From Linderina pennispora (taxonomy: Eukaryota > Kickxellomycota > Kickxellomycetes > Kickxellales > Kickxellaceae), in contig NW_024468292.1 of assembly GCF_002104995.1 (NCBI RefSeq), positions 1 through 63,275 of the forward strand: DNA of 63,275 nt, given 5' to 3'. The number at the start of each line of letters is the position of its first letter. Positions within the stretch are counted from its first letter, which is position 1. Below the pieces are notes generated by a model that was given only the letters and a program-made list of their open reading frames with translations, was not told the origin of the DNA and did not search any database. Of the stretch, positions 1 through 63,275 are shown piece by piece. A program made the translations under genes and the position numbers.

Positions 1-282
1 CGTAAATTGTAGTATAATAAACCTCCTCATCGGTAACTAAATGGATAATGAGGATATGAAAGAAGATGCCAAGCTTAGGACCAATACGTATATATACTGA
101 ATAGACTATGACAACGTACAGTGGCTAACAGTATTAACTGCAAGCAGCATGCTCAGGGATTATATAGTCCATTTCTGATCGTAGTCGTTCGTCGATTCCA
201 TTGGATTATCGACCATGTGTTTTCTGTTCGCCTCAAGTGCTAGCTGTGGGTCAATAGCTATATAAACCGCTATTCAGCTGCT

Positions 283-890
283 TCAGAAGCGAAATAATAC
301 CAGTAATGACTCATGTATGGTTAATGGCACGCCAGTTTCTGAATTCAATAAGCTGACTCTTGGATATTGCCAGCTCCTCCTTAGCTGCTGCATGCCGTGT
401 CTTAATAGCAGCAACAAGCGCGTTAGAACATGCAATTGATTTAGCAGCACGGTCTTTGATGCTAGGCAACCGCCAGTGGTATGACTAATAGAATGAGTAG
501 TCCGGAAGGTAATGACTGTTTCAGCTGTAGCCCAATCTCTGTGTCCATCAGAGGTGCTGGCTATCTTGATCAACTCGATACTAGCAAAGGCAGGCTGAGC
601 TGGGTCAACTCTTGCACCAGCAGCATCCGCAGCAACTGTAGCTGCGACAGACACAAATGCCAGAGTAGACTGTCTCTTGTGCTTATCTGGCTGCACAGAT
701 GGAGTAGCAGCGTGTTTACTTTAATAATAGCTTCCTGAGCTAAATATTCAATGCATCCAGGGTCAGAGGCAGACAAGATTGCAATTTTATAATCAGCAAG
801 GGTAGGAAAAACATGCGGAGTGGCCCAGTCAGCTTTGATAGAGAATAGTTTGAGTAAGCGGCAAATGAATATCCTCAGTGCCCAGATCAT
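283..890 (-). pseudogene. decayed FunK1-like N-terminal fragment (tentative)
   Basis: Two overlapping minus-strand open stretches in different frames (about 890-570, then 696-283) together read as one broken protein. The first contains DWATPHVFPTLADYKI. The second contains DWATAETVITFR, then LLNSETGVPLTIHE near its end. The order (an acidic/aromatic beta strand resembling the 'VVEAKL' strand, then a run of Leu/Gln/His, then a strand-like end) resembles the N-terminal domain that precedes the kinase fold in fungal FunK1 proteins. The match is from memory and weak. No kinase motifs follow. A frame change and the absence of a convincing full-length start mark it as a relic. It could also be unrelated decayed coding sequence. 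Confidence 0.25.
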
Positions 891-1953
891 TTATTGCTGG
901 CATCTTGGTTACAAAGAGCAGAGACCAGATGGTCGAAATGAGGATCATGTCAATTTGTATTGCAAAGAAAAATGGCTATCGATAAGTAGCAGGTTAGAAA
1001 TAAAACAATGAAGGAAAAGAGAGAGTTGGAGATGATAAGGGGTGCCGGTTTTATAGGACTGGTAAAATAAGCTTACATACTGCATCGTTGGTGCACGAAG
1101 GCCAGACACGTCTTTGTGGCTTAGAAAACCGCATGGCATGGGCTGCTATAATTAGACCGCGGTCCAGCACCACCAGGCCCTCCGCAGCATTGTTATTTTT
1201 AGCAAGCCGTCTGCTCTCCAAATTTCGGATGCAAGAAGGGGGAGCTGTTGAATTTCCTGAAACCACTCGATGCCTCCTTATCCAGCTATCCCAGTTGAGG
1301 AGGACGCTGGTTAAAGAGTTCACTTGCCCTTGCCGCAGCCCCAGACAGATTCCTGCGACCTGCAGCTGGACCCAAGACGAGTCTGGCGCCACCCGGGACT
1401 AGGTTTAATTCTCTACGCTGCTCTCATCTAAGGGCTAGGAGGGAGTAAAATTAGCATTCATATCACTCCGTGTCCAGCAACTGGGGATATTCCATTGTAG
1501 TCTAAACTGTTAGTGTTTGGAGTATCGGGGAGCTAGCTAAAGCTGTGAGTTATTTGCCTAACTATTTATTTGCAGTTGGTCCACAGATAGTCCTTGCAGG
1601 CCCGTAGTGGCAGGAATACTTCTAGTTGTAGTGTATTCCTTTTGAATCGCTATTAGATATATCGACAGCATTTGGCACCATGGCACATAGTATACTAGGA
1701 TAACCGCTTCAAATATATTTATTCAGATCGCTAATATTAGACTACTCATCATATAGAGTTCACTTCAATTGAGCACAGCAAGAGCGATGACAAGAGGCGG
1801 CAAACTCCACACTAACCGATTTGCTAATAATGTCTTCTATGAAGAATAGCAAATTCACTCAGAAGAATATGTAGACTTTCCCGCTAAGCAAACGCGCACA
1901 TCTGCAAAATAGAACCTGCCGCCGGTTAGGGCGACAGCAGCAAAAGCTAAAAA
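891..1953. other. spacer, no supported gene
   Basis: Short open frames occur on both strands (for example 1051-1392 minus and 1088-1402 plus) but they overlap each other antisense, have no recognisable domain and no clear promoter. Possibly the eroded continuation of the fragment at 283-890. Nothing else is supported. Confidence 0.4.
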
Positions 1954-2025
1954 TTCCGCAACGGGGAATCGAACCCCGGCCACGACGGTGAGAGCGTCGG
2001 ATCCTAGCCACTGGACCATTGCGGA
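1954..2025 (-). tRNA. tRNA-Glu (anticodon CTC)
   Basis: Read on the minus strand the sequence folds as a full cloverleaf. The acceptor stem TCCGCAA/TTGCGGA is perfect. The anticodon stem CGACG/CGTCG encloses loop CTCTCAC, giving anticodon CTC (Glu, codon GAG). The T arm is CGGGG-TTCGATT-CCCCG. The D arm contains GTCC/GGAT. The discriminator is A and is followed by a run of T, a normal RNA polymerase III terminator. No intron is present. It lies about 330 bp downstream of the Fanzor stop codon, on the same strand. Confidence 0.96.
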
Positions 2026-2241
2026 TTTGAAGCGCTTTTTTGAGACAATCATCCCTCAAGCTGTTGAAAACGGTGGAAATTAAAACGTACACAATATAAT
2101 GGGTCACATCCAATAACACTATTTTGCCTTTTTATCCCCATTCTCGATACTGTGAAGGCTGCGCATACGGCTACAGAGGCTCTAGGTGATTCGAAATTGG
2201 AGTCTTTTGTACGTGATCATGTCTATCCAATTGGCTACTAG

Positions 2242-2359
2242 AAATACTCTGCTCGCGATGCGAGCTCGGCTGCTAGTCAGCATGGGTTGACACGTCGATA
2301 CAAGCATCATGGCGAACCGGTCATTTGAACGTGTCGGATGGTTGTTGGTGCAATGTCGA
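2242..2359 (-). ncRNA. candidate guide (omega) RNA scaffold 3' of the Fanzor ORF
   Basis: Immediately after the nuclease stop codon, on the same strand, three inverted repeats cluster. A 7-bp pair lies at 2289-2295 / 2329-2335 (GACACGT / ACGTGTC), enclosing a palindrome ACCGGT. A short GCTG/CAGC hairpin lies at 2269-2281. A perfect 6-bp stem with a 3-nt loop lies at 2251-2265. In known TnpB and Fanzor systems the guide RNA is encoded at or overlapping the 3' end of the nuclease gene and runs past the element end into flanking DNA. Position and structure fit that arrangement. Transcription and the true 3' end cannot be seen from the sequence. Confidence 0.4.
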
Positions 2360-5067
2360 TCATGGACATCTCCTGTCTTGATGGCCTGCTCTGCGTAGAC
2401 GCTTCAGCGCTGGCTCACTGCTGCTAGCAGCAGAATCGCCTGCTGCTGCACGCCTCTTGTGCAGGTTCTTTGTTGCCAGGGTGGTGCCAGAAGCATCGGC
2501 AACAATGGCCATAAAGCGACGGAACCGTTCAGGAATACTGCCTGAATCACAGAGTGACTGGAAAATGAGCCTGAAGTTTAGAACTGCTGCGAGATCGCGG
2601 TTCAAGAGCCGAGACGAATAGGCTCGCCTGTATTGTGCCATGGCCCGCTTACATGACTCGCTTGTACAGCGGAGAAGGCCATGGCACTTCACAGTTGGGT
2701 TCTTCGATCTCTGGTAGGGCCGCGGGTTGGGAACATGCCGGAATGTCTGCAGTGACTTATCGCAGCAGAACGGGCACACCGACGATGTCCGGAATTCGTC
2801 GATCAGATAGACTTCAAAGCCATGGTGCTTGAACTTGTCGCGCCATCCCTTGCCACGAATCGGTGCATGGTGTCGGGCCATTGGCGCACTCCAATTGCCC
2901 ATGATCAGCACTGGATCTGGACCGAACTTGCTCCGGAGTTTCGTGGCAAGCCTGTGGTCTGCACGGGCCTGGTTCATGAATGAATCAAGGTGCAGCTTGC
3001 GGTGAAGCGGGTACACCTTGGGACTGGTACTGACACCTGGATGGGCCTTCCAGCGCCTTTGGTGCTGCTTGTTTGACTTAGTGAGTTGCTGCTCTGGTAA
3101 CCGCGCTGTCATCGTGCTGGCATAAAACGGTGCTAGGACACACCGCACAGATGCACGGGCAGCAACGTAGGCACGGAATTTTGCTGGGATAAGGGTCCGG
3201 CAGCAGTGCTTGGAAAGCTCTGCCTCTGCTCTGCGGACAGCATCTTCTGGGACTTGATCCTTTGTAGCCCGACGAATCCTGTCATAGTGGCGCAGCTTGA
3301 GCTCCTTATTGCGCTGCTGCCGTGTGTAGCGGTAGAGCATTTTTTCACCCTCTTTCCCATTGCTGCTATTTTCGTGCATCATGTATAGCAAATCGCCCCA
3401 ACCTGGATCGATGAATACACAGCGGCCTTTCAGATTCTGCAGCTCTGGCTGTGGGATCTGGTGGATATAGCGACAGTCAGCTATAGTACTGCCTCCCACA
3501 GCATCACCTCCTGCAACATCACCTGTAGCATCGCCTGTAGCATCGCCTCCCACAGCATCGCCTGTAGCATCGCCTCCCACAGCATCGCCTGTAGCATCGC
3601 CTCCCACAGCATCGCCTGTAGCATCGCCTCCCACAGCATCGCCTGTAGCATCGCCTCCCACAGAATTGCCTCCCGCAGCATCGCCTCCCGCAGCATCGCC
3701 TCCTGCAGCATCAGCATCCACTGCACCATCAGCCTTGGATATCTTGTCTTGCAACAAAATGCATATTGCTACACCATCTGTTGTCGCCATTCCGTGGAAT
3801 TTTCTATCACCATGCGCCTTAAATGGCTTTGATGTTAGATCTGCAACCCGGCCCCACACATCCCACACAGGTTGTGTGATCCCTTGGACTGGGTCATGTG
3901 CACAGACTGGGGGTGCTGGTGCATATGCATTGTTAAGTGCTGCAACAGTGTCTGCTGCTGCTGCCGATGCAGCAGCAAGTGAATCAGCCGCTACTGCTGC
4001 AGTTGCTGCAGTAGCCTCTGTTGCATCCGATGGCATCTTCGCTGCTTCGTGTGCAGCCTTCTTGGCCAATTTTTCGCCCCTTTCTGCTGCTTTCCTTGCC
4101 TCTGTTGCTGCCCTCTTTGCTGCGTTGATCTTGGTAACCTCCTCACGTGTTTTCGAAACAAACACCTGCTTGATTATTTGCTTGTCCAAACGCACATGGC
4201 CTGGGATCCATGATGTCCACAGAGGCAAGCATTGGGGAGGAGACTTGCCAAGCTGCTCATTCTCGATAAGCTGGCATAGGCGAATATATGCACGCAGATG
4301 CTGAAGTGGATTTGCCTTGGCACCATAGTATCGGCTGCCTTTGGCGAATCTGTACTTGGCATCATAGGCATTAAGGACTGGTGCCAGCTTGTTGTAGATT
4401 GCAAGCATCGGTGGGGTGAGCACACTGAGATCAGGGTGCCTAGAAGCAACTGCCTGGCGGAGCTTCTGTGCAGGTGTATAAATACACACTTGACATGCGT
4501 TATTGAACTCAGCCTTGGACACATTGCCCATTGTACTGTGCAGTGTGTTTTTGCGGCTGCGAATATCAATCAATTTGGCCAGAATCCGCTGTAGGCAAGT
4601 GCCATAGTGCAACACAATGTTGTTCTTGTATGCTGTCATCAGCTCGGTATCCACGTATGTTGCTACTTGATTCATTTCACGTACACCATGTAGCTCGATA
4701 TCGCCATTATGCAATAGATAATCATAAATATGGTATCTAACTACATCACCGAAATCTGCGCTCAACAGTTCTGACTTGTCCTTCCGGTTGACGAAATCCT
4801 TGGCAGATATGACAGTCTTCGCCTTCAGGTTACGATAAATGAATAAATAAATAAAACGAAAAAACCCTTTTTCACAAATGTTGCAGGGTCAAAGGCATCA
4901 TCGTCAGCTAGCTGATGGAGTAATATCCATCGTGCAAGCATGTATGTATGCTCTTGGATGATATTGACGCTGTATACAAATCGCTCTAGGCAGGGCAACA
5001 TAGAATCACAGAAGCCAATACCACCAAGTGATGTCTTTATGACAGTAGTGCTGCGGGTAATATTCAT
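2360..5067 (-). CDS. Fanzor-type RNA-guided endonuclease (eukaryotic TnpB homologue)
   Basis: Modelled as two exons, 5067-4876 and 4822-2360, giving 884 aa. The long open frame alone has no ATG upstream of a TTG at 4765, so a first exon is needed. A 53-bp intron (GT..AG, phase 0) joins it to an ATG-started exon with the usual Fanzor-like helical N-terminus. RuvC residues are all present: Asp536 (CVFIDPGWGDLLY), Glu740 in the relocated position (LIDEFRTSSVCPFC; the canonical site reads MGNWS), and Asp807 (LLNRDLAAVLNFRL). A zinc ribbon is formed by Cys747, Cys750, Cys783 and Cys788. Other regions are a Lys/Ala-rich helical stretch (about 295-360), a Gly/Asp/Ala repeat (434-508) just before RuvC-I, and a basic NLS-like tail. 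It is probably a nuclear nuclease, mobilised with its element. The reading frame is intact, so activity is plausible. Confidence 0.85.
3491..3715 (-). repeat. intragenic 27-bp minisatellite inside the Fanzor gene
   Basis: A tandem 27-bp unit encodes DAVGGDATG about four and a half times. Flanking it are shorter 15-bp units encoding GGDAA. The array falls in the loop immediately before the first RuvC aspartate and keeps the reading frame throughout. There are no unique spacers between units, so it is not a CRISPR array. Confidence 0.9.
4823..4875 (-). other. predicted phase-0 intron of the Fanzor gene
   Basis: On the minus strand it begins GTGAAAAAG and ends CCTGAAG, and is T-rich with a TAAC branch-like motif near the 3' end. 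It joins ..DPATF to AKTVISAKDF.. in frame. Without splicing, the upstream frame ends at a TGA within the intron and the downstream frame has no ATG. The length matches the other short introns in this window. Confidence 0.6.
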
Positions 5068-6318
5068 TTGAGAAATTTGGTAGGCAAAGTAAGAAGAGAA
5101 ATGATTCTGTTCAGTTTTGCTTTATTGGGTATGCATAGCATTAAGAACGTTTTTATTAAAAATGATCTGGCTTGCATGGTTCTTGGGGCCCTTAGCATTG
5201 ATACAGTCTCTTGAATCAGTCTATACAGACTGGGTCCATTGTGGCTCAAATACTACTGCTTACGCATGTTCATAAGACAAATTAATTTGTAAAATAAACC
5301 CACAAATATTGCATGACCGCTAGAAGAGCTATATGGCCTTATTCAATAGATGCTCATAAATAAACATCCTAAGAGTGTTGCGCAGCTGGTGATGACTACC
5401 ATGATGATGCCATGGAAGTTATCAGGCCGACCGACAATGAGAGCAGCTCTTGTGCTGAACCAATGGAGATATCTAGTGGAGACCTGTGACCACTACAATA
5501 CCAGCTTGTCACCCTGGTTTCACCGATGAGGTCAGATGCCACACAAGATCAAAGGGAGTTTACAGAGCAAGTCACTCAAACCCGTGTTGAAGCTTAAGAG
5601 TTTTTTTAACCAATTAAATAATTTCTAGCGGATAGTCGGACACTTTTTTTGACTATAAAATCTTATATAAAGGTAAAGATGATTTAATTCTGAAACACAA
5701 AAGTTATCATTCACTATTTTATCCACTTTTAAAGCTGTTGTCATTATTATTGATCATTTGTCTATTTACCACTATAATATATACTTGTAAATGCTATAGT
5801 GTATTATTCAAATATTTACTCTTACTATGATTCCTCTAATAAAAAATGAATACTATAGCAGGAGCTAGTAGTGGAACATGTCAATAATTTTGAGTGTAAT
5901 TAAAGTAATTACCCAAATACTGCATTCCTTAGACTACTTTATCAATGAAATCGACAAGGGTACTGGCATTTTCCTTCATGCAGCTATAAAAATAGGGACA
6001 AATGGAAGTGATTAGTTAACTTAATGGTGCTTCATACTGATTTGATAGTGAGGAGTCTATGAGAACTGAAAAATGCATATGAGATTATTTTAATTACTAT
6101 AAGGAAGTGAGGGTATATAGAACTAGGCTAAATAAGTTATTCTAGTCAATTGTGGGCAATATCAGGTGTCTGGATAGCCTAGCAACTAAGGGTCATAAAC
6201 TTCTGGACCAGAGCCCACAAATGCAGCAGATTAAGGACATGCAGAGCAGGTCTTTTAGGGGCTGCATCTAGATCTCAAAAGTTTATCATCCATACTAGTT
6301 GTATAGTCCATCATCTAC
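5068..6318. other. AT-rich spacer upstream of the Fanzor gene
   Basis: The stretch is strongly AT-rich, especially 5590-6120, with no long open frame. It should contain the promoter of the nuclease gene and perhaps the 5' end of its element. I could not identify terminal inverted repeats or a target-site duplication by eye. Confidence 0.4.
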
Positions 6319-6633
6319 AAGTTCAGGAAACTTATCAGACATGTCCTCTGTCCCAATAACTGATCAGAAATCCCTTGTATGGCAGCAGAAGGAGCTATCC
6401 TCATAGCCATCGCCAGTGTAGTATGTAATGATCACTCAGAGTGGCATCATCTGTTGGCATAAGCAATTTGTAATGAATAAAACTCATCATCACCTATATA
6501 TGCACCAGATACTGGCATATTCTTTACTGCAAGGTTTTGATTTTGAGAAGAAAATCATTACATGTCAAGGCTCTACCAGCCCTAGGATGTCCAAGTATAA
6601 AAATTTGTGCACTTGCAGGCTGGCCAGTTTCCT
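6319..6633 (-). pseudogene. decayed Pif1/Helitron-like helicase fragments (tentative)
   Basis: On the minus strand, 6633-6529 reads AQIFILGHPRAGRALTCND followed by FLLKIKTLQ. This lines up with the Walker A block of Pif1-family helicases (Q-x-FF-x-DGPAGTGKT-x5-LL), with the essential GKT replaced by GRA. Downstream, 6411-6319 reads SAAIQGISDQLLGQRT, which resembles the next block (ASSGIAAQLL-x-GGRT). Order and spacing fit. Stop codons and frame changes separate the blocks and I could not find later motifs. Pif1-type helicases form the C-terminal half of Helitron transposases, elements known to carry Fanzor genes. The match is from memory of the family consensus. Confidence 0.4.
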
Positions 6634-7979
6634 TTGTCTTCCCTATAACTCCTTCGAATTATATTTTCTACCTCTTTTTCTACAGAATAGCAAAAGGCGA
6701 GGGCCAGAAGCACATGCACATGCACACACATATGCACATGCATATGCACAAACTTTACCCACTTATCCATCATCACCACTTCCCCAGCGCATACTAGAGT
6801 TGCTAAGAGCAGCTCCTCTGTTTGGCACACCACCACTGTTAGCATCTGTGCAGCTACCAACAGCATGTTCAATGAAGTCAAAGGCCTCACTGATACTTTT
6901 TCTCCTTACAAGTGTTAAGGGGGTATAAGCACAGAAATGTAGTTTAGGCTGAAGAAGATAGTAAAGTGATGCATTAGAGGAGGAGGTGAGAGAGATGAAA
7001 ATATAAGGTAGAGGAAAGAGGAATTCCTAAGGAGTCAAGAGGTGTTGCTTGATAACTAATGCAAAGAAGAATGAGGGAAAAGATAATAGAGAATCCTCTA
7101 CCAAAGAGTTGATATTTCTAACACAAGCATCAAACCCAGCAAGCTGTCACTCAGGCTCCCAACATGCAGCCTACCAGCACAGCTATTACTACTGTGTTGG
7201 AAGGTCACAAGTTTCAATGAGTGGTTTGGACTGAGTCAGCCAGAAAAATAGAAAGTGAAGAGAGATACCCCAAACGAGGATCAGGGTGATGGTTGTGATA
7301 GCACATGGATCCGATGAGAAAAGGAAAGATTGTAGAAACCCAGAGAACCACAGATTCTGACACACCAGAAGCCCTAATATGGATCAATAGCCTCTGGCAA
7401 GAAATATCAGTATATAGCCACCTCCCAAGCTATCTACCTCCTCCATTCTCCTTGATGTCCCAATAATATAGTTTCAAGCATGCGAAAGACTGTGGCTGAT
7501 CTAGTCTCCCTTGGTCATGTCATATTCTTTCTGTCTTTGCTTTGCTCCTAGTTTTAATATATTTCTCCTAGGTCAGCAGAATGTTTGCAAATGGCCTCAG
7601 CCCTAGTTGCAGGCTAACGCCCAGGAGCAGAAGTATATGATTGACGCTTGTTTCAACGATGGCTGCTACTATATGCCTTGCAAACCTTTACCACATGTAT
7701 CTGCTTATCATTTTGCATATTTTCAATCACTTATTACACATGCTTTCGTTCAGCAAGACCCTCTCGGCAATTCATACCGAAGAGTAAGCTATCGTATATG
7801 CCCGCTGATATCTGATTGACAACACCAGTAACTACAGCAGTGTAGCAGCTGCGGGATGCACAGGGGATCAAGAAAAATGGATATAAAGCATATATGAAGT
7901 GTAAAATCGCAGGTCAAAAAGAAAAAGAAAAATATCGTACAAAAATACCCCCTACATCCTATTACAGGAAGGGGATGCA
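6634..7979. other. AT-rich spacer, probably eroded mobile DNA
   Basis: No intact gene is supported on either strand. Scattered short frames are interrupted by stops. It may be the remainder of the element represented by the helicase-like fragments, but I see no confirming motif. It also includes the 3' flank of the lipase gene. Confidence 0.35.
6709..6752. repeat. CA/ATGC-type microsatellite
   Basis: An imperfect run of ACATGC and ACACAT units, about 44 bp. It makes a His/Met or Ala/His repeat in any frame that crosses it, which explains the spurious low-complexity open frames here. Confidence 0.85.
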
Positions 7980-8822
7980 TCAGTGCATACCAGGGTACTC
8001 CGAATGGTCCTTGGCATTAAGTTCACTAAACGGCACCCCCAGCTCACACGTCAGGTTCTCCCCTTCGCCTTTGCAGAACTTGATATTCTCATCCCCTTCG
8101 TACCAGACTTCCTGGCCATGATGCTGGAACCCAAGGTCCATCGGGGGCATCCGCGGCACAATATCATGCCGATAGACCACGCGAAACACCGGGTGGCCCA
8201 GGTTCTCCACATACTCAGCAAATGCCTGATTGCCGGTGCGCGGCTGGCCGTATGTAAACATTTGCATCTTGATGCCCCTATGGCGCTGCGCTGTGTCCAC
8301 CATGGATATGCAGGCTAGGGCGCCGCCTAAGGAATGGCCAGTGAATGAGATGGTGGCATCGGGGCATTTCGCCAGCAAGGAGTCCACGGCCTCCTGGACT
8401 TGCTGCATAGACACCAGATAGGCGTTCAGGAACCCCTCGTGGACGAGACTATTGGAGATGTTGGCTGGCCAGGCGGTTTTATCGAAATTCAGGTTGGTCA
8501 GCCAGTCAATCAGTGAGTCGGTGCCACGGTAGGCCACGATGATCTCCTTGCATGGCTCATTAAATGCAATGTAGCCGGAGCTGCCCTTCAGCGTGTGGTC
8601 GAAAGAACTGATCAGCGTGGTGTCTTTGGGCACAGTGCGGCTTGCAGGCCAGGCATCGGTGGTCTGGTAGGCGAGGCCGGCGTAGGTAGCGTATTTGACC
8701 AGGTCGGCGTGGGAGGCGGTATATGCATCCTGCGGGTTGCCCATGCCGATGAGCTGGGAGATGGCGTCCATTAGTGCGCTGGCCAGGGGGCCGAGCGTAT
8801 CGAGAATCGCTGATTGTACCAT
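7980..8822 (-). CDS. class 3 (fungal-type) lipase
   Basis: 280 aa, alpha/beta-hydrolase fold of the class 3 lipase family (triacylglycerol/feruloyl ester hydrolases). The nucleophile elbow is GHSLGG with Ser164. Asp220 (RHDIVPR) and His273 (AKDHSEYPG) complete the triad. YRGTDSLIDW near residue 100 supplies the oxyanion/lid region, and VHEGF at 127 is typical of the family. I start at the ATG at 8822. An in-frame ATG 49 codons upstream exists, but a TATA box (8888-8896) lies between the two, so the upstream residues are promoter. The N-terminus is moderately hydrophobic but not a clear signal peptide. Known members hydrolyse triglycerides or short esters. The substrate here cannot be told. 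Confidence 0.92.
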   Translation of the reverse strand: MVQSAILDTLGPLASALMDAISQLIGMGNPQDAYTASHADLVKYATYAGLAYQTTDAWPASRTVPKDTTLISSFDHTLKGSSGYIAFNEPCKEIIVAYRGTDSLIDWLTNLNFDKTAWPANISNSLVHEGFLNAYLVSMQQVQEAVDSLLAKCPDATISFTGHSLGGALACISMVDTAQRHRGIKMQMFTYGQPRTGNQAFAEYVENLGHPVFRVVYRHDIVPRMPPMDLGFQHHGQEVWYEGDENIKFCKGEGENLTCELGVPFSELNAKDHSEYPGMH

Positions 8823-8887
8823 GTTTATAAAAAGTGAGATTTGTGAAAAAGGTTGGTCTAAGAGGGGTAGTAGCCAGTTTGCCTGGT

Positions 8888-8896
8888 CTTTATATA
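8888..8896 (-). promoter_or_regulatory. TATA box of the lipase gene
   Basis: TATATAAAG on the minus strand, 66 bp upstream of the chosen ATG. It decides the start, because an in-frame upstream ATG lies beyond it. Confidence 0.7.
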
Positions 8897-9345
8897 CATT
8901 AGCCCAAAGGGCCTGATTTCTCTGCTTGTTTTCTATTCTGACAACTATTGCCATGGGACCTGTTAGCATTAGTTAGCATTATTTCTAGACGCATGTTCGC
9001 TCTTGGTGTCCTCGACTGTTTTTTGATTTTTCTATCTCCACATGCAAGCAGTCAATGATCTGCGGCTGGCTGTCTGGGCATTGATTTCTTGGTCATACAC
9101 GCCATTTTTTGCCAAGAATAGACATACGCACTCACTCATAAAGGGGAGATCAGGAAGAGAAATCAACGTATGCTCTGATTGGAGCCCCAAACATTGCAAG
9201 AAATCACACACCATTTCCACCACCAAAAAGGTAGTACTATGTGTTTACAATAATCAACCAAGGCCGCCAGGTTGAGCTAGCAGCAGCAAGAAATAATGAG
9301 AAAAAGAAGAAGCAAGTCTATATTCCAACACAAGGCGGGCCATGC
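8897..9345. other. spacer between the lipase promoter and the SNF1 3' end
   Basis: Upstream sequence of the lipase and downstream flank of the kinase gene. Only antisense-overlapping short frames without domains are present. Confidence 0.5.
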
Positions 9346-12119
9346 TTACGACGCCTGTGGGGCCGACGGCACAGCCAGCTCCGTAATTAGCCTGCAGCAC
9401 ACGTCAAAGAACGGGAACGCATTGACCACGCGCTCCTGCGCCAATCTACTTGCGCCATTGCCGGCGCCGACGCCATCGGCGGTCAGCGACACGTCTGTGC
9501 GTGCCAATGACACGCGGCCGACGACGCTGCCGGGCATGTAGCTGCCGGGCGCCTTCCCCTGGCTACGCGGCGTGCCGCCCAGGAACTGGCCAGAGCTCTG
9601 TGATTCGGCCAGATTGCGTCTTTGGTTGATGTCGATTGCGCGCACCGGCGACTTTGCCAGCGAGCCGGGGATCGGAATACCACCCGAAGCCTCTATACTC
9701 TCGCTGGACTCTTCAAAGCCCGCTGCAGACGACATCGGCGAGCCGCCGCCCAACCGCCGCTGCATGGTGCGTGCTGGTAATGTGTCGGGCTCCGGCAGCA
9801 TGTCTGAGCGGTCGTGGCCGGCTGGCAGCGATGGCGCGGGCACCTCAGCTGGAATCTGGATAGGGTAGTCCGAGTCCAGGAACTGGTCGTCGAGCGACCG
9901 CGGCTCGGCCTGCTCGGCACCCATCATCATGGCGACGTCGTCCAATACCGCCGAAACGGGCCGTGCAGCCGATGACATCCGCCGGCGGGCTGCCTGGATG
10001 AACGGTGGTGGCGGAGCTATCAGCGTGTTCTCACCTGCACGGTATGTCGGGATGGTGCCCGAGTCGCTGGCGCCCAAGTCAGCCGTGGACTTGGGGGTCG
10101 GGATAACAGCCTTGAAGTCGACCAGGTAGTTGTCACGCGAGTCGAGCTTGTACAGCTGCAGGTCGATCTTGACCTGGCGGCCCTGCGCGTCGATATACAT
10201 GGCACGCAGATGGTAGGGGTTAAAGTGCTTCCACTTCATGCCCAGCTGCAGCAGCGCCCGGTAGACCTCAGCCATGACGTCGGCAGGCGGCGACCGCGAC
10301 CGGATGCCGAAATGCCAGCGTGTACGCGTCAGCTTCGCCCGCTTGCGCATCACCGTGGGCTTACGCGCCGCCGGCGTCTCATCGCTGGAGCGAGCCAGCG
10401 GGCTCGGCACATTGACCGAGTGCGGCGGCACCACCGATCCTGCCGGGCTGCCGTCGGTGCTGCTGTTCTCGCTGCTGTTGCCCGACCGGTGCGCGTACGG
10501 GCTCAGGTGGCTCTGCGATGCCGTGCGCACCGATGCATGCGCCAGGCTCGCTACCGACGAGTTTGACTGCCCCGCCACGCCATTCGCACCTGGCAGTGGC
10601 GGCAACTGCGCGCGGAAATAGTTCGATGGCGTCCGTGACGGCACCGCTGAGCCCGTCGTCCCTAGCGCCTGCTGGGCAACTGCTGCTGCACCCGACGATG
10701 GTCCGGCGCGACGCAGAGTCGTGAGCGGGCGCCAGTGGCGACGACACGCGCGGGGCTGGGACGGCGTTGGGGCCGCGCAGACGCATCTTGTACATTTGCG
10801 ATTCGAGCGTGTGGCCAGCGGAGCGCGGCAGGCTGGAGCCCAGAATGGCGATGCTCGACGGCGTACCGTCGTCATCGTCGTTGGAGTTGTTTGCCAGCGG
10901 CGATGATGATGCAGTGCCGGTGCTATCGCGTAGGTCGATGGCGGCGTTGAAGGCGGCGGGTGGCGATGATGCCAGCGCAAAGTTGCGGATCCCCTGGGTG
11001 TTCGAGTGCCGGCTCTGCTCAAGCATGTGGCGATTATCCAGAGTCAGCTGATACGCGACTTTAGCTGGGTTGGTGCCGCGCTGCCGCAGCTGCTTGACCA
11101 GCGACATGCGTGTCATCTCGAGCTGCTTCTCGAGCTCACCCAGAATCGACTCGTCCAGGCGTGCCAGCGACTCAATGTCAGTGCTCTCGGGCAGCGGCTT
11201 CAGGTACTCGGGCAGGTCAGTGATGAACCATGGCTGCTGGCGCACCTGCGACAGCGACATGCGCTTGAGCGGGTCGACCTGCAGGAGTCCCGACAGAACC
11301 TGCTTGGCGCCCGGTGACAGGAAGCCAGGCATGGTAAAGATGCCGGATGTGATCTTTTTGAACAGCGCCGGAATGTGGTCGTCGTCGAATGGCAGGCGGC
11401 CGCACAGCATCACATACAGAATCACTCCGCACGACCACGCGTCGACCTCAGGGCCCGCGTACAGCTTGCCGTTGATGACCTCGGGAGCCGCGTAGTTGGG
11501 TGACCCGCACGACGTCTGCAGGAACTCGCCGTCCTTCATGATATTGGACAAGCCAAAATCAGCCACTTTGACGTTATTGTATGGATCCAGAAGCACATTC
11601 TCGGGCTTCAAGTCGCGGTGCACAATGTTGCGGCGATGGCAGTACTCGACGGCCGAGACGATCTGCTGGAAGAAGCGCCGCGCGTCCTTCTCAGCCATGC
11701 GCCCGCGCTCGACAATGTAGTTGAAGAGCTCGCCGCCAGCATACTCGATGACCATGATGATGTCGGTGGGCGTGGTGATGACCTCGTACAGCTTGATGAT
11801 GTGCGGATGCCGCAACATCTTCAGGTACTGGATCTCGCGGTTGACCCGCCCGATCATGTCCGAGTGCGCCAGCTTGCTGCGCCCAATGATCTTTTAGCGC
11901 CACCTTGTGACCTGTCTGCGAGTGCACGGCCACTATACACCAGCATATGGAAGCAGAGGAGGGAAAAAAGGTGAGGGTGGAGGATTGAGAAGATACCAAA
12001 AATGTGTTGGGGGAGGGCAGTTTGAGGTTTGTATTGTACTTACGCTTGACCTTGCCAAAGGACCCGACGCCGAGGGTCTGCAGCACGGTGTAGTTGCCAA
12101 TCTTCTGCTTTCCGGACAT
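9346..12119 (-). CDS. SNF1: SNF1/AMPK catalytic subunit (Ser/Thr kinase)
   Basis: Energy-sensing kinase that relieves glucose repression and responds to low ATP. Exon 1 is 12119-12044 (MSGKQKIGNY.. with P-loop GVGSFGKV). A 111-bp intron spans 12043-11933 (5' GTAAGT). Exon 2 runs from 11932 to the stop at 9346. Seen are the VALK lysine, HRDLKPEN, DFGLSN, the activation loop TSCGSPNYAAPEV whose Thr matches the upstream-kinase site, and a C-terminal adenylate-sensor-like domain (AEVYRALLQLGMKWK.., YLVDFKAV). The joined length is about 886 aa, longer than yeast Snf1 because of Ser/Ala-rich linkers. Two frame breaks occur, each one extra base. One lies in 11891-11895, right after the VALK lysine. 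The other lies around 10672-10750, where a 76-bp intron is an alternative. Confidence 0.93.
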
Positions 12120-12490
12120 CGTGTTGTGTTGGTGGCTCTTGTCTTTGGAGCTGCTTCCGTCTCGGCCCAAGGAGAACCGTCTCAGAACCTTCTTAGGGCT
12201 TAGTGCGTGAATTGTTGCAGGCTTGCTGTTTGTAGGGACTGAATATGCAGGCAGGTTGTTCTGCTGGTATATTCCAAAAAAGTATCGCTTTTACCACAGA
12301 GTGGTTATGAAATAAAACTGAGGAATAAGAGTGAAATAATTACACGAGCGAAAAAATTGAGAGGAGAGCAGGAGGAGCTCATGCCAGGGGCGGGTGGACT
12401 GAACGTCGTCAGCATGAAAAAAAAAATCGGAGCATGTGTTTGCAATCACGTGTGCCAATCAAATTGTGGCACCTATCCTTCCCGCACCGG
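12120..12490. other. intergenic: SNF1 upstream region
   Basis: Contains the promoter of the SNF1 kinase gene (minus) and the 3' flank of the alpha/beta-hydrolase gene. A CACGTG E-box lies at 12447-12452 within CAATCACGTG, the same extended motif seen upstream of the Cbf1-type gene. Confidence 0.5.
12447..12452. promoter_or_regulatory. E-box CACGTG upstream of SNF1
   Basis: A palindromic CACGTG preceded by CAAT. It is a candidate Cbf1-class bHLH site by motif only. Confidence 0.35.
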
Positions 12491-14380
12491 TCAGCTGGTG
12501 GTGGTGTACCGTCGCATTCGCAGCGGGGCATCGAGCAGCGAGCCGTAGATGACGAATCCACAAGTATCGGCATCACCTGCGTCATGTGGGCCGACGATCT
12601 TGGAGTCATGGGCAAGATCACGATCATCGACGAGGATCAGCTCCTGGGCCAGCTCGCCCACCGGCTCGATGCGGTCCACGGTGGACTTGCGAGGCCCGGG
12701 GCTGGTCGGCGGCGACCTGCATGCCAGCCTTACCTGCTCCATGCCCTCCAGCGCAATCTCGCCCACGGGCCTGCCCATCCACTCACGCACTCTGACTTGC
12801 TCGTGCCAAGGCGCCGGTGCAATGCGTGTCCGGTCCGGCAGCTCATCGAGCCACGGCTCGTGCCGTGTAAACGCACGCACCACCAGGTTGAACGAGCAGT
12901 GGGCGTCAATCAGCGGCATGTGGCCGGCGCCCTCGAGCCACACCAGCGGGCAGCCCAGCAGCTTCGCCAATGTGCGGCCGCAGACCGGCCGGATCACACG
13001 ATCCTTCCGCCCGTGGATCACCAGGAAGCGCGTCGTTGGGTTCTGCGTCTGAATGCGGCGCACGCGCGCGGGCGTCAGCCGGTGGCCCAGGCAGGCCATG
13101 AACTGGTGCAGGTCGCCCGAGGTCTCGCGCTTCTGGTCGGTGCCTGGGGTGCTCTGCGTGCCATGCCGGGTCATCTGCACTGTGCCGATTATCGGTGAGG
13201 ACTGCGTATGCGGGAATCTGGGCGGCTCTGGCGACTCGGTGCTGACCGATGTAGTGGCATGAGCGGTTTTGGGCGGCGAGGCTGTGCGGTACTCGGCCAA
13301 GTCGGACTCGATGCGTGCAAACAGCGTCCGCAGCATCTGGCGGTTTGTTAGATCGCAGCCCACAGCCTCTGAGCCGATCGGATCGCGGAACGGCGCCTGC
13401 GCCCAGTCGCGCGAAAACACCAGGTCGATCAGATGGCCGGGGTCGCTGCCCAGTGCCGCCATGCCATTGAATGCAAATTTGACTTCCTTGGCCGTCGGCA
13501 GCGCCATCGATGCGCTATGCCACGTATCCACCAGCGCCACCGACGCATACCGGTCTTCCCGGTCATTCATCAGACACAGCTCCTGTGCAATCATGCCGCC
13601 CATCGACACGCCCACCAAATGCACATTATCATGCCACCCCAGATGCTCCATCACCTGCATTGCGTCCCGGGCCATCTGCGTGATCCGGTACGGCCCACTG
13701 GCCAGTGTGGTGCGCCCGCTGCCGCGGTTGTCGAACACACACACAGTGTAGTCGCCCAGGTGCGCAAAATACCGGGTCTGCAGCCGCCAGAACATGGTGC
13801 TGCCCAGCATGCCCATCAGCAACAGCAGCCGCCTAGGCCCACTCCCAAACACCTCATAGTATACCTGGCACTCCTCGCGCCGCTTCGGCCCGACGCCCAG
13901 CCGCCGCCGCATCTGCGACACATCCACCAGTCCGCAGTCCACGCGGTCCGGCAGGTCCATCAGCCCGTCTATCATTCCCTGCACTGCCAGCGTCTCTGTC
14001 GGCAGTGGCGGTGGCAAGCGGCGCTTCTCGGCCATTGCCACTGCCAGCGCACCTTGCTCCGACCACTGCTCCTCGCGAGTGGTGTCCGGCGACATCGACG
14101 ACTCGGTGCTGCTTGCAGTCACTGGTATAGGTGTCACTGGCTGTGACGCTGTGGTGAGCTTGGTGTGCGGCGAGCTTGGCATTGACTGCGCACCCAGATG
14201 CTTCAAGGGCATTAGTGCCCGCCGCAGTCCGTGCGCCATCGAGTGCGATAGCCGCTGCACCGGCGACCCGTGGCTACTGCTGACCTCGCTGCTCGCGTGG
14301 TTGAGCCGTGGAACCGGAAATGCGCCAAGACTTTCTGCCGATCGCTCTTTTGAAGAATCCATGCTGGGCGTTTCTATCAT
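12491..14380 (-). CDS. alpha/beta-hydrolase fold protein
   Basis: 629 aa from the ATG at 14380 (another in-frame ATG lies six codons on). Residues 1-150 are Ser/Pro-rich and low-complexity. The hydrolase domain starts near 170. It contains FDNRGSGRT, the nucleophile elbow GVSMGG with Ser at about 259, an acid in HGRKDRVI and a histidine in EGAGHMPLI, so the triad looks complete. A Ser/Thr-rich insertion separates the lid-like region from the C-terminal half. There is no signal peptide. The family covers esterases, lipases and epoxide or haloalkane hydrolases. The substrate is not deducible. The C-terminal 150 residues have no domain I recognise. Confidence 0.85.
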   Translation of the reverse strand: MIETPSMDSSKERSAESLGAFPVPRLNHASSEVSSSHGSPVQRLSHSMAHGLRRALMPLKHLGAQSMPSSPHTKLTTASQPVTPIPVTASSTESSMSPDTTREEQWSEQGALAVAMAEKRRLPPPLPTETLAVQGMIDGLMDLPDRVDCGLVDVSQMRRRLGVGPKRREECQVYYEVFGSGPRRLLLLMGMLGSTMFWRLQTRYFAHLGDYTVCVFDNRGSGRTTLASGPYRITQMARDAMQVMEHLGWHDNVHLVGVSMGGMIAQELCLMNDREDRYASVALVDTWHSASMALPTAKEVKFAFNGMAALGSDPGHLIDLVFSRDWAQAPFRDPIGSEAVGCDLTNRQMLRTLFARIESDLAEYRTASPPKTAHATTSVSTESPEPPRFPHTQSSPIIGTVQMTRHGTQSTPGTDQKRETSGDLHQFMACLGHRLTPARVRRIQTQNPTTRFLVIHGRKDRVIRPVCGRTLAKLLGCPLVWLEGAGHMPLIDAHCSFNLVVRAFTRHEPWLDELPDRTRIAPAPWHEQVRVREWMGRPVGEIALEGMEQVRLACRSPPTSPGPRKSTVDRIEPVGELAQELILVDDRDLAHDSKIVGPHDAGDADTCGFVIYGSLLDAPLRMRRYTTTS

Positions 14381-14631
14381 GTAATACAAGTTTTCCGAGC
14401 TGGAAGGCGTCCCCCTCAGTCGATGGTATGTGAATTAATTAAAACCTATATTAAAGAGGGTGGAGATGGAACAAGAAAGAAAAGAATTTACAACCTGAGG
14501 AGAAGAAGGGCGTGTTTTGGTGGTATTTTTTCCGCCAGCCTGTCTTGCACAACTGACTTTCACACTCGCTGGCATCGCAAAGCCAGAAGCTGACTGCGAG
14601 AATCCTTGATTTTTCCCCTCTGCTCGGTATT

Positions 14632-14642
14632 GGGGGGGGGGG
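14632..14642. repeat. G11 homopolymer tract
   Basis: Eleven consecutive G in the space between the hydrolase start and the protease stop. It is a likely site of slippage or miscalled length. Confidence 0.85.
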
Positions 14643-14748
14643 ATCGAACCTGGCCTCTGCCGGCATGCATTCCAGGTTCTGCGAGTCGTTTTGCGAGGTT
14701 TCCGGACAAGGCAAAACACAAAAACATAAAGCCTCCTCTTCACATCCA

Positions 14749-15756
14749 TTATGCCAATGCCAGACACATTGCAATATGCACTGCTGCTGCCACCACCGCT
14801 GCTATACCACTTGCCGGCCCCGCCGCAGCCGCCGACGTCAGCGACTCGCTTGCCACCGCCAGCACCGTCGACCCCTCCGATGCCTCAGCCATCAGCGTCG
14901 CATTCGGGTGCACCGTGGTTGAATTCACAACCAAGATCTTGTCCCTCTCCAGCCCCGCATTCTGGGCAATCCAGTCAGCATAATACGCCGCATACGTATA
15001 GAACCCGGCGCCACCTTCGGTCCCGCACATGTTGCCGCCACTACTCGCCTTGCCCTCCTCGCCATACGATGTCACGCCCACCAGCCCCCAGTCGCCTGCG
15101 TCATTATACTGACCCATCAGCGGCCCGCCGCTATCGGCATTGCACGTGTCGCGGCCCACGGTTCCGTCCGTGCACATCTGGGTGTCTTGCTTCCAGTGGG
15201 GATTCAAGCTCTTGCAGTGCGTCACATTGCCCAGCCGTAGCTCCACCGCCATCAGCTGCGTGGCCAAAGAGCCCTTCTGGTTCGTCGTCTGCCCGTACCC
15301 GGTCGCCACCAGCCGCGCTCCCCAGTCATAGCCCTTGATGATTTTCATCGGCGTGCTAACGTTGGCGGGCACCGACGAGTTCAGCAGTATCAGCCCAATG
15401 TCATTCGATACTATGTCGGCAGAATACGATGGATGTGCAATGGTCTTGTTCACAAAATACGGGTGCGTCAGATTGAACCCCTCGCTGCTCAGCTGCCCCA
15501 CACCCACTGTGAACTGCTCCGGCTCGTAGTTGTCGCCCAGAAGGCTCTGCACACAGTGCGCAGCCGTCAGAACTGCGCGCGGCGATATCAGCGTGCCCCC
15601 GCATACTGTCGTCTGCTTGGCCGATGTCGCTACCAGCACAAGTGCTGTAGCGTTATACTGGCCGGGAAGTGCCGCCTGCCCGCCCAGGATCCGCGGCCCG
15701 TTCAATGCTAGTGTGAGTGGGAGAGCGAGGGCTAATAGTATGGACAGTGTATGCAT
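14749..15756 (-). CDS. secreted trypsin-like serine protease (S1 family), possibly GPI-anchored
   Basis: 335 aa. The start ATG at 15756 gives a signal peptide (HTLSILLALALPLTLAL) followed by a zymogen-type cleavage site R22/ILGG. Catalytic residues are His67 (LTAAHC), Asp119 (SNDIGLILL) and Ser209 (CNADSGGPL). Asp203, six residues before Ser209, occupies the base of the S1 pocket and predicts cleavage after Arg or Lys. Several N-glycosylation sequons are present. After the protease domain a Ser/Ala-rich spacer leads to a hydrophobic C-terminal tail (residues about 310-335), as in GPI-anchored proteins. An upstream in-frame ATG exists but would bury the signal peptide. The upstream region is shared with the divergent phosphotransferase gene. 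Confidence 0.93.
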   Translation of the reverse strand: MHTLSILLALALPLTLALNGPRILGGQAALPGQYNATALVLVATSAKQTTVCGGTLISPRAVLTAAHCVQSLLGDNYEPEQFTVGVGQLSSEGFNLTHPYFVNKTIAHPSYSADIVSNDIGLILLNSSVPANVSTPMKIIKGYDWGARLVATGYGQTTNQKGSLATQLMAVELRLGNVTHCKSLNPHWKQDTQMCTDGTVGRDTCNADSGGPLMGQYNDAGDWGLVGVTSYGEEGKASSGGNMCGTEGGAGFYTYAAYYADWIAQNAGLERDKILVVNSTTVHPNATLMAEASEGSTVLAVASESLTSAAAAGPASGIAAVVAAAVHIAMCLALA

Positions 15757-16068
15757 AACAGAATAAGTAAATAAATACTCGGCAGAGGTAAACAAAGAGA
15801 GGGAGATTGTCCCAGTATGTGTGCACCATGCCTCGCATCTATTTTTGCCCAGCTGAGGAACTTGGCAAAGAGATCTCATCAGTCCACGATCAAATCAACC
15901 AGATCAGCACATGCCGTGGGGCGTGTCACAGCACGTGATACATCATTTGGAAGTCACTTTCTCCAAATTTCACGCATGAAAAAGCGTTGGGAGCCGGGCA
16001 CTCCGTCCACTATTTCGGCCCGCTTCTTCTCTTTCCGCCATACATTTTTTTCCCTATATTAATTCACA
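15757..16068. promoter_or_regulatory. bidirectional promoter region (protease / aminoalcohol phosphotransferase)
   Basis: A 312-bp divergent intergenic region. It contains an E-box CACGTG at 15932-15937. In yeast, phospholipid genes are controlled by bHLH factors at E-box-like sites, so the site may matter for the phosphotransferase gene. That link is inference. Confidence 0.45.
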
Positions 16069-17250
16069 ATGGCGTACATTCCCTCGCAATACCTGCCCAA
16101 CCTGAAAAAATACAAGTACGCGGCCATCGACAAGTCGCTAATCAGCAAGTATGTGCTGGCCGAGTACTGGAACCAGCTGGTGAAGATCTTCCCGCTGACC
16201 ATGGCGGCGAACATGGTGACTTTGCTGGGCTCGCTGCACGTGCTGCTGGCAATGGGTTTAATGCAGGTGTACGCGCCGAACCTGACAGAGACATGTCCGT
16301 CGTGGGTGTACTTTGCGTACTCGCTGTGCATCTGGATCTACGGGTCGTTTGACGCGGTGGACGGGAAGCAGGCGCGGCGGACAGGCACGGCGAGTCCGCT
16401 GGGAGAGCTGTTTGACCACGGGTGCGACTCGCTGGTGGTATCGCAGATTATGATTCTGTATGCGGCGACGTGCCAGCTGGGCGAGACGTGGTGGACGGCG
16501 GCGCTGGTGTTTTTTTCGCTGGCCAATTTCTACATGTCGACCATGGAGGAGTACCATACACATGTGCTCTACCTCGGGTACTTTTCGGGTCCCGTTGAGG
16601 GCATCCTGAGCTTCTCGCTGGCCACCCTGGCTACGGGGATCTGGGGCCCAGAGTTCTGGCACACTAAGGTCTTTGCAGTGCTGCCTACGGCCGTGTCGCA
16701 GTACCTGCCGGAGCTGACGCTGGCGCACTCGGTGGTGGTGGGCATGGGCGCGATCCTGATCCCGACCATCTACGCCAGCCTCGATAACATTTCCATTGCC
16801 TGCCGCGAGCAGAACAGGAGCGTGGCCGTGGCCGTGGCCGATGTGGTGCCGTTTGTTGCCTCGATCAGCAGCGTGACGCTGTGGCTGTATGCGTCGCCGG
16901 AGATTCTCGGCCAGCACCTGGTGCTGTTCCTGCTGTTTGTCGGCTTCGCCTTCTCGTACATCGTCGGTCGCGTTATCGTCGCCCATGTCACAGGCGCGCC
17001 TTTCCCCAAGCTCAACAGGATGCACGTGCCTATTTTCCTCGGCACCCTCAACGCCGTCATGCCCATGCTGGGGCTGCCCAAGCTGGCCGATGGCGTCCAT
17101 GAGCTGTATCTGGTGTACGCCTGCCTTGTCTACACGGCCGTGCAGTACGCCCACTTTGCCCTGGAGGTCATCAGCACAATCTGCCAGTACCTCGACATCA
17201 ACTGCCTTACCATCAAGCACAAGGCCGACGCCAGCAAAAAGTCCAATTAA
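16069..17250 (+). CDS. choline/ethanolamine phosphotransferase (Kennedy pathway)
   Basis: 393 aa, single exon. It transfers phosphocholine or phosphoethanolamine from the CDP-alcohol to diacylglycerol in the ER or Golgi membrane. The CDP-alcohol phosphatidyltransferase signature is exact: Asp98-Gly99-x2-Ala102-Arg103-x8-Gly112-x3-Asp116-x3-Asp120. Multiple hydrophobic helices follow (about 7-8 in all). Length and the N-terminal YKYAAIDKSLISKY / YWNQLVKIFP region match yeast Cpt1 and Ept1. Which alcohol it prefers cannot be decided from the sequence. The start context CACAATGG is favourable. Confidence 0.95.
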   Translation: MAYIPSQYLPNLKKYKYAAIDKSLISKYVLAEYWNQLVKIFPLTMAANMVTLLGSLHVLLAMGLMQVYAPNLTETCPSWVYFAYSLCIWIYGSFDAVDGKQARRTGTASPLGELFDHGCDSLVVSQIMILYAATCQLGETWWTAALVFFSLANFYMSTMEEYHTHVLYLGYFSGPVEGILSFSLATLATGIWGPEFWHTKVFAVLPTAVSQYLPELTLAHSVVVGMGAILIPTIYASLDNISIACREQNRSVAVAVADVVPFVASISSVTLWLYASPEILGQHLVLFLLFVGFAFSYIVGRVIVAHVTGAPFPKLNRMHVPIFLGTLNAVMPMLGLPKLADGVHELYLVYACLVYTAVQYAHFALEVISTICQYLDINCLTIKHKADASKKSN

Positions 17251-17294
17251 TCGTCCCGGTTTTCCTTCTAAATACATTTCACTTAAAATTCCAG

Positions 17295-18491
17295 TTACTG
17301 CTTGACGGTAATGCCAGCCTTGCGCAGTGCATTGGCCAGGTCGCTAACAAGGTCGTCGACGTGCTCGATGCCCACGCACAGACGGATCAGGTCTTCGGGC
17401 AGGTGTCGCTGCTTGCGGATCTCCGCCGGAATAGACGCATGCGACATCTTGCACGGCATCGAGATCAGCGAGTTTACGCACCCGAAGCTGACTGAGATGC
17501 CCCACAGCCGCGCGCTCTCCACAATGCGCTCCGACACGCCGACGTCGCCGGTCTCGAAGCTCAGCACCGCCCCGGGCCCGCTGGCCAGCGACCGATGCAG
17601 CTCATACTGCGGGTGCGACTTGAGCCCTGGATAATGAACCTTGAGCCCCTGCGCCTCCAGGAACTCGGCAATCTGTTCGGCATTCGCCTGCTGCTTGTCC
17701 ATGCGGATCGCCAGCGTCTTGACGCCGCGCAGCAGCAGCCACGAGTCGAACGCTCCCAGCCCCGAGCCGTTCGAGTTGATCACAAAATACAGCTGATCCG
17801 CCACCTGCGCCGTCTTGCACCCGATCACGCCCGCCATCAGATCATGGTGGCCCGACAGATACTTGGTGCCCGAGTGGTACTCGATGTCGGCGCCCAGCTC
17901 CAGCGTGTTCTGCAGCAGCGGCGACATCATCGTGTTGTCCACCACCACCAGCGCCGCCGGGCACTGCTCGTGCACCTTGCTTGCTATTGTGCGGATATCC
18001 GCGATCTTAATCAGCGGGTTCGTCGGCGACTCCAGCAGCACCAGACGCGTCTTCACCGGGTCCAGCCGCTCCGCCACCTTCTCCGGCTGCGTTGTGTCCA
18101 CATTGTGCACCTTGACGCCGTTATACTGCGACACGTATGTCAGCAGACGGTTCGTCCCGCCGTACAGGTCGTCGCCGGCAATGATCTCCTGCCCACTCTT
18201 CACCAGCCGCAGAATCACATCCAGCGCTGTCATCCCCGTAGACACTACGAACGCCCGCTCCGCCCGCATGATCTTTGCCATGTGTGCTTCCACTGCCGTG
18301 CGCGTCGGATTTCCTGACCGCGAGTAGTCGTACTCGCCGCCCGTTCCGTCCGCCTGCGTCTGCTTGAACGTCGCCGTCTGGTAGATAGGCACCGATGCCG
18401 CATTGTAGTTGTCCTTGACGTTGTCGCTGTCCATGTGGACCAGCTCCGTGGCAATGTGGTACTGAGGTCTAGTGTCGTCGCTGCCAGCCAT
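17295..18491 (-). CDS. STR3: cystathionine beta-lyase (PLP enzyme of methionine synthesis)
   Basis: 398 aa from the ATG at 18491. A Cys/Met-metabolism PLP enzyme that converts cystathionine to homocysteine, pyruvate and ammonia. Seen are YSRSGNPTRT (residues 56-65), GDDLYGGTNRLL, VVVDNTMMSPLL and the PLP lysine Lys210 in HSGTKYLSGHHD. The GDDLYGGTNRLL and VDNTMMSP blocks favour the beta-lyase group over gamma-lyase or gamma-synthase, but the families are close. Codons upstream of 18491 are not a credible N-terminus. It is convergent with the phosphotransferase gene, with only 44 bp between their stops. No CACGTG is seen in the immediate upstream region. Confidence 0.88.
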   Translation of the reverse strand: MAGSDDTRPQYHIATELVHMDSDNVKDNYNAASVPIYQTATFKQTQADGTGGEYDYSRSGNPTRTAVEAHMAKIMRAERAFVVSTGMTALDVILRLVKSGQEIIAGDDLYGGTNRLLTYVSQYNGVKVHNVDTTQPEKVAERLDPVKTRLVLLESPTNPLIKIADIRTIASKVHEQCPAALVVVDNTMMSPLLQNTLELGADIEYHSGTKYLSGHHDLMAGVIGCKTAQVADQLYFVINSNGSGLGAFDSWLLLRGVKTLAIRMDKQQANAEQIAEFLEAQGLKVHYPGLKSHPQYELHRSLASGPGAVLSFETGDVGVSERIVESARLWGISVSFGCVNSLISMPCKMSHASIPAEIRKQRHLPEDLIRLCVGIEHVDDLVSDLANALRKAGITVKQ

Positions 18492-19220
18492 GATGAAGGG
18501 GTTTCTGTGCAAAAAAGAAAGAGAAAAGGTGAAGAAAAATTGTTGCTGAGAAGAAAAAAGTGAAAGAATTGCTGGAGTTGGCCAGTGCTGCCCCCACCCA
18601 TTTATAAAGCGGGCCACAGGCAATTAGATGACCTGTTACCAAGAGCAAATCTTCACACCACGCCAGACAATGACACAATCATTGCCGACGCTGATTGGTG
18701 CGGGTCGCTCACAGCGGATTTTTCTTGTGCAAATCATCACAACACTCCGAACCCCCGCTGTCGGTCCAACTGCTTTGCCGGGGAAACGCCCCCTGCTGAA
18801 GCTCTAGCACACGGGGGTGTAACGTATACACCGCCCTGCTGAGTCATGTAGACAGGGCAACCCGGGGATCGCATGTTGTTTTCTGAGAGATTACTCTAAA
18901 GTTGCCGGTATGAGTCGAAAAGGTCTCCAACGATGTCACTTCACTGTCGCGGGTTGGAAAGCTGAAGCCTGCCACCCTGCTTCTGCTAACTGTTGAGTTG
19001 AGAAGGAGGGAACATCAATGGCCGTGGCGTGCACTCTCTAAAGACAGTGCGAGAGGCGCCGATACACAATCCGGAAACATGCGAAGGGGAGACCCCGAGT
19101 GTACTAAAAAATATCCTTGACAAATTGACCTTATTACAGCAAGAACCATTCTGTTGTCAAGCCAGCCACCAACTGTAGAGCCGCCATGCTACCAGAAACA
19201 TCACAGGAAATGCTACTGCT
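18492..19220. other. intergenic spacer
   Basis: The promoter side of the cystathionine beta-lyase gene, then non-coding sequence. No supported gene or RNA is seen. Confidence 0.5.
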
Positions 19221-19822
19221 TTATGGTTTTCCTGTCAGGTAATACCAGTCGCCCATCGTCTCGTGGCCAGCATTGATGTAGTTTGGATCTTGGCTGGAGA
19301 GAGTGACAATATTAAACATGAGCGAGGTTAAAACAAGGGCACGGAGCTGCTTGTCCATGCTCGGTCTAATCTCCAGCTTTTCAGGATGGAGCTTCCTGAT
19401 ATTGAGTGTCGCAGCAACAGACTCATTGCCATCTCGCAGCTCCTACTGACTACCTTTGATTGGAGTGTTCCACTTGTAGTCAGTACCGCTCGCGTCTTTG
19501 AACTTCCAACCGAGCCGTGTAACTCCTTGCTCCAGTTTAAGTGTCATATCTCGTACTATTGCATATCTACAACTGGTGTTGCCTCCGGGCGATCGCTGCT
19601 CTTGACTTTGGATATGATGCCAGCAACCAGCATGGCATTGTCATCAAAATCGATTTCAACCGAACTGAGGATCAAGTTCGGGTACTTTACATATGCTCTG
19701 TAGACAGGCTCGCCAGAACCCTGGGCCGCATCGATGCTGTCAAAACAGCCGCTGTAGAAAACGACACACCTCACAGCGATGGGAACAGTCTTGGAGAAAA
19801 TTGTAAATGGATCTGTGGACAT
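19221..19822 (-). pseudogene. broken tubby-like (DUF6593-like) paralogue
   Basis: Reading minus from the ATG at 19822, the first 88 codons (FYSGCFDSIDAAQ.., MLVAGIISKV) align with the intact gene at 20230-20826. A frame change near 19556 leads into a second stretch containing LGWKFKDASGTDYKWNT and ending LTGKP at a TAA at 19221. Within it an in-frame TAG (19445-19443) sits exactly where the paralogue has Trp (KGSQ-stop-ELRDG against LKTQWELLDS), a one-base TGG to TAG change. The two lesions of different kinds show genuine inactivation. The C-terminal hydrophobic segment is still visible. Confidence 0.8.
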
Positions 19823-20229
19823 GATAGCTAACTGGAGAATGACTGAGGGCGATGCGCACGCCGGTTTTCTGTGTTAAAATAGACTGCAGAAGACATGTGG
19901 AATGTTCTTTAGCAAAAAGTAGGTGTCCCTCGCCGTCTTGGCACACTGGTATGTCAGGACTGGACTACAGAAAGCGCGTCTTGCAAACTGAAGGTGTGTG
20001 CTAAGGAATATTCTCTGTTGATTTCCGTCCCTTCCAAAAGAAAGCAGACAGCCTTCAATAAAGAACCAACCCCCAGAATCGCCTGATATTACGCTGCCAG
20101 GTATAGTCCAGGTGTATCCTTATCAGCACATGTTAACAAAATCGTAAGAGGATATCATACTGCGTGAACAAAAAGCGCATTTCTTTGAGCCAGTAACTCG
20201 CCTCACTACCAACCATGAGCAAACCTGGG
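19823..20229. other. intergenic spacer
   Basis: Lies between the two tubby-like copies. No independent gene is seen. Confidence 0.5.
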
Positions 20230-20826
20230 CTAACTCCATGATGCATATATGGCTACATTGCTGTGGCTGTTGGCATGGGTCCTTGTGATAGTGAGTGCAG
20301 TTATGCCAAGTGCCAAAAGAGAAAGCACTCGAAGCTCATTGCTAATTCCAGTCTTGAATTCCAGGATGCCAGGACCGTCCTTCCAGAACTTTGTGCAGTC
20401 AAACGTGGCAATGGCTGCCTTTTTGCTGTCAAGTAGCTCCCACTGAGTCTTCAGCGCTTTAGTGTTCCACTTGTACTTGACCCCTTGCGCATCTGTAAAC
20501 TTCCATCCCAATTGCATATCTCGCTGCTCCATTTTGTAGGGAACACCCCGAGCTATGGCGCTGGCACTTCTCGTCGAGACCTTGTCGATTAGTGCATTAG
20601 CTACAGTACTACCGCTTGTCGGCATCACTCCAGCAACAACAGTAGTATCGTCATTCACATCCACCGTCAGGAGGGTTACGTGAGGAAACTGAGCTACGAT
20701 GCGATAGGCCTGCATGCCAGACCTTGCGGCGGCTTGTCTGGTGTCGAACCTGCCATTGTAGAGCACAATGTTCTTGTGGTATTCCAAGTTGCGCAGGGAG
20801 GAGCAGGTATATGTTTCAAGAGACAT
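20230..20826 (-). CDS. tubby-like (DUF6593-like) domain protein
   Basis: 198 aa, intact, with a TATA box (20884-20890) 58 bp upstream. The pattern of beta strands, with RLGW/LGWKFTDAQGVKYKWNT and WELLDSKKAAIATFDC.., resembles the tubby-C-terminal/LURP-one superfamily domain annotated as DUF6593 in fungi (W-x-F-x-D-x-x-G-x-x-Y-x-W, then a strand ending in an A-x-F pair). This is recalled, not searched. The C-terminal 35 residues include a hydrophobic segment (VLSLLALGITALTIT) that could be a membrane anchor. The function is unknown. It has a broken paralogue 400 bp downstream, so this is a locally duplicated family. Confidence 0.65.
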   Translation of the reverse strand: MSLETYTCSSLRNLEYHKNIVLYNGRFDTRQAAARSGMQAYRIVAQFPHVTLLTVDVNDDTTVVAGVMPTSGSTVANALIDKVSTRSASAIARGVPYKMEQRDMQLGWKFTDAQGVKYKWNTKALKTQWELLDSKKAAIATFDCTKFWKDGPGILEFKTGISNELRVLSLLALGITALTITRTHANSHSNVAIYASWS

Positions 20827-20883
20827 AGGTTATAGCTATTTAGTAAAGGAGAGTTAGTAGAAGAGCGAGGCGCCCTCAAGCCC

Positions 20884-20890
20884 CTTTATA
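20884..20890 (-). promoter_or_regulatory. TATA box of the tubby-like gene
   Basis: TATAAAG on the minus strand, 58 bp upstream of the ATG. Confidence 0.6.
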
Positions 20891-21463
20891 TTCATTCAAA
20901 GCGCCAGACTGCCATTCTAGTACCTGTGGATTGCTTTCACAGGCTTGGTACGCTGATGTCTCTGAATGTAGCCAATAGCCACGAGCCTCTCGGCTACCGA
21001 AATTCTGAAAGAAGCCCAGGGAAATAGCTGCAGGTGCAAATCCAGGATTGAAGATCACCTGACCGCTCCTCTCAGAAAACTTGGAATGGCCGACGAATAC
21101 AAACACGTACAAACCACTTGGCAATTGGCAACACGAACACCCTAAAGTGTGCTGAGGAGTCATCTTTTTCTCTACTAGATATCTACATGGAGACAGTTCT
21201 GCAAAATCGCACGTCAAAATCGTACATGGCTGCCCTGTCCATGAAGCCCGCGGAGGTATCCATGGCCGCTTTGCTTGGGAATCAGTCGCTAGGCATTTTC
21301 TCAGCAGCTATCCCTTGCGGTATATATCGATACCCTAAAGGCTATAAAAGCGAAAGCAGAGTACTGTCTACGAGCACTTGGAAGGCAATGGACAATGCAC
21401 CTGCCATCCACCGGGTCATGGATATAGCTGAGAAAGGCAATCTCGGGTGGGATGTGACTCTAG
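20891..21463. other. spacer with small unassigned frames
   Basis: A plus-strand frame (21118-21471) and a minus-strand frame (20876-21217) partly overlap. Neither shows a domain. The plus frame is preceded internally by a TATA-like CTATAAAAG at 21341-21350. I cannot decide whether either is expressed. Confidence 0.3.
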
Positions 21464-21604
21464 TTAATTAGTGTAGCTCGTCTCGGAATACATGCCAATG
21501 TGATTTCTTGCATGGCCCAAATAGTCGCCAGGTGTCTTGATATTTTTGAAACAACTCTGACAGCTGTAGTTTCCTTTTGCCTTAGGCTTAAGAAGAGTGG
21601 CCAT
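21464..21604 (-). CDS. 46-residue single C2H2 zinc-finger-like protein
   Basis: A tiny open frame from the ATG at 21604. It encodes one finger with spacing C-x2-C-x12-H-x3-H (CQSCFKNIKTPGDYLGHARNH spans the ligands), preceded by a basic segment (LLKPKAKGNY) and followed by a short tail. A TATA box (TATAAAA, 21695-21701) sits 91 bp upstream of the ATG, which supports real transcription. It may be a micro-protein or the only surviving exon of a longer gene. No neighbouring exon is evident. Confidence 0.4.
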   Translation of the reverse strand: MATLLKPKAKGNYSCQSCFKNIKTPGDYLGHARNHIGMYSETSYTN

Positions 21605-23547
21605 TGTTCTTGAGAATGTTCTGGTTTGTAGAAATACGATGTTCAAGGCAAGTATTCAACTACCCCAGTGCTGCTACCTAAGCCCATCCTCTGGTTTTAT
21701 ATTGCTCTGAAACATCTTTATCAGCCATGCCTGCGTTTGAACGTCACAAGAGATAAATGACAGCATATTGCATGCCATACAAACCGTCACCATCAACTAA
21801 TCACAATGTGGCGTGTTCTAGTCAGTGCTTTTCGCATCTTCGTTTACCAGGGAGCTGTCAGCAGCCATATGAGACTGGGATAACTCACACCTCAGGCGTA
21901 AACCCACTGGTTGTGATATAAAGCAATGCCCCACACTTCAGCTATTGATTTACACATCAGCAAGCAAGTGACAGTGCACACTGAAGGCTGCTCCGTCATC
22001 ACCCGCAAATGAGGGTAAGCGAATTCAGGCTTGCTAATTGCGTTGCTGCTACCAAGCTGCGGAACCCAGACTAGGGCTTTTGTGTTTTGCCATTTTCTCT
22101 GCCCCAACGGTGGAGTTCCGGAGCGACGAAACGAAAAGGGCAACAGCAGCAATTGCAAGGATACTCACACTTCCCCAAACCCCACCACGTGTTACTTTCA
22201 GCGCTTGGTGATGATGCGACAGGTCAATCTCACCAATGCCTCCATTTGGGAAGCAACTCACGGAATAATGTCACGCTGAGGGATTTTGGTCACAATAATC
22301 ACAAACCTGTCGACTCGGCCTTTGCTCGCCACCTGGACCGCCACCTCCGCTCATCCGGAAAACAAACCTTTAAAAGGTCACTCAATGGCCCAAGAGCTGC
22401 AGCAAAATGAATTTTCTCCACATGATAAAACCGGCTTCAGCCGACAATCATACAGCCCGCTAGTGCCATTTTCTACCGTGCACCTTGCATGCACATCGCC
22501 TGTAGCTCGCGCGACCACTATAGTATTTCATATATTGCATACTATCATGCAAAGCGTATGTATGTAGTGTTGGTAGATGGCCACCTAACATACAGCGTAT
22601 TTGCACTTCCGCCACACGTGGCAGTACAGCTGCCAATTGGAATCCCTAGATCCAAATCCATACTCCAAACTCCAAATCAGTTCCCATGGCACCTATTTCG
22701 GCATAGCGGAGCTGCAAAGCCTAGACGGATCTACCATTCCTTCTCATGAGCTATCTGCTTCCCTCATCTGCCTTCTGCGGAACAGTATCCTCTCGGCATG
22801 AATAAGCATTCATGTGCAAACATACCAAACATCCAGCTTTCCCACCCAATGAGCTCAGAATGATACCGCCTGGCGTGATCGTTGTGCGATATTAGTTGTT
22901 CTTCATCTTTCCCCCAAAAACAACGTCGCAACATTTCACCGATGGCATGCTGATCGGCGAATTCTTCGTTAAACTAGCAAGGAGTGCCCAGTATAGCTTG
23001 AAGAAGGCAGCTGTTGGGTTGCGCTCGCCATGCACGTCGCCTATAGAATGCCCAGGCTGCAAGCCGATCTGGATGCAGCTGCTTGACACCTAATGTCGGC
23101 GCAGCATGGGCAGAGTCATTTGGGCCACACTCCATTCCCCAGCCTGGTCAATCCCTGTTCTGCCTGCACCTGCCTAATACGTGGGAAGGCACAGAAAGGC
23201 CGCAGAGGATGTATGGTGCAATCGCCCCATTTTGCCCCTTGCTGTACCACATATGGAAACCGCTACATCTGTGCGGCCCAGTAATATTTCTATCCCAACT
23301 GCCTTCGCCCAATGAGTACGCTACAGAGCCCCGCTTTTGGGGGACAACGACCACGGGCGCTGCCAACCAACTCAGCTGTGTGATTTTGGACACAAGGTGC
23401 GGCTAGACTGTCGACTATCTCTCTTTCTAGCCCCCTAGCTCTAGCATAAGGATTGAGCTGACCAATGCCTTTGCGACCCGATGGTACCATTGCTAAGCAG
23501 AGAGGCAAAATGGCCGAGAGAGCATTCGTATCCACCAGGTTTTTGGG
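21605..23547. other. gene-poor spacer
   Basis: About 1.9 kb without a supported gene. Short frames on both strands overlap antisense. It includes CACGTG motifs at about 22189 and 22614 and ends in the promoter of the transporter gene. Confidence 0.45.
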
Positions 23548-23554
23548 TATAAAA
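23548..23554 (+). promoter_or_regulatory. TATA box of the amino-acid transporter gene
   Basis: TATAAAA, 117 bp upstream of the ATG at 23671. Confidence 0.65.
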
Positions 23555-23670
23555 CCCCTTGAACTTGCCCTCCAGGAACGCAAAATTTTTCTAACAATCT
23601 AAAGAACCCCTCACCACCTTTTTGTTCCGCTCTCTTTGTAATATTCCTACTCAACTCATTACTAGCGAAA

Positions 23671-25044
23671 ATGAGCAATTCCGAGTCAACGACCGCTCCC
23701 CCGAGCCGTCCAACCTCCGTCAACAAGAACTTTTCCAACGGGAAGGCTGACTACGCCATCTCCCAGACCGGATCCGAAGCCAACGGCGAGTACGACCACA
23801 TCCACCGCACCAGCTCCTCCTTTGGCGCCTTCTTCAACATGGTCGGCATGGTCTTGGGCTCCGGTTCCCTGCAGCTTCCCTACGTCCTGGCACGCGGCGG
23901 CTGGGTTGGCCTAATCATCATGGGGGTCTGCGGTATCATCGCTGTGTTCAGCTCCATCATCACCATCCGCTGTCTGCACGCCGTGCCCGGCAAGCGCCTG
24001 CTCGGATTCGTCGACATTGGCCAGGCCAGCTTTGGCAAGCCAGGTCGCTACGTCGCCTATTTCTTCCATGCCCTGTACTGCTTCGGCAGCACCTGTCTGT
24101 ACATCATCCTGGCCGGCACTACTATCCACACGCTGCTCTTGCCGACGGGCGTGAACCTGAGCGAGAAGTTCTGGATGTTTGTCTGCACCTTCATCATGTG
24201 GGTGCCGTACATTATCCTGAAGCAGATGGCTGAGACCGCAATCATCAGCATGTTTGGATTCCTCTCGAGCGTCGTTGTTGTCCTGATAGCCGTTGTTATC
24301 GCCTTCAGCAAGCCGTACCTGCAGAGTGATCACGCCCCCGCCGACAATATCCACGCTGTCATCCAGGGCACCGATATCAACCATGTGTTCTGGGACTGGG
24401 CTGGTGTGCCCACCGCCATGGCCACCTTCTCGTTCGCTTTCGCCGGCAATGCCATCTACCCGTACATTGAGGGCAGCATGCGCAACCCGCAGCACTGGCC
24501 GTATGTCTCCATGTGCGCCATGGCTATCATCACTGCCTTCTACATGCTCTGCGGTGCCGCTGGATACCATGCGTACGGACATCTTACAGTCTCGCCGATG
24601 CTCGATAACCTGCCGCGCGGTGCCCCTAGCGTGGCGGCTCAGATCATGATCGTCATTCACGTGATTATTGCCGTGCCCGTGCTTATGACCTCGTTCGCTA
24701 TGGAGGTCGAAAAGTCCTTCAACATCACGCCCCAGTTCATGGGCAAGTGGAAGGAGCGCATCACCCGCACCACCATGCGCACTGTGCTTCTGGCCGCACT
24801 CATGGGCGTCTCTATGGCCATTCCGTACTTCTCCCAGGTTATGACGCTTGTTGGTGCCCTGTCCACGGGATGCGTGTTCTTGATCGAGCCCATTCTATTC
24901 TACTGGAAGCTCTACGGCATCCGCAACATCCCTTGGTATGAGCACATTGTCGGCGTCATCATGCTGTTCCTGGGTATCCTGGCCATGGTGCTGGGCACCA
25001 AGGACGGCGCTATTGCCTTGAGGGATGCCATCCACGGCAACTAA
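23671..25044 (+). CDS. amino-acid/auxin permease family (AAAP) transporter
   Basis: 457 aa, single exon. A hydrophilic N-terminus of about 45 residues is followed by roughly 11 membrane helices. FFNMVGMVLGSGSLQLPYVLARGG in the first helix is the family's substrate-binding region (GxGxLxLP). WDWAGVPTAMATFSFAFAGNAIYP in mid-protein, containing PTAMATFSFAFAG, is the conserved inner helix. This is the Avt-like branch, with members in vacuolar or plasma membranes that move neutral or aromatic amino acids with protons. The substrate and location are not deducible. The gene sits tail-to-tail with the Cbf1-type gene. Confidence 0.9.
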   Translation: MSNSESTTAPPSRPTSVNKNFSNGKADYAISQTGSEANGEYDHIHRTSSSFGAFFNMVGMVLGSGSLQLPYVLARGGWVGLIIMGVCGIIAVFSSIITIRCLHAVPGKRLLGFVDIGQASFGKPGRYVAYFFHALYCFGSTCLYIILAGTTIHTLLLPTGVNLSEKFWMFVCTFIMWVPYIILKQMAETAIISMFGFLSSVVVVLIAVVIAFSKPYLQSDHAPADNIHAVIQGTDINHVFWDWAGVPTAMATFSFAFAGNAIYPYIEGSMRNPQHWPYVSMCAMAIITAFYMLCGAAGYHAYGHLTVSPMLDNLPRGAPSVAAQIMIVIHVIIAVPVLMTSFAMEVEKSFNITPQFMGKWKERITRTTMRTVLLAALMGVSMAIPYFSQVMTLVGALSTGCVFLIEPILFYWKLYGIRNIPWYEHIVGVIMLFLGILAMVLGTKDGAIALRDAIHGN

Positions 25045-25303
25045 CCTCACAGGAATCCCCTGCTAGACATGCACTTTCTCACATTAATCATGCATCTTCA
25101 TGTAATTCTTTTCATTATCTTCCTTTTGAAAAATGCAGCCACCCAGTACCAGCTTATGCTAGTTAGCGATGACGTGACAGATGTGTCGGAGAATTGCATA
25201 GATCGTGCTTGAGCAGGGATACTGCATTTATTAAATAATAGATTGAAAAATACGAGAATAGTTGGGTACTTTGGCAAGCAGACAGGTAAAGCAACAGAGG
25301 GTC

Positions 25304-26254
25304 TCAGTGCTTGCTATCACGATTCTTCTTCTTTGATGACTTGGAATGCTTCTTAGACCGCTTCTTGGATGGCTTTCCTGAAGCAGCTGCCTTTGCCGCC
25401 ACCTGCATAGCTTCGACATCAGCACTCGTGCCTTCACCATCGTCCTCATCGTCCTCGTCCATTTCCATGCCATCTTCCTCCTCGGCGTCATCAGTGTCGT
25501 CCTCGGCCTTTGCATGGCCCTGCGCGCTAGCAACAGCTGCTGCTGCCGCGGCTGCCATAGCACTGACATCAACATCAGAGTGGAACGCCGCGCTATGATC
25601 CTGCAGCTCCTCCTCTTCCTCGACTGGCGACTCGCCAAGCTTCTCTCTGAGTCTCCTATTCTCTGCCTTGAGCTGCTCGTTCTGGCTCGTCAGCTCCGAA
25701 ATCGCCTGGTCTGCCAGCAGCTTCTCGATCGTCCACTTCTCAATGTTCTTTGCCTCAGTCGCCTTCAGACGGTGGATGTAGTCAACGGCCTGGGCCAGGA
25801 TGCGACCCTTGTTCTTCTCTGCGCTCGGCACCAGCTCTGCCAACCGATCAATTCCCTGGTTGATCACCTCTCGCCGACGCCGCTCCACCTCCTTGTGGCT
25901 CTCCTTGCGCTGCTTGTGCCACTCATCCGATCCAGGAGGAGGTGCTTCACCGCCGCTGCCGCCGCCACCCGTCCGCTTGCGCTTACCCGACGTGTTTCGG
26001 TCTGATAGGAACGGGTTGATGGGTGTGCCATCCGTGCGGCTCTCGGTGGCCGGCGCTATTGGCACAGGCGCCGGGTGTGCGCTTGTCGACGCCGTCTGGC
26101 TCGTGTTGGTGATGCTGTTGTTGCGTGGTGCTATCGCTGGGTAGCCTGCTGGCGCGCTGCTGTTGTTCGAGGCGCGTCCTGGCAACACGTGTGCCTTGTC
26201 TTCGATTTCCAAAAGTACGCTGGCCTGGTCAGCGGCTGTTGTTGGCGACGCCAT
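25304..26254 (-). CDS. CBF1: Cbf1-type bHLH-leucine-zipper transcription factor
   Basis: 316 aa from the ATG at 26254; the frame extends upstream only through a TTG. The basic region QRKESHKEVERRRR carries His120, Glu124 and Arg128, the trio that reads CACGTG. Helix-loop-helix runs to about 165, followed by KNIEKWTIEKLLADQ and a heptad Leu zipper to about 205. This matches yeast Cbf1, which binds centromere element I and E-boxes of sulfur-pathway genes. Residues 250-285 are acidic and Ser/Ala-rich, and the last 20 are Lys/Ser-rich. Two CCAATCACGTG motifs lie upstream, suggesting self-regulation. The centromere role is inference only. Confidence 0.9.
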   Translation of the reverse strand: MASPTTAADQASVLLEIEDKAHVLPGRASNNSSAPAGYPAIAPRNNSITNTSQTASTSAHPAPVPIAPATESRTDGTPINPFLSDRNTSGKRKRTGGGGSGGEAPPPGSDEWHKQRKESHKEVERRRREVINQGIDRLAELVPSAEKNKGRILAQAVDYIHRLKATEAKNIEKWTIEKLLADQAISELTSQNEQLKAENRRLREKLGESPVEEEEELQDHSAAFHSDVDVSAMAAAAAAAVASAQGHAKAEDDTDDAEEEDGMEMDEDDEDDGEGTSADVEAMQVAAKAAASGKPSKKRSKKHSKSSKKKNRDSKH

Positions 26255-26450
26255 TGGCTGCAATGGTCAAAAGGTGGTGTGAATGGAGTTCAAAGCGAGC
26301 AGAAACAAGAAATTGTTCTCGTGAAATGTACCTTCCAGCACTTAAAGAGGTGAAAAATGGCAAAAATGTGGGCTCTGTCACGGGAGTGGAAGAGGAAGAA
26401 GCAAGCTCGCAGCAGTAGGCATGCACCGCCCTGCCCCTACGCGCCGCCCA

Positions 26451-26461
26451 CCAATCACGTG
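26451..26461 (+). promoter_or_regulatory. CCAAT plus E-box element (CCAATCACGTG)
   Basis: CACGTG at 26456-26461 preceded directly by CCAAT, about 200 bp upstream of the Cbf1-type ATG. Confidence 0.55.
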
Positions 26462-26519
26462 GTCGGGATACAATCTCACTTGAAAATGGGCCTCAATAAT
26501 CGACCTCTGCACCCCCAAA

Positions 26520-26530
26520 CACGTGATTGG
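26520..26530 (-). promoter_or_regulatory. second CCAAT plus E-box element, inverted
   Basis: The same 11-bp motif on the opposite strand (plus reading CACGTGATTGG), 58 bp beyond the first copy. Confidence 0.55.
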
Positions 26531-27267
26531 CTGGAATGCAGCATCGGCAGAACGAGGCCGTAAAGCACAGGTGACAACAGCCGGCTGGCGAGTGAAGCGG
26601 GGGCAAACAACAGTATGCACATGCATAACAGGGGTCTGCCTAGGGATAGCACCTCTGCCGTCAGACCATGCTACCGCGAAACAGCGAAGGGGGTGCTTCA
26701 AAACTACAAGCAGCAGCCTAATTTGATAGCCAGCACCTGCGTCGCTTTTTTTTTTTTTTTGGACTACTGTACCAATGCAGCTGGTGAACATACAGAACTA
26801 CTCAGTACTACGTTTGTCTAGGACCACTCTGTTCGCCGTCTGTGTTGGCATCCGATGCATGTTTGAGCTGTCCAGGTGGCTGCCCATACTCAGACACCTA
26901 TGGCCAAGATCCTAACCTTGAGTTGTTTGATACGGGGTAGCTAGCTACAAATGCCTGTGTCAGAATAAAAGGGCTGCATGTATGGATATCGAGCTTGGTG
27001 ATGAGTAGTGCATATATACGACTCATCATTGCAGCTAGTAGAAACATGGCGCTCGATACCTGTCCCAGATTAAATTTGTCGCCACTGACAAGCAGAAGTT
27101 TTATGAATATCGACTCAACGCCGCATACAGCTAGTATTGGTTGCATCTGTACGGGTCTACCAAGTGAGAAGTTCCAGAATTGTGATGCTTTATTGGTGCC
27201 AAAGAAGAATTGAGTGAGACTCGTCCTGAGGCTTGGTGATTAGTGTAATGTCATTGGCTATCTAAAA

Positions 27268-28840
27268 ATGGGCATTTCAAGACTCCGCTTCACACATATG
27301 ACTCAGGCCGGTTGTGACAGTTGTGCATTGTGTACACAAGCTTCTCTCATTCACATCTCTCTGATTTTTAAGCCTTATTTACATTCTTTCACGGATAGAC
27401 TTACTTTAAACCTAAACACGTTAGCTGCCGACAAGCTTGTTGCTGGCGTTCTGTCCTGTGTAATCGAGACAACCAAGAAATGTGAGCATTCCCCCGATAC
27501 ATTTTTAGTGGTGTATCGACTATCAGCTGTGTGTCGTCAGTGGAGAGACCACCTAAAACAACCACTATGCAGCAGGGCCATCTTGCACAACAAATGAACA
27601 AGCCGCTCCAACATGATAAACTCCCAACGCACACACGACAAGGGGTATACCAATATTGGATTCATCGTTTCCATGGGGCTGACGACAGAAACAAAACAAC
27701 TCGATATACACGATATCCCACCTGAGGGCACATGCACATTCGCAGCGGCACTAGATGAATTCAAGTTAACTTCACGCTCTTGGGAGAATATCACCTCGCT
27801 TCATCTTCGTGGTCATACACCTGGTGATACTGGGCGTTTACCAACAGATATCTCCAACCAAATTCTGTCGCGTCTTGTGCCCTGTCTTCCATTGATTGTC
27901 GTGATACAATATTATCCATTTTCCCAGTTAGCTGCTGGTAGCCCGCTGGTCTTAACACAGCTTATTGCTTATTACTTATTACTTTTCACGACTACGCAGC
28001 CTTCATGCATACATACCACTGCCTGTTGAGACAATGGGACCAATTAGTAGCCACCTCACCATTCTTAAGCTGGACTTTATCACTGGGCTCATGTCGCCAA
28101 GAACGGTAAAGTTTCCTATCACCGCACTACAGAAGCTAACCATCGTTGGGCTTACCAAAGAGTTTCACTGGTCGTGGTATAGAGATGAAACCCCTGACAC
28201 GGCTATATTCGCCAGCTTAATTTACCTAGTATTGGTATATCGTGCTCACTCTCCCCGAAGAGCCACATCTTTTGCCAGTCTTGGACTACACTTCTCCCGC
28301 CTGAGAGTGCTGAATGTATCGAAGGCCCTTTGCTATCACACTGATTTCTATTCGGTGTTCGACCACGCACCTTTACATACACTACAAGCGACTGAGTTTA
28401 GAAGACACATGGGTTATTTGAGCCCCAACCTTATCAGGAAAGCTGGCATGTTTATATCATGCCTATATATGGAGCCACTTAATGTCAGGATGACAGCAAT
28501 GAACCTGTACACTGACATACTGGCCATGTCGTCCAACATCAGAACCGCAGCACTACATTTTATACCATTGACGCCTATATCTACTGTAAACTGGTTTGTC
28601 CTTCAAACTTTTTTTCTCAGGGACTGTGGGATTTCATATTCAAGCATTGAAAATATTCTAATGCAGCTTCCGAAGTTGCTGAGATTTACTATACTTCTCC
28701 TTCCTTTATCTCAGTCTTCTCGATATGGAATCACCACCATGGATATGGACACAAGTGATTATTCTGTATCATTGAGCACGTCACTTCAAACATTCTCACT
28801 CAAGTCGAGTCGAGGATATCTTATCCCAACATTTGTCTAA
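27268..28840 (+). pseudogene. F-box/LRR-type protein gene, interrupted
   Basis: Plus-strand coding sequence from the ATG at 27268. The first part contains an F-box-like end (LSAVCRQWRDHL..). It meets an in-frame TGA at 27595-27597, continues in the same frame (DKGYTNIGFIVSMGLTTETK..), then shifts by one base near 27970-27990 into a long stretch with Leu-rich repeats (LTILKLDF, LQKLTIVGL, LRVLNVSK) that ends at 28840. No GT..AG intron convincingly removes the stop. Such F-box/LRR proteins recruit substrates to SCF ubiquitin ligases and form large families in Kickxellomycetes (recalled). Two breaks of different type favour a pseudogene. Translation from the middle ATGs remains possible. Confidence 0.6.
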
Positions 28841-29132
28841 TGCATTTGCTAGCTGATCGTACGGACGCCATCGCTGCTGGACCTCCGTATTACCACACCG
28901 GTTACCGAAGGAATCAGCCAGTTCATTGCATTCAAGAGAAGGGACATTAAAACCACAAGCACGCATGTAATACGAACCCATGGGTCATGATAAACTGATA
29001 GCCAATGGACGTGCTATGAGCACAACTGTTTTATGCTGGTTTTAATTTATTCAGTAAAAATGGACTAGTAGGAAATAGTAATAGGCGACTTCAGGGTCGA
29101 TGAAGGTGATAGGTAGCGGTGGCTTTGTACGA
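28841..29132. other. intergenic spacer
   Basis: Lies between two convergent accessory genes. Nothing is recognised. Confidence 0.4.
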
Positions 29133-30038
29133 CTAGCTAGCAGTATCTTCATAAATGATGAACTCCATGCGATGTTTCGCGATGTCCTTGAAAACAGTTC
29201 CACACTGGAGCACTTTTGGCTTGGCATTCAAAGCGCCTGAGCCAATCTTGTAATCCGGGGTATATTCAACGGGCTGATCAGCTGGGATCCAGGAAACCCT
29301 TAGAACTGCAGCATGACTGTTGAACTTTCCATAGATTATATGGTCATGGCGGCCCGCCAAAGTGTAATTGCCGCGGCCAACGATGCTCACTATAAACGTG
29401 TCCTTGCCACATCTGTCAACGGCAGACATCTTGTATTCGTTTCCATGTGGCTCAAATCGATACCCCTTCGGCTTGTATGAGTACTCGCAGACATGGCCAA
29501 ACTCGTTGGCTGGAAGTGAGAATACACGGCATAGGTTTACCATCAGTTCTTTGCAATCGCCAAAAAAGTCCACTACCTCAGAGCTTTGGAGGTCAACGTA
29601 TTTTCCAACAAGTGAATGGAGGTTACCGTCACGATTGAACTTGACTATCCGTATCTTTACACCATGCAGGAGTAGAATGGGAACAGTTAGGCGAGTTGGC
29701 TGATGCTTCCAAATCTCGAGAGCAAGAATCCCCATTTCTTCTAGAGCATCATCAGGTATGGTGTCGGTGGGTGTCGTCTGTCTGCACACGACAGCTGAAT
29801 GGGCAGAGTAAAAATCGTACATGGGTGCAGTACTGTAGCAAATAAGATAATCAGCATTCCTGTTAGTCCCTGGAATGCAGTGCGTTTGATAGCTGACAAG
29901 TTTGTATGGAAGCGCACTTTGTCTGCCATACAAAGAAATTCTGCATGTCCAGGTATAAACATCCCACAAGCCGGTAAAAAGGCTCAACAATTGCCCCCGA
30001 GACATAAGCTCATCGTCGGAGTCTTCATGTTCCGCCAT
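29133..30038 (-). CDS. FunK1-like protein truncated before the kinase core
   Basis: 301 aa from the ATG at 30038. The order of motifs matches the N-terminal domain of fungal FunK1 kinases: TRLTVPILLLHG, then RIVKFNRDGNLHSLVGK, LPANEFGHVC, then a beta strand with DTFIVSIVG and the start of an N-lobe, HAAVLRVSWIPADQPVEYTP. It continues as far as KHRMEFIIYEDTAS and stops. A full FunK1 would next reach the HRDIS-type catalytic loop and the DFD motif, which are absent here and downstream. A TATA box lies at 30250-30256. It is either a real truncation with a retained regulatory domain or a recent pseudogene. Family assignment is from memory. Confidence 0.6.
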   Translation of the reverse strand: MAEHEDSDDELMSRGQLLSLFTGLWDVYTWTCRISLYGRQSALPYKLVSYQTHCIPGTNRNADYLICYSTAPMYDFYSAHSAVVCRQTTPTDTIPDDALEEMGILALEIWKHQPTRLTVPILLLHGVKIRIVKFNRDGNLHSLVGKYVDLQSSEVVDFFGDCKELMVNLCRVFSLPANEFGHVCEYSYKPKGYRFEPHGNEYKMSAVDRCGKDTFIVSIVGRGNYTLAGRHDHIIYGKFNSHAAVLRVSWIPADQPVEYTPDYKIGSGALNAKPKVLQCGTVFKDIAKHRMEFIIYEDTAS

Positions 30039-30877
30039 AGCTAAACAAGCTGCCAAAACCAGGTCTGGACTGTAGAACTTCGAAAAAAATTAGCAAAGAG
30101 GACGGTCGGAAAGAGACGAGGCGGGCACAAGTGTCTTTGTAAATGCTCCAAACTAAACAGGATTTCGATGGAATAGAATCCGAGAGCTAGAGAAAAGGGA
30201 AAGAACAAAAATCTAGTGTGTAGAACCAGCGGGACAGAGCCGTCTCAGTATTTATAGGATTGGATTTGGCCATATCCCAGACTTTGGAACTGCGGCCTAC
30301 CTCAGCAGTGTCCATTGGCTCAGTGGCGCTGGGGCAACTGCCGTACATGGCTATGCTAAGCTCGGCGATGTGCCGATGGGACAGTGGCTCGGGGGTATCT
30401 GCGTGCACCGGTAGGGAATGGTAGCATGTGCACGCCACTGCCTCTTGGGTGGTGATGTGCCAAGAGGTGTGGAGGGCTTGGAGCTGATGCCGCTGTTTCA
30501 GTACCGCCCGATCGATTGCGTCACTCTGACAAAACAGGTCTACTCAGGGTTTAACCAGAAAGCACGTTGCCCTCGAGTTCGATTGGCCTATTGCACAAGG
30601 AATGCTGCCGCGCCAGCACTGCACCCTTGAGAAACAGCATACAGTACCAAATACGTATGTATGTGAGCCCTGGCCGTTGAACAGCACAGGCTAACCAGGG
30701 ATCTCTGCGGCGATTCGCTGTAGCAAAGGTCTCAGAAAATATACTTTTTATTATTGTTTTTGTCTGGTATCTGCGTTCCTTACCAAAGCAGTGCAGAAGC
30801 TTCGGCTTTGCCTTGTGCCATATCACGTTCGCACAACTTGCATTCCCTTCGCGGCAGGTCCGGGGCTGTCAAGAGAC
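30039..30877. other. intergenic spacer with TATA at 30250-30256
   Basis: The promoter of the FunK1-like gene (TATAAAT on the minus strand, 212 bp upstream of its ATG) and the 3' flank of the HP1 gene. No further gene is supported. Confidence 0.5.
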
Positions 30878-31733
30878 TTACTGAGAAGACCGGAATCTTA
30901 AGCGCTGCTCGTAAAACTTTAGCATCTGCATGGGCAGCTTCGCGTAAATAAGCTCTATTGGATACTCGCACTTTTGGCCGTTCTTCCACTGGATCTGGGC
31001 AATAAGGCCGTCGTCGGTAGCATCAAGCGTAATGATCTCGTCCAGGAGCGGCACCCAGTCATCGGCTTCAGGGCCTTCCTCGCCATACACGATCTCCTGG
31101 TCAGATGCTTCGTTGCTCTCGGCTTCTGCTGCTTCTGGCCCAGCCTCCTGCTGGGGTTTCTGCCGGGGGTTCTGCTTGGCTGTTGCCTCCTGTCTTGCCG
31201 ATGTGCGCCGGCGCTTGGTAGCCGCTTCTTTGGCCTTGAGCGACGACGCACCGTTAGACGCCGGGCGGCCACGCTTTTTTGCAGGCGCCGCCTTCTTTGC
31301 AGCCTTCGCATTATAGTCATCCCAGTACTTCTTTAGTATATCCTTATCGATGATGTTGTCCTCCGTCTCCCATGTGTTGTCCGCAGGATCATCGTACCCC
31401 TCCCATTTGATCATGAAGAGTGTCTCGCCATCCTATCGTGCCGATAAACAAAGCTAGTAAGCAGAGGCTGGCTCAGCACTAGTAGCCATCATGGGAATAT
31501 TTGTAACTTACCTCACCCTTTGTATGCTCAACGATTTTCTCGACGACATAGACGTCATCGTCTTCCTCAGTGCTCGATTCATCGCTCTTGTCGGCAGCAT
31601 CCTTCTTAACAACCCCTTCCTCGACAACTTTGTCTTCCTCAGCGACCTTGTCTTCCTCAGCGACCTTGTCTTCCTCAACAACCTTGTCGTCCTCGACTGG
31701 ATCCCAGTTTTCTTCTGCTGTCCGTTTGACCAT
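30878..31733 (-). CDS. HP1/Swi6-type heterochromatin protein
   Basis: Exon 1 is 31733-31512 and exon 2 is 31432-30878, giving 258 aa. A 79-bp intron (5' GTAAGT, 3' GATAG) separates them. Exon 1 has an acidic N-terminus with short repeats (KVAEED) and the first chromodomain strand DVYVVEKIVEHT. Exon 2 continues FMIKWEGYDDPADNTWE. The aromatic cage residues (Tyr, Trp, Tyr) that hold methylated H3K9 are visible. A Lys/Arg-rich AT-hook-like hinge (KKRGRPASNG) follows. The C-terminus (DDWVPLLDEII.., LIAQIQWKNGQ, PMQMLKFYEQRL) is a chromoshadow domain for dimerisation. It is expected in pericentromeric or telomeric heterochromatin. The start is the first ATG. The frame extends upstream only via GTG. 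Confidence 0.92.
31433..31511 (-). other. intron of the HP1 gene
   Basis: 79 bp, GTAAGT at the 5' end and GATAG at the 3' end. It separates the two halves of the chromodomain in phase 0. Confidence 0.85.
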
Positions 31734-32473
31734 TCTGATCACTGACACAAAAAATGAAAGATTCTGGGCGCGGAAATTAAAAGCCAGGAATTTGACGCGT
31801 AAAAAAAGCGATCCAGCGAAAGGTAGTGTGTGGCAAAGTCACGCGTCATCAGGTAAACCCCTGATGCCTGCCATGATCGATTAACAGATCAGCCAATGGG
31901 TGGCTTGGGGACGAGGGGATATGCTGGGCAGCGGGTCATGCATGTCTCATCTCCTGCGGCCCGCAGCTGCACCAATGCAAGCGCAGCTCATCGAGGGACA
32001 ATGAGACACCTTATCTTGCGTCTCCTATTTCTGTACATGTACCCCCGAGTCAGAAAAAATCCAGCAATTGCTGCATATGCAAGCTGTTCTCGGTTCAGGC
32101 ATTGGGCGGCGGGGGGCGAGTGGTGGTGGGCAAATTTCCGCCCCTGGCAAGTCTTGACATTCGAGCAGCCAGCTCGGGCATGCAGTCGCTTTTAATTTAA
32201 GCTGGCCAAGTGATGTGCCTCCATGCACGTGTCCAACATGACGTCTGCATATCTTGCAGACCCCCTTCTCCCTTCCCACTCTGTCCGCGTTTCTACTGGA
32301 CGACGACACCTATTGCTACCCACAGTGACCCTATGCCGGAAACAGCCGGTCGGCCCGCATCCCCGTCAACCGCTGGTGCACATCCCTCAGTTGATTTCCG
32401 GACTCGCCTACCATGCAGCTGAGAGGAAATTGCCTCCAACACGTTGACGCCCTCATCCCAGACGAAACTTGGG
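31734..32473. other. spacer between the HP1 gene and the metallothionein-like gene
   Basis: Divergent promoter space. No domain-bearing frame is seen. Confidence 0.5.
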
Positions 32474-32480
32474 TATAAAA
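32474..32480 (+). promoter_or_regulatory. TATA box of the Cys-rich micro-gene
   Basis: TATAAAA, 125 bp upstream of the ATG. A pyrimidine-rich leader follows, typical of highly expressed fungal genes. Confidence 0.65.
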
Positions 32481-32598
32481 GAGCATTCTGACAGGGGCTT
32501 CCACCCAGACATCTCATCTTCTCCTTCCACTATCTCCTGGAATTTAACCCTCACACCTTACTCTCTGTAGCGCGAACGCACCGTCTCACCCAACAACA

Positions 32599-32661
32599 AT
32601 GGCCTTCAACAACTGCGACTGCTCCTGCGACGGATGCAATGCTGGTGAACACTGCCACTAA
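32599..32661 (+). CDS. 20-residue metallothionein-like peptide
   Basis: A 63-bp open frame encoding a 20-aa peptide (MAFNNCDCSCDGCNAGEHCH). It has five Cys, in C-x-C-x-C-x2-C spacing plus a final C, and two His, a metal-cluster composition. For comparison, known ascomycete and basidiomycete copper metallothioneins are about 25 residues with seven Cys (recalled). The start context CAACAACAATGG is strong. The TATA box and CT-rich leader support real expression. No intron that would extend the Cys pattern is seen. The likely role is copper, zinc or cadmium chelation in the cytosol. It is too short for normal gene finders. Confidence 0.6.
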   Translation: MAFNNCDCSCDGCNAGEHCH

Positions 32662-34353
32662 GTGTGTCCCCTCTATGGTTATCTAGGCTGGCAAGCAAGC
32701 TCCCACTTCGTCTGACAACAGTCCCGACTCCTTTTGAATAGGTGCCTCCCCACCCCCTGTCCATTTGCCCTTCGCTCCTCGTTTCGCAGGATAATGGCGC
32801 ACTAAAACCCAGTCCAGGTTATTGAGAGGAACTGGGATTCGAAGACCTACCGAGATGCCTGTGCCTCCCTCATCCATCCTATATTTCCTTCTCTCTTTTC
32901 GGTTCACATAACAATATAACAGCTCGACGCCCGTTTTCGTACTCGGGATGACCTCTTACAGCCCCTCTCCTCTGGTATATGCACAAGCGAGAACGAATTA
33001 CATAGCATAGGCCGCAGCAGCGGCTATTTTCTTGACTGGCGACTGCAAAACGCTTGAAGCGTTTGGCAACAAGGGGGTGCTATTAGGGCCGAATGGGTCA
33101 TTGCTTTCCTTGGGTTTTGTGGTTGCGTGCTTTCACCTGTTCGAGACAATGGAAACCTAATTAATTTGTGTGTCTCGCTGCTATTTTTCTTCAGCACTAT
33201 GTGGTGGCGTGGGCATATGCCCGCCAAGCAATCCCTCAAAGCCTGCTACTTTGTCCTATCGATTGAAGCCCAATATCTCTAATTATGACACTCCTGGACG
33301 TCCGGCAATAATGCATTTGCCCATTAGAAGTGCTGTGCCTCATCCCCATGGATCCACTGCTGGATTGAGATAGCAACAAGCAAGAGCCCGGGGAATAGGC
33401 TAGAGCAAGGAAAATGAAAGGGGTTGCCAGTGGATAAGAGAATGTGTGCTAGCTAGAGCCGCATTCCGCTGTGAGAGAACCGAGGTGGATGTCAGGGCGA
33501 ACTCTATACTGTAAGTGACACTCAGACACCACGAAAGTCTGAGCGACGATCCTAGAATGAGTACCCTCAAGTACCTGCCAAAAGCAGAAAGTGCTTTACA
33601 CCAGCGCTAGAACCTGTTGCAAACCAGCTCGGGGTCTGTTGCAGTCCTGAGAACCCCTCCTCGCCAGAGCCTGGAAGGGCCGAGCAAGTTGGCTAGTAGA
33701 CCCGGGTCCAGTACCCGTGGGTGAAGATGGGGCTGCATATAGGCGATGCAGAACTAGCACCGATTTGCTACTTGCCGTCACAAATGGCAATTCCACGCAG
33801 CTCACAGCACAAGGGCGATAGCCTTGCGAGGATTCTATAAGGTTAGTAAGCTCAAAATACATCTATCTATTAGCTGCTAGATGGCTGGTTTGTTTCGCTA
33901 TCCGTCTGCCAGATTTGGCCTAGGAGACAACAAGGACTCGTGTGCCCTTCCAGGAAACATTGGCTGCAAATGGCTTGTGATTTCCGGGGTAAGCAGCATT
34001 TATCTAACCGCACACTCTGTTGCTTCGGGAGGCCAGCCTTCAAGATTAGATATATACAAGCGCACAAAACAGTTAATACTCTCAAACCCGTACTTGCAAA
34101 TAAGGCAGAATTCGCGAACATTGGGTGCATTGTCGAGAAGGAGAAAAACGGCTGGGGACAAGGCTTTCTTGCTCTTCGGCGCCTAATTCATATCCTCTTC
34201 TTCAGGCTGTTTTGCTTGTTTCACAGGTCCGTAATCGCAATTTTAGGTAGTCCAGCCCTCCAGATACAGTGCCTCTTGTCATGGTGCGGTCTGATTGTTA
34301 CACTTCAGGTAGCGGTCTGGCTATGGCTGGACTGTGGGACCATCTCCGAGGAC
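32662..34353. other. 1.7-kb spacer
   Basis: Holds the 3' region of the Cys-rich micro-gene and the upstream region of the C2H2 gene. Short frames overlap each other and lack domains. No RNA gene is recognised. Confidence 0.45.
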
Positions 34354-34360
34354 TATAAAA
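34354..34360 (+). promoter_or_regulatory. TATA box of the C2H2 regulator gene
   Basis: TATAAAA, 117 bp upstream of the ATG at 34471. Confidence 0.65.
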
Positions 34361-34470
34361 CGCCAAAGCTGGCCCGTAAACACCGCCTCTCTCTCTCCAT
34401 CTCGGAACAAGCGCACGCCGAATCCCCAAGACATTCTCACACTTTCCCCTATCGCACACACAAATAACCA

Positions 34471-35103
34471 ATGGCTCCCACGAACTCGTACAGCCTAGGT
34501 ATCCCCGAATCGGCTCGGCAAAGGAACATTCGCTCACTGTCGATCCGGACTGCCGACGGGAGCTGCGTCAGCCTGCTCAATGACGATATCTACTGCGATG
34601 TGCGCCGACGCTCATCCATGCCAGATCTGGCTCCTGCCTATTCACCGATGAGCCGCACGCCCTCGCCTGCGATCCGTCTCCCATCGCTTTCCGCACTCGT
34701 CGGGGAAATCACACCAAAGCGCCATCTCAATCCGCTGCCGGCTGTGCTCCCGCCATGCACACGCATTATCCCCAGGACTCCCATGGTGCGCAAGTACCGG
34801 TGCGAGTATCCAGGCTGTGAAAAGGCATTCACAACCAGCGGCCATATGACTAGGCATTATCGCATCCATACTGGCGAGAAGAACTATGAGTGCCTGCATC
34901 CAGGATGCACTAGTCGGTTCTCGCGCCAGGACAATATGATGCAGCACTACCGCACGCACTTGTCGCCGAGGAGCCGCCGTGGTCGCACGCCACACAGGGT
35001 CGCATCTGCTGAGGTCACGGCTGAACATTACTGCAAGCAGAAACCACTGGGCATCCGCAGTGGGTGTGAGAGATACTCATGCACCCCTCACTGGCCGTAT
35101 TAA
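34471..35103 (+). CDS. C2H2 zinc-finger transcriptional regulator (Nrg1-like)
   Basis: 210 aa, single exon. Two adjacent fingers: Cys111/Cys116/His129/His133 and Cys141/Cys146/His159/His163, joined by the TGEK linker. The finger sequences (KAFTTSGHMTRHYRIHTGEKNYEC.., SRFSRQDNMMQHYRTHLSPRSRR in shorter pieces) match the Nrg1/Nrg2 class of yeast repressors of glucose and stress genes. The N-terminal 100 residues are Ser/Pro-rich and contain RRRSSMPDL, a potential basophilic kinase site. Snf1 regulates Nrg1 in yeast. A link to the SNF1 gene in this window would be inference only. Confidence 0.85.
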   Translation: MAPTNSYSLGIPESARQRNIRSLSIRTADGSCVSLLNDDIYCDVRRRSSMPDLAPAYSPMSRTPSPAIRLPSLSALVGEITPKRHLNPLPAVLPPCTRIIPRTPMVRKYRCEYPGCEKAFTTSGHMTRHYRIHTGEKNYECLHPGCTSRFSRQDNMMQHYRTHLSPRSRRGRTPHRVASAEVTAEHYCKQKPLGIRSGCERYSCTPHWPY

Positions 35104-35463
35104 CAGCTGCTTGCCAGAACCTTTTTTCAGCCGAACATGCTTATATCCTTGTACAGACTTGCCAATAACAAAAAGTTAAACTAAAACAATTGACCGCGTT
35201 CCGAACTTTGGCTCTATTCTAAACCTGTGGCAAATCTCTGAGCGCTAGCTGAGGGACTACAGCCGCAAACAGTGCCTGGTGAATAGTTTGTCTAGTTCTA
35301 ACCAGAAGAAATCAATGCACGTTTGACAATAGCTCCCTGTTTAGTTGGCAAATGAGCGCATTGTGGATTGGAAACAAAACAAAAAAGATAGCGAGCGAAC
35401 AATGCGGTCAGCAAGTGACCAGGATGCAGAATGATGTCGCTGACGCTGTCCTATTTTTAGTGT
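35104..35463. other. convergent intergenic region
   Basis: 3' flanks of the C2H2 gene and the SH3b gene. Nothing else is recognised. Confidence 0.5.
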
Positions 35464-36120
35464 TTAGAACGCCAGGGCAACGATGGCAGCAGCACACATA
35501 GCCACAGCCTTGGCTGGTGACACACCGATAGCGCTGGCCGAGCCCTGCGACCTAGGCGTCGTCACCTTTGCAGAGGTAGACTCGGCGCTCGTCTTAGCGC
35601 TCGGCTTGGCGCTCGACTCAACCTCTGTCAGACTCTCGTCCTCAGATGGCAGCAGAATATCAGACAACTCGACATTCGACGCGTCGTCGGCCGAGCTCTC
35701 ATCCTCGATGCCACTGAGCTGTGTGTGCTTGCTAGAGGTGTGGGCCTTGGTGGCAGAAGTCTTGGTGGCAGAAGCCTTGGTGGCCGAGCCAGAGGGCTTG
35801 TCAGAGGAACTGTTACTGTCGCCAACCTCAGTGCTACCGCCATCACAACGAGGCGCAATGTAGCCGGCAGCGCCAGTCAGTACATAGTAGTCAGCCACAT
35901 AGCAGCCGTCCTGGGTGAGATCCCAAAGCTTATTGCCATAGACGTCCTGGCCGGGGATCTGGCATTCGATCTGGATATCGTCGCTCAGCTGGTAGATTGT
36001 GACCTTATCCGAGGCGGCTGTAGGCTTCTTGCGACAGTTAAGCGAGCTGGAATGGACGATGCTGTAGGCAGTTGCCTGGCTGGCAAACAGGGCGGAAGCG
36101 GTGAGAATAGAGAGCTTCAT
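35464..36120 (-). CDS. secreted SH3b-domain protein, probably GPI-anchored
   Basis: 218 aa from the ATG at 36120. A signal peptide (KLSILTASALFASQATA) is followed by a compact domain (SLNCRKKPTAASDKVTIYQL.., ending CYVADYYVLTG) of the bacterial SH3-like type. Such domains often bind cell-wall glycans or peptides. A long Ser/Thr/Ala/Lys-rich stalk (residues about 105-195) has tandem KASATKTSATK units. A hydrophobic end (AVAMCAAAIVALAF) suggests a GPI anchor. TATA lies at 36226-36232. The likely role is as a wall or surface protein. The ligand is unknown. Confidence 0.82.
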   Translation of the reverse strand: MKLSILTASALFASQATAYSIVHSSSLNCRKKPTAASDKVTIYQLSDDIQIECQIPGQDVYGNKLWDLTQDGCYVADYYVLTGAAGYIAPRCDGGSTEVGDSNSSSDKPSGSATKASATKTSATKAHTSSKHTQLSGIEDESSADDASNVELSDILLPSEDESLTEVESSAKPSAKTSAESTSAKVTTPRSQGSASAIGVSPAKAVAMCAAAIVALAF

Positions 36121-36225
36121 TATGTGTAGAAAAGGGCAGATATAATTAGACAAAGTAGCAAAGAAAAAAGTGAGGAACTGTTCAACTATGAAGAAAAAAG
36201 GCGAGAAGGAATGGACCAGGCGTCG

Positions 36226-36232
36226 CTATATA
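36226..36232 (-). promoter_or_regulatory. TATA box of the SH3b wall-protein gene
   Basis: TATATAG on the minus strand, 106 bp upstream of the ATG. Confidence 0.55.
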
Positions 36233-37805
36233 AAGCAGACAGACAAAAACGGTACGCGCACCACCACTGAGCATGCGAAAGTCCTTAGCTCAGCATAGTC
36301 CGCGCCGAGCCAATGATGTTCGTCATGGAAGGACGGGCTCGCCGCCCAACATGCATGTTTACCTGATGCAAGTTGATATAAAAATGGAAGGCGCTCTGCA
36401 TGTCTGTTGATTTCCCCATTCTTATACTATGAACTTGCTATTCTCCCCCGCTTCATTCAACCCGTATGCGCTAATGCAAGGAAAATCGCGCGCATCCCCT
36501 TCTTTTGACTGTTAGCGCAATCCAGGCTTTGTGCAGCTACGAGTCCGCCTAGAAAGGATGGAACCTAACACGAAATGCACTTATCCGCTCCCGCAGCAGT
36601 GCTGGTATGTGCCAAGTGCGGAGGGGGATATTGTGCGAAAACCTGCTGCGCAAGTGTCCCTGTTGTTGAACTCACCAATGTAATTATGCCGCACATATAC
36701 AAGGCACACTACCGGTTTTCTAAATCCCTTGTGCTGTGCGTGCGCCGGCTGCCCATTTTCGGTGCTTGCTGATTTGCAGGCCAGCTCTGATTATTGTGCT
36801 GTGATCAAGGCGTTTCCCACGTGGTACTTAGGTGTAATCCTCGGTCCCTGCTTTATTTCCACCAGAAAGACTCTGGATGGCTTAGCGTCGGACCCAGCAG
36901 TACGTGCAAGTGAGTGGCTTTCGAGCAGCATTATCTAGAAGAATTGCTGCACTATACGTAAGGTCTGGACTGGCACATGGAGTAGCCGTGCTGCCCTGCA
37001 GTTTTGGCGCTGGGTGTGAGAGTGGGCTGCATCGTACTCGGGGCAAACGAGGCGGTGTGTTTTCGCACCACGTTCCGGAGGCTCCTCCTCCTCAACCTTG
37101 AAGGGGATGGGCTTTCCAGTAGGCATACACGCATGCTGAGGCAGGTGGTTTTATTCGGGGCGTCTGCCAAAGACACGGCCAGACAATCGGCATTCAAGCC
37201 GATGGCTTAAGCCAGGATTACCGATTGTTGGTGGTGACGGACAACAGCAGTGTTGGCAGAACGGGGGCATTGACTTGCCGCCAGTTCTGCCCACCCCCAG
37301 CGCAGATAATATAGCGCGCCAACAATATACATCGCTGCCGAGTAGGGAACACTATTGTTTTGCGCTGATGGAGAGGTAGAGATGGGGGAGCTTACAGAAA
37401 CGCTCAAACGAGAGCCATGGGATTCTCCTGTTGTGGCATTCCCACTCACCACGCCAAGTGGGCTTGGGGAGGGAGAAAAGGGAAAGAGACATATAGCCAA
37501 GAGACGCAGTTGTCAGGGCAAACTCTTCCTATCGAATTGAGCTTCACTTTTTTCTCTCTATCCTGCTATTCTGCTGTTCTGTCTGCAAGCTGGCGTTATC
37601 GTAAAAACATTGACTTTATATATATTACTCCCAGAGGTGGCACATTGACACAACGCACATTGCCATTCCCAACAGCAAGATATTCCCGTAGCTCAAAGCG
37701 CATTTTCTTCTGCCCCTTCCATTTACTTCCATTCATCCAAAGCCTACCCTTTGCTTCCAATTCTATTTTTTTACTAACCACACATACTAGCTGCAAAAAG
37801 TAGTA
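36233..37805. other. 1.6-kb divergent spacer
   Basis: Upstream of both the SH3b gene and the first MFS gene. A TTATATATA run at about 37616-37625 may be the TATA element of the transporter. No gene is supported. Confidence 0.45.
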
Positions 37806-39542
37806 ATGCCGGATGCAGCGATTACTACTGGTGAGTGCCAGCCAACGGTTCGGTCGCTGGTCACAACAAACGCTAGTACCTGCAGCAACCACAGCATGCC
37901 GAGCAAGGAGAACGAGATCATCCAGATTCCACCTGGTAGCGCATCTGCCGAAGACACCACATCAGTCGAAGACACCACCTCGACGAATGGCTCTAGCAAC
38001 TTTGAGCGAAGCCCGGTGACAGCGCGGCAGTTGTACATGGCAATCACTGGCGGGGTCTTGCTTTATTTTATAGCTGCGCTGGAGACGACAATCCTGGCTA
38101 CCGTGTACATTGATATTGCAAATCAATACGACGACATGTCGAATGGCATCTGGATCATTACTAGCTACATGCTGTCATCAACTGCAGTCCAGCCATTGTA
38201 TGGGAAGCTCTGCGATATCCTTGGACGAGTCGAGACAATTCTGATATCGGTTGGGATATTCACAATCGGGTCTATTTTGTGCGCAGTATCAAAGTCGCTC
38301 GGAATGCTGATTGTGAGCCGGGTTGTGCAGGGTGTCGGCGGTGGTGGCCTCATGGCTCTGACATCAGTTGTCCTGTCTGATGTAACCACAGAAAGAGACC
38401 GGGGGAAATACAGCAGTTTTTTAGCCGCGAGTTTCGGCGTAGCGTCGGCGGTTGGCCCGGTGCTTGGCGGTCTGCTGGTCCAGCACTCGTCGTGGCGAGT
38501 AATCTTTTGGCTTAACTTGCCTGTCTGCCTGCCTGCTATGGCTATCATCCTTTACGGGCTAAAGGTGCCGCGGCCGCAGGGCACAATGCGGGAGAAATTC
38601 AAGCGGATCGATTTCCTCGGGTCGTTCTTGTTTATGTGCGGCATCATCCCGCTGGTTCTGGCGTTCTCGTGGGCTGGTGTCGGGGAGAGCTGGACATCGG
38701 CAAAAAACATGACGTGCATTGTTGCTGGTGCCGTCATGTGTGTTGTGTTTTTGATCGTTGAGTGGAAGGTGTCGGCGGAGCCCATCATCGAGCTGAAACT
38801 GTACAAGATCCGCAATATCGCAGTGTCATCAATAAGCCATTTCTTCTTCGGTGCGTCGACATATGGCCCAATCATGTTTATTCCCGTTTGGGAACTGTCG
38901 GTGAAACACTCGTCTGAAGTCTCGTCCGGTCTCCATCTGCTACCAATGATGCTGCCCATGGTGATCAGTGCCGCCATATCCGGCGCACTAATGGCCAGAA
39001 CAGGGAGATACAGACTGGTGATAGCCCTCGGTGGTATGCTGACTGTTATCGGCACCTCACTGCTAATTCTGATGGATGAGGACTCGGGTAATGGAAAGCG
39101 TATCGGATTTGTCGCAATACTTGGGACCGGAATCGGCCTGAGCCTACAACCTTTGCTTGTCGCAGCCCAGGTCACAGTGTCAGGGAAAGACATGGCAACA
39201 GTCACAACAATGCTGACGTTCTTGCGGTCACTGGGCGGAATCTTTGTCCTGTCAATTCTATCATCGGTAATGAACCGGACGCTGCGCACAGAGGCGGTGA
39301 AGCTCATCACGCTGTTTCCATTCAGCATGTATACCATTCTGAAAGCACTTGATGACCAGTCAGTGATCACCAAGGATCCAAGCATCCCAGAGGAGCTCAG
39401 AACGGCACTGACTCACATGTTCCAGACCACCATGCACAAGGTGTATATTGGACTGGTTCCGTTCGCCGCCATGTTCTTTATAGCGGTGCTATTCTTCAAA
39501 CATGTTGAACTCAACACGCGACGCAAGAAAACTATCAAATAG
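37806..39542 (+). CDS. MFS drug/H+ antiporter-like transporter (14-helix type)
   Basis: 578 aa, single exon. A hydrophilic N-terminal 75 residues precede the first helix (LYFIAALETTILATVYIDIA), which carries the family motif L(D)-x(5)-VA-like segment. Motif A follows (GKLCDILGRVETI), then VQGVGGGGLMA and the antiporter motif C (SAVGPVLGGLL). Hydrophobic segments number about 14, as in DHA2/TRI12-like exporters. It is paralogous to the next gene on the same strand, 450 bp away. The substrate is unknown: toxic compounds, siderophores or basic amino acids are all handled by this family. Confidence 0.9.
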   Translation: MPDAAITTGECQPTVRSLVTTNASTCSNHSMPSKENEIIQIPPGSASAEDTTSVEDTTSTNGSSNFERSPVTARQLYMAITGGVLLYFIAALETTILATVYIDIANQYDDMSNGIWIITSYMLSSTAVQPLYGKLCDILGRVETILISVGIFTIGSILCAVSKSLGMLIVSRVVQGVGGGGLMALTSVVLSDVTTERDRGKYSSFLAASFGVASAVGPVLGGLLVQHSSWRVIFWLNLPVCLPAMAIILYGLKVPRPQGTMREKFKRIDFLGSFLFMCGIIPLVLAFSWAGVGESWTSAKNMTCIVAGAVMCVVFLIVEWKVSAEPIIELKLYKIRNIAVSSISHFFFGASTYGPIMFIPVWELSVKHSSEVSSGLHLLPMMLPMVISAAISGALMARTGRYRLVIALGGMLTVIGTSLLILMDEDSGNGKRIGFVAILGTGIGLSLQPLLVAAQVTVSGKDMATVTTMLTFLRSLGGIFVLSILSSVMNRTLRTEAVKLITLFPFSMYTILKALDDQSVITKDPSIPEELRTALTHMFQTTMHKVYIGLVPFAAMFFIAVLFFKHVELNTRRKKTIK

Positions 39543-39995
39543 CAGATTGGCCATATCGATAAATGAAGCTTTGTAGTTATTTTCTTTTGAATGGTATATT
39601 TTGAACTCAGCCATTATAGACCCAATGAACAACAGCCAGTCGGCTGTGGCGAGAACATAGGGTGTTGATATGAAGTGCAAGGCCTCTTCTTTACCCGTCA
39701 CTTGTGGCGTATGTGCAATGGCAAATACCTGCACAACCTACTGCCCAGACAGATGTCGAGGCGAAAGTGGTCAGGACGGTAGCACGTAAAAAAGTGATAT
39801 TAAATATATCCCTGCAAGGTAGTAGCAGAAGCTCGTCGATAGAGCTATTCAGTTTTCCGAAATGGCATCTGACCTGGTCGGGAGAAAGGAGTCCCAGAGA
39901 GAGAAAACTGGTATGCTGCTCAAGCACATTAACCCACAGACTCCATTTCTAAACTACTCTCATATCATTAAACAGCCGTGAGGAATGCAAAAACA
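39543..39995. other. spacer between tandem MFS genes
   Basis: Carries the promoter of the second transporter. Nothing else is recognised. Confidence 0.5.
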
Positions 39996-41789
39996 ATGAG
40001 TGCAAGACAAAAGAGCTGCTCATTTGAAAGGAGGTCGGGGATACAGTCACCCTTGGCCACAAACATTACCGGCGAAGGACTTGGATTAGTGATGGACGGA
40101 ATGCCCTATGGAATATGCGAGAGCGAAAAGCCAACGACACCCAACCCATTTATCAACATTGTCCGGCGAGACACATTTGAGACCACCGACCCCATTGGCG
40201 AAAGTGTGCTGGACGACGCGTCGTCATCGGCAGTATCCTCTGATGACGATGTCGAGACAAGCCTTCTGACCGGAAAGCGTCTGTACCTGGCGCTGGCCGG
40301 TCTTGACACGCTGCTATTTATTGCCTCGCTGGACATGACGATCATTGCAACAGTATACGTGGAGATAGCCGACAGCTTTTCGTCTCTCTCACGGGCCGAG
40401 TGGACAGTGACATCGTATATGCTAGCATCAACAGCATTACAGCCGCTGTATGGGAAATTCAGCGACATCCTGGGCCGCGTTGAAGCTATTGTGGTTGCAG
40501 TGCTGCTGTTCGTTGTTGGCTCGATAATGTGTGCGCTGAGCAACTCTATGAGCATGCTGATTGCCAGCAGGGCCGTGCAAGGGCTAGGCGGCGGCGGCCT
40601 GGTCAGTCTGATATTTGTGGTAGCTGCGGATATTCTGAGTGAGCGCGAGCGCGGGAAATACATTGGGCTGTTTTCGGGCACCTGGGGTCTGGCGTCGGCG
40701 GTGGCCCCGATTCTGGGCGGCGCCATTGTACAGCGGAGCTCCTGGCGGCTGATCTTCTGGATCAACCTGCCGATCTGTGCCATTGCACTGGCGCTGGTCA
40801 TTGTGACCATGCGGCTGCCAAAGCCCCAGGGGTCGATGCGCGACAAGATCAAAAAGATTGATTTTCTGGGCACATTAATGTTCCTCATAGGCACCGTGCC
40901 GCTGCTGCTGGGGCTGTCATGGGGCGGCCGCGAGTACACATGGACGTCGCCGCTGGTACTCGGGTGTCTGGTCGGTGGGTCGCTGGCGCTGTGTGTGTTC
41001 ATGGCCATAGAGTGGAAGGTGCCGAACGAGCCAATTGTGCCCTCGCACCTGCTGGCTATCCGCAATGTCTCGCTATCTTCAGTTGGTCACTTCTTCTATG
41101 GCGCTGCAGGGCTGGCTCCGATCATCTTCATTCCGCAGTGGGCGCTGCTAGTAAAAGGTGCGACGGCAATATCAGCCGGCATGCATCTGCTGCCGTTCAC
41201 AATCGGCACCGTGGTGACATCAGTGGTGGGCGGGTTCATCATGGCACGCACTGGGCGGTATCGCCGGCTAATTGTGGCCGGATCCGCCATGTTGGCCGTG
41301 GGCAATGGCCTGCTTGTTTTACTTGACGAGAAATCCCGTCTTACCTTACAGATCGGTCTACTGTTCCTGTGCGGGCTGGGCGCGGGCGCCTGTATCCAGC
41401 CGATTATGATGGCTGCACAGGTGGCAGTGTGCGGTCGCGATATGGCGGCAGTCACCACGCTGTGTGCGTTCCTCAGGTCTCTGGGCGGAATCCTGAGCGT
41501 GGCCATCCTGAGCTCGGTCATGCATAGCAATGTCAGACAGGGGCTGATACATTTAGCCACCAGGTACCCGTTCAGCATCCGGTTCCTGCTGGATGTCGGC
41601 GAGAACCAGTCAATCATCTACAAACCTGATGTGCCGGCTGAGCTGCGTGTGGCAATTGTGCATATCTTCCAGAGGGCGCTGCGTGCCTCGTTCTATGCAC
41701 TGCTGCCATTCTCGATACTCTTGGTTGTATGTACACTGGGATTCCAGCATCTGGAGCTGAAGCGGCAAAGAAAAAAGACCATCGGGTAA
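39996..41789 (+). CDS. second MFS drug/H+ antiporter-like transporter (tandem paralogue)
   Basis: 597 aa from the ATG at 39996. A GTG further upstream is not a eukaryotic start, and the ATG at 39984 is out of frame. It keeps the same architecture as the upstream gene: LDMTIIATVYVEIA, GKFSDILGRVEAI, VQGLGGGGLVS, SAVAPILGGAIVQ and a RKKTI tail at the very C-terminus. Both proteins end with a matching Leu/Lys-Arg pattern (H-V/L-E-L then basic KKTI), so the pair clearly arose by tandem duplication. The N-terminus is longer and more acidic (DDASSSAVSSDDDVE). Confidence 0.9.
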   Translation: MSARQKSCSFERRSGIQSPLATNITGEGLGLVMDGMPYGICESEKPTTPNPFINIVRRDTFETTDPIGESVLDDASSSAVSSDDDVETSLLTGKRLYLALAGLDTLLFIASLDMTIIATVYVEIADSFSSLSRAEWTVTSYMLASTALQPLYGKFSDILGRVEAIVVAVLLFVVGSIMCALSNSMSMLIASRAVQGLGGGGLVSLIFVVAADILSERERGKYIGLFSGTWGLASAVAPILGGAIVQRSSWRLIFWINLPICAIALALVIVTMRLPKPQGSMRDKIKKIDFLGTLMFLIGTVPLLLGLSWGGREYTWTSPLVLGCLVGGSLALCVFMAIEWKVPNEPIVPSHLLAIRNVSLSSVGHFFYGAAGLAPIIFIPQWALLVKGATAISAGMHLLPFTIGTVVTSVVGGFIMARTGRYRRLIVAGSAMLAVGNGLLVLLDEKSRLTLQIGLLFLCGLGAGACIQPIMMAAQVAVCGRDMAAVTTLCAFLRSLGGILSVAILSSVMHSNVRQGLIHLATRYPFSIRFLLDVGENQSIIYKPDVPAELRVAIVHIFQRALRASFYALLPFSILLVVCTLGFQHLELKRQRKKTIG

Positions 41790-41970
41790 ACCGGAAGTCT
41801 GTGATGTCACAGGCGCATGTGCCCCTTAACCTGCCACGACTGATGATTAGGTCATGCGTGGAGGCCGAAAAAAAAAAGCATTTTTAACTCCACTACAGAC
41901 TATTTTTCCCTCTCACTTCTCGTTATTCACACAAAAAACCTGCTCTGTTCGCCATTTACATAGAAGGAAT

Positions 41971-42885
41971 ATGCTGCGTGGACAGATCTTGCGCCGACTT
42001 ACATTATCGCCGCCTATGCGCCTTCGTGTGCCACAGCCTTTAATGGCGTTGTCCATGCGATCGATGGGCTCGCAGCATCAGCAGCACGGCGGCGAGAAGC
42101 CGATCAAAGCGGACCAGCCCGAAACCGCCTGGGACCGCACACTTCAAGAGGCGCTGGATCAGGCTAAGCGCGAGCTTGATTTAGAGCGCCGGCTGGCCGA
42201 AACAGACAGCCCGACAAAGCCCGAACCAAAACCGGAACCCGAGCCAGAGGAAGACAACGACGGCGACCAGCCGATGGACTATCTAACAACGGTAGGACGG
42301 GTGATGGTCGAGCTGCCACACCAGCTGGAGGGGTTCTTTGAGCATGGGTTGGAGCCGGGCATCTACAGCGAGCAGCTGAGGTTTATTGAACGCACTCACA
42401 CGGGCCTGCACCTGTCGAGCCGTACCCAGTATATGGGCATGGCGCGTGTCTTGCGAATTGCCATGAGTGCGTATTTCAGTAATCCGACGCTGACGGTCGT
42501 GCAGATTCGGCAGGTCCCAGTTTCTGATTCGCCGCCGGCCGAGGAACAGGAGGAAGCGACAGATGGATGGACAGGCCCGCATGGAGCAGACGCAGCAGCA
42601 GCAGCCACGCAGAATAAGAGGTTCGAGGTGTATGTGCGGTGGGTGTTTGAGGGGATGCCAAGACATGCAGACCTGATTGGCGGTGGCGGGTCGATGTATG
42701 AGGGCGAGTTCAGATACAGGCTGGATCAGCGCTCGGGGCTCATTGCCGCGCATGAAGTCACGGCCATCCACCCAACTCCGCCCACCGCCGTGCTATCCAG
42801 CTCCGGCCTGGCTCGGCTGGCTGGGTGGTTCTCGCCGCGCGGCTCTCTGTCGCTGACCAAAAAGACACCCAGGAACTGCTTGTAA
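41971..42885 (+). CDS. mitochondrial DUF2358-like protein
   Basis: 304 aa from the ATG at 41971. The frame runs upstream but the leader there is T-rich and non-coding in look. The Arg-rich, acid-free N-terminus (MLRGQILRRLTLSPPMRLR) is a mitochondrial presequence. A Pro/Glu-rich linker follows (residues about 60-100). The core contains SEQLRFIERTHTGLHLSSRTQY, FEVYVRWVFEGMPRH and GLIAAHEVTAIHP. The order resembles the NTF2-like DUF2358 family (a strand-rich alpha+beta barrel with F-x-D-x-L-T and H-x-V ends). This is from memory. The function is unknown. Confidence 0.6.
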   Translation: MLRGQILRRLTLSPPMRLRVPQPLMALSMRSMGSQHQQHGGEKPIKADQPETAWDRTLQEALDQAKRELDLERRLAETDSPTKPEPKPEPEPEEDNDGDQPMDYLTTVGRVMVELPHQLEGFFEHGLEPGIYSEQLRFIERTHTGLHLSSRTQYMGMARVLRIAMSAYFSNPTLTVVQIRQVPVSDSPPAEEQEEATDGWTGPHGADAAAAATQNKRFEVYVRWVFEGMPRHADLIGGGGSMYEGEFRYRLDQRSGLIAAHEVTAIHPTPPTAVLSSSGLARLAGWFSPRGSLSLTKKTPRNCL

Positions 42886-42918
42886 GAAATATATTTTTAT
42901 GTTTTGAATCTGCATTAA

Positions 42919-43866
42919 TCAGTGCTCGGCCTTCTTCCCCTTGATGATGCCGTCGAACATGGGGATGAACCACTGGGCCAGCGTGAAGCCAAAGACAAGC
43001 TTGGGACCGACCACCAGGATCTTGGGCGTCAGGCCCTTGAAGAACGAGCCGAAGCCCTCCTGCTGCACCATGCGGCGCAGGATGGTCATGCCGCTCTCGG
43101 GGTTGTCGAACGAGCGCGCCTGGATACGTGTCTTGATGACATCCATGGGCGCAGACACTGTCAGCGAGGCCACAGCTCCACCGATCGAGGCAAAGAAGTT
43201 CTGGATGAAGGTGGCCTTGTTGTAGTCCTCCAGCTTGAACACAAACTCCTTGACGAACGCCGATCCACCAAACAGCGCAAACGAGCCTGGCGCATTGCGC
43301 ATGACGGTCCATCCAGCACCGCGGTACAGGGCCATGCCCTCATCAGCCACAATGCGGAACAGTCCGCGGCCGCGGAATGCCTCCGGGTTCGTCTGGCGCT
43401 TGATCTTCAGCACGTCCAGGGGAAGCAGAGCCACCTCACCGATGCCGATCAGCGAGCCGGCCGTTGCGTGCAGCATGGCCTTGCCGTTGCGGTCGCCGAA
43501 CGCGCGCGTGAACGACTGCCCATGGTTCCGCTCCAGATAGTCACGCACCACCGGCTGCCCACCAAACTTGTAGATACGCTGCGCTACCTTGTAGCCAGCA
43601 GCGTAGCCCAGGCCAGGGAACAAAGAGATGTACTTGCTGAGCGTCGGCTTGGTTGCCGCATCGCGGAAGATGACATTGTTCAGCTTGCCCATCGACTGGC
43701 CCATCGTCTGCCCGTTGCCGAAGATCTTGTCCGTGTTGCTCATCAGGCGCTTGGCCACTGTGTCCACCGGGTGGAACGTGAACAGCTCCAGAATACCGCT
43801 GGTTCCAGCTCCCAGGAGACGGGCTGTTCCCGACTCGCTACCCTTCTTTCCACTAGTAGGCGACAT
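42919..43866 (-). CDS. GGC1: mitochondrial GTP/GDP carrier
   Basis: 315 aa from the ATG at 43866. An ATG seven codons upstream is also possible. It is a mitochondrial carrier with three repeats. Carrier signatures are visible in each: FHPVDTVAKRL, LPLDVLKIKRQ and APMDVIKTRIQ. Long identical blocks with yeast Ggc1 include LFPGLGYAA, GSLIGIGEVALLPLDVLKIK, NAPGSFALFGG and FDNPESG. Ggc1 exchanges GTP for GDP across the inner membrane and affects iron homeostasis. It is convergent with the upstream plus-strand gene, with 33 bp between their stops. Confidence 0.94.
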   Translation of the reverse strand: MSPTSGKKGSESGTARLLGAGTSGILELFTFHPVDTVAKRLMSNTDKIFGNGQTMGQSMGKLNNVIFRDAATKPTLSKYISLFPGLGYAAGYKVAQRIYKFGGQPVVRDYLERNHGQSFTRAFGDRNGKAMLHATAGSLIGIGEVALLPLDVLKIKRQTNPEAFRGRGLFRIVADEGMALYRGAGWTVMRNAPGSFALFGGSAFVKEFVFKLEDYNKATFIQNFFASIGGAVASLTVSAPMDVIKTRIQARSFDNPESGMTILRRMVQQEGFGSFFKGLTPKILVVGPKLVFGFTLAQWFIPMFDGIIKGKKAEH

Positions 43867-45299
43867 GCTGTGTATGTGAGAGATCAAGTAATGCTGACTA
43901 AACGCTCAAGGGAAAGGCAAAAGGGCCGAGATAACAGAAAGAAAGCAGATAAACGAGTAGCAGGAGGAGATAAGAGACGAGATAGGCACATTCAGCCTTG
44001 GACACATGAAAAGTTTTTGGCTCATGCGCTGACTCCCGGTCCTGCTATCATGATTTCAGGCTCGCTTCAAGCCCCCGTCCCCAAAAACGGTGCATAAACA
44101 CTCATTTGCGACGCGATTGCCCTCCGCTTAGTGTAATTTTTTTGTGCGAGTGCAGAGGGACAGGCTGATCTTAATTATCGAAGGATCATATGGACAGCGA
44201 TAATTTAGAAATCACCAGCCAATATGAAGTGAAGCGCGTCCTATCAGTTGGCCCAACATGCTGACACGCCATAGCCATCAATCATACTTTTCCGGCATGA
44301 TATACCTCTACTTTCTCCGCCTGTGGTGCCAAATGTCACCGCTGCTCCTTCGGCTCATCGGGCTTAAGGCTTGCCACTCTAGGTGACAGAGGGGTAATAG
44401 AATGCATTAGTGATCTAAGAAACACATCATTGTCTTGCAGTTTCGCTTTGTAGTGTAAACCAAACACTTCGCCCCTTTTCGCTGCGACACTTTTCTCATT
44501 GCTTCCATTTTTCAAGGTATGCACCCTGTATTTTACAACCTCGATATCGTCGGCAAGATTTTGTCATGCAATATCCCCTCTAAAGACCGGGAATGAGGTT
44601 GCCAGCAAAGCCTAGATCGGAATGGACCAGGTCGAGGTGGTCCAAGATGAGCCCACCAAACTAATCAGAAGAGCTGTAACTCGATGAATAAAAGTCCCCG
44701 TATCCATCTGGCTTGAGCCCATGTTCAAAGACGATGTCTTCAATATCTAAATGAAATGGCTTGCTATATTCCATGTATCCCGAATTGCTTCTATATCTCT
44801 ATGCAAAATGGACTATATTTTGCAACGCTTCATATCTGTCCAAATGCAGCTGCTTAGCGATATCTGAGATCACAGTATCATTCAAGGCTATATGGCCTGC
44901 CAAACCGCAGTATCCGCCGATTACTGCATTTACTGGTACGCTTTTCATAATTTATGTGGTTCGCCAGTCAATCTTTGAGTTCTGCATACTATTTGCTTGG
45001 TCAAATGGCAGTTAGCAGATAAACAAACTCCATTCGCACCCTCATGCAAAGAAGCAAGGTCCTAAGCAGTTGGGTCCAAAGCAAGTCTGGTCTTCAGATG
45101 GAGCAGGTTTTGGTAATCTGAATCGCCGCTTTTCACTGCACATGATGATAGCGGAATCAGTGCATCAAACAATCAAACAATCAGTCGCTGCTGCACAGGT
45201 TTTGAGACAGAATTGGGGTAATATTTCGCATTTTTCTTTCTCCGTCCTGCTTGCTCTTGACATTTTCTAGTTTTTGCAGAAATCGACTCAAAGATAAGG
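43867..45299. other. 1.4-kb spacer with coding-like remnants
   Basis: On the minus strand, parts of 45015-44340 read as protein-like blocks broken by stops (for example VIGGYCGLAGHIALNDT and KPFHLDIEDIVFEHGL). They do not join into a gene and I do not recognise the family. The right-hand end is the promoter of the EF-Tu gene. Confidence 0.35.
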
Positions 45300-46706
45300 A
45301 TGCTTCGCTCTGCCGTTCGTATCACTGCTGCTCCTGCCAAGCAGATCATGCAGTCTGCTTCGCGCACCGCCGTTATCTCAAGTGTGCGCTCGATCTCGTC
45401 GCTGTCGCGGCCGGCTGTTGCGCGCAACATGCGTGTTGCCAGCATGCGTCCTGTGGTGATCCCCAGCGCTGTCCGTGGTATGGGTGTGCGTAGCTATGCT
45501 GACAACGTCTACACTCGCTCCAAGCCTCACCTCAATGTTGGTACCATCGGCCACGTTGATCACGGTAAGACTACCCTCACTGCTGCAATCACCAAGGTGC
45601 TTGCTGAGGCTGGAGGTGCCAAGTTCCGCGATTACTCTGATATTGACAAGGCCCCTGAGGAGAAGGCTCGTGGTATCACCATCTCGACCGCCCATGTCGA
45701 GTATGAGACCGCCAACCGCCACTACGCTCACGTGGATTGTCCTGGACACGCGGATTATATCAAGAACATGATCTCCGGTGCCGCTCAGATGGACGGTGCA
45801 ATCATCGTCGTTTCTGCCACCGATGGTCAGATGCCGCAGACGCGCGAGCATCTGCTCCTGGCAAAGCAGGTGGGCATCAAGAAGCTTGTTGTCTTCATCA
45901 ACAAGGCTGATGCCATTGATGACGCCGAGATGCTGGAGCTTGTCGACATGGAAATGCGCGAGCTGCTGACGACCTACGGCTTCGATGGCGACAACACCCC
46001 GATCGTGTCTGGATCAGCCCTGTGCGCCCTTGAGGGTAAGCAGCCGGAGCTCGGCCTTGAGGCGATCAAGAAGCTGATGGCCGCCGTCGACGAATGGATT
46101 CCGACCCCTGAGCGCGACTTGGACAAGCCGTTCCTGATGCCTGTCGAGGATATCTTCTCGATTGCCGGCCGTGGTACCGTCGTCACTGGTCGTGTCGAGC
46201 GTGGCCAGATCACCAAGGGCCAGGAGCTCGAGGTCATTGGCTTCGGCGCTCCCTTCAAGACTACCCTGACCGGAATCGAGATGTTCCACAAGCAGCTGGA
46301 GCAGGGCCAGGCCGGTGACAACATGGGCGCTCTGCTGCGTGGTGTCAAGCGCGAGACCCTGCACCGTGGCCAGGTCCTGGCTGCCCCTGGCACGATCAAG
46401 GCGCACAAGAAGTTCATGGCGTCGCTGTACATTCTGACCAAGGACGAAGGCGGCCGCCACACGCCGTTCTCGGACAACTACCGCCCCCAGATGTTCGTGC
46501 GCACCTGCGACGTCACTGCCATTCTGACCCACCCGCGTGGCCCTAACGGTGAGGACCCCGAGAACATGATGGTCATGCCTGGTGATAACATCACCATGCA
46601 GTGCGAGCTGCTGGCTGAGATCGCCATCGAGAAGGGCATGCGCTTCACCATCCGTGAGGGTGGCCGCACCGTGGGCACTGGCCTCGTTACCGAGCTCATC
46701 GAGTAA
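45300..46706 (+). CDS. TUF1: mitochondrial elongation factor Tu
   Basis: 468 aa, single exon. It delivers aminoacyl-tRNA to the mitochondrial ribosome. A 60-70-residue Arg/Ser/Ala-rich presequence precedes [19 protein letters not shown] (G1 P-loop at about 84-91), RGITI (switch I), DCPGH (G3) and NKAD (G4). Domains II and III follow with [13 protein letters not shown] and a [11 protein letters not shown]-type C-terminus. The length is that expected for mitochondrial EF-Tu. All regions are intact. Confidence 0.97.
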
Positions 46707-46797
46707 ACCCCTCTCCTATTTCACTTCAACCGCAGCACAAAAAATTCCAATATCAATTTCAACATTTCTGACGTCTGTTTGCCACAAACATCGCCGA

Positions 46798-47721
46798 CTA
46801 CATCGAGCCGATATGCTTGTTGAACCGCTTCTCGCGGTCTCGTGAAGACCGCAGCTTCAGAAATCTCGGATCTTTGCGGTTTTGCTGGCAAAACTTGGCA
46901 AACGATAGCTTCTTGGACGTGACCTTTTCTTGCAGTAGCTGGTCGAACGGGTCGCCTGCCAGCTTCGCTGGTCGTGCGGCTGCCTGCTGCTGGCGCCGCT
47001 GCGCAATCAGGTCAGTACAGACAGCGTCAAACAGACTGTGTCGCTCTGCGTCGGTGTCGATTAGCTGGAACCGCGGGTCAGCTGCAACCTTTAGCTGCTC
47101 GCTTTCCCAGGTGCCAAATGGATTGAGGCTCGCAGATTTGAGCAGCTCATTGAACTGCGCAAGTTTCTCATCCTTTGAAACCTTTTCTGCCGCTGGCTCA
47201 GCTGGCTCCTCTACTTCAGCATCACTTGCTTCTAATGGCATGTCGTCCATCAGTTCATCGGCCATCTGCTCCAGCATCCAGTCGGCATCTTCGGCGTTGA
47301 GTTCTGTGTTCTCTGCTTCTACCTCGTTTTCTGTGCCAGCCTGGTCCGCGAGTGCTTTTGCCAGATCTTCGGGTATATCCCACCTTGACTGCCCAGTTTC
47401 TGAGTTGTAGTAGTAAGTGCGCCCCTGCTCAGTTAGGACACGGGACCAATCGGTGCCTGGAATGGCCGTCTGGGATTTAGGCTTATCCTGCTTGGCCTTA
47501 GCCCTGGCCTGCTCGCGCTGCTGCTCCAAGTGCTCTACTTTCCATTGCTCACCGGTTGCGAGTCCATCTGTGTCGTCAGCGTAGTCGAATGGCCGGTGCC
47601 AGGTGCTGATACCGTTAGAGCGCTCGAAGAAGTATATCTCATTCGGCATGTATGGACCACCAGGCCTGTTGGGTGCACGGAAGACTGCCCATGCGTGCTG
47701 TGTTCTTGGTGGCTCGAACAT
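46798..47721 (-). CDS. WW/FF-domain protein (Urn1/TCERG1-like splicing factor)
   Basis: 307 aa from the ATG at 47721. An N-terminal WW-like segment (NEIYFFERSNGISTWHRP) precedes a second WW domain (RTYYYNSETGQSRWDIPE). An acidic linker follows, then an FF domain (KLAQFNELLKSASLNPFGTW.. to SLFDAVCTDLI, quoted in part). The C-terminus is basic (REKRFNKHIGSM). The order matches the yeast Urn1 and pre-mRNA-splicing WW/FF class, which bridges RNA polymerase II CTD or spliceosome factors. Residues read upstream of 47721 are not a credible N-terminus. Confidence 0.85.
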   Translation of the reverse strand: MFEPPRTQHAWAVFRAPNRPGGPYMPNEIYFFERSNGISTWHRPFDYADDTDGLATGEQWKVEHLEQQREQARAKAKQDKPKSQTAIPGTDWSRVLTEQGRTYYYNSETGQSRWDIPEDLAKALADQAGTENEVEAENTELNAEDADWMLEQMADELMDDMPLEASDAEVEEPAEPAAEKVSKDEKLAQFNELLKSASLNPFGTWESEQLKVAADPRFQLIDTDAERHSLFDAVCTDLIAQRRQQQAAARPAKLAGDPFDQLLQEKVTSKKLSFAKFCQQNRKDPRFLKLRSSRDREKRFNKHIGSM

Positions 47722-48427
47722 GAAGAGGATTTTTGAATAGCAAGGAATAAACAAGTGTGTCAGGTATGCTAGAGAGAACCGAACCAGGATGTCAGATATG
47801 CTGATAGGGCCACCATGATTCGTCGCTGTCAGTAACATCTGACCATTGGCAGCTATTAATATGGGACTGATGCATATTTATATAGCCACTATTATTGACT
47901 ACAGCTAAATAGCGTTATCAAGGAGGTAATTGTGGCAACACTGTGGTCTGCTGAAACTACCAGATGTCTTCTCTGGCGACGCACGTCATCCTATACCATT
48001 GATATTTGACTGGGATAGCCAGGCTCCCATGTAAGCAGAATGACACTCAATGTTGCACAGCTTGTCTAGCCAAACCGTTGTCCCATCGCAGGAGTTGGCC
48101 ATGCAGTATGCTAGACAGCTAATATCTTGCACACCGAGCCCCACCACGAACGCATCTCTTGGCGTCGTCCAGATGCTGACTCCATGCCGCAAGAACAGCC
48201 TCCAGCAAGCAATCGACATCACTGATCCTTGATTATGATCTGGAAATCTTGCCACATGGCACTCGTCATCGCGCGGCGAGGGCTGGCTGGCAAATTCGAA
48301 CTGGTTGACGCAACACGTAATTGTGCAAGCTCTGCAGCAACTTTTCTCCTGCTGACTTTTCTCCCTTAACTTCAATTTTATATACACACTCCACTTCACT
48401 TTAAAGCTATTAAAATTCGCAGGAATA
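47722..48427. other. divergent intergenic region (WW/FF gene / RPT4)
   Basis: Bidirectional promoter space. No domain-bearing frame is seen. Confidence 0.5.
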
Positions 48428-49691
48428 ATGGACGAGGAACGCGCCAGAGTTTTGAATGTCTACCGCCGTACGATTGTCGAGCATGGCGACTGGGAAGACA
48501 AGGTCAAAGAGGGTAAGTAACAGACTGCGCCAACTGCTGAAGGCACTGATGCAATTATGCTAGCACTGGCTGAATTCGCTTAATGTGTCGTTTCTGCGCT
48601 ATATAGCTCGCCTGGGCGTCAGGAGGCTCGAGAAGGAGTACGAAAAGTCAGAGGACGACCTGAAGGCGCTGCAGAGCGCTGGACAGATTGTGGGCGAGGT
48701 GTTTAAGCAGCTGGACGAGGACCGTTTCATTGTGAAGTCATCGACAGGGCCGCGCTATGTGGTCGGGTGCCGGAAGCGGGTGAACAAGGCCGAGCTGAAG
48801 CAGGGCTCCCGTGTGTCGCTGGACATGACGACACTGACAATCATGCGCAAGCTGCCTCGTGAGGTCGACCCCCTCGTATACAACATGAGCGCTGAAAAGC
48901 CCGAGGACGTGTCGTTTGCTGGTGTCGGTGGTCTTTCGGAGCAGATCCGCGAGCTGCGCGAGGTCATCGAGCTCCCGCTGATGAACCCCGAGCTATTCCT
49001 GCGCGTAGGTGTGAGCCCACCCAAGGGTGTGCTCCTGTACGGTCCACCCGGAACTGGAAAGACGCTGCTAGCCAAAGCTGTGGCAAACTCGCTGGAGACA
49101 AACTTCCTGAAGGTGGTGAGCAGTGCCATCGTGGACAAGTATATTGGCGAGAGCTCGCGCATTGTGCGTGAGATGTTTGGGTATGCGCGCGACCACGAGC
49201 CGTGCATCATCTTCATGGACGAGATCGACGCTATTGGTGGCCGGCGTTTCTCCGAGAGCACATCGGCGGATCGTGAGATCCAGCGCACGCTGATGGAGCT
49301 GCTGAACCAGATGGACGGTTTCGACGTGCTGGGCAAGGTCAAAATGATCATGGCTACGAACCGGCCCGACACGCTTGATCCGGCTCTGCTGCGCCCAGGC
49401 CGCCTGGACCGCAAGATCGAGATCCCGCTGCCCAACGAGCAGGGCCGCACAGAGATCCTCAAGATCCACGCTGCCGGCATCGCCAAGCATGGCGAGATCG
49501 ACTATGAGGCCATTGTCAAGCTCAGCGACGAGTTCAATGGTGCCGATCTGCGTAACGTGTGCACTGAGGCTGGCATGTTTGCCATCCGCGAGGAGCGCGA
49601 CTATGTCATTCAGGACGACTTCATGAAGGCGGTGCGCAAGGTTGCCGATGCCAAGAAGCTCGAGTCCAAGCTCGAGTACGAAAAGCTCTAA
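48428..49691 (+). CDS. RPT4: 26S proteasome ATPase subunit Rpt4
   Basis: Exon 1 is 48428-48512 ([14 protein letters not shown]..) and exon 2 is 48607-49691, giving 389 aa. A 94-bp intron (GTAAGT..ATATAG, phase 1) separates them. One of six AAA+ ATPases of the 19S base. An N-terminal coiled coil and OB region precede [14 protein letters not shown] and [17 protein letters not shown]. Walker A is GPPGTGKT, Walker [17 protein letters not shown], then [21 protein letters not shown] with sensor and Arg finger. The C-terminus EYEKL lacks the HbYX motif, as is usual for Rpt4. It is strongly conserved and intact. Confidence 0.95.
48513..48606 (+). other. intron of the Rpt4 gene
   Basis: 94 bp, 5' GTAAGTAA and 3' ATATAG, phase 1. 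Exon 1's last G plus CT makes the Ala codon. Confidence 0.85.
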
Positions 49692-51505
49692 GTGCCATTC
49701 TCACTCTTTGTCAACAAGTTGTTTTTACATTTCCTGCTCTGCGAACAAGGCCGTTGTGCCTCAGTAGATGGCGACTCGTCCTTAGTCAGCAGTATTATTA
49801 GCCCATCATGGTAGCGTACGAGAATGGTCTTATCCAACGAACCGATAGCCTTTCCTTGTATGAGGTGCGGGTGGGAGCGGCCAAATCAAAAATGAGTCTC
49901 TCTCCCTGCCATTCACCTCCACTGGTGCCCTGTTTGCTAATGGCTGAAGCGAAAACATACCATTGAGGCGAAATGTGTAGAGGGTACTATGACGCGGGTG
50001 TATGCACAAGAATGGAACACATAACCATGTGCGTGGGATCATCGAACCTGGTCTAGCCTGGCAACCTGCATGACATGGCACATATTTTTTGTTAGCCGCA
50101 TGCCATTTTTGCCTTGCTCACAAACCGATGCACATTCGATTTGACAGGGGCGTGTAGTAGGACAGGGGCCCAATGTGCACCGTCCGTTTGCTTACACTTT
50201 GTTACCGGCGACACATCATACGGAAGGCACTCGGCAATTGGCAGCAGCCCTAGTACAAGGGCGGCAGGCGGGGGAGGCGAAAGTAGTCTGGACAAAACCG
50301 ATCGCTAATCTTGTACAGATGGCGAAATATCCGGTGCAGTGGGTGTGGAATGCGAGCGACATGCACGCCACAGGGCGGTTGCCGCGTAAACGCAAATCAC
50401 CCGAACCTTGCAGATTTCGGAGAAGGGCGAAGCTGGCGGCCGCCAACACGCAAGGCATCAGCCCAAGGCCCTTTAATCCACCTCCCCGTTTCTAGCCTCC
50501 GAACGCGATTTGTGAAAGCAGGATTGCCATCATGTATCTGGTGATGGGGGGGAGGCTGAGAGCATAAGCCGGTGCGGCTCGGTATATGACCGAAGGGCTG
50601 AGAGGGCGGGGGCGGGAAGAGACGATGACTGTTGCACAGTGTCAGCCAATTTGAACAGAATGCGGCTGAAGGAGGACCACTCTTGGGCTTGGCGTGTGGA
50701 GTGACGGCGAGCAGGCATAGTTTTTTGTGGTGCTATTCTTCGGCACACCTTGCTGCGATCGGGTGAGCCCGACGCCTGGCCAGTCATAATCAATGGAAGC
50801 AGGATTTATTCGCTCAGTGCTACTCGATTTCTGGGGCCGAGAGAAGGCTGCATACGAAAATAGAAACGCCTTGCTCTCCTCATGCGCTATTTGGAATGCT
50901 CCCACCCCTCGCTACACTTGCACTCTTGGGCCATTTGTCGACGACTGGCTGCAGTGAATAATCAGCGAAGAGAAAGAAGCACCATCGTCACAACTGCCCC
51001 TTAGCTGGCCCAAACTACCTGCCTCTTTCGGCTTGGGGGTTTCTTTTGCCAGCCTTTATTCCCTTGTATTTCGAGAGGCATAGAATACCCGCTCCTCCCA
51101 AAGATAGGAGATGTAGGTGCGACAAGTTAGAGAGAGTGAAAATTTGCGGGTGGTGTGTGTTTTTATCTTTGCTCCTTTTCGCGCATTGGCGAACATTGGA
51201 CCTGAAGATTTCAGTGGACGTAAACACCCACTGGTGGGGAGACCCAGCAGTACAGCTCATGCTGGATTCGCTCTCCTGTAGACGTACCGTTATAAATCAG
51301 CCGGCCATGAAGGCCCTATCTTTCCTCGCCTTCCCGACTTGAGTGTTTTCTTTATTCATCGATATCTGCTTTTTTTCTTTTGTATTTGTTTCGATCTTGC
51401 TACATATTTACAGCAACATCTACGATATCAAGTCACTGTAATCTCGTTTGTTCGCCTGCCACCCAACACCCTTCACTATCCATTCACGTTTTACCAACAG
51501 AACCC
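49692..51505. other. 1.8-kb spacer upstream of the Myb/SANT factor
   Basis: Many short frames on both strands, none with a domain. A TATAAAT at about 51291-51297 followed by a long T-rich leader is the likely promoter of the gene at 51506. No RNA gene is recognised. Confidence 0.4.
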
Positions 51506-53483
51506 ATGACAAGGTCGCAGAAAGGTACCTCAGCAGAATAAAAAAAACAGCATTGTTATAGCTGGTGAATCTCCGATCAATCACTTACATTAATTGTAAG
51601 ACATTTGCTAGATAAATCCAAGGGCGCCAAGGAAGGCCATGTGCCAACCAAATACGACAAGTGGACGCGCGAGGAGAGCGAAAAGATGCTCGACTACCTC
51701 TGCCGGCCCGAGAACCTGCGGGTGTTCCTCTACAACAAAAACTACTGCTACAACCAGATCAGCGAGCATATCCTGCGCGACCGGTCGGCGGGCCAGATCA
51801 AGAACAAGCTCGCCAGCCTCGAGAGCCGCTACAAGAAGGCACAGCGGCAATTGCAAAAGTGGCTCGAGGTCCGCTCACTTGAGGCCGACGCCATGACATC
51901 CGCGCAGAAAAAGGAGGCTTACGACAGCTTCGATCCGCCTGTTCCCGAGTTCCCGCATCTGGACACCGTATTTAAGGCGAAGCCGACCCGGCTCAGAGTC
52001 AGCCTGCTCAGCCTCGAGACCACAGGCCAGCAGCCAACGATTGACGTAGCCAGCGTTGCCATGCCGAGCAAGAAGCGCCGCATTGACGACATGGATGGCA
52101 CAGGGTTCCTGCAAAGCCCCACATTCAACGTGCGTCGCCACACAGAGAGCGAGCTTAGAGGCCTGCCACGCCCGCCCACCTGCTCTGGTCCGGCCGACAG
52201 TACAGCAGCAGATGCCGCCAGTTCCACCAATCACAGCGGGCTTCAGTCGGGAAAACAGCCAGCTGCCGCTGATGCCACCCTCTGTCTCTACCGAGACAAC
52301 CATTACCGCCGATAGCGGCAGGCCCATGAGCCGTGCCCACAGTCGCCAGGACAGCAACATCTCAGGGCTATCGCCGTCGCCGTCCAACTTCCTGTCGCCA
52401 TTCAGTGGCTGGGCCATGGGCCAGAGCTCGCGCGATACCTCTTACTATGAAAGCAACAGATTCTTGGGCCTGTCGCCTGAGCCGCCAATCGACCAGCGGC
52501 GCAACTCCATCGCTGCCATCGTCCATGCACCGAACAGCTTCATGGCTGGCCAGCAGCCAGCAGGCAATGCTAGCGGAGACATGCACCGCAACTCCGATGC
52601 CTCCTCGGCGACGACAAAGATCGAGCATGTGTCGACTCTGCCGAACCGGCCACTTGGCCCAGAAGAGATCACACTGCATAGCCGCGAGCTGATGATCCGC
52701 GAGCGCGAGCAAGAGCACCAGCACCGGCTGGGTCTGATGCGGCAGCAGCACGAGTACCAAATCAACATGGCGCAGATTGCGCTGCGGCAGCGCGAGCTTG
52801 CGGTACGTGAAAAGGAAGTTGGCCTGGCGTTCCAGTCGTTTGCGACGAGCCAGGCGCCGCTGGGAATGCCCAGGCGTGCTAGCTTTGCTCCCTCGCTTGA
52901 GTGCTACCGCATTGGCAGCCCGATGAGACCCGAACAGACGGCGTTCCGTGGCACGCGCCACATGTCGTTCCAGGCAGATACCAGCACGCCACTGATCAAT
53001 GTCACTGCGCCCCAGGCTGCCACTCTGCCGTCGCCGGCAGAGACCAGTGATCGTGCCAAGGCCTCTACCAGCAGCAGCAATGCAAGCGATCGGGCGGCCA
53101 TAGACCTACTGAACCTGCCTTCGGACGATCTGCTGAAATACAGGACCACAGCAACCCCCGAGGACCAACAGCCGCACCACTCAGCTGCTTCGCAGAAAGA
53201 CTCCCCATCACATTATACCATGCCTGTCCAGCACAGCTACATCCTGTCGTCATCGGCTCCTGCACCTGGTGGCAGCAGTGCCGCCCCTGGTGAGATGCTG
53301 TTGATAGCCCCGCCCACGGCTCATGTATACAATAGCAGCGATACCCTTCACAGTGCGCTGTCGTCGTCAACCGTCCATACGCCGGGTACTGTGACGACAG
53401 TGGCGCCAGCCGACCAGCCTCCCTATGCGTCGAAGCCCATTGAGTCACAGTACACTCAATCACTGCGTTCCTCACACCATTAA
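51506..53483 (+). CDS. Myb/SANT-domain transcription factor
   Basis: Exon 1 is 51506-51524 (MTRSQK) and exon 2 starts at 51612. An 87-bp intron ends TTGCTAG, with the Asp codon split across the junction. The N-terminal domain (YDKWTREESEKMLDYL.., to GQIKNKLASLESRYKK) is a Myb/SANT-like helix-turn-helix for DNA binding. It is followed by a KKRR NLS-like patch, Ser/Pro-rich linkers and a Gln/Glu/Arg-rich coiled coil (about residues 400-455). A frame break of one extra base lies near 52170-52200, in a C-rich run, with no intron to explain it. The frame-corrected length is about 629 aa. The targets are unknown. Confidence 0.75.
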
Positions 53484-53744
53484 ACTGCTACATCGTTTTC
53501 CTGCTCTCTATCGGTCTACTTCCAATGGCCGGTATCCGGCCCGAAAGAGAAGAGACTTCAACCTGTGGAATTTCACTTGGCTGCTCTAGCTAATGTAGTT
53601 TAGAGTTTATTGCCGGCAATTATTAAGAGCTGAGAGAAAATATGAGATCGGAAGGGGACTAGATAGAGGTAGGTGAAGAGGGGAGGCTACCAGTATGTGA
53701 GGGGCGGGGGGCCGATTAGACCCAGGGGGGGCTTGAGGAGAAAC

Positions 53745-54419
53745 TTAGGCCTGGTTCTGAACAATGCTGGCGTTCTGCTCCTGGTTGTGGTGGTGGCCAC
53801 CGGCGTAGCCAACAGGGTAGGCAGCCGGGTAACCGACCGGGTGGGCAACCGGGTAGGCGACAGGGTAGGCGACAGGGTGGGGGACGGCAACAGGGCGAGG
53901 AACAGCAACAGGGTAGGCAACAGGGCGAGGGACGGCAACCGGGTAACCAACAGGGCGAGCAACCGGGAAGTCGACCGGCTGGGGGGCACCGTAGCCAACA
54001 GGCTCACCACCGTAGCCGCCGCGCTTGGCAAAGCCGTGGGGGCCGAACGAGCCAGGGAAGCCACCGGGGAAGCCACCGGGGAAACCGCCAGCGAACAGGT
54101 CACCGATCTGGTTGCCCTGGCCGTTGTTGGTAAGACCAGTGTTGCCCGAAACAGCCGACTGGAGCGGGTTGGTGGTGATCTGGTTGGTGTTGGCAGTGTT
54201 CGAGATACCCTTGCTGACGGTCGTGCCAGAGTTGCCCGAGACCACGGCGCCATCGTTCGAGCTCGAGTCGAACACCGAGCCAAGAGCCTGCCAGCCGTTG
54301 TTGACATTGGGGGCGGAGATAGCGTTCGAGCCAGAGTCAACAGCCGGTCCAAAGGAGGCACCGGATTCCTGAGCGGCAACGACGGAGGCGGCAACAAGGA
54401 GGGCAGTGAAGAACTTCAT
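53745..54419 (-). CDS. secreted Pro/Val/Tyr-repeat wall protein
   Basis: 224 aa from the ATG at 54419. A signal peptide (KFFTALLVAASVVAA) is followed by a Gly/Asn/Ser-rich region with NSGTTVSKG and NTGLTNNGQGNQIG blocks, then GFPGGFPGG repeats. A Kex2-type KR site lies in GFAKRGGYGG. A tandem region of PVAYPV/PVAVPRPV units (53830-53970 on the genome) leads to a His/Gln tail (GGHHHNQEQN). TATA lies at 54591-54597. There are no Cys in the mature protein. It is a structural wall- or spore-coat-like protein by composition. The N-terminal NG/GN-rich part resembles a secreted family recalled from Kickxellomycetes. The function is unproven. Confidence 0.78.
   Translation of the reverse strand: MKFFTALLVAASVVAAQESGASFGPAVDSGSNAISAPNVNNGWQALGSVFDSSSNDGAVVSGNSGTTVSKGISNTANTNQITTNPLQSAVSGNTGLTNNGQGNQIGDLFAGGFPGGFPGGFPGSFGPHGFAKRGGYGGEPVGYGAPQPVDFPVARPVGYPVAVPRPVAYPVAVPRPVAVPHPVAYPVAYPVAHPVGYPAAYPVGYAGGHHHNQEQNASIVQNQA
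53830..53970 (-). repeat. coding tandem repeat (PVAYPVAVPRPV-type)
   Basis: An imperfect tandem array of about 12-36-bp units encoding Pro-Val-Ala/Gly-Tyr/Val-Pro motifs within the secreted protein. Confidence 0.8.
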
Positions 54420-54590
54420 TTTAAAATGGATGTTGTGGTTGTCGGGGGGTTGAAAAATGAGCGTAGGAGCTGGCTTGCTGCTGGGGTGCTGCTGAGGAAA
54501 TTGACTAGGCAATGGGGGATGACGCTAAAAGACAAGAGACCTTGAGAGGAGCTTAGAGATTCAGTCTGGACCTGCCTGGACATATGGACC

Positions 54591-54597
54591 TTATATA
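54591..54597 (-). promoter_or_regulatory. TATA box of the repeat-rich secreted protein gene
   Basis: TATATAA on the minus strand, 172 bp upstream of the ATG. Confidence 0.55.
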
Positions 54598-55300
54598 CAA
54601 GACCGACTCCTGGGCTCCTTACCAGCATCTCTTTCAATCCAACGGTCTTGACAGTCATTCACAATGCCCCTTGGACGGAAGCGGCCCAATGGCGACATCA
54701 TGCCAGCTCTCCATGTCGCTGCCAGTGCTCGGCAGAGGTCGCAGGTATCACAAGGCTGGGACCGCCAAGATGGCAAGCCTCATATTGTGTCAAGGAAAAT
54801 ATGCCGTGAGTTGCCACAGATCAGTCGAAAGAAAAAAAAACCGGGAGCATGATGGTTCGTTAATATATTCAATGTATCCATTTATGCACACTATTCCTAA
54901 ATCGTTATATTCAATAATACAGTATTCTGGCCAGCCATCGTGCTATTCTTCATATTTCTCAGCGTCCAAGCGAAATACAAGGAAGCGAAGCTCTTTGAGC
55001 ATGGTGCGGCTTTGACGAAGAAAAAAGCATCCTTGAATGGAAGCCTTTGTGTTGTCAGTGAGCCCGCATCTGACCTCCGCATTTATCATATTCGCTAATT
55101 TCTGGCCCGCCCCGCTGACTTCTCCGGGTACTTTCCGTGTGTGCGCCACCGAAATTGCAGCGGTGTACAAGTTGGGATATAGTGCATTGACACTGCACTG
55201 GGTGGGTCGTGCTGGTCACATAAAGCCTCTTGGCGAGGAAGAAACAATATCCACAAGCATCACAAGCGAAAATGGGAAGCATCCCGTTTATTTCTTTATC
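54598..55300. other. intergenic spacer
   Basis: Upstream of the repeat-rich secreted gene and downstream of the BTB gene. No supported gene. Confidence 0.45.
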
Positions 55301-58300
55301 CTAAGGGCATTCTTTGCTAGTGTCTGAGTCCCTGGTATAGTGCAGCTGTGACGCTTTCTTTCTTGCCAAGAGGTTAACTGAGGCGTCAGTAAGGCTCTGT
55401 GCGCCTTCGCTGGTGACAGAATCAGCCAGCTGCGCTGCGGTATCGCTGTCAAGGCTGAACAAGACCAGCGCCACCAACGGTTTGCGACAGGCCATTGCAA
55501 CGGACTGGTCGAAATAGTACGCACTCCAATTGTCTGCAACCATGCTCGCCAGAGCCTCCAAGGCAGAGCCTGTGGGAAGCTGCAGCGCCTGGACACGGTC
55601 AGCAAAGAACCACAGCAGCAGCGAGACCACAGGCCGCACCGCATAGTAATTTGCCAGATCCAGCACCTGGACTAGCCCATCAGTCGGATATTGTTTGCTG
55701 AGCACTGACGACATTTGGCCAAGCAGAATACGCAACTGCGTCGTTTTCGCTGAAAGAACCATCAGGTGGAATATCCTAAACAGGGACACCAACGGATGGG
55801 CGCCGCACTGCAGCTGCACGCACCGTATGCCGTCGCTTGTTTTCTGTGACTCGGCAAAGCTTCCCATGAGCATTGCGTCGAAAACCGGCGACGCCGTCGT
55901 CAGAAGCTGCAGAGACGTCACGACCGAATTGTCCGTGCTGCCTGAATCGTCCCCACACAACCGGATTGTGTTTGAATCGGCACCTGTGCTGGCGACAGCA
56001 GCAGCCAGCTGCGGTATATGCGGCCGCATCGCGCTGAGCTCGGCACCCATGTTGCGCTCCAGAACTTCGAGGTTCGTGCTCAGATTCGCCAGGATTGTAC
56101 GGCGCTGGCGCCAGACAAAGAAGCTTAGCGCGCCCGCACACCGCTCACGCTGCTGCGTGTTGCCGTCAAACGTGCCAGCAAGAAGCGTGCGCGCCACGGC
56201 CTCTACAGTGTCTGCCAGATTGTCGAGATTGTCGTCCTGCCTGCTGTCAGCGATGTCGGGGAGAACAAGTGCTGCGAATTCGCAGGTATCCAGCAGGCTT
56301 GCCGATTGGCTGCTGCCGTCCCTGGGGGCAGTGGCTGAGGCAGTGGCTGAGGCAGTGGCTGAACAGGGCATATGGATCGGAACATACGCCGCAATATCAT
56401 CACACACCAAAGAGCACCCAGCTTCGATATAGTGCCGGTAGGGCATGAACTGCGAGTATAGCGATCTGAGCGATACCAGCTTGCCAGCAAGATTCGTCAG
56501 CACCGCTTGGTCATCGTGCGTGGGATCGGTTCCAGAGGCCAGAGCCGTGTAGCCTGCTGTGCTGACCCGCGGACCGAATACCATTGGGACAGCAAGGCCC
56601 CTCAGGCTCCCTGCATATTGAGTCCACAGCCACCCAAGTATCTGGTCGGTATAGTACTCATGAATCGGGCGCTTCCTTGTGGCGCCCGTGTTCGGTTGTG
56701 TCGAGTCCCGCAGCAGCTGGCCAACCAGATCGTCCTCACCACCCACATTCTCGCTGTCCATGTCAGGAATTGCAACCAAGTCTGCCTCGTCCTCAGCAAA
56801 CACCACTGTGCTATCAGCCATGCTGACCAATGCCTTCATGGCGTCAGAAAACCTCTGTGGTAGGTTGCTACTGGTTAGCCAGCACCGCAGACTCGCGGCA
56901 TACCCGGCGATCAATCTCGGGTGCGTGAAATCGCTGCTGAATACATGGTGGTTGAGCATGCGACGGAGAAACAGCACCGAATCATTGGCAATTCCATAGA
57001 TATCTCTGCTAACACGCGCAGTACCTATATCGCTATCTTCTGTGGTGTGTCTGAGCAGCTCGACTGAGAGCGGCAGCTTGCACGCAAGCAAGTAGACGAT
57101 ATTGACCATGGGGCTCGGTCGATCTGGGTGCCTGAAGGAGCGCAGCCAGCCAGTCAGTTTGTCGAAGCCTGGGGAACTGCCAGGGACTTCTGGGAACGGC
57201 TGTTTGATGAGGTGCCGCATAGTGTCCGTGTCGGCTCGGAGTGTTGAATACCAGGATGTCAGGTGTGCGAGCAGAATGCTGGCCATCCGCAGCTGGCTGG
57301 CAGGAACTGCAGGGTCGCTTGCAAGATCGACGAGACAGCGCACGCTGGCAGCCAGCGCAAGCAGCCACCAGAATTCAAACTCCAGTCTCGTAGGATTCGA
57401 TGCAGCTGTGGCCACCAAGCAGCCTAAGCGCGAGCGTAGAAGGCTGTGACTGAACGCAGTACCGATCATGTCGAGCCAGATCTGTGACATGCGCACAGCC
57501 TCTGGCTTGTCCAGTATCTGGCCGCTGCGAGTACACTCGACGAAGCGCTCCAGAACATGCGGGTCAAGCAAAAGCTTTCCAATCCCAGTGTCCAGTGCCT
57601 CGATCATCAGGGTCTCTGACGACCGGGGGCTACGTTCACGAATGTGCAGCTGTGGCAATCGAATGTGATCCAGGTCGCTGGCAGAGAGGTATGCAGGCAC
57701 CCCTAGAATGCTCCCTAATGCTTGCATTGCAGACAGCGACATTCGCCAAAAATGATCGGCTCCCAAACGCGCATGTAGTGTGCGGGCTGCCTCGATAGCT
57801 GCTGGGCTGGTCACCACCAGGCATCTCTTCAGTATCAGCTCATAGTCGTCGACAATCAGCCAGCCTGATATTGCCGCCATCAGGCAAACAACCACAGCTA
57901 CTGCATCCTTGCATGTGCTTTCGCCGACATGTACTACTGGAACCCGCTGCAAGCGAGTCCAGTCGGTCGCTGATCGATGGGGCCGTGCATGCTCGCCGAC
58001 CACCCTGATCTTGACCGGCGCTTGGTTCTTCAGAATGTGCTCTTGTCGATGTGCATTCAGCCGCGCAGCAACCGCAAACGAGTGGATCCAGTCCAGTGCT
58101 GTCTGCAATGCCGATACCACCAGTGGCCGAGTAGAATCGTCGGCATCTGCAACTGAGGTTGCGAGCAAGCTAATTGCAGCAAACACTTTGGCAAGCGTAC
58201 CCTCGGTCTCAGACTCCTCCAGTGCCTCCCGCTGCTGCTCCTCCATGTCTGTCGGCATCAGCTTCGGTTTGCCTGCCTCAGCAGCATTTGGCACCGGCCC

Positions 58301-59779
58301 CGGTGGCCGAAATATAAACCCACCTAGAGAATCAAACTTGGGATCAAACTGCTGGCCATAGAAAATACCTGTTCCGTATGGTGCAAAAAGTCCCATCGAT
58401 GACCCGGATTTCGGAATAATACGGATAGTATGACTACAAGATTTGAGGAGCCGCGAAACAAACAGCACCGTGCCCCGCTGCTGCACCAGCCGAAGAAGCA
58501 TAGGCCCGATCTTTCCAAGCACCACTGCAACTGCTGAGAATACTCGCGACTGCGTGACCAGCGAGGAGCTGTAGAGCGGCGTGACTAGCGCTCCCGACGT
58601 ATCGGGGTACTGCAGGTTGATGTTACAAAATGATTCAGACACTAAAAGCATCCACATGGCTGATTGGGAGTCATCTTCAGGTTCGGCCGGGTCCAGTAGC
58701 TGGAGCCAACTAAGGCGGCTGCCCTGGGCAATAGCGATGGATACAGCTGCTAGCGGGCTGTCCGAGTCGATTGAGCGCGCAAGCCAAGTGCTGGCACGAC
58801 ACATGGTAGCCCACTGGTAGCACCGGTGCTTTTTTTGTATGCAGTATTGGACCAGACTACCAGGTACATGAGGTTCAAATACCTGCGCAAGTGCTGAGCA
58901 AAGTTGGGCAATAGAGTCAGTCAGATCAGTTGCTGGGCTGGAGGCACTGGCAGTAGGTGTCAGCGGGATTGTGTCACGAATCAAGGCAAACATGCCCTCA
59001 GTATTGGAATCGTCCGATTTCAGTATCGCTACTCCAAGGTCAATGGCTGTCTTGGCAAAGCGCTGTGGCTCTGAATCGGTCGCTGACGAGCTAATGATCT
59101 GTTTAAGAACCACATTGCTGCGAGCTCTCAGTATCTGGATAATATACCGGTGCGCATGCGCCGACTTGGGGTCACCAAATGTCCTGGCGAACAAATCCAA
59201 GCAACTGAAATTCCTGGTATCCGCCATACAGCCCGTCGTCGCTTCGATTCTCCGTCGCTTTTCTCGACTATTACCGGGTGCATCCATTACTGCAGCAACC
59301 ACTGCCATAGGTGAAAATCCAGATTCATCTTCATCCGCGCACACCACCATCGCCAATGCCTTAAACACCTGCCGAGAAACCGCGGGAAACGCTGCTTGTG
59401 ACTGACTCTGTACCGCAGCAACCGCGCGCAACAGCAGATTGAACAATTTGTGCGCAAATCTGGAATGCACTGGCACCACCGGATGGTCCTGCTGTGCAGT
59501 ATGCTGTGATATCCCAGGGTATATCTGCTGCATGTGTATGATGGTGATGGCTATAGATAATATACAACGGCGAATGGATGGTAGCAATTTCCTCTCATGT
59601 AGGTGTTTTTCCAGTGGCTGTGATAGTCGTGCGAGAAGCGAACCAAGATCACGCCAATTCAGCGATTGCAGCGCTTTTAAAAATACTGCGGAATTAAGCA
59701 TCCCGCTGGAATCAGAGAGGTCTGTATTGCCTTTCCAGACCCCCGACGATATGGTCGACAGACCAGAGGGATCCGCCAT
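55301..59779 (-). CDS. giant alpha-solenoid protein with C-terminal BTB-like domain
   Basis: 1492 aa, single exon, ATG at 59779. Most of the protein is helical and Leu/Ala-rich with ARM/HEAT-like character but no sharply defined repeats. Near residues 1290-1370 a BTB/POZ-like block appears: VVTSLQLLTTASPVFDAMLMGSFAES, quoted here only in its parts LLTTASPVFDAMLMGSF and HPLVSLFRIFHLM, followed by VLDLANYYAVRPVV. BTB domains bind Cullin-3 or self-associate. The order (solenoid then BTB) resembles ARMC5-type CUL3 adaptors. Orthology is only a guess. No signal peptide or membrane segment. The family is not otherwise recognised. Confidence 0.6.
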   Translation of the reverse strand: MADPSGLSTISSGVWKGNTDLSDSSGMLNSAVFLKALQSLNWRDLGSLLARLSQPLEKHLHERKLLPSIRRCILSIAITIIHMQQIYPGISQHTAQQDHPVVPVHSRFAHKLFNLLLRAVAAVQSQSQAAFPAVSRQVFKALAMVVCADEDESGFSPMAVVAAVMDAPGNSREKRRRIEATTGCMADTRNFSCLDLFARTFGDPKSAHAHRYIIQILRARSNVVLKQIISSSATDSEPQRFAKTAIDLGVAILKSDDSNTEGMFALIRDTIPLTPTASASSPATDLTDSIAQLCSALAQVFEPHVPGSLVQYCIQKKHRCYQWATMCRASTWLARSIDSDSPLAAVSIAIAQGSRLSWLQLLDPAEPEDDSQSAMWMLLVSESFCNINLQYPDTSGALVTPLYSSSLVTQSRVFSAVAVVLGKIGPMLLRLVQQRGTVLFVSRLLKSCSHTIRIIPKSGSSMGLFAPYGTGIFYGQQFDPKFDSLGGFIFRPPGPVPNAAEAGKPKLMPTDMEEQQREALEESETEGTLAKVFAAISLLATSVADADDSTRPLVVSALQTALDWIHSFAVAARLNAHRQEHILKNQAPVKIRVVGEHARPHRSATDWTRLQRVPVVHVGESTCKDAVAVVVCLMAAISGWLIVDDYELILKRCLVVTSPAAIEAARTLHARLGADHFWRMSLSAMQALGSILGVPAYLSASDLDHIRLPQLHIRERSPRSSETLMIEALDTGIGKLLLDPHVLERFVECTRSGQILDKPEAVRMSQIWLDMIGTAFSHSLLRSRLGCLVATAASNPTRLEFEFWWLLALAASVRCLVDLASDPAVPASQLRMASILLAHLTSWYSTLRADTDTMRHLIKQPFPEVPGSSPGFDKLTGWLRSFRHPDRPSPMVNIVYLLACKLPLSVELLRHTTEDSDIGTARVSRDIYGIANDSVLFLRRMLNHHVFSSDFTHPRLIAGYAASLRCWLTSSNLPQRFSDAMKALVSMADSTVVFAEDEADLVAIPDMDSENVGGEDDLVGQLLRDSTQPNTGATRKRPIHEYYTDQILGWLWTQYAGSLRGLAVPMVFGPRVSTAGYTALASGTDPTHDDQAVLTNLAGKLVSLRSLYSQFMPYRHYIEAGCSLVCDDIAAYVPIHMPCSATASATASATAPRDGSSQSASLLDTCEFAALVLPDIADSRQDDNLDNLADTVEAVARTLLAGTFDGNTQQRERCAGALSFFVWRQRRTILANLSTNLEVLERNMGAELSAMRPHIPQLAAAVASTGADSNTIRLCGDDSGSTDNSVVTSLQLLTTASPVFDAMLMGSFAESQKTSDGIRCVQLQCGAHPLVSLFRIFHLMVLSAKTTQLRILLGQMSSVLSKQYPTDGLVQVLDLANYYAVRPVVSLLLWFFADRVQALQLPTGSALEALASMVADNWSAYYFDQSVAMACRKPLVALVLFSLDSDTAAQLADSVTSEGAQSLTDASVNLLARKKASQLHYTRDSDTSKECP

Positions 59780-59982
59780 TTCGCAGAGTAATAAACCAAT
59801 TTCTAAGATGAATACAATAGAGGTATGTGTATTTTGGAAAGCGGGTGGAAGCCAATTTCTGAAGCAAGTGGTACTAGTAATTTTTGGGGGAGGATTCAGC
59901 TGGCCTAGTACGTGCTAGTAAGACGCTAAGAGATATGGTTGCTCATGCGTGTGACACTTGTATACAAGACTCGCCTCCAAGA

Positions 59983-60655
59983 TCAAATATCCATGGGCAT
60001 AGGCGCAATCCACCTTACGGTTGGTGCTGGGGCTCTATCCTTGTCATAAAATACGACAATAGCCGGTACGCCCTCGACAACCGTCGTTTGGTCGCTTGGG
60101 TTTTTGCCTGTCTGGAAAGTAAGCACTTTTGTGGTCTTCTCATCGTACGTGCGCTTGTCGCCAAACACCAGATCGGCTACATCGATGGAGCTTAGCTCCT
60201 GCTCCCTCTTCACCACCCATGTCCCAATTTTGTTTTGCTCATCGCACTGCTTCTTGTCGATGCTGTCAAAGTCACCACTACCGTCAGATGTGCATTGGAA
60301 GTAATTGAATGTAGCGCCTTCGACAGACAGCGTGCGGTTAAGCGGAGTCATGTAGACATATGCAGCTACGTAGTATGCATTCGGATTAAGGTCGCCGGAA
60401 CTCTTAACGACTGCGTACTGCATTGTTTCGGTGGTCCGGCCCGATGTGCTTTTGTCGGAGAATGGCTGGAACCTTGACGCCCAGATGTCGTGCCGGTTTT
60501 TTCAGGTATGAGGGTGGGCTGCGGTCCATGACTATTGCCTTGAGGTCCCTGTCGGAAATGCCCTTCCACCATTTGCCCGAGTCCGCGACATCGGCGATGA
60601 CCGAGTGGAGAAGAGAAAGGGTAATGAAAATGAAGGAGGGTGATGTGGCATGCAT
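59983..60655 (-). CDS. secreted protein of unknown function
   Basis: From the ATG at 60655: signal peptide (SFIFITLSLLHSVIA), then a mature protein of about 200 residues with few Cys (YFQCTSDG.., KKQCDEQNK), TYVYM/YVAAYVYMTP strands and a WVVKREQEL segment. A frame break of one extra base lies near 60450 (CCAGCCATTCTCC region); after it the frame continues (FSDKSTSGRTTETMQYAVV..). Corrected length 223 aa. No domain is recognised. The sequence pattern suggests a beta-rich extracellular domain. A shortened version could begin at the ATG at 60423, but it would lack the signal peptide. Confidence 0.6.
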
Positions 60656-60977
60656 CTTAGAACAACAGAAACTGGCGATGAATATGAAAGGAAAGAAAGG
60701 CTGAATATGCGTCGCGGGTGGGAAGGGGGAGGAGCGGGTGCCACAATTTGCTGTTTATATGCAGCACATGAGACAACGATAGTTCAAGTCACAACCACTC
60801 GACACATAGAGATGTATGGCCGAGACTTTGCCTGTTTTCCACAAAGAGGGCAAGCATGTTCAATAAAGTGAATCGGAGGGGGAGGGGGTGGTCCATTTGC
60901 TTTTCGGTGAATAGAAAGAGATGTCCAAGCTCACAAAGGAAATTTTGTTTTACTGAACGGTTTTCAAGACCCAAACT
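60656..60977. other. spacer between the secreted gene and eS7
   Basis: Promoter of the secreted protein and 3' flank of eS7. A C/T-rich stretch on the minus strand near 60720-60735 is probably the leader. Nothing else is seen. Confidence 0.45.
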
Positions 60978-61561
60978 TTAGAAGGCCTGCTCGGCGGGGA
61001 ACTCAAAGACGACATCCTTGCCGGTGAGACGCTTGTAGACAGCCGAGAAGGTGTCCAGCTTGTACTCGAGGCTGGTGGCATCCTTCGAGTCAAGGAAGAC
61101 CTTGAGGACCTTGGAGCCATCAACCTTGACGCGGGTGCGCTTGCCGACAATCTCGGTCGGGTAGACCAGGTCATCGAGGATCTTCTCGTTGACGGCGGCA
61201 AGGGTGCGCGACATGGGGGCGCGGGCTGCTTGGCACGCGAAACACGGCCCGGCTTCTTCACGATGCGGCGCTGAGCAATGAACAGAACCTGGCGGTCCGA
61301 GAACTTCTTCTCGAGCTCGCGGGGTCACGCGCTGCTGGACCTTCTGGGGTGGCCTTGAGCAGGGGCACCGGGACGAAGATCACGATAGCCTTGCGGCCGG
61401 CCGAGACCTCGACCTCCTTGGCGGCTGTGATCTGGATCGGGCGCAGGTCCTTCTTGAGCTCGGGCGAGTGGGCCTCGAGATCCTGCAGGGCACGGTCGAC
61501 CAGGAGCTCGGTCTCGGTCGGGGCAATTGTCGTTGCGCTTCAGAATGTGGGTGGTGGCCAT
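60978..61561 (-). CDS. RPS7: 40S ribosomal protein eS7, with four single-base frame breaks
   Basis: From the ATG at 61561 ([11 protein letters not shown]) to the TAA at 60978. Protein pieces in successive frames match eS7: [88 protein letters not shown] and [14 protein letters not shown]. Breaks lie at an AA pair (61525-61526), a G4 run (61346-61349), a second G4 run (61321-61324) and a G5 run (61215-61219). Three are +1 and one is -1 (or +2). Correcting them gives 193 aa, the normal eS7 length. Homopolymer miscalls are likelier than decay of an essential gene. Confidence 0.9.
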
Positions 61562-62282
61562 ATTTCGAGTATTGCGAGAAAATTCCTACAGTGCAGCAAG
61601 GGTTTGGTGGGAGGGGAGGGGGAGATTTTAGCTCCTGCACGCCTTTTTGCCAAAATGTCGCGGGAGCGGGGAGCTCTGCAAATGTCCATTTCCTCGGGGG
61701 CTCTGTTCTGTGTCGCGGGCCAGGGTGAAGGGCGCACGCCAGGCGCAAATTCTGGCGCTGAAATCGGCATGCCTCAGCCCATTTTCAAATTCGAATTGCA
61801 GAGTTTCCGGTCCAAATTCTCTCCACTGCAAGCGGCTGTCTGTCTGTTTCCCCTTTTAGCTGCGTATCCGAATCCGCCCCCCTGCCCAGTCCCGATCATG
61901 GATGGATGCTCCCCGAAAAATGGAATAATAGTATTAAACCTCGGCTTACCCGTTTGTTAGTATCGCGCTGAAAAGAGGTCGGTCAGCAGATACACGGCGT
62001 GGGCTCTGTTTTCTCGGGGCGCTGGGCGGCCGGCAGGCTCGCCGGCTCAGTGGGCGGATGCCAAATTCGCAAAAACGCCAGCATTAGCGTCGATCTGATC
62101 TATCAGCATGTTTGATCACTCACCGGATCTATTGATTCTGGCCCATTTCCGATTCACGCCTTGGCGCTCGGTCATTGCTCGTGCGATGCAGCAAGAGTGA
62201 GACCTGCAGCCAGGACAGTAAAACCCCAGCGCATTGCCTCCCTACCTGCCCTTACTCCCCGTCAAATAGAGCCGTACTGACA
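61562..62282. other. divergent spacer eS7 / Atg10
   Basis: Bidirectional promoter space. Short frames overlap antisense with no domain. Confidence 0.5.
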
Positions 62283-62890
62283 ATGGACAGCGCGCTTTCC
62301 AACTACCCGTACCTGACCTACGACGAGTTCACAGCCACCATTGCAGCATTTTGCAGGCAGTACCCAGACTGGACGATTGTGCAGAGCCAGGGCCAGCAGT
62401 ACCTCTACCACGAGCAGACAACAGCATCCACTGCATTGTTGACACAACACCCAGGCGAATCGAGCGACATCGAAGACGATGATCCGGCCTGGGACGCAAG
62501 CATGAATGAACCCCCAAACACTGCGTGCCGCGCCGAGTACCACGCGGTGTTCAGCCGGACATGGCAGGTGCCCGTGCTGTACCTGCGGGTGTTTACGGGG
62601 GTGAGCACGTGATGGATGTCGAGAAGGTCAAGCGACTGCTGGTGCGTGACGCGGGGCTCAGGGCGTCCATGGACGCAGTGGGGTTTGGCGGGGCGCTGGG
62701 GATCCAGGACCACCCGCTATTGAATGTGCCGTTCCTGTACCTGCACCCATGCCACACCGCCACGCTGCTCCGGAGCGTCGCAGCAGCTGAGCATGGCATT
62801 GTTGTCGGGACATCGGCGTACATGGCCGCCTGGCTGAGTCTGACGGGCCAGGCGGCAGGAGTGGTTCTGCACACACCCCCCGCAGAGTAG
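62283..62890 (+). CDS. ATG10: E2-like autophagy enzyme Atg10, with one frame break
   Basis: From the ATG at 62283 (MDSALSNYPYLTYDEF). Atg10 conjugates Atg12 to Atg5. Seen are PDWTIVQSQGQQYLYHEQ, AEYHAVFSRTWQVPVLYLRV (the conserved W-x-VP-x-LY block), an acidic insert, and the catalytic HPCHTATLL with Cys in the HPC motif. A stop would follow LRVFTGVST. One missing base in the G5 run at 62598-62602 restores EHVMDVEKVKRLL and the rest. Frame-corrected length is 202 aa, within the family range. Confidence 0.82.
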
Positions 62891-63275
62891 CATGGGCACC
62901 CAGTCATGACCGACGACCAGTGTTGTTTGGAAGGAAAAGAGGGGGCCATCCGGCGATCAATCCGCCAGGTGTCCGCATAGGGAAACACTGGGGAGGAAGG
63001 AACGGGCAGATTCCAAAACAAAAACCTGGGCTAAATTGCGCATAAAGAAGTATGCTTTATCCAAATAGTTCCTGTATAGAAGCCGGAAACAGCCAACCAG
63101 AAAGAACGTAGAGTTTTGCACAAAACTGCACTTTGCCCAGCGAGACGCACTGGTGCGCCGGTTATTGCATTCCAGCTCGCTCTCTTGCTTGTCTGCTCTG
63201 ATACCTCTCCTCTTCTATTTCTGCCCAGACCCACCCTCGCTCGCTTAATACTGTACCCCCTACTATTTTCTTCTT
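62891..63275. other. 3' flank of Atg10 and window end
   Basis: The last 120 bp are strongly CT-rich, like the leaders of other genes here, so a plus-strand gene may begin just beyond the window. No coding frame is supported. Confidence 0.4.

Follow-up and report, generated by a model that had tools for sequence, protein, structure and literature searches.

A predicted Fanzor1 nuclease gene carried by a non-autonomous Helitron1-type element in Linderina pennispora

Introduction

The paper in which Fanzor proteins were shown to cut DNA called their role for the elements that host them unknown, and drew on the analogy with TnpB to propose that they may assist transposons moving as single strands, such as Helitrons (PMC10432273). 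Fanzor1 proteins are defined by features that include a RuvC I aspartate within a DPG motif (PMC10711439). The motif preceding the guide match is given as 5'-ATN for PpFz1 and as 5'-CATA for SpuFz1 (PMC11423790, PMC10432273), and Helitrons of the Helitron1 type are described as having 5'-TC and CTRR-3' ends (PMC3627910, PMC5148889).

Among the closest described systems, CRe-1, CRe-2 and CRe-3 of Chlamydomonas (Bao and Jurka 2013, PMC3627910) are also non-autonomous Helitrons with a Fanzor1, and they are reported to have termini in common with other Helitrons and to undergo internal deletions. Spu-1 of Spizellomyces punctatus, the element of SpuFz1, also carries a Fanzor1 and is present in many copies, together with coding-less 'ghost' copies (PMC10432273). 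Here, we analyse a Fanzor1 gene of the fungus Linderina pennispora, the element that carries it and the related elements of the same genome.

Results

The window gene and its Fanzor1 identity

The window, that is, the whole stretch of 63,275 nucleotides analysed here, carries the gene on its minus strand, as it does all features of the element described below. A spliced model joining positions 5067-4876 to 4822-2360 gives an uninterrupted protein of 884 aa (64 + 820 codons), which reproduces, with an intron of 53 nt, the model without frame break of the original prediction. Exon 1 (4876..5067) starts with an ATG at 5067 that is kept in 25 of 25 copies, the predicted intron (4823..4875, GTGAAA...CTGAAG) keeps its GT...AG in all 25 near-full copies, and exon 2 (2360..4822; 820 codons and a TGA stop) is uninterrupted and matches PpFz1 at E 7e-73. 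Unspliced, the region consists of two open frames, of 80 aa and 801 aa, and it is open throughout only in the spliced model.

The RuvC I aspartate, D536 (3407..3409, in IDPGWGD), is D in 89 of 90 ungapped homologues, and the RuvC III aspartate, D807 (2594..2596, in NRD), in 76 of 82. The relocated RuvC II glutamate, E740 (2795..2797, in LIDEFRTS), is E in all 93 ungapped homologues and stands six residues ahead of the first zinc cysteine, C747, the canonical glutamate site reading GNWS (N707) and being therefore lost. Alignment with copies and homologues places the zinc ribbon at C747, C750, C783 and C788 (2651..2776), and a basic tail, KRLRR, is present. All the residues previously pointed out, namely the three acids, the four cysteines, the basic tail and the DEFRTS and GNWS sites, could thus be located, and the protein has the D536-P-G motif, the relocated glutamate, the C4 zinc ribbon and the RuvC III aspartate of Fanzor1. 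A low-complexity insert of GGDATGDAV repeats (3476..3745) is predicted to be disordered (pLDDT <50 at residues 343-428 of the 801-aa frame), and its length varies between copies, as judged from the BLAST pattern. The underlying repeats of ~27 bp differ in number between copies, and the frame is nevertheless kept in many.

The phmmer search that gave the match to PpFz1 also found SpuFz1 at 2.4e-34 and GtFz1 at 2.4e-6. With a profile built from 57 sequences, PpFz1 was matched at 3e-222, and the only PDB sequences at E <=0.01 were three Fanzor1. The AlphaFold2 model of the 801-aa frame has a mean pLDDT of 68.8 and a pTM of 0.57; the ten-residue blocks with the three acids score 75, 90 and 88, and values fall below 50 in the insert and at residues 754-801. 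Foldseek ranked PpFz1 first for this predicted fold (E 1.7e-29), followed by SpuFz1 and GtFz1; matches 1-7 were Fanzor1 and the next was Cas12f at 7.3e-3. Both the PDB sequence matches and the fold ranking place the protein nearer Fanzor1 than TnpB or Cas12. The Fanzor identity first proposed therefore stands in the profile search and in the predicted structure, and sequence, profile and predicted fold together confirm the gene as a Fanzor1, a predicted RNA-guided nuclease. The Pfam profile PF07282 scored 15.9 bits on the window protein, below its cut-off of 26.3, and matched nothing in the whole genome, so that this Pfam route misses these Fanzors.

A search with residues 430-760 yielded 94 homologues, mostly from Coemansia and some from Mucorales; an earlier search gave none, probably owing to low-complexity words. 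These homologues fit the early-diverging fungus originally suggested as the source, as does a transporter encoded in the window, whose identity to a Linderina pennispora protein is 97% (over 92%). Two adjacent, alike transporter-like genes, by eye major facilitator proteins, lie at 37806-39542 and 39978-41789.

A Helitron1-type element

Similarity between the copies of this high-copy family stops sharply at the limits of an element of 3,442 bp (2238..5679), which starts with TCTTTACC at 5679, ends with CTAG at 2238 and is flanked by A on the left (5680) and by TA on the right (2237-2236). Nine nt ahead of CTAG, predicted folding and the aligned 3' ends reveal a terminal hairpin, GCTCGC-ATC-GCGAGC (2251..2265). 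The same order of hairpin, 8-9 nt and CTRG is found at the other 3' ends, followed by TA in 29 of 29 ends of one listing and in 50 of 50 Fanzor-type ends of a larger one, in which two RepHel ends were set aside and allelic copies were counted separately. This target TA (2236..2237), a putative motif or guide start, is also found in all five paralogous unoccupied sequences, in four of them as ATA, two of the five lying within TATATA runs and being less informative. The TA is therefore genomic and the element ends at CTAG, CTAGTA being rejected as its end.

The 5' ends start with TCTTTACC, often with added TCTTTA units. Of 27 simple 5' ends, a set that includes some RepHel ends and from which seven repeat-bearing ends and one tandem end were set aside, 23 have A ahead of TC, three have T and one has G. 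Many 5' ends (e.g. L005, L006, L099 and L071) are preceded by TCTTTA runs or partial 5' termini, as would result from repeated copying of the start.

The first base after the element is T in 50 of 50 ends, and the three allelic empty sites that were read show no target duplication, but all three have indels there. The element thus has the TC/CTRR ends, the 3' hairpin and the A|T insertion without duplication of Helitron1; it encodes no RepHel, the remaining Helitron1 feature, and is therefore non-autonomous. A Helitron2 or Helentron type was rejected, the target being A|TA and not TT or TTTT, and inverted repeats linking both element ends being absent among the 25 longest of 114 pairs, a limited test. 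Targeting of tRNA genes was also discarded: a tRNA-Glu lies ~210 bp from the window element, yet no tRNA gene accompanies any of the 30 loci other than the window locus and its allele.

Used as a genome query, the 3' 125 bp of the element gave 251 candidates; of the 40 that were scored, 39 reach the final TA and one falls short by two bases. With the 5' end there were 216 candidates, of which 40 were scored, and with the Fanzor protein 544, of which the 56 that were scored yielded at least 101 matches. Since only part of the candidates was scored, copy numbers are lower bounds. Some internal deletions are common to several loci (1677 to 2931 in L036, L041, L042 and L052; 1732 to 2931 in L046 and L050), which means that derivatives lacking most of the nuclease have spread.

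RepHel partners and their tandem layout

The PF14214 profile has 13 matches in the genome, and PIF1 and Pif1_2B domains are also present in the RepHel. Its Rep part aligns with that of Helraiser, a bat Helitron1 (PDB 7lcc), at E 6.5e-106 over 302 residues. Five RepHel units were fetched, each beginning with the first 80 bp of the Fanzor element (92.5-95% identity), so that a 5' terminus of ~80 bp (5600..5679) is common to both. The match at G000:C68:198243-198650 is to a more distantly related RepHel (E 5.8e-24) and lies within a 1,989-codon open frame. A third element family (L074 after 6812, reverse complement; right flank of L009) has only about its first 57 bp in common with the Fanzor and RepHel elements.

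The RepHel 3' end, read in four of the five units, is GCTTGCATYGCAAGC-ATGAGACTG-CTAG. As a genome query, with all candidates scored, it marks eight places, each directly adjoining a Fanzor-type 5' terminus that sometimes lacks its first bases; seven of these junctions were read in letters and the eighth (C171) by coordinates. The neighbour is Fanzor-element sequence in seven cases, known over the first 320-390 bp only at hC and C171, and another family in one (hE).

Such a layout may suggest a single composite transposon of ~9 kb, made up of RepHel and Fanzor and moving as a unit by reading through the inner 3' end, and the lack of any solo RepHel 3' end among the eight agrees with this idea. 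We consider it doubtful, because the neighbour of hE belongs to another family, the junctions vary (CTAG|TC, |TT and |TA), and the tandem RepHel copies diverge by 0.5-2.5%, whereas the Fanzor units next to two such copies, hA and hB, have diverged more (5.6% for hA vs L007). This unequal divergence implies that the tandem pairs do not simply move together, and it weakens simple co-transposition. Alternatively, the resident 5' termini (A|TC) that RepHel nicks may also be its preferred insertion sites, in which case targeting would produce the tandem layout as a by-product. The CTAG|TC junction fits an insertion exactly at A|TC, and the layout is the same at hE, where the neighbour is of another family; on the other hand, some RepHel insertions elsewhere would be expected and none is found among the eight. 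We give this second possibility a chance slightly short of even. A comparison of TA frequency after Fanzor and RepHel ends was dropped, since every RepHel end lies in a tandem and is thus uninformative on target choice.

Selection on the gene and on its 3' tail

Copies were compared over 25 near-full loci, that is, the window copy (L001) and 24 others, the five truncated of 30 loci being left out. Relative to the majority, variants present in at least three copies comprise 86 synonymous and 69 other changes, as against 79 and 199 for those present in one copy (Fisher p 4e-8; the synonymous-to-other site ratio is 0.30). Between the stop codon and the end of the element lies a conserved non-coding 3' tail of 122 nt (2238..2359), a putative guide-RNA scaffold together with the Helitron 3' end. 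Counted over 123 columns, two of them flanking bases, the tail has 5 shared and 21 private variants, compared with 50 and 48 at 394 four-fold sites. It is thus depleted of shared variants (0.041 vs 0.127 per site, p 0.004), and private rates are alike (p 0.17). Shared variants in the gene and in the 3' tail have been under purifying selection and private variants are near-neutral, which indicates that both gene and tail stayed functional in the lineages from which new copies arose.

These results bear on whether Fanzor is a passive passenger, caught by the Helitron and of no benefit to it. Helitrons are described as capturing genes (PMC5148889), and copies minus most of the coding part have spread, as would be expected of a passenger; purifying selection over rounds of copying, seen in shared variants and absent in private ones, and the conservation of a non-coding tail both speak against it, and we regard this explanation as quite unlikely.

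The tail contains two small predicted stem-loops, one of which, GCTGACTAGCAGC (2269..2281), is directly upstream of the terminal hairpin and shows few changes among the 50 aligned Fanzor-type tails. The predicted fold is no more stable than that of shuffled sequences (z -0.44), no covariation was seen in the same 50 tails, in which changes are too few, and the Rfam search of the window matched no family except a tRNA.

State of the window copy

The spliced frame is open in 12 of the 25 near-full copies. Seven of the 12 end ten codons before the stop of the window copy; in the remaining five, the window copy among them, this earlier stop is read through, adding ten residues (codons 875-884, window 2363-2392). 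In L005, an open copy, a second stop falls past the ten-codon-earlier one. The allele of the window copy, L008, has a frame break, with its first stop at codon 280.

At 93 conserved positions, the window copy departs at eight, as many as L003, and the remaining ten open copies at 5-7. Five of the eight departures are shared with L008, while D231G, R266W and R539W are absent from it; R266W and R539W are unique to the window copy among the 25. Position 539 (3398..3400), which follows the DPG motif beside the catalytic D536, is R in 23 copies, Q in one and W in the window copy. Among ungapped homologues, R539 is found in 84 of 91, R266 in 62 of 70 and D231 in 69 of 74.

The original prediction had taken this copy to be functional or recently so. 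A fully active nuclease would agree with its unbroken frame of 884 aa and with every catalytic and zinc residue being in place, and W539 also occurs in two of the 91 homologues, so that R539W need not kill function. Nevertheless, the three changes at conserved positions that are missing in the allele, together with the high number of departures, make the window copy a doubtful representative, and we judge its full activity improbable. The claim thus holds for the family, which was under purifying selection and has many open copies, and less well for the window copy, which, judging from its sequence, is probably impaired despite its open frame. The first reading of the sequence was right, and it overlooked W539, the mobile family, the Helitron ends and the RepHel partner.

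Allelic pairs and empty sites

The window contig (1-63275) resembles a second haplotype of the part of C1 near 3.10-3.14 Mb, and in places the assembly holds both haplotypes. Positions 30600-36600 of the window match C1 with 97% identity over their full length, and L008 lies near the corresponding place; the small contigs thus appear to be second haplotypes.

The pair L022/L039, compared over the 3' part of the element and with a left flank known for ~40 bp, shows a substitution-free tract that covers 1,600 bp of element, with one gap of a single base, plus 221 bp of flank; beyond it, 33 substitutions fall within ~1,280 bp (2.6%). None of the other three profiled pairs has a clean conversion tract: element and flank differ by 2.3% and 2.4% in L012/L016, by 3.1% and 2.9% in L017/L025 and by 2.0% and 7.6% in window/L008, whose flank aligns poorly. 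A fifth allelic pair, L041/L043, outside these four, has differing deletion forms at one site.

The L022/L039 identity may reflect the assembly, or heterozygosity lost by chance, and not Fanzor homing. It is seen in a single profiled pair, in a comparison limited to the 3' part of the element and the short left flank, and this would favour chance or assembly; against this, the tract ends just 221 bp from the element, and the differences kept at L012/L016 and L017/L025, in element and flank alike, indicate that read mixing is not general. We see the chances of this explanation as evenly balanced.

Searches with joined flanks (40 of 90 candidates scored in one run, 7 of 7 in another) identified unoccupied counterparts for L030 (C206), L004 (C24) and L020 (C106). 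C112 is probably the empty counterpart of L005, with nine bases of left flank only, and C153 perhaps that of L003, possibly a paralogue; neither match shows a net length change. L029 is occupied on both haplotypes and L024 matched itself only. C206 has 11 extra bases at the insertion point and C106 eight extra within the first right-flank bases; as both segments can be placed so that A|T borders them at either end, they could equally be small target losses at insertion. C24 (G000:C24:75459-75637) lacks 42 bp relative to L004, from -20 to +22 around the insertion point, with GTCAC at both edges, a loss resembling the outcome of microhomology-mediated repair. The L022/L039 tract and the indels in the three empty alleles read, of five found, are hints of homing, three cases being too few to decide.

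Discussion

The explanation that best accounts for the data as a whole is a Fanzor1 on a non-autonomous Helitron1-type element, mobilised by RepHel in trans and homing under the guidance of its tail, the window copy being probably an impaired allele. We hold this joint explanation to be likely. It builds on what was observed of the ends, the A|TA target, the ~80 bp common 5' terminus, the tandem junctions, the deleted derivatives and the selection on gene and tail. In this model, RepHel would mobilise the Fanzor element as single-stranded DNA. The 3' tail would be transcribed through CTAG-TA into the flank and serve as the guide RNA, with which Fanzor may cut the unoccupied site on the other homologue, A|TA there being the target motif. 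The occupied junction, which reads G|TA, would be spared from cutting, and repair would copy the element across to the cut homologue.

The 5'-ATN motif of PpFz1 fits the A|TA insertion site of the Linderina element, and an insertion there would split the likely target motif. If the motif preference is shared in the family, the empty site would present ATA and the occupied right junction GTA. A|TA could also be a preference of RepHel, unconnected to Fanzor. A more specific version, in which Fanzor is the homing half of the Helitron, would have RepHel insert at A|TA and the flank-guided Fanzor cut the same ATA on the empty homologue, where the element is copied in; the split motif would protect the occupied site, the L022/L039 tract would record a homing event, and failed repairs or resistant alleles would account for the indels at the empty sites. 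We put this version forward tentatively, as possible and, on balance, rather unlikely.

One genome holds both halves of such a system, with their common terminus, 216-251 candidate places for element ends (40 scored per search) and occupied and empty versions of some of the sites. With both halves and two haplotypes at hand, the role of Fanzor becomes testable largely by sequencing, with a concrete prediction for the motif. The Linderina genome is therefore a natural system in which to study Fanzor function, and this setting is more interesting than the activity of the window copy. Helraiser is not known to carry a Fanzor.

Among Fanzors of solved structure, PpFz1 of Parasitella parasitica (PDB 9cf0-9cf3) is the best match by sequence, profile and fold, and the two proteins have in common the DPG motif, the relocated glutamate and the Zn ribbon. 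Their identity is 23% in the structural alignment, and the long GGDATGDAV insert distinguishes the Linderina protein. The Linderina gene resides in a Helitron, whereas no mobile-element setting is described for PpFz1 in the account available. The RNAs of PpFz1 and SpuFz1 are laid out as SL1, SL2 and then the guide, an order that the Linderina tail with its two predicted stem-loops resembles, although SL1 is reported to have seven pairs and the small stem of the Linderina tail has four (PMC11423790). For Spu-1, a CATA motif is reported, with CA upstream of its left end, as well as 30-nt inverted repeats and no transposase found within (PMC10432273); the Linderina element has Helitron1 ends and a RepHel partner instead. 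The CRe elements are of the Helitron2 type, insert after TTTT and are often 5'-truncated, with duplications (PMC3627910), in contrast to the Helitron1-type ends and the A|T insertion of the Linderina element, without duplication at the sites read. The Linderina gene is thus a Fanzor1 of a known kind in a new setting, a Helitron of the canonical type with RepHel partners in the same genome.
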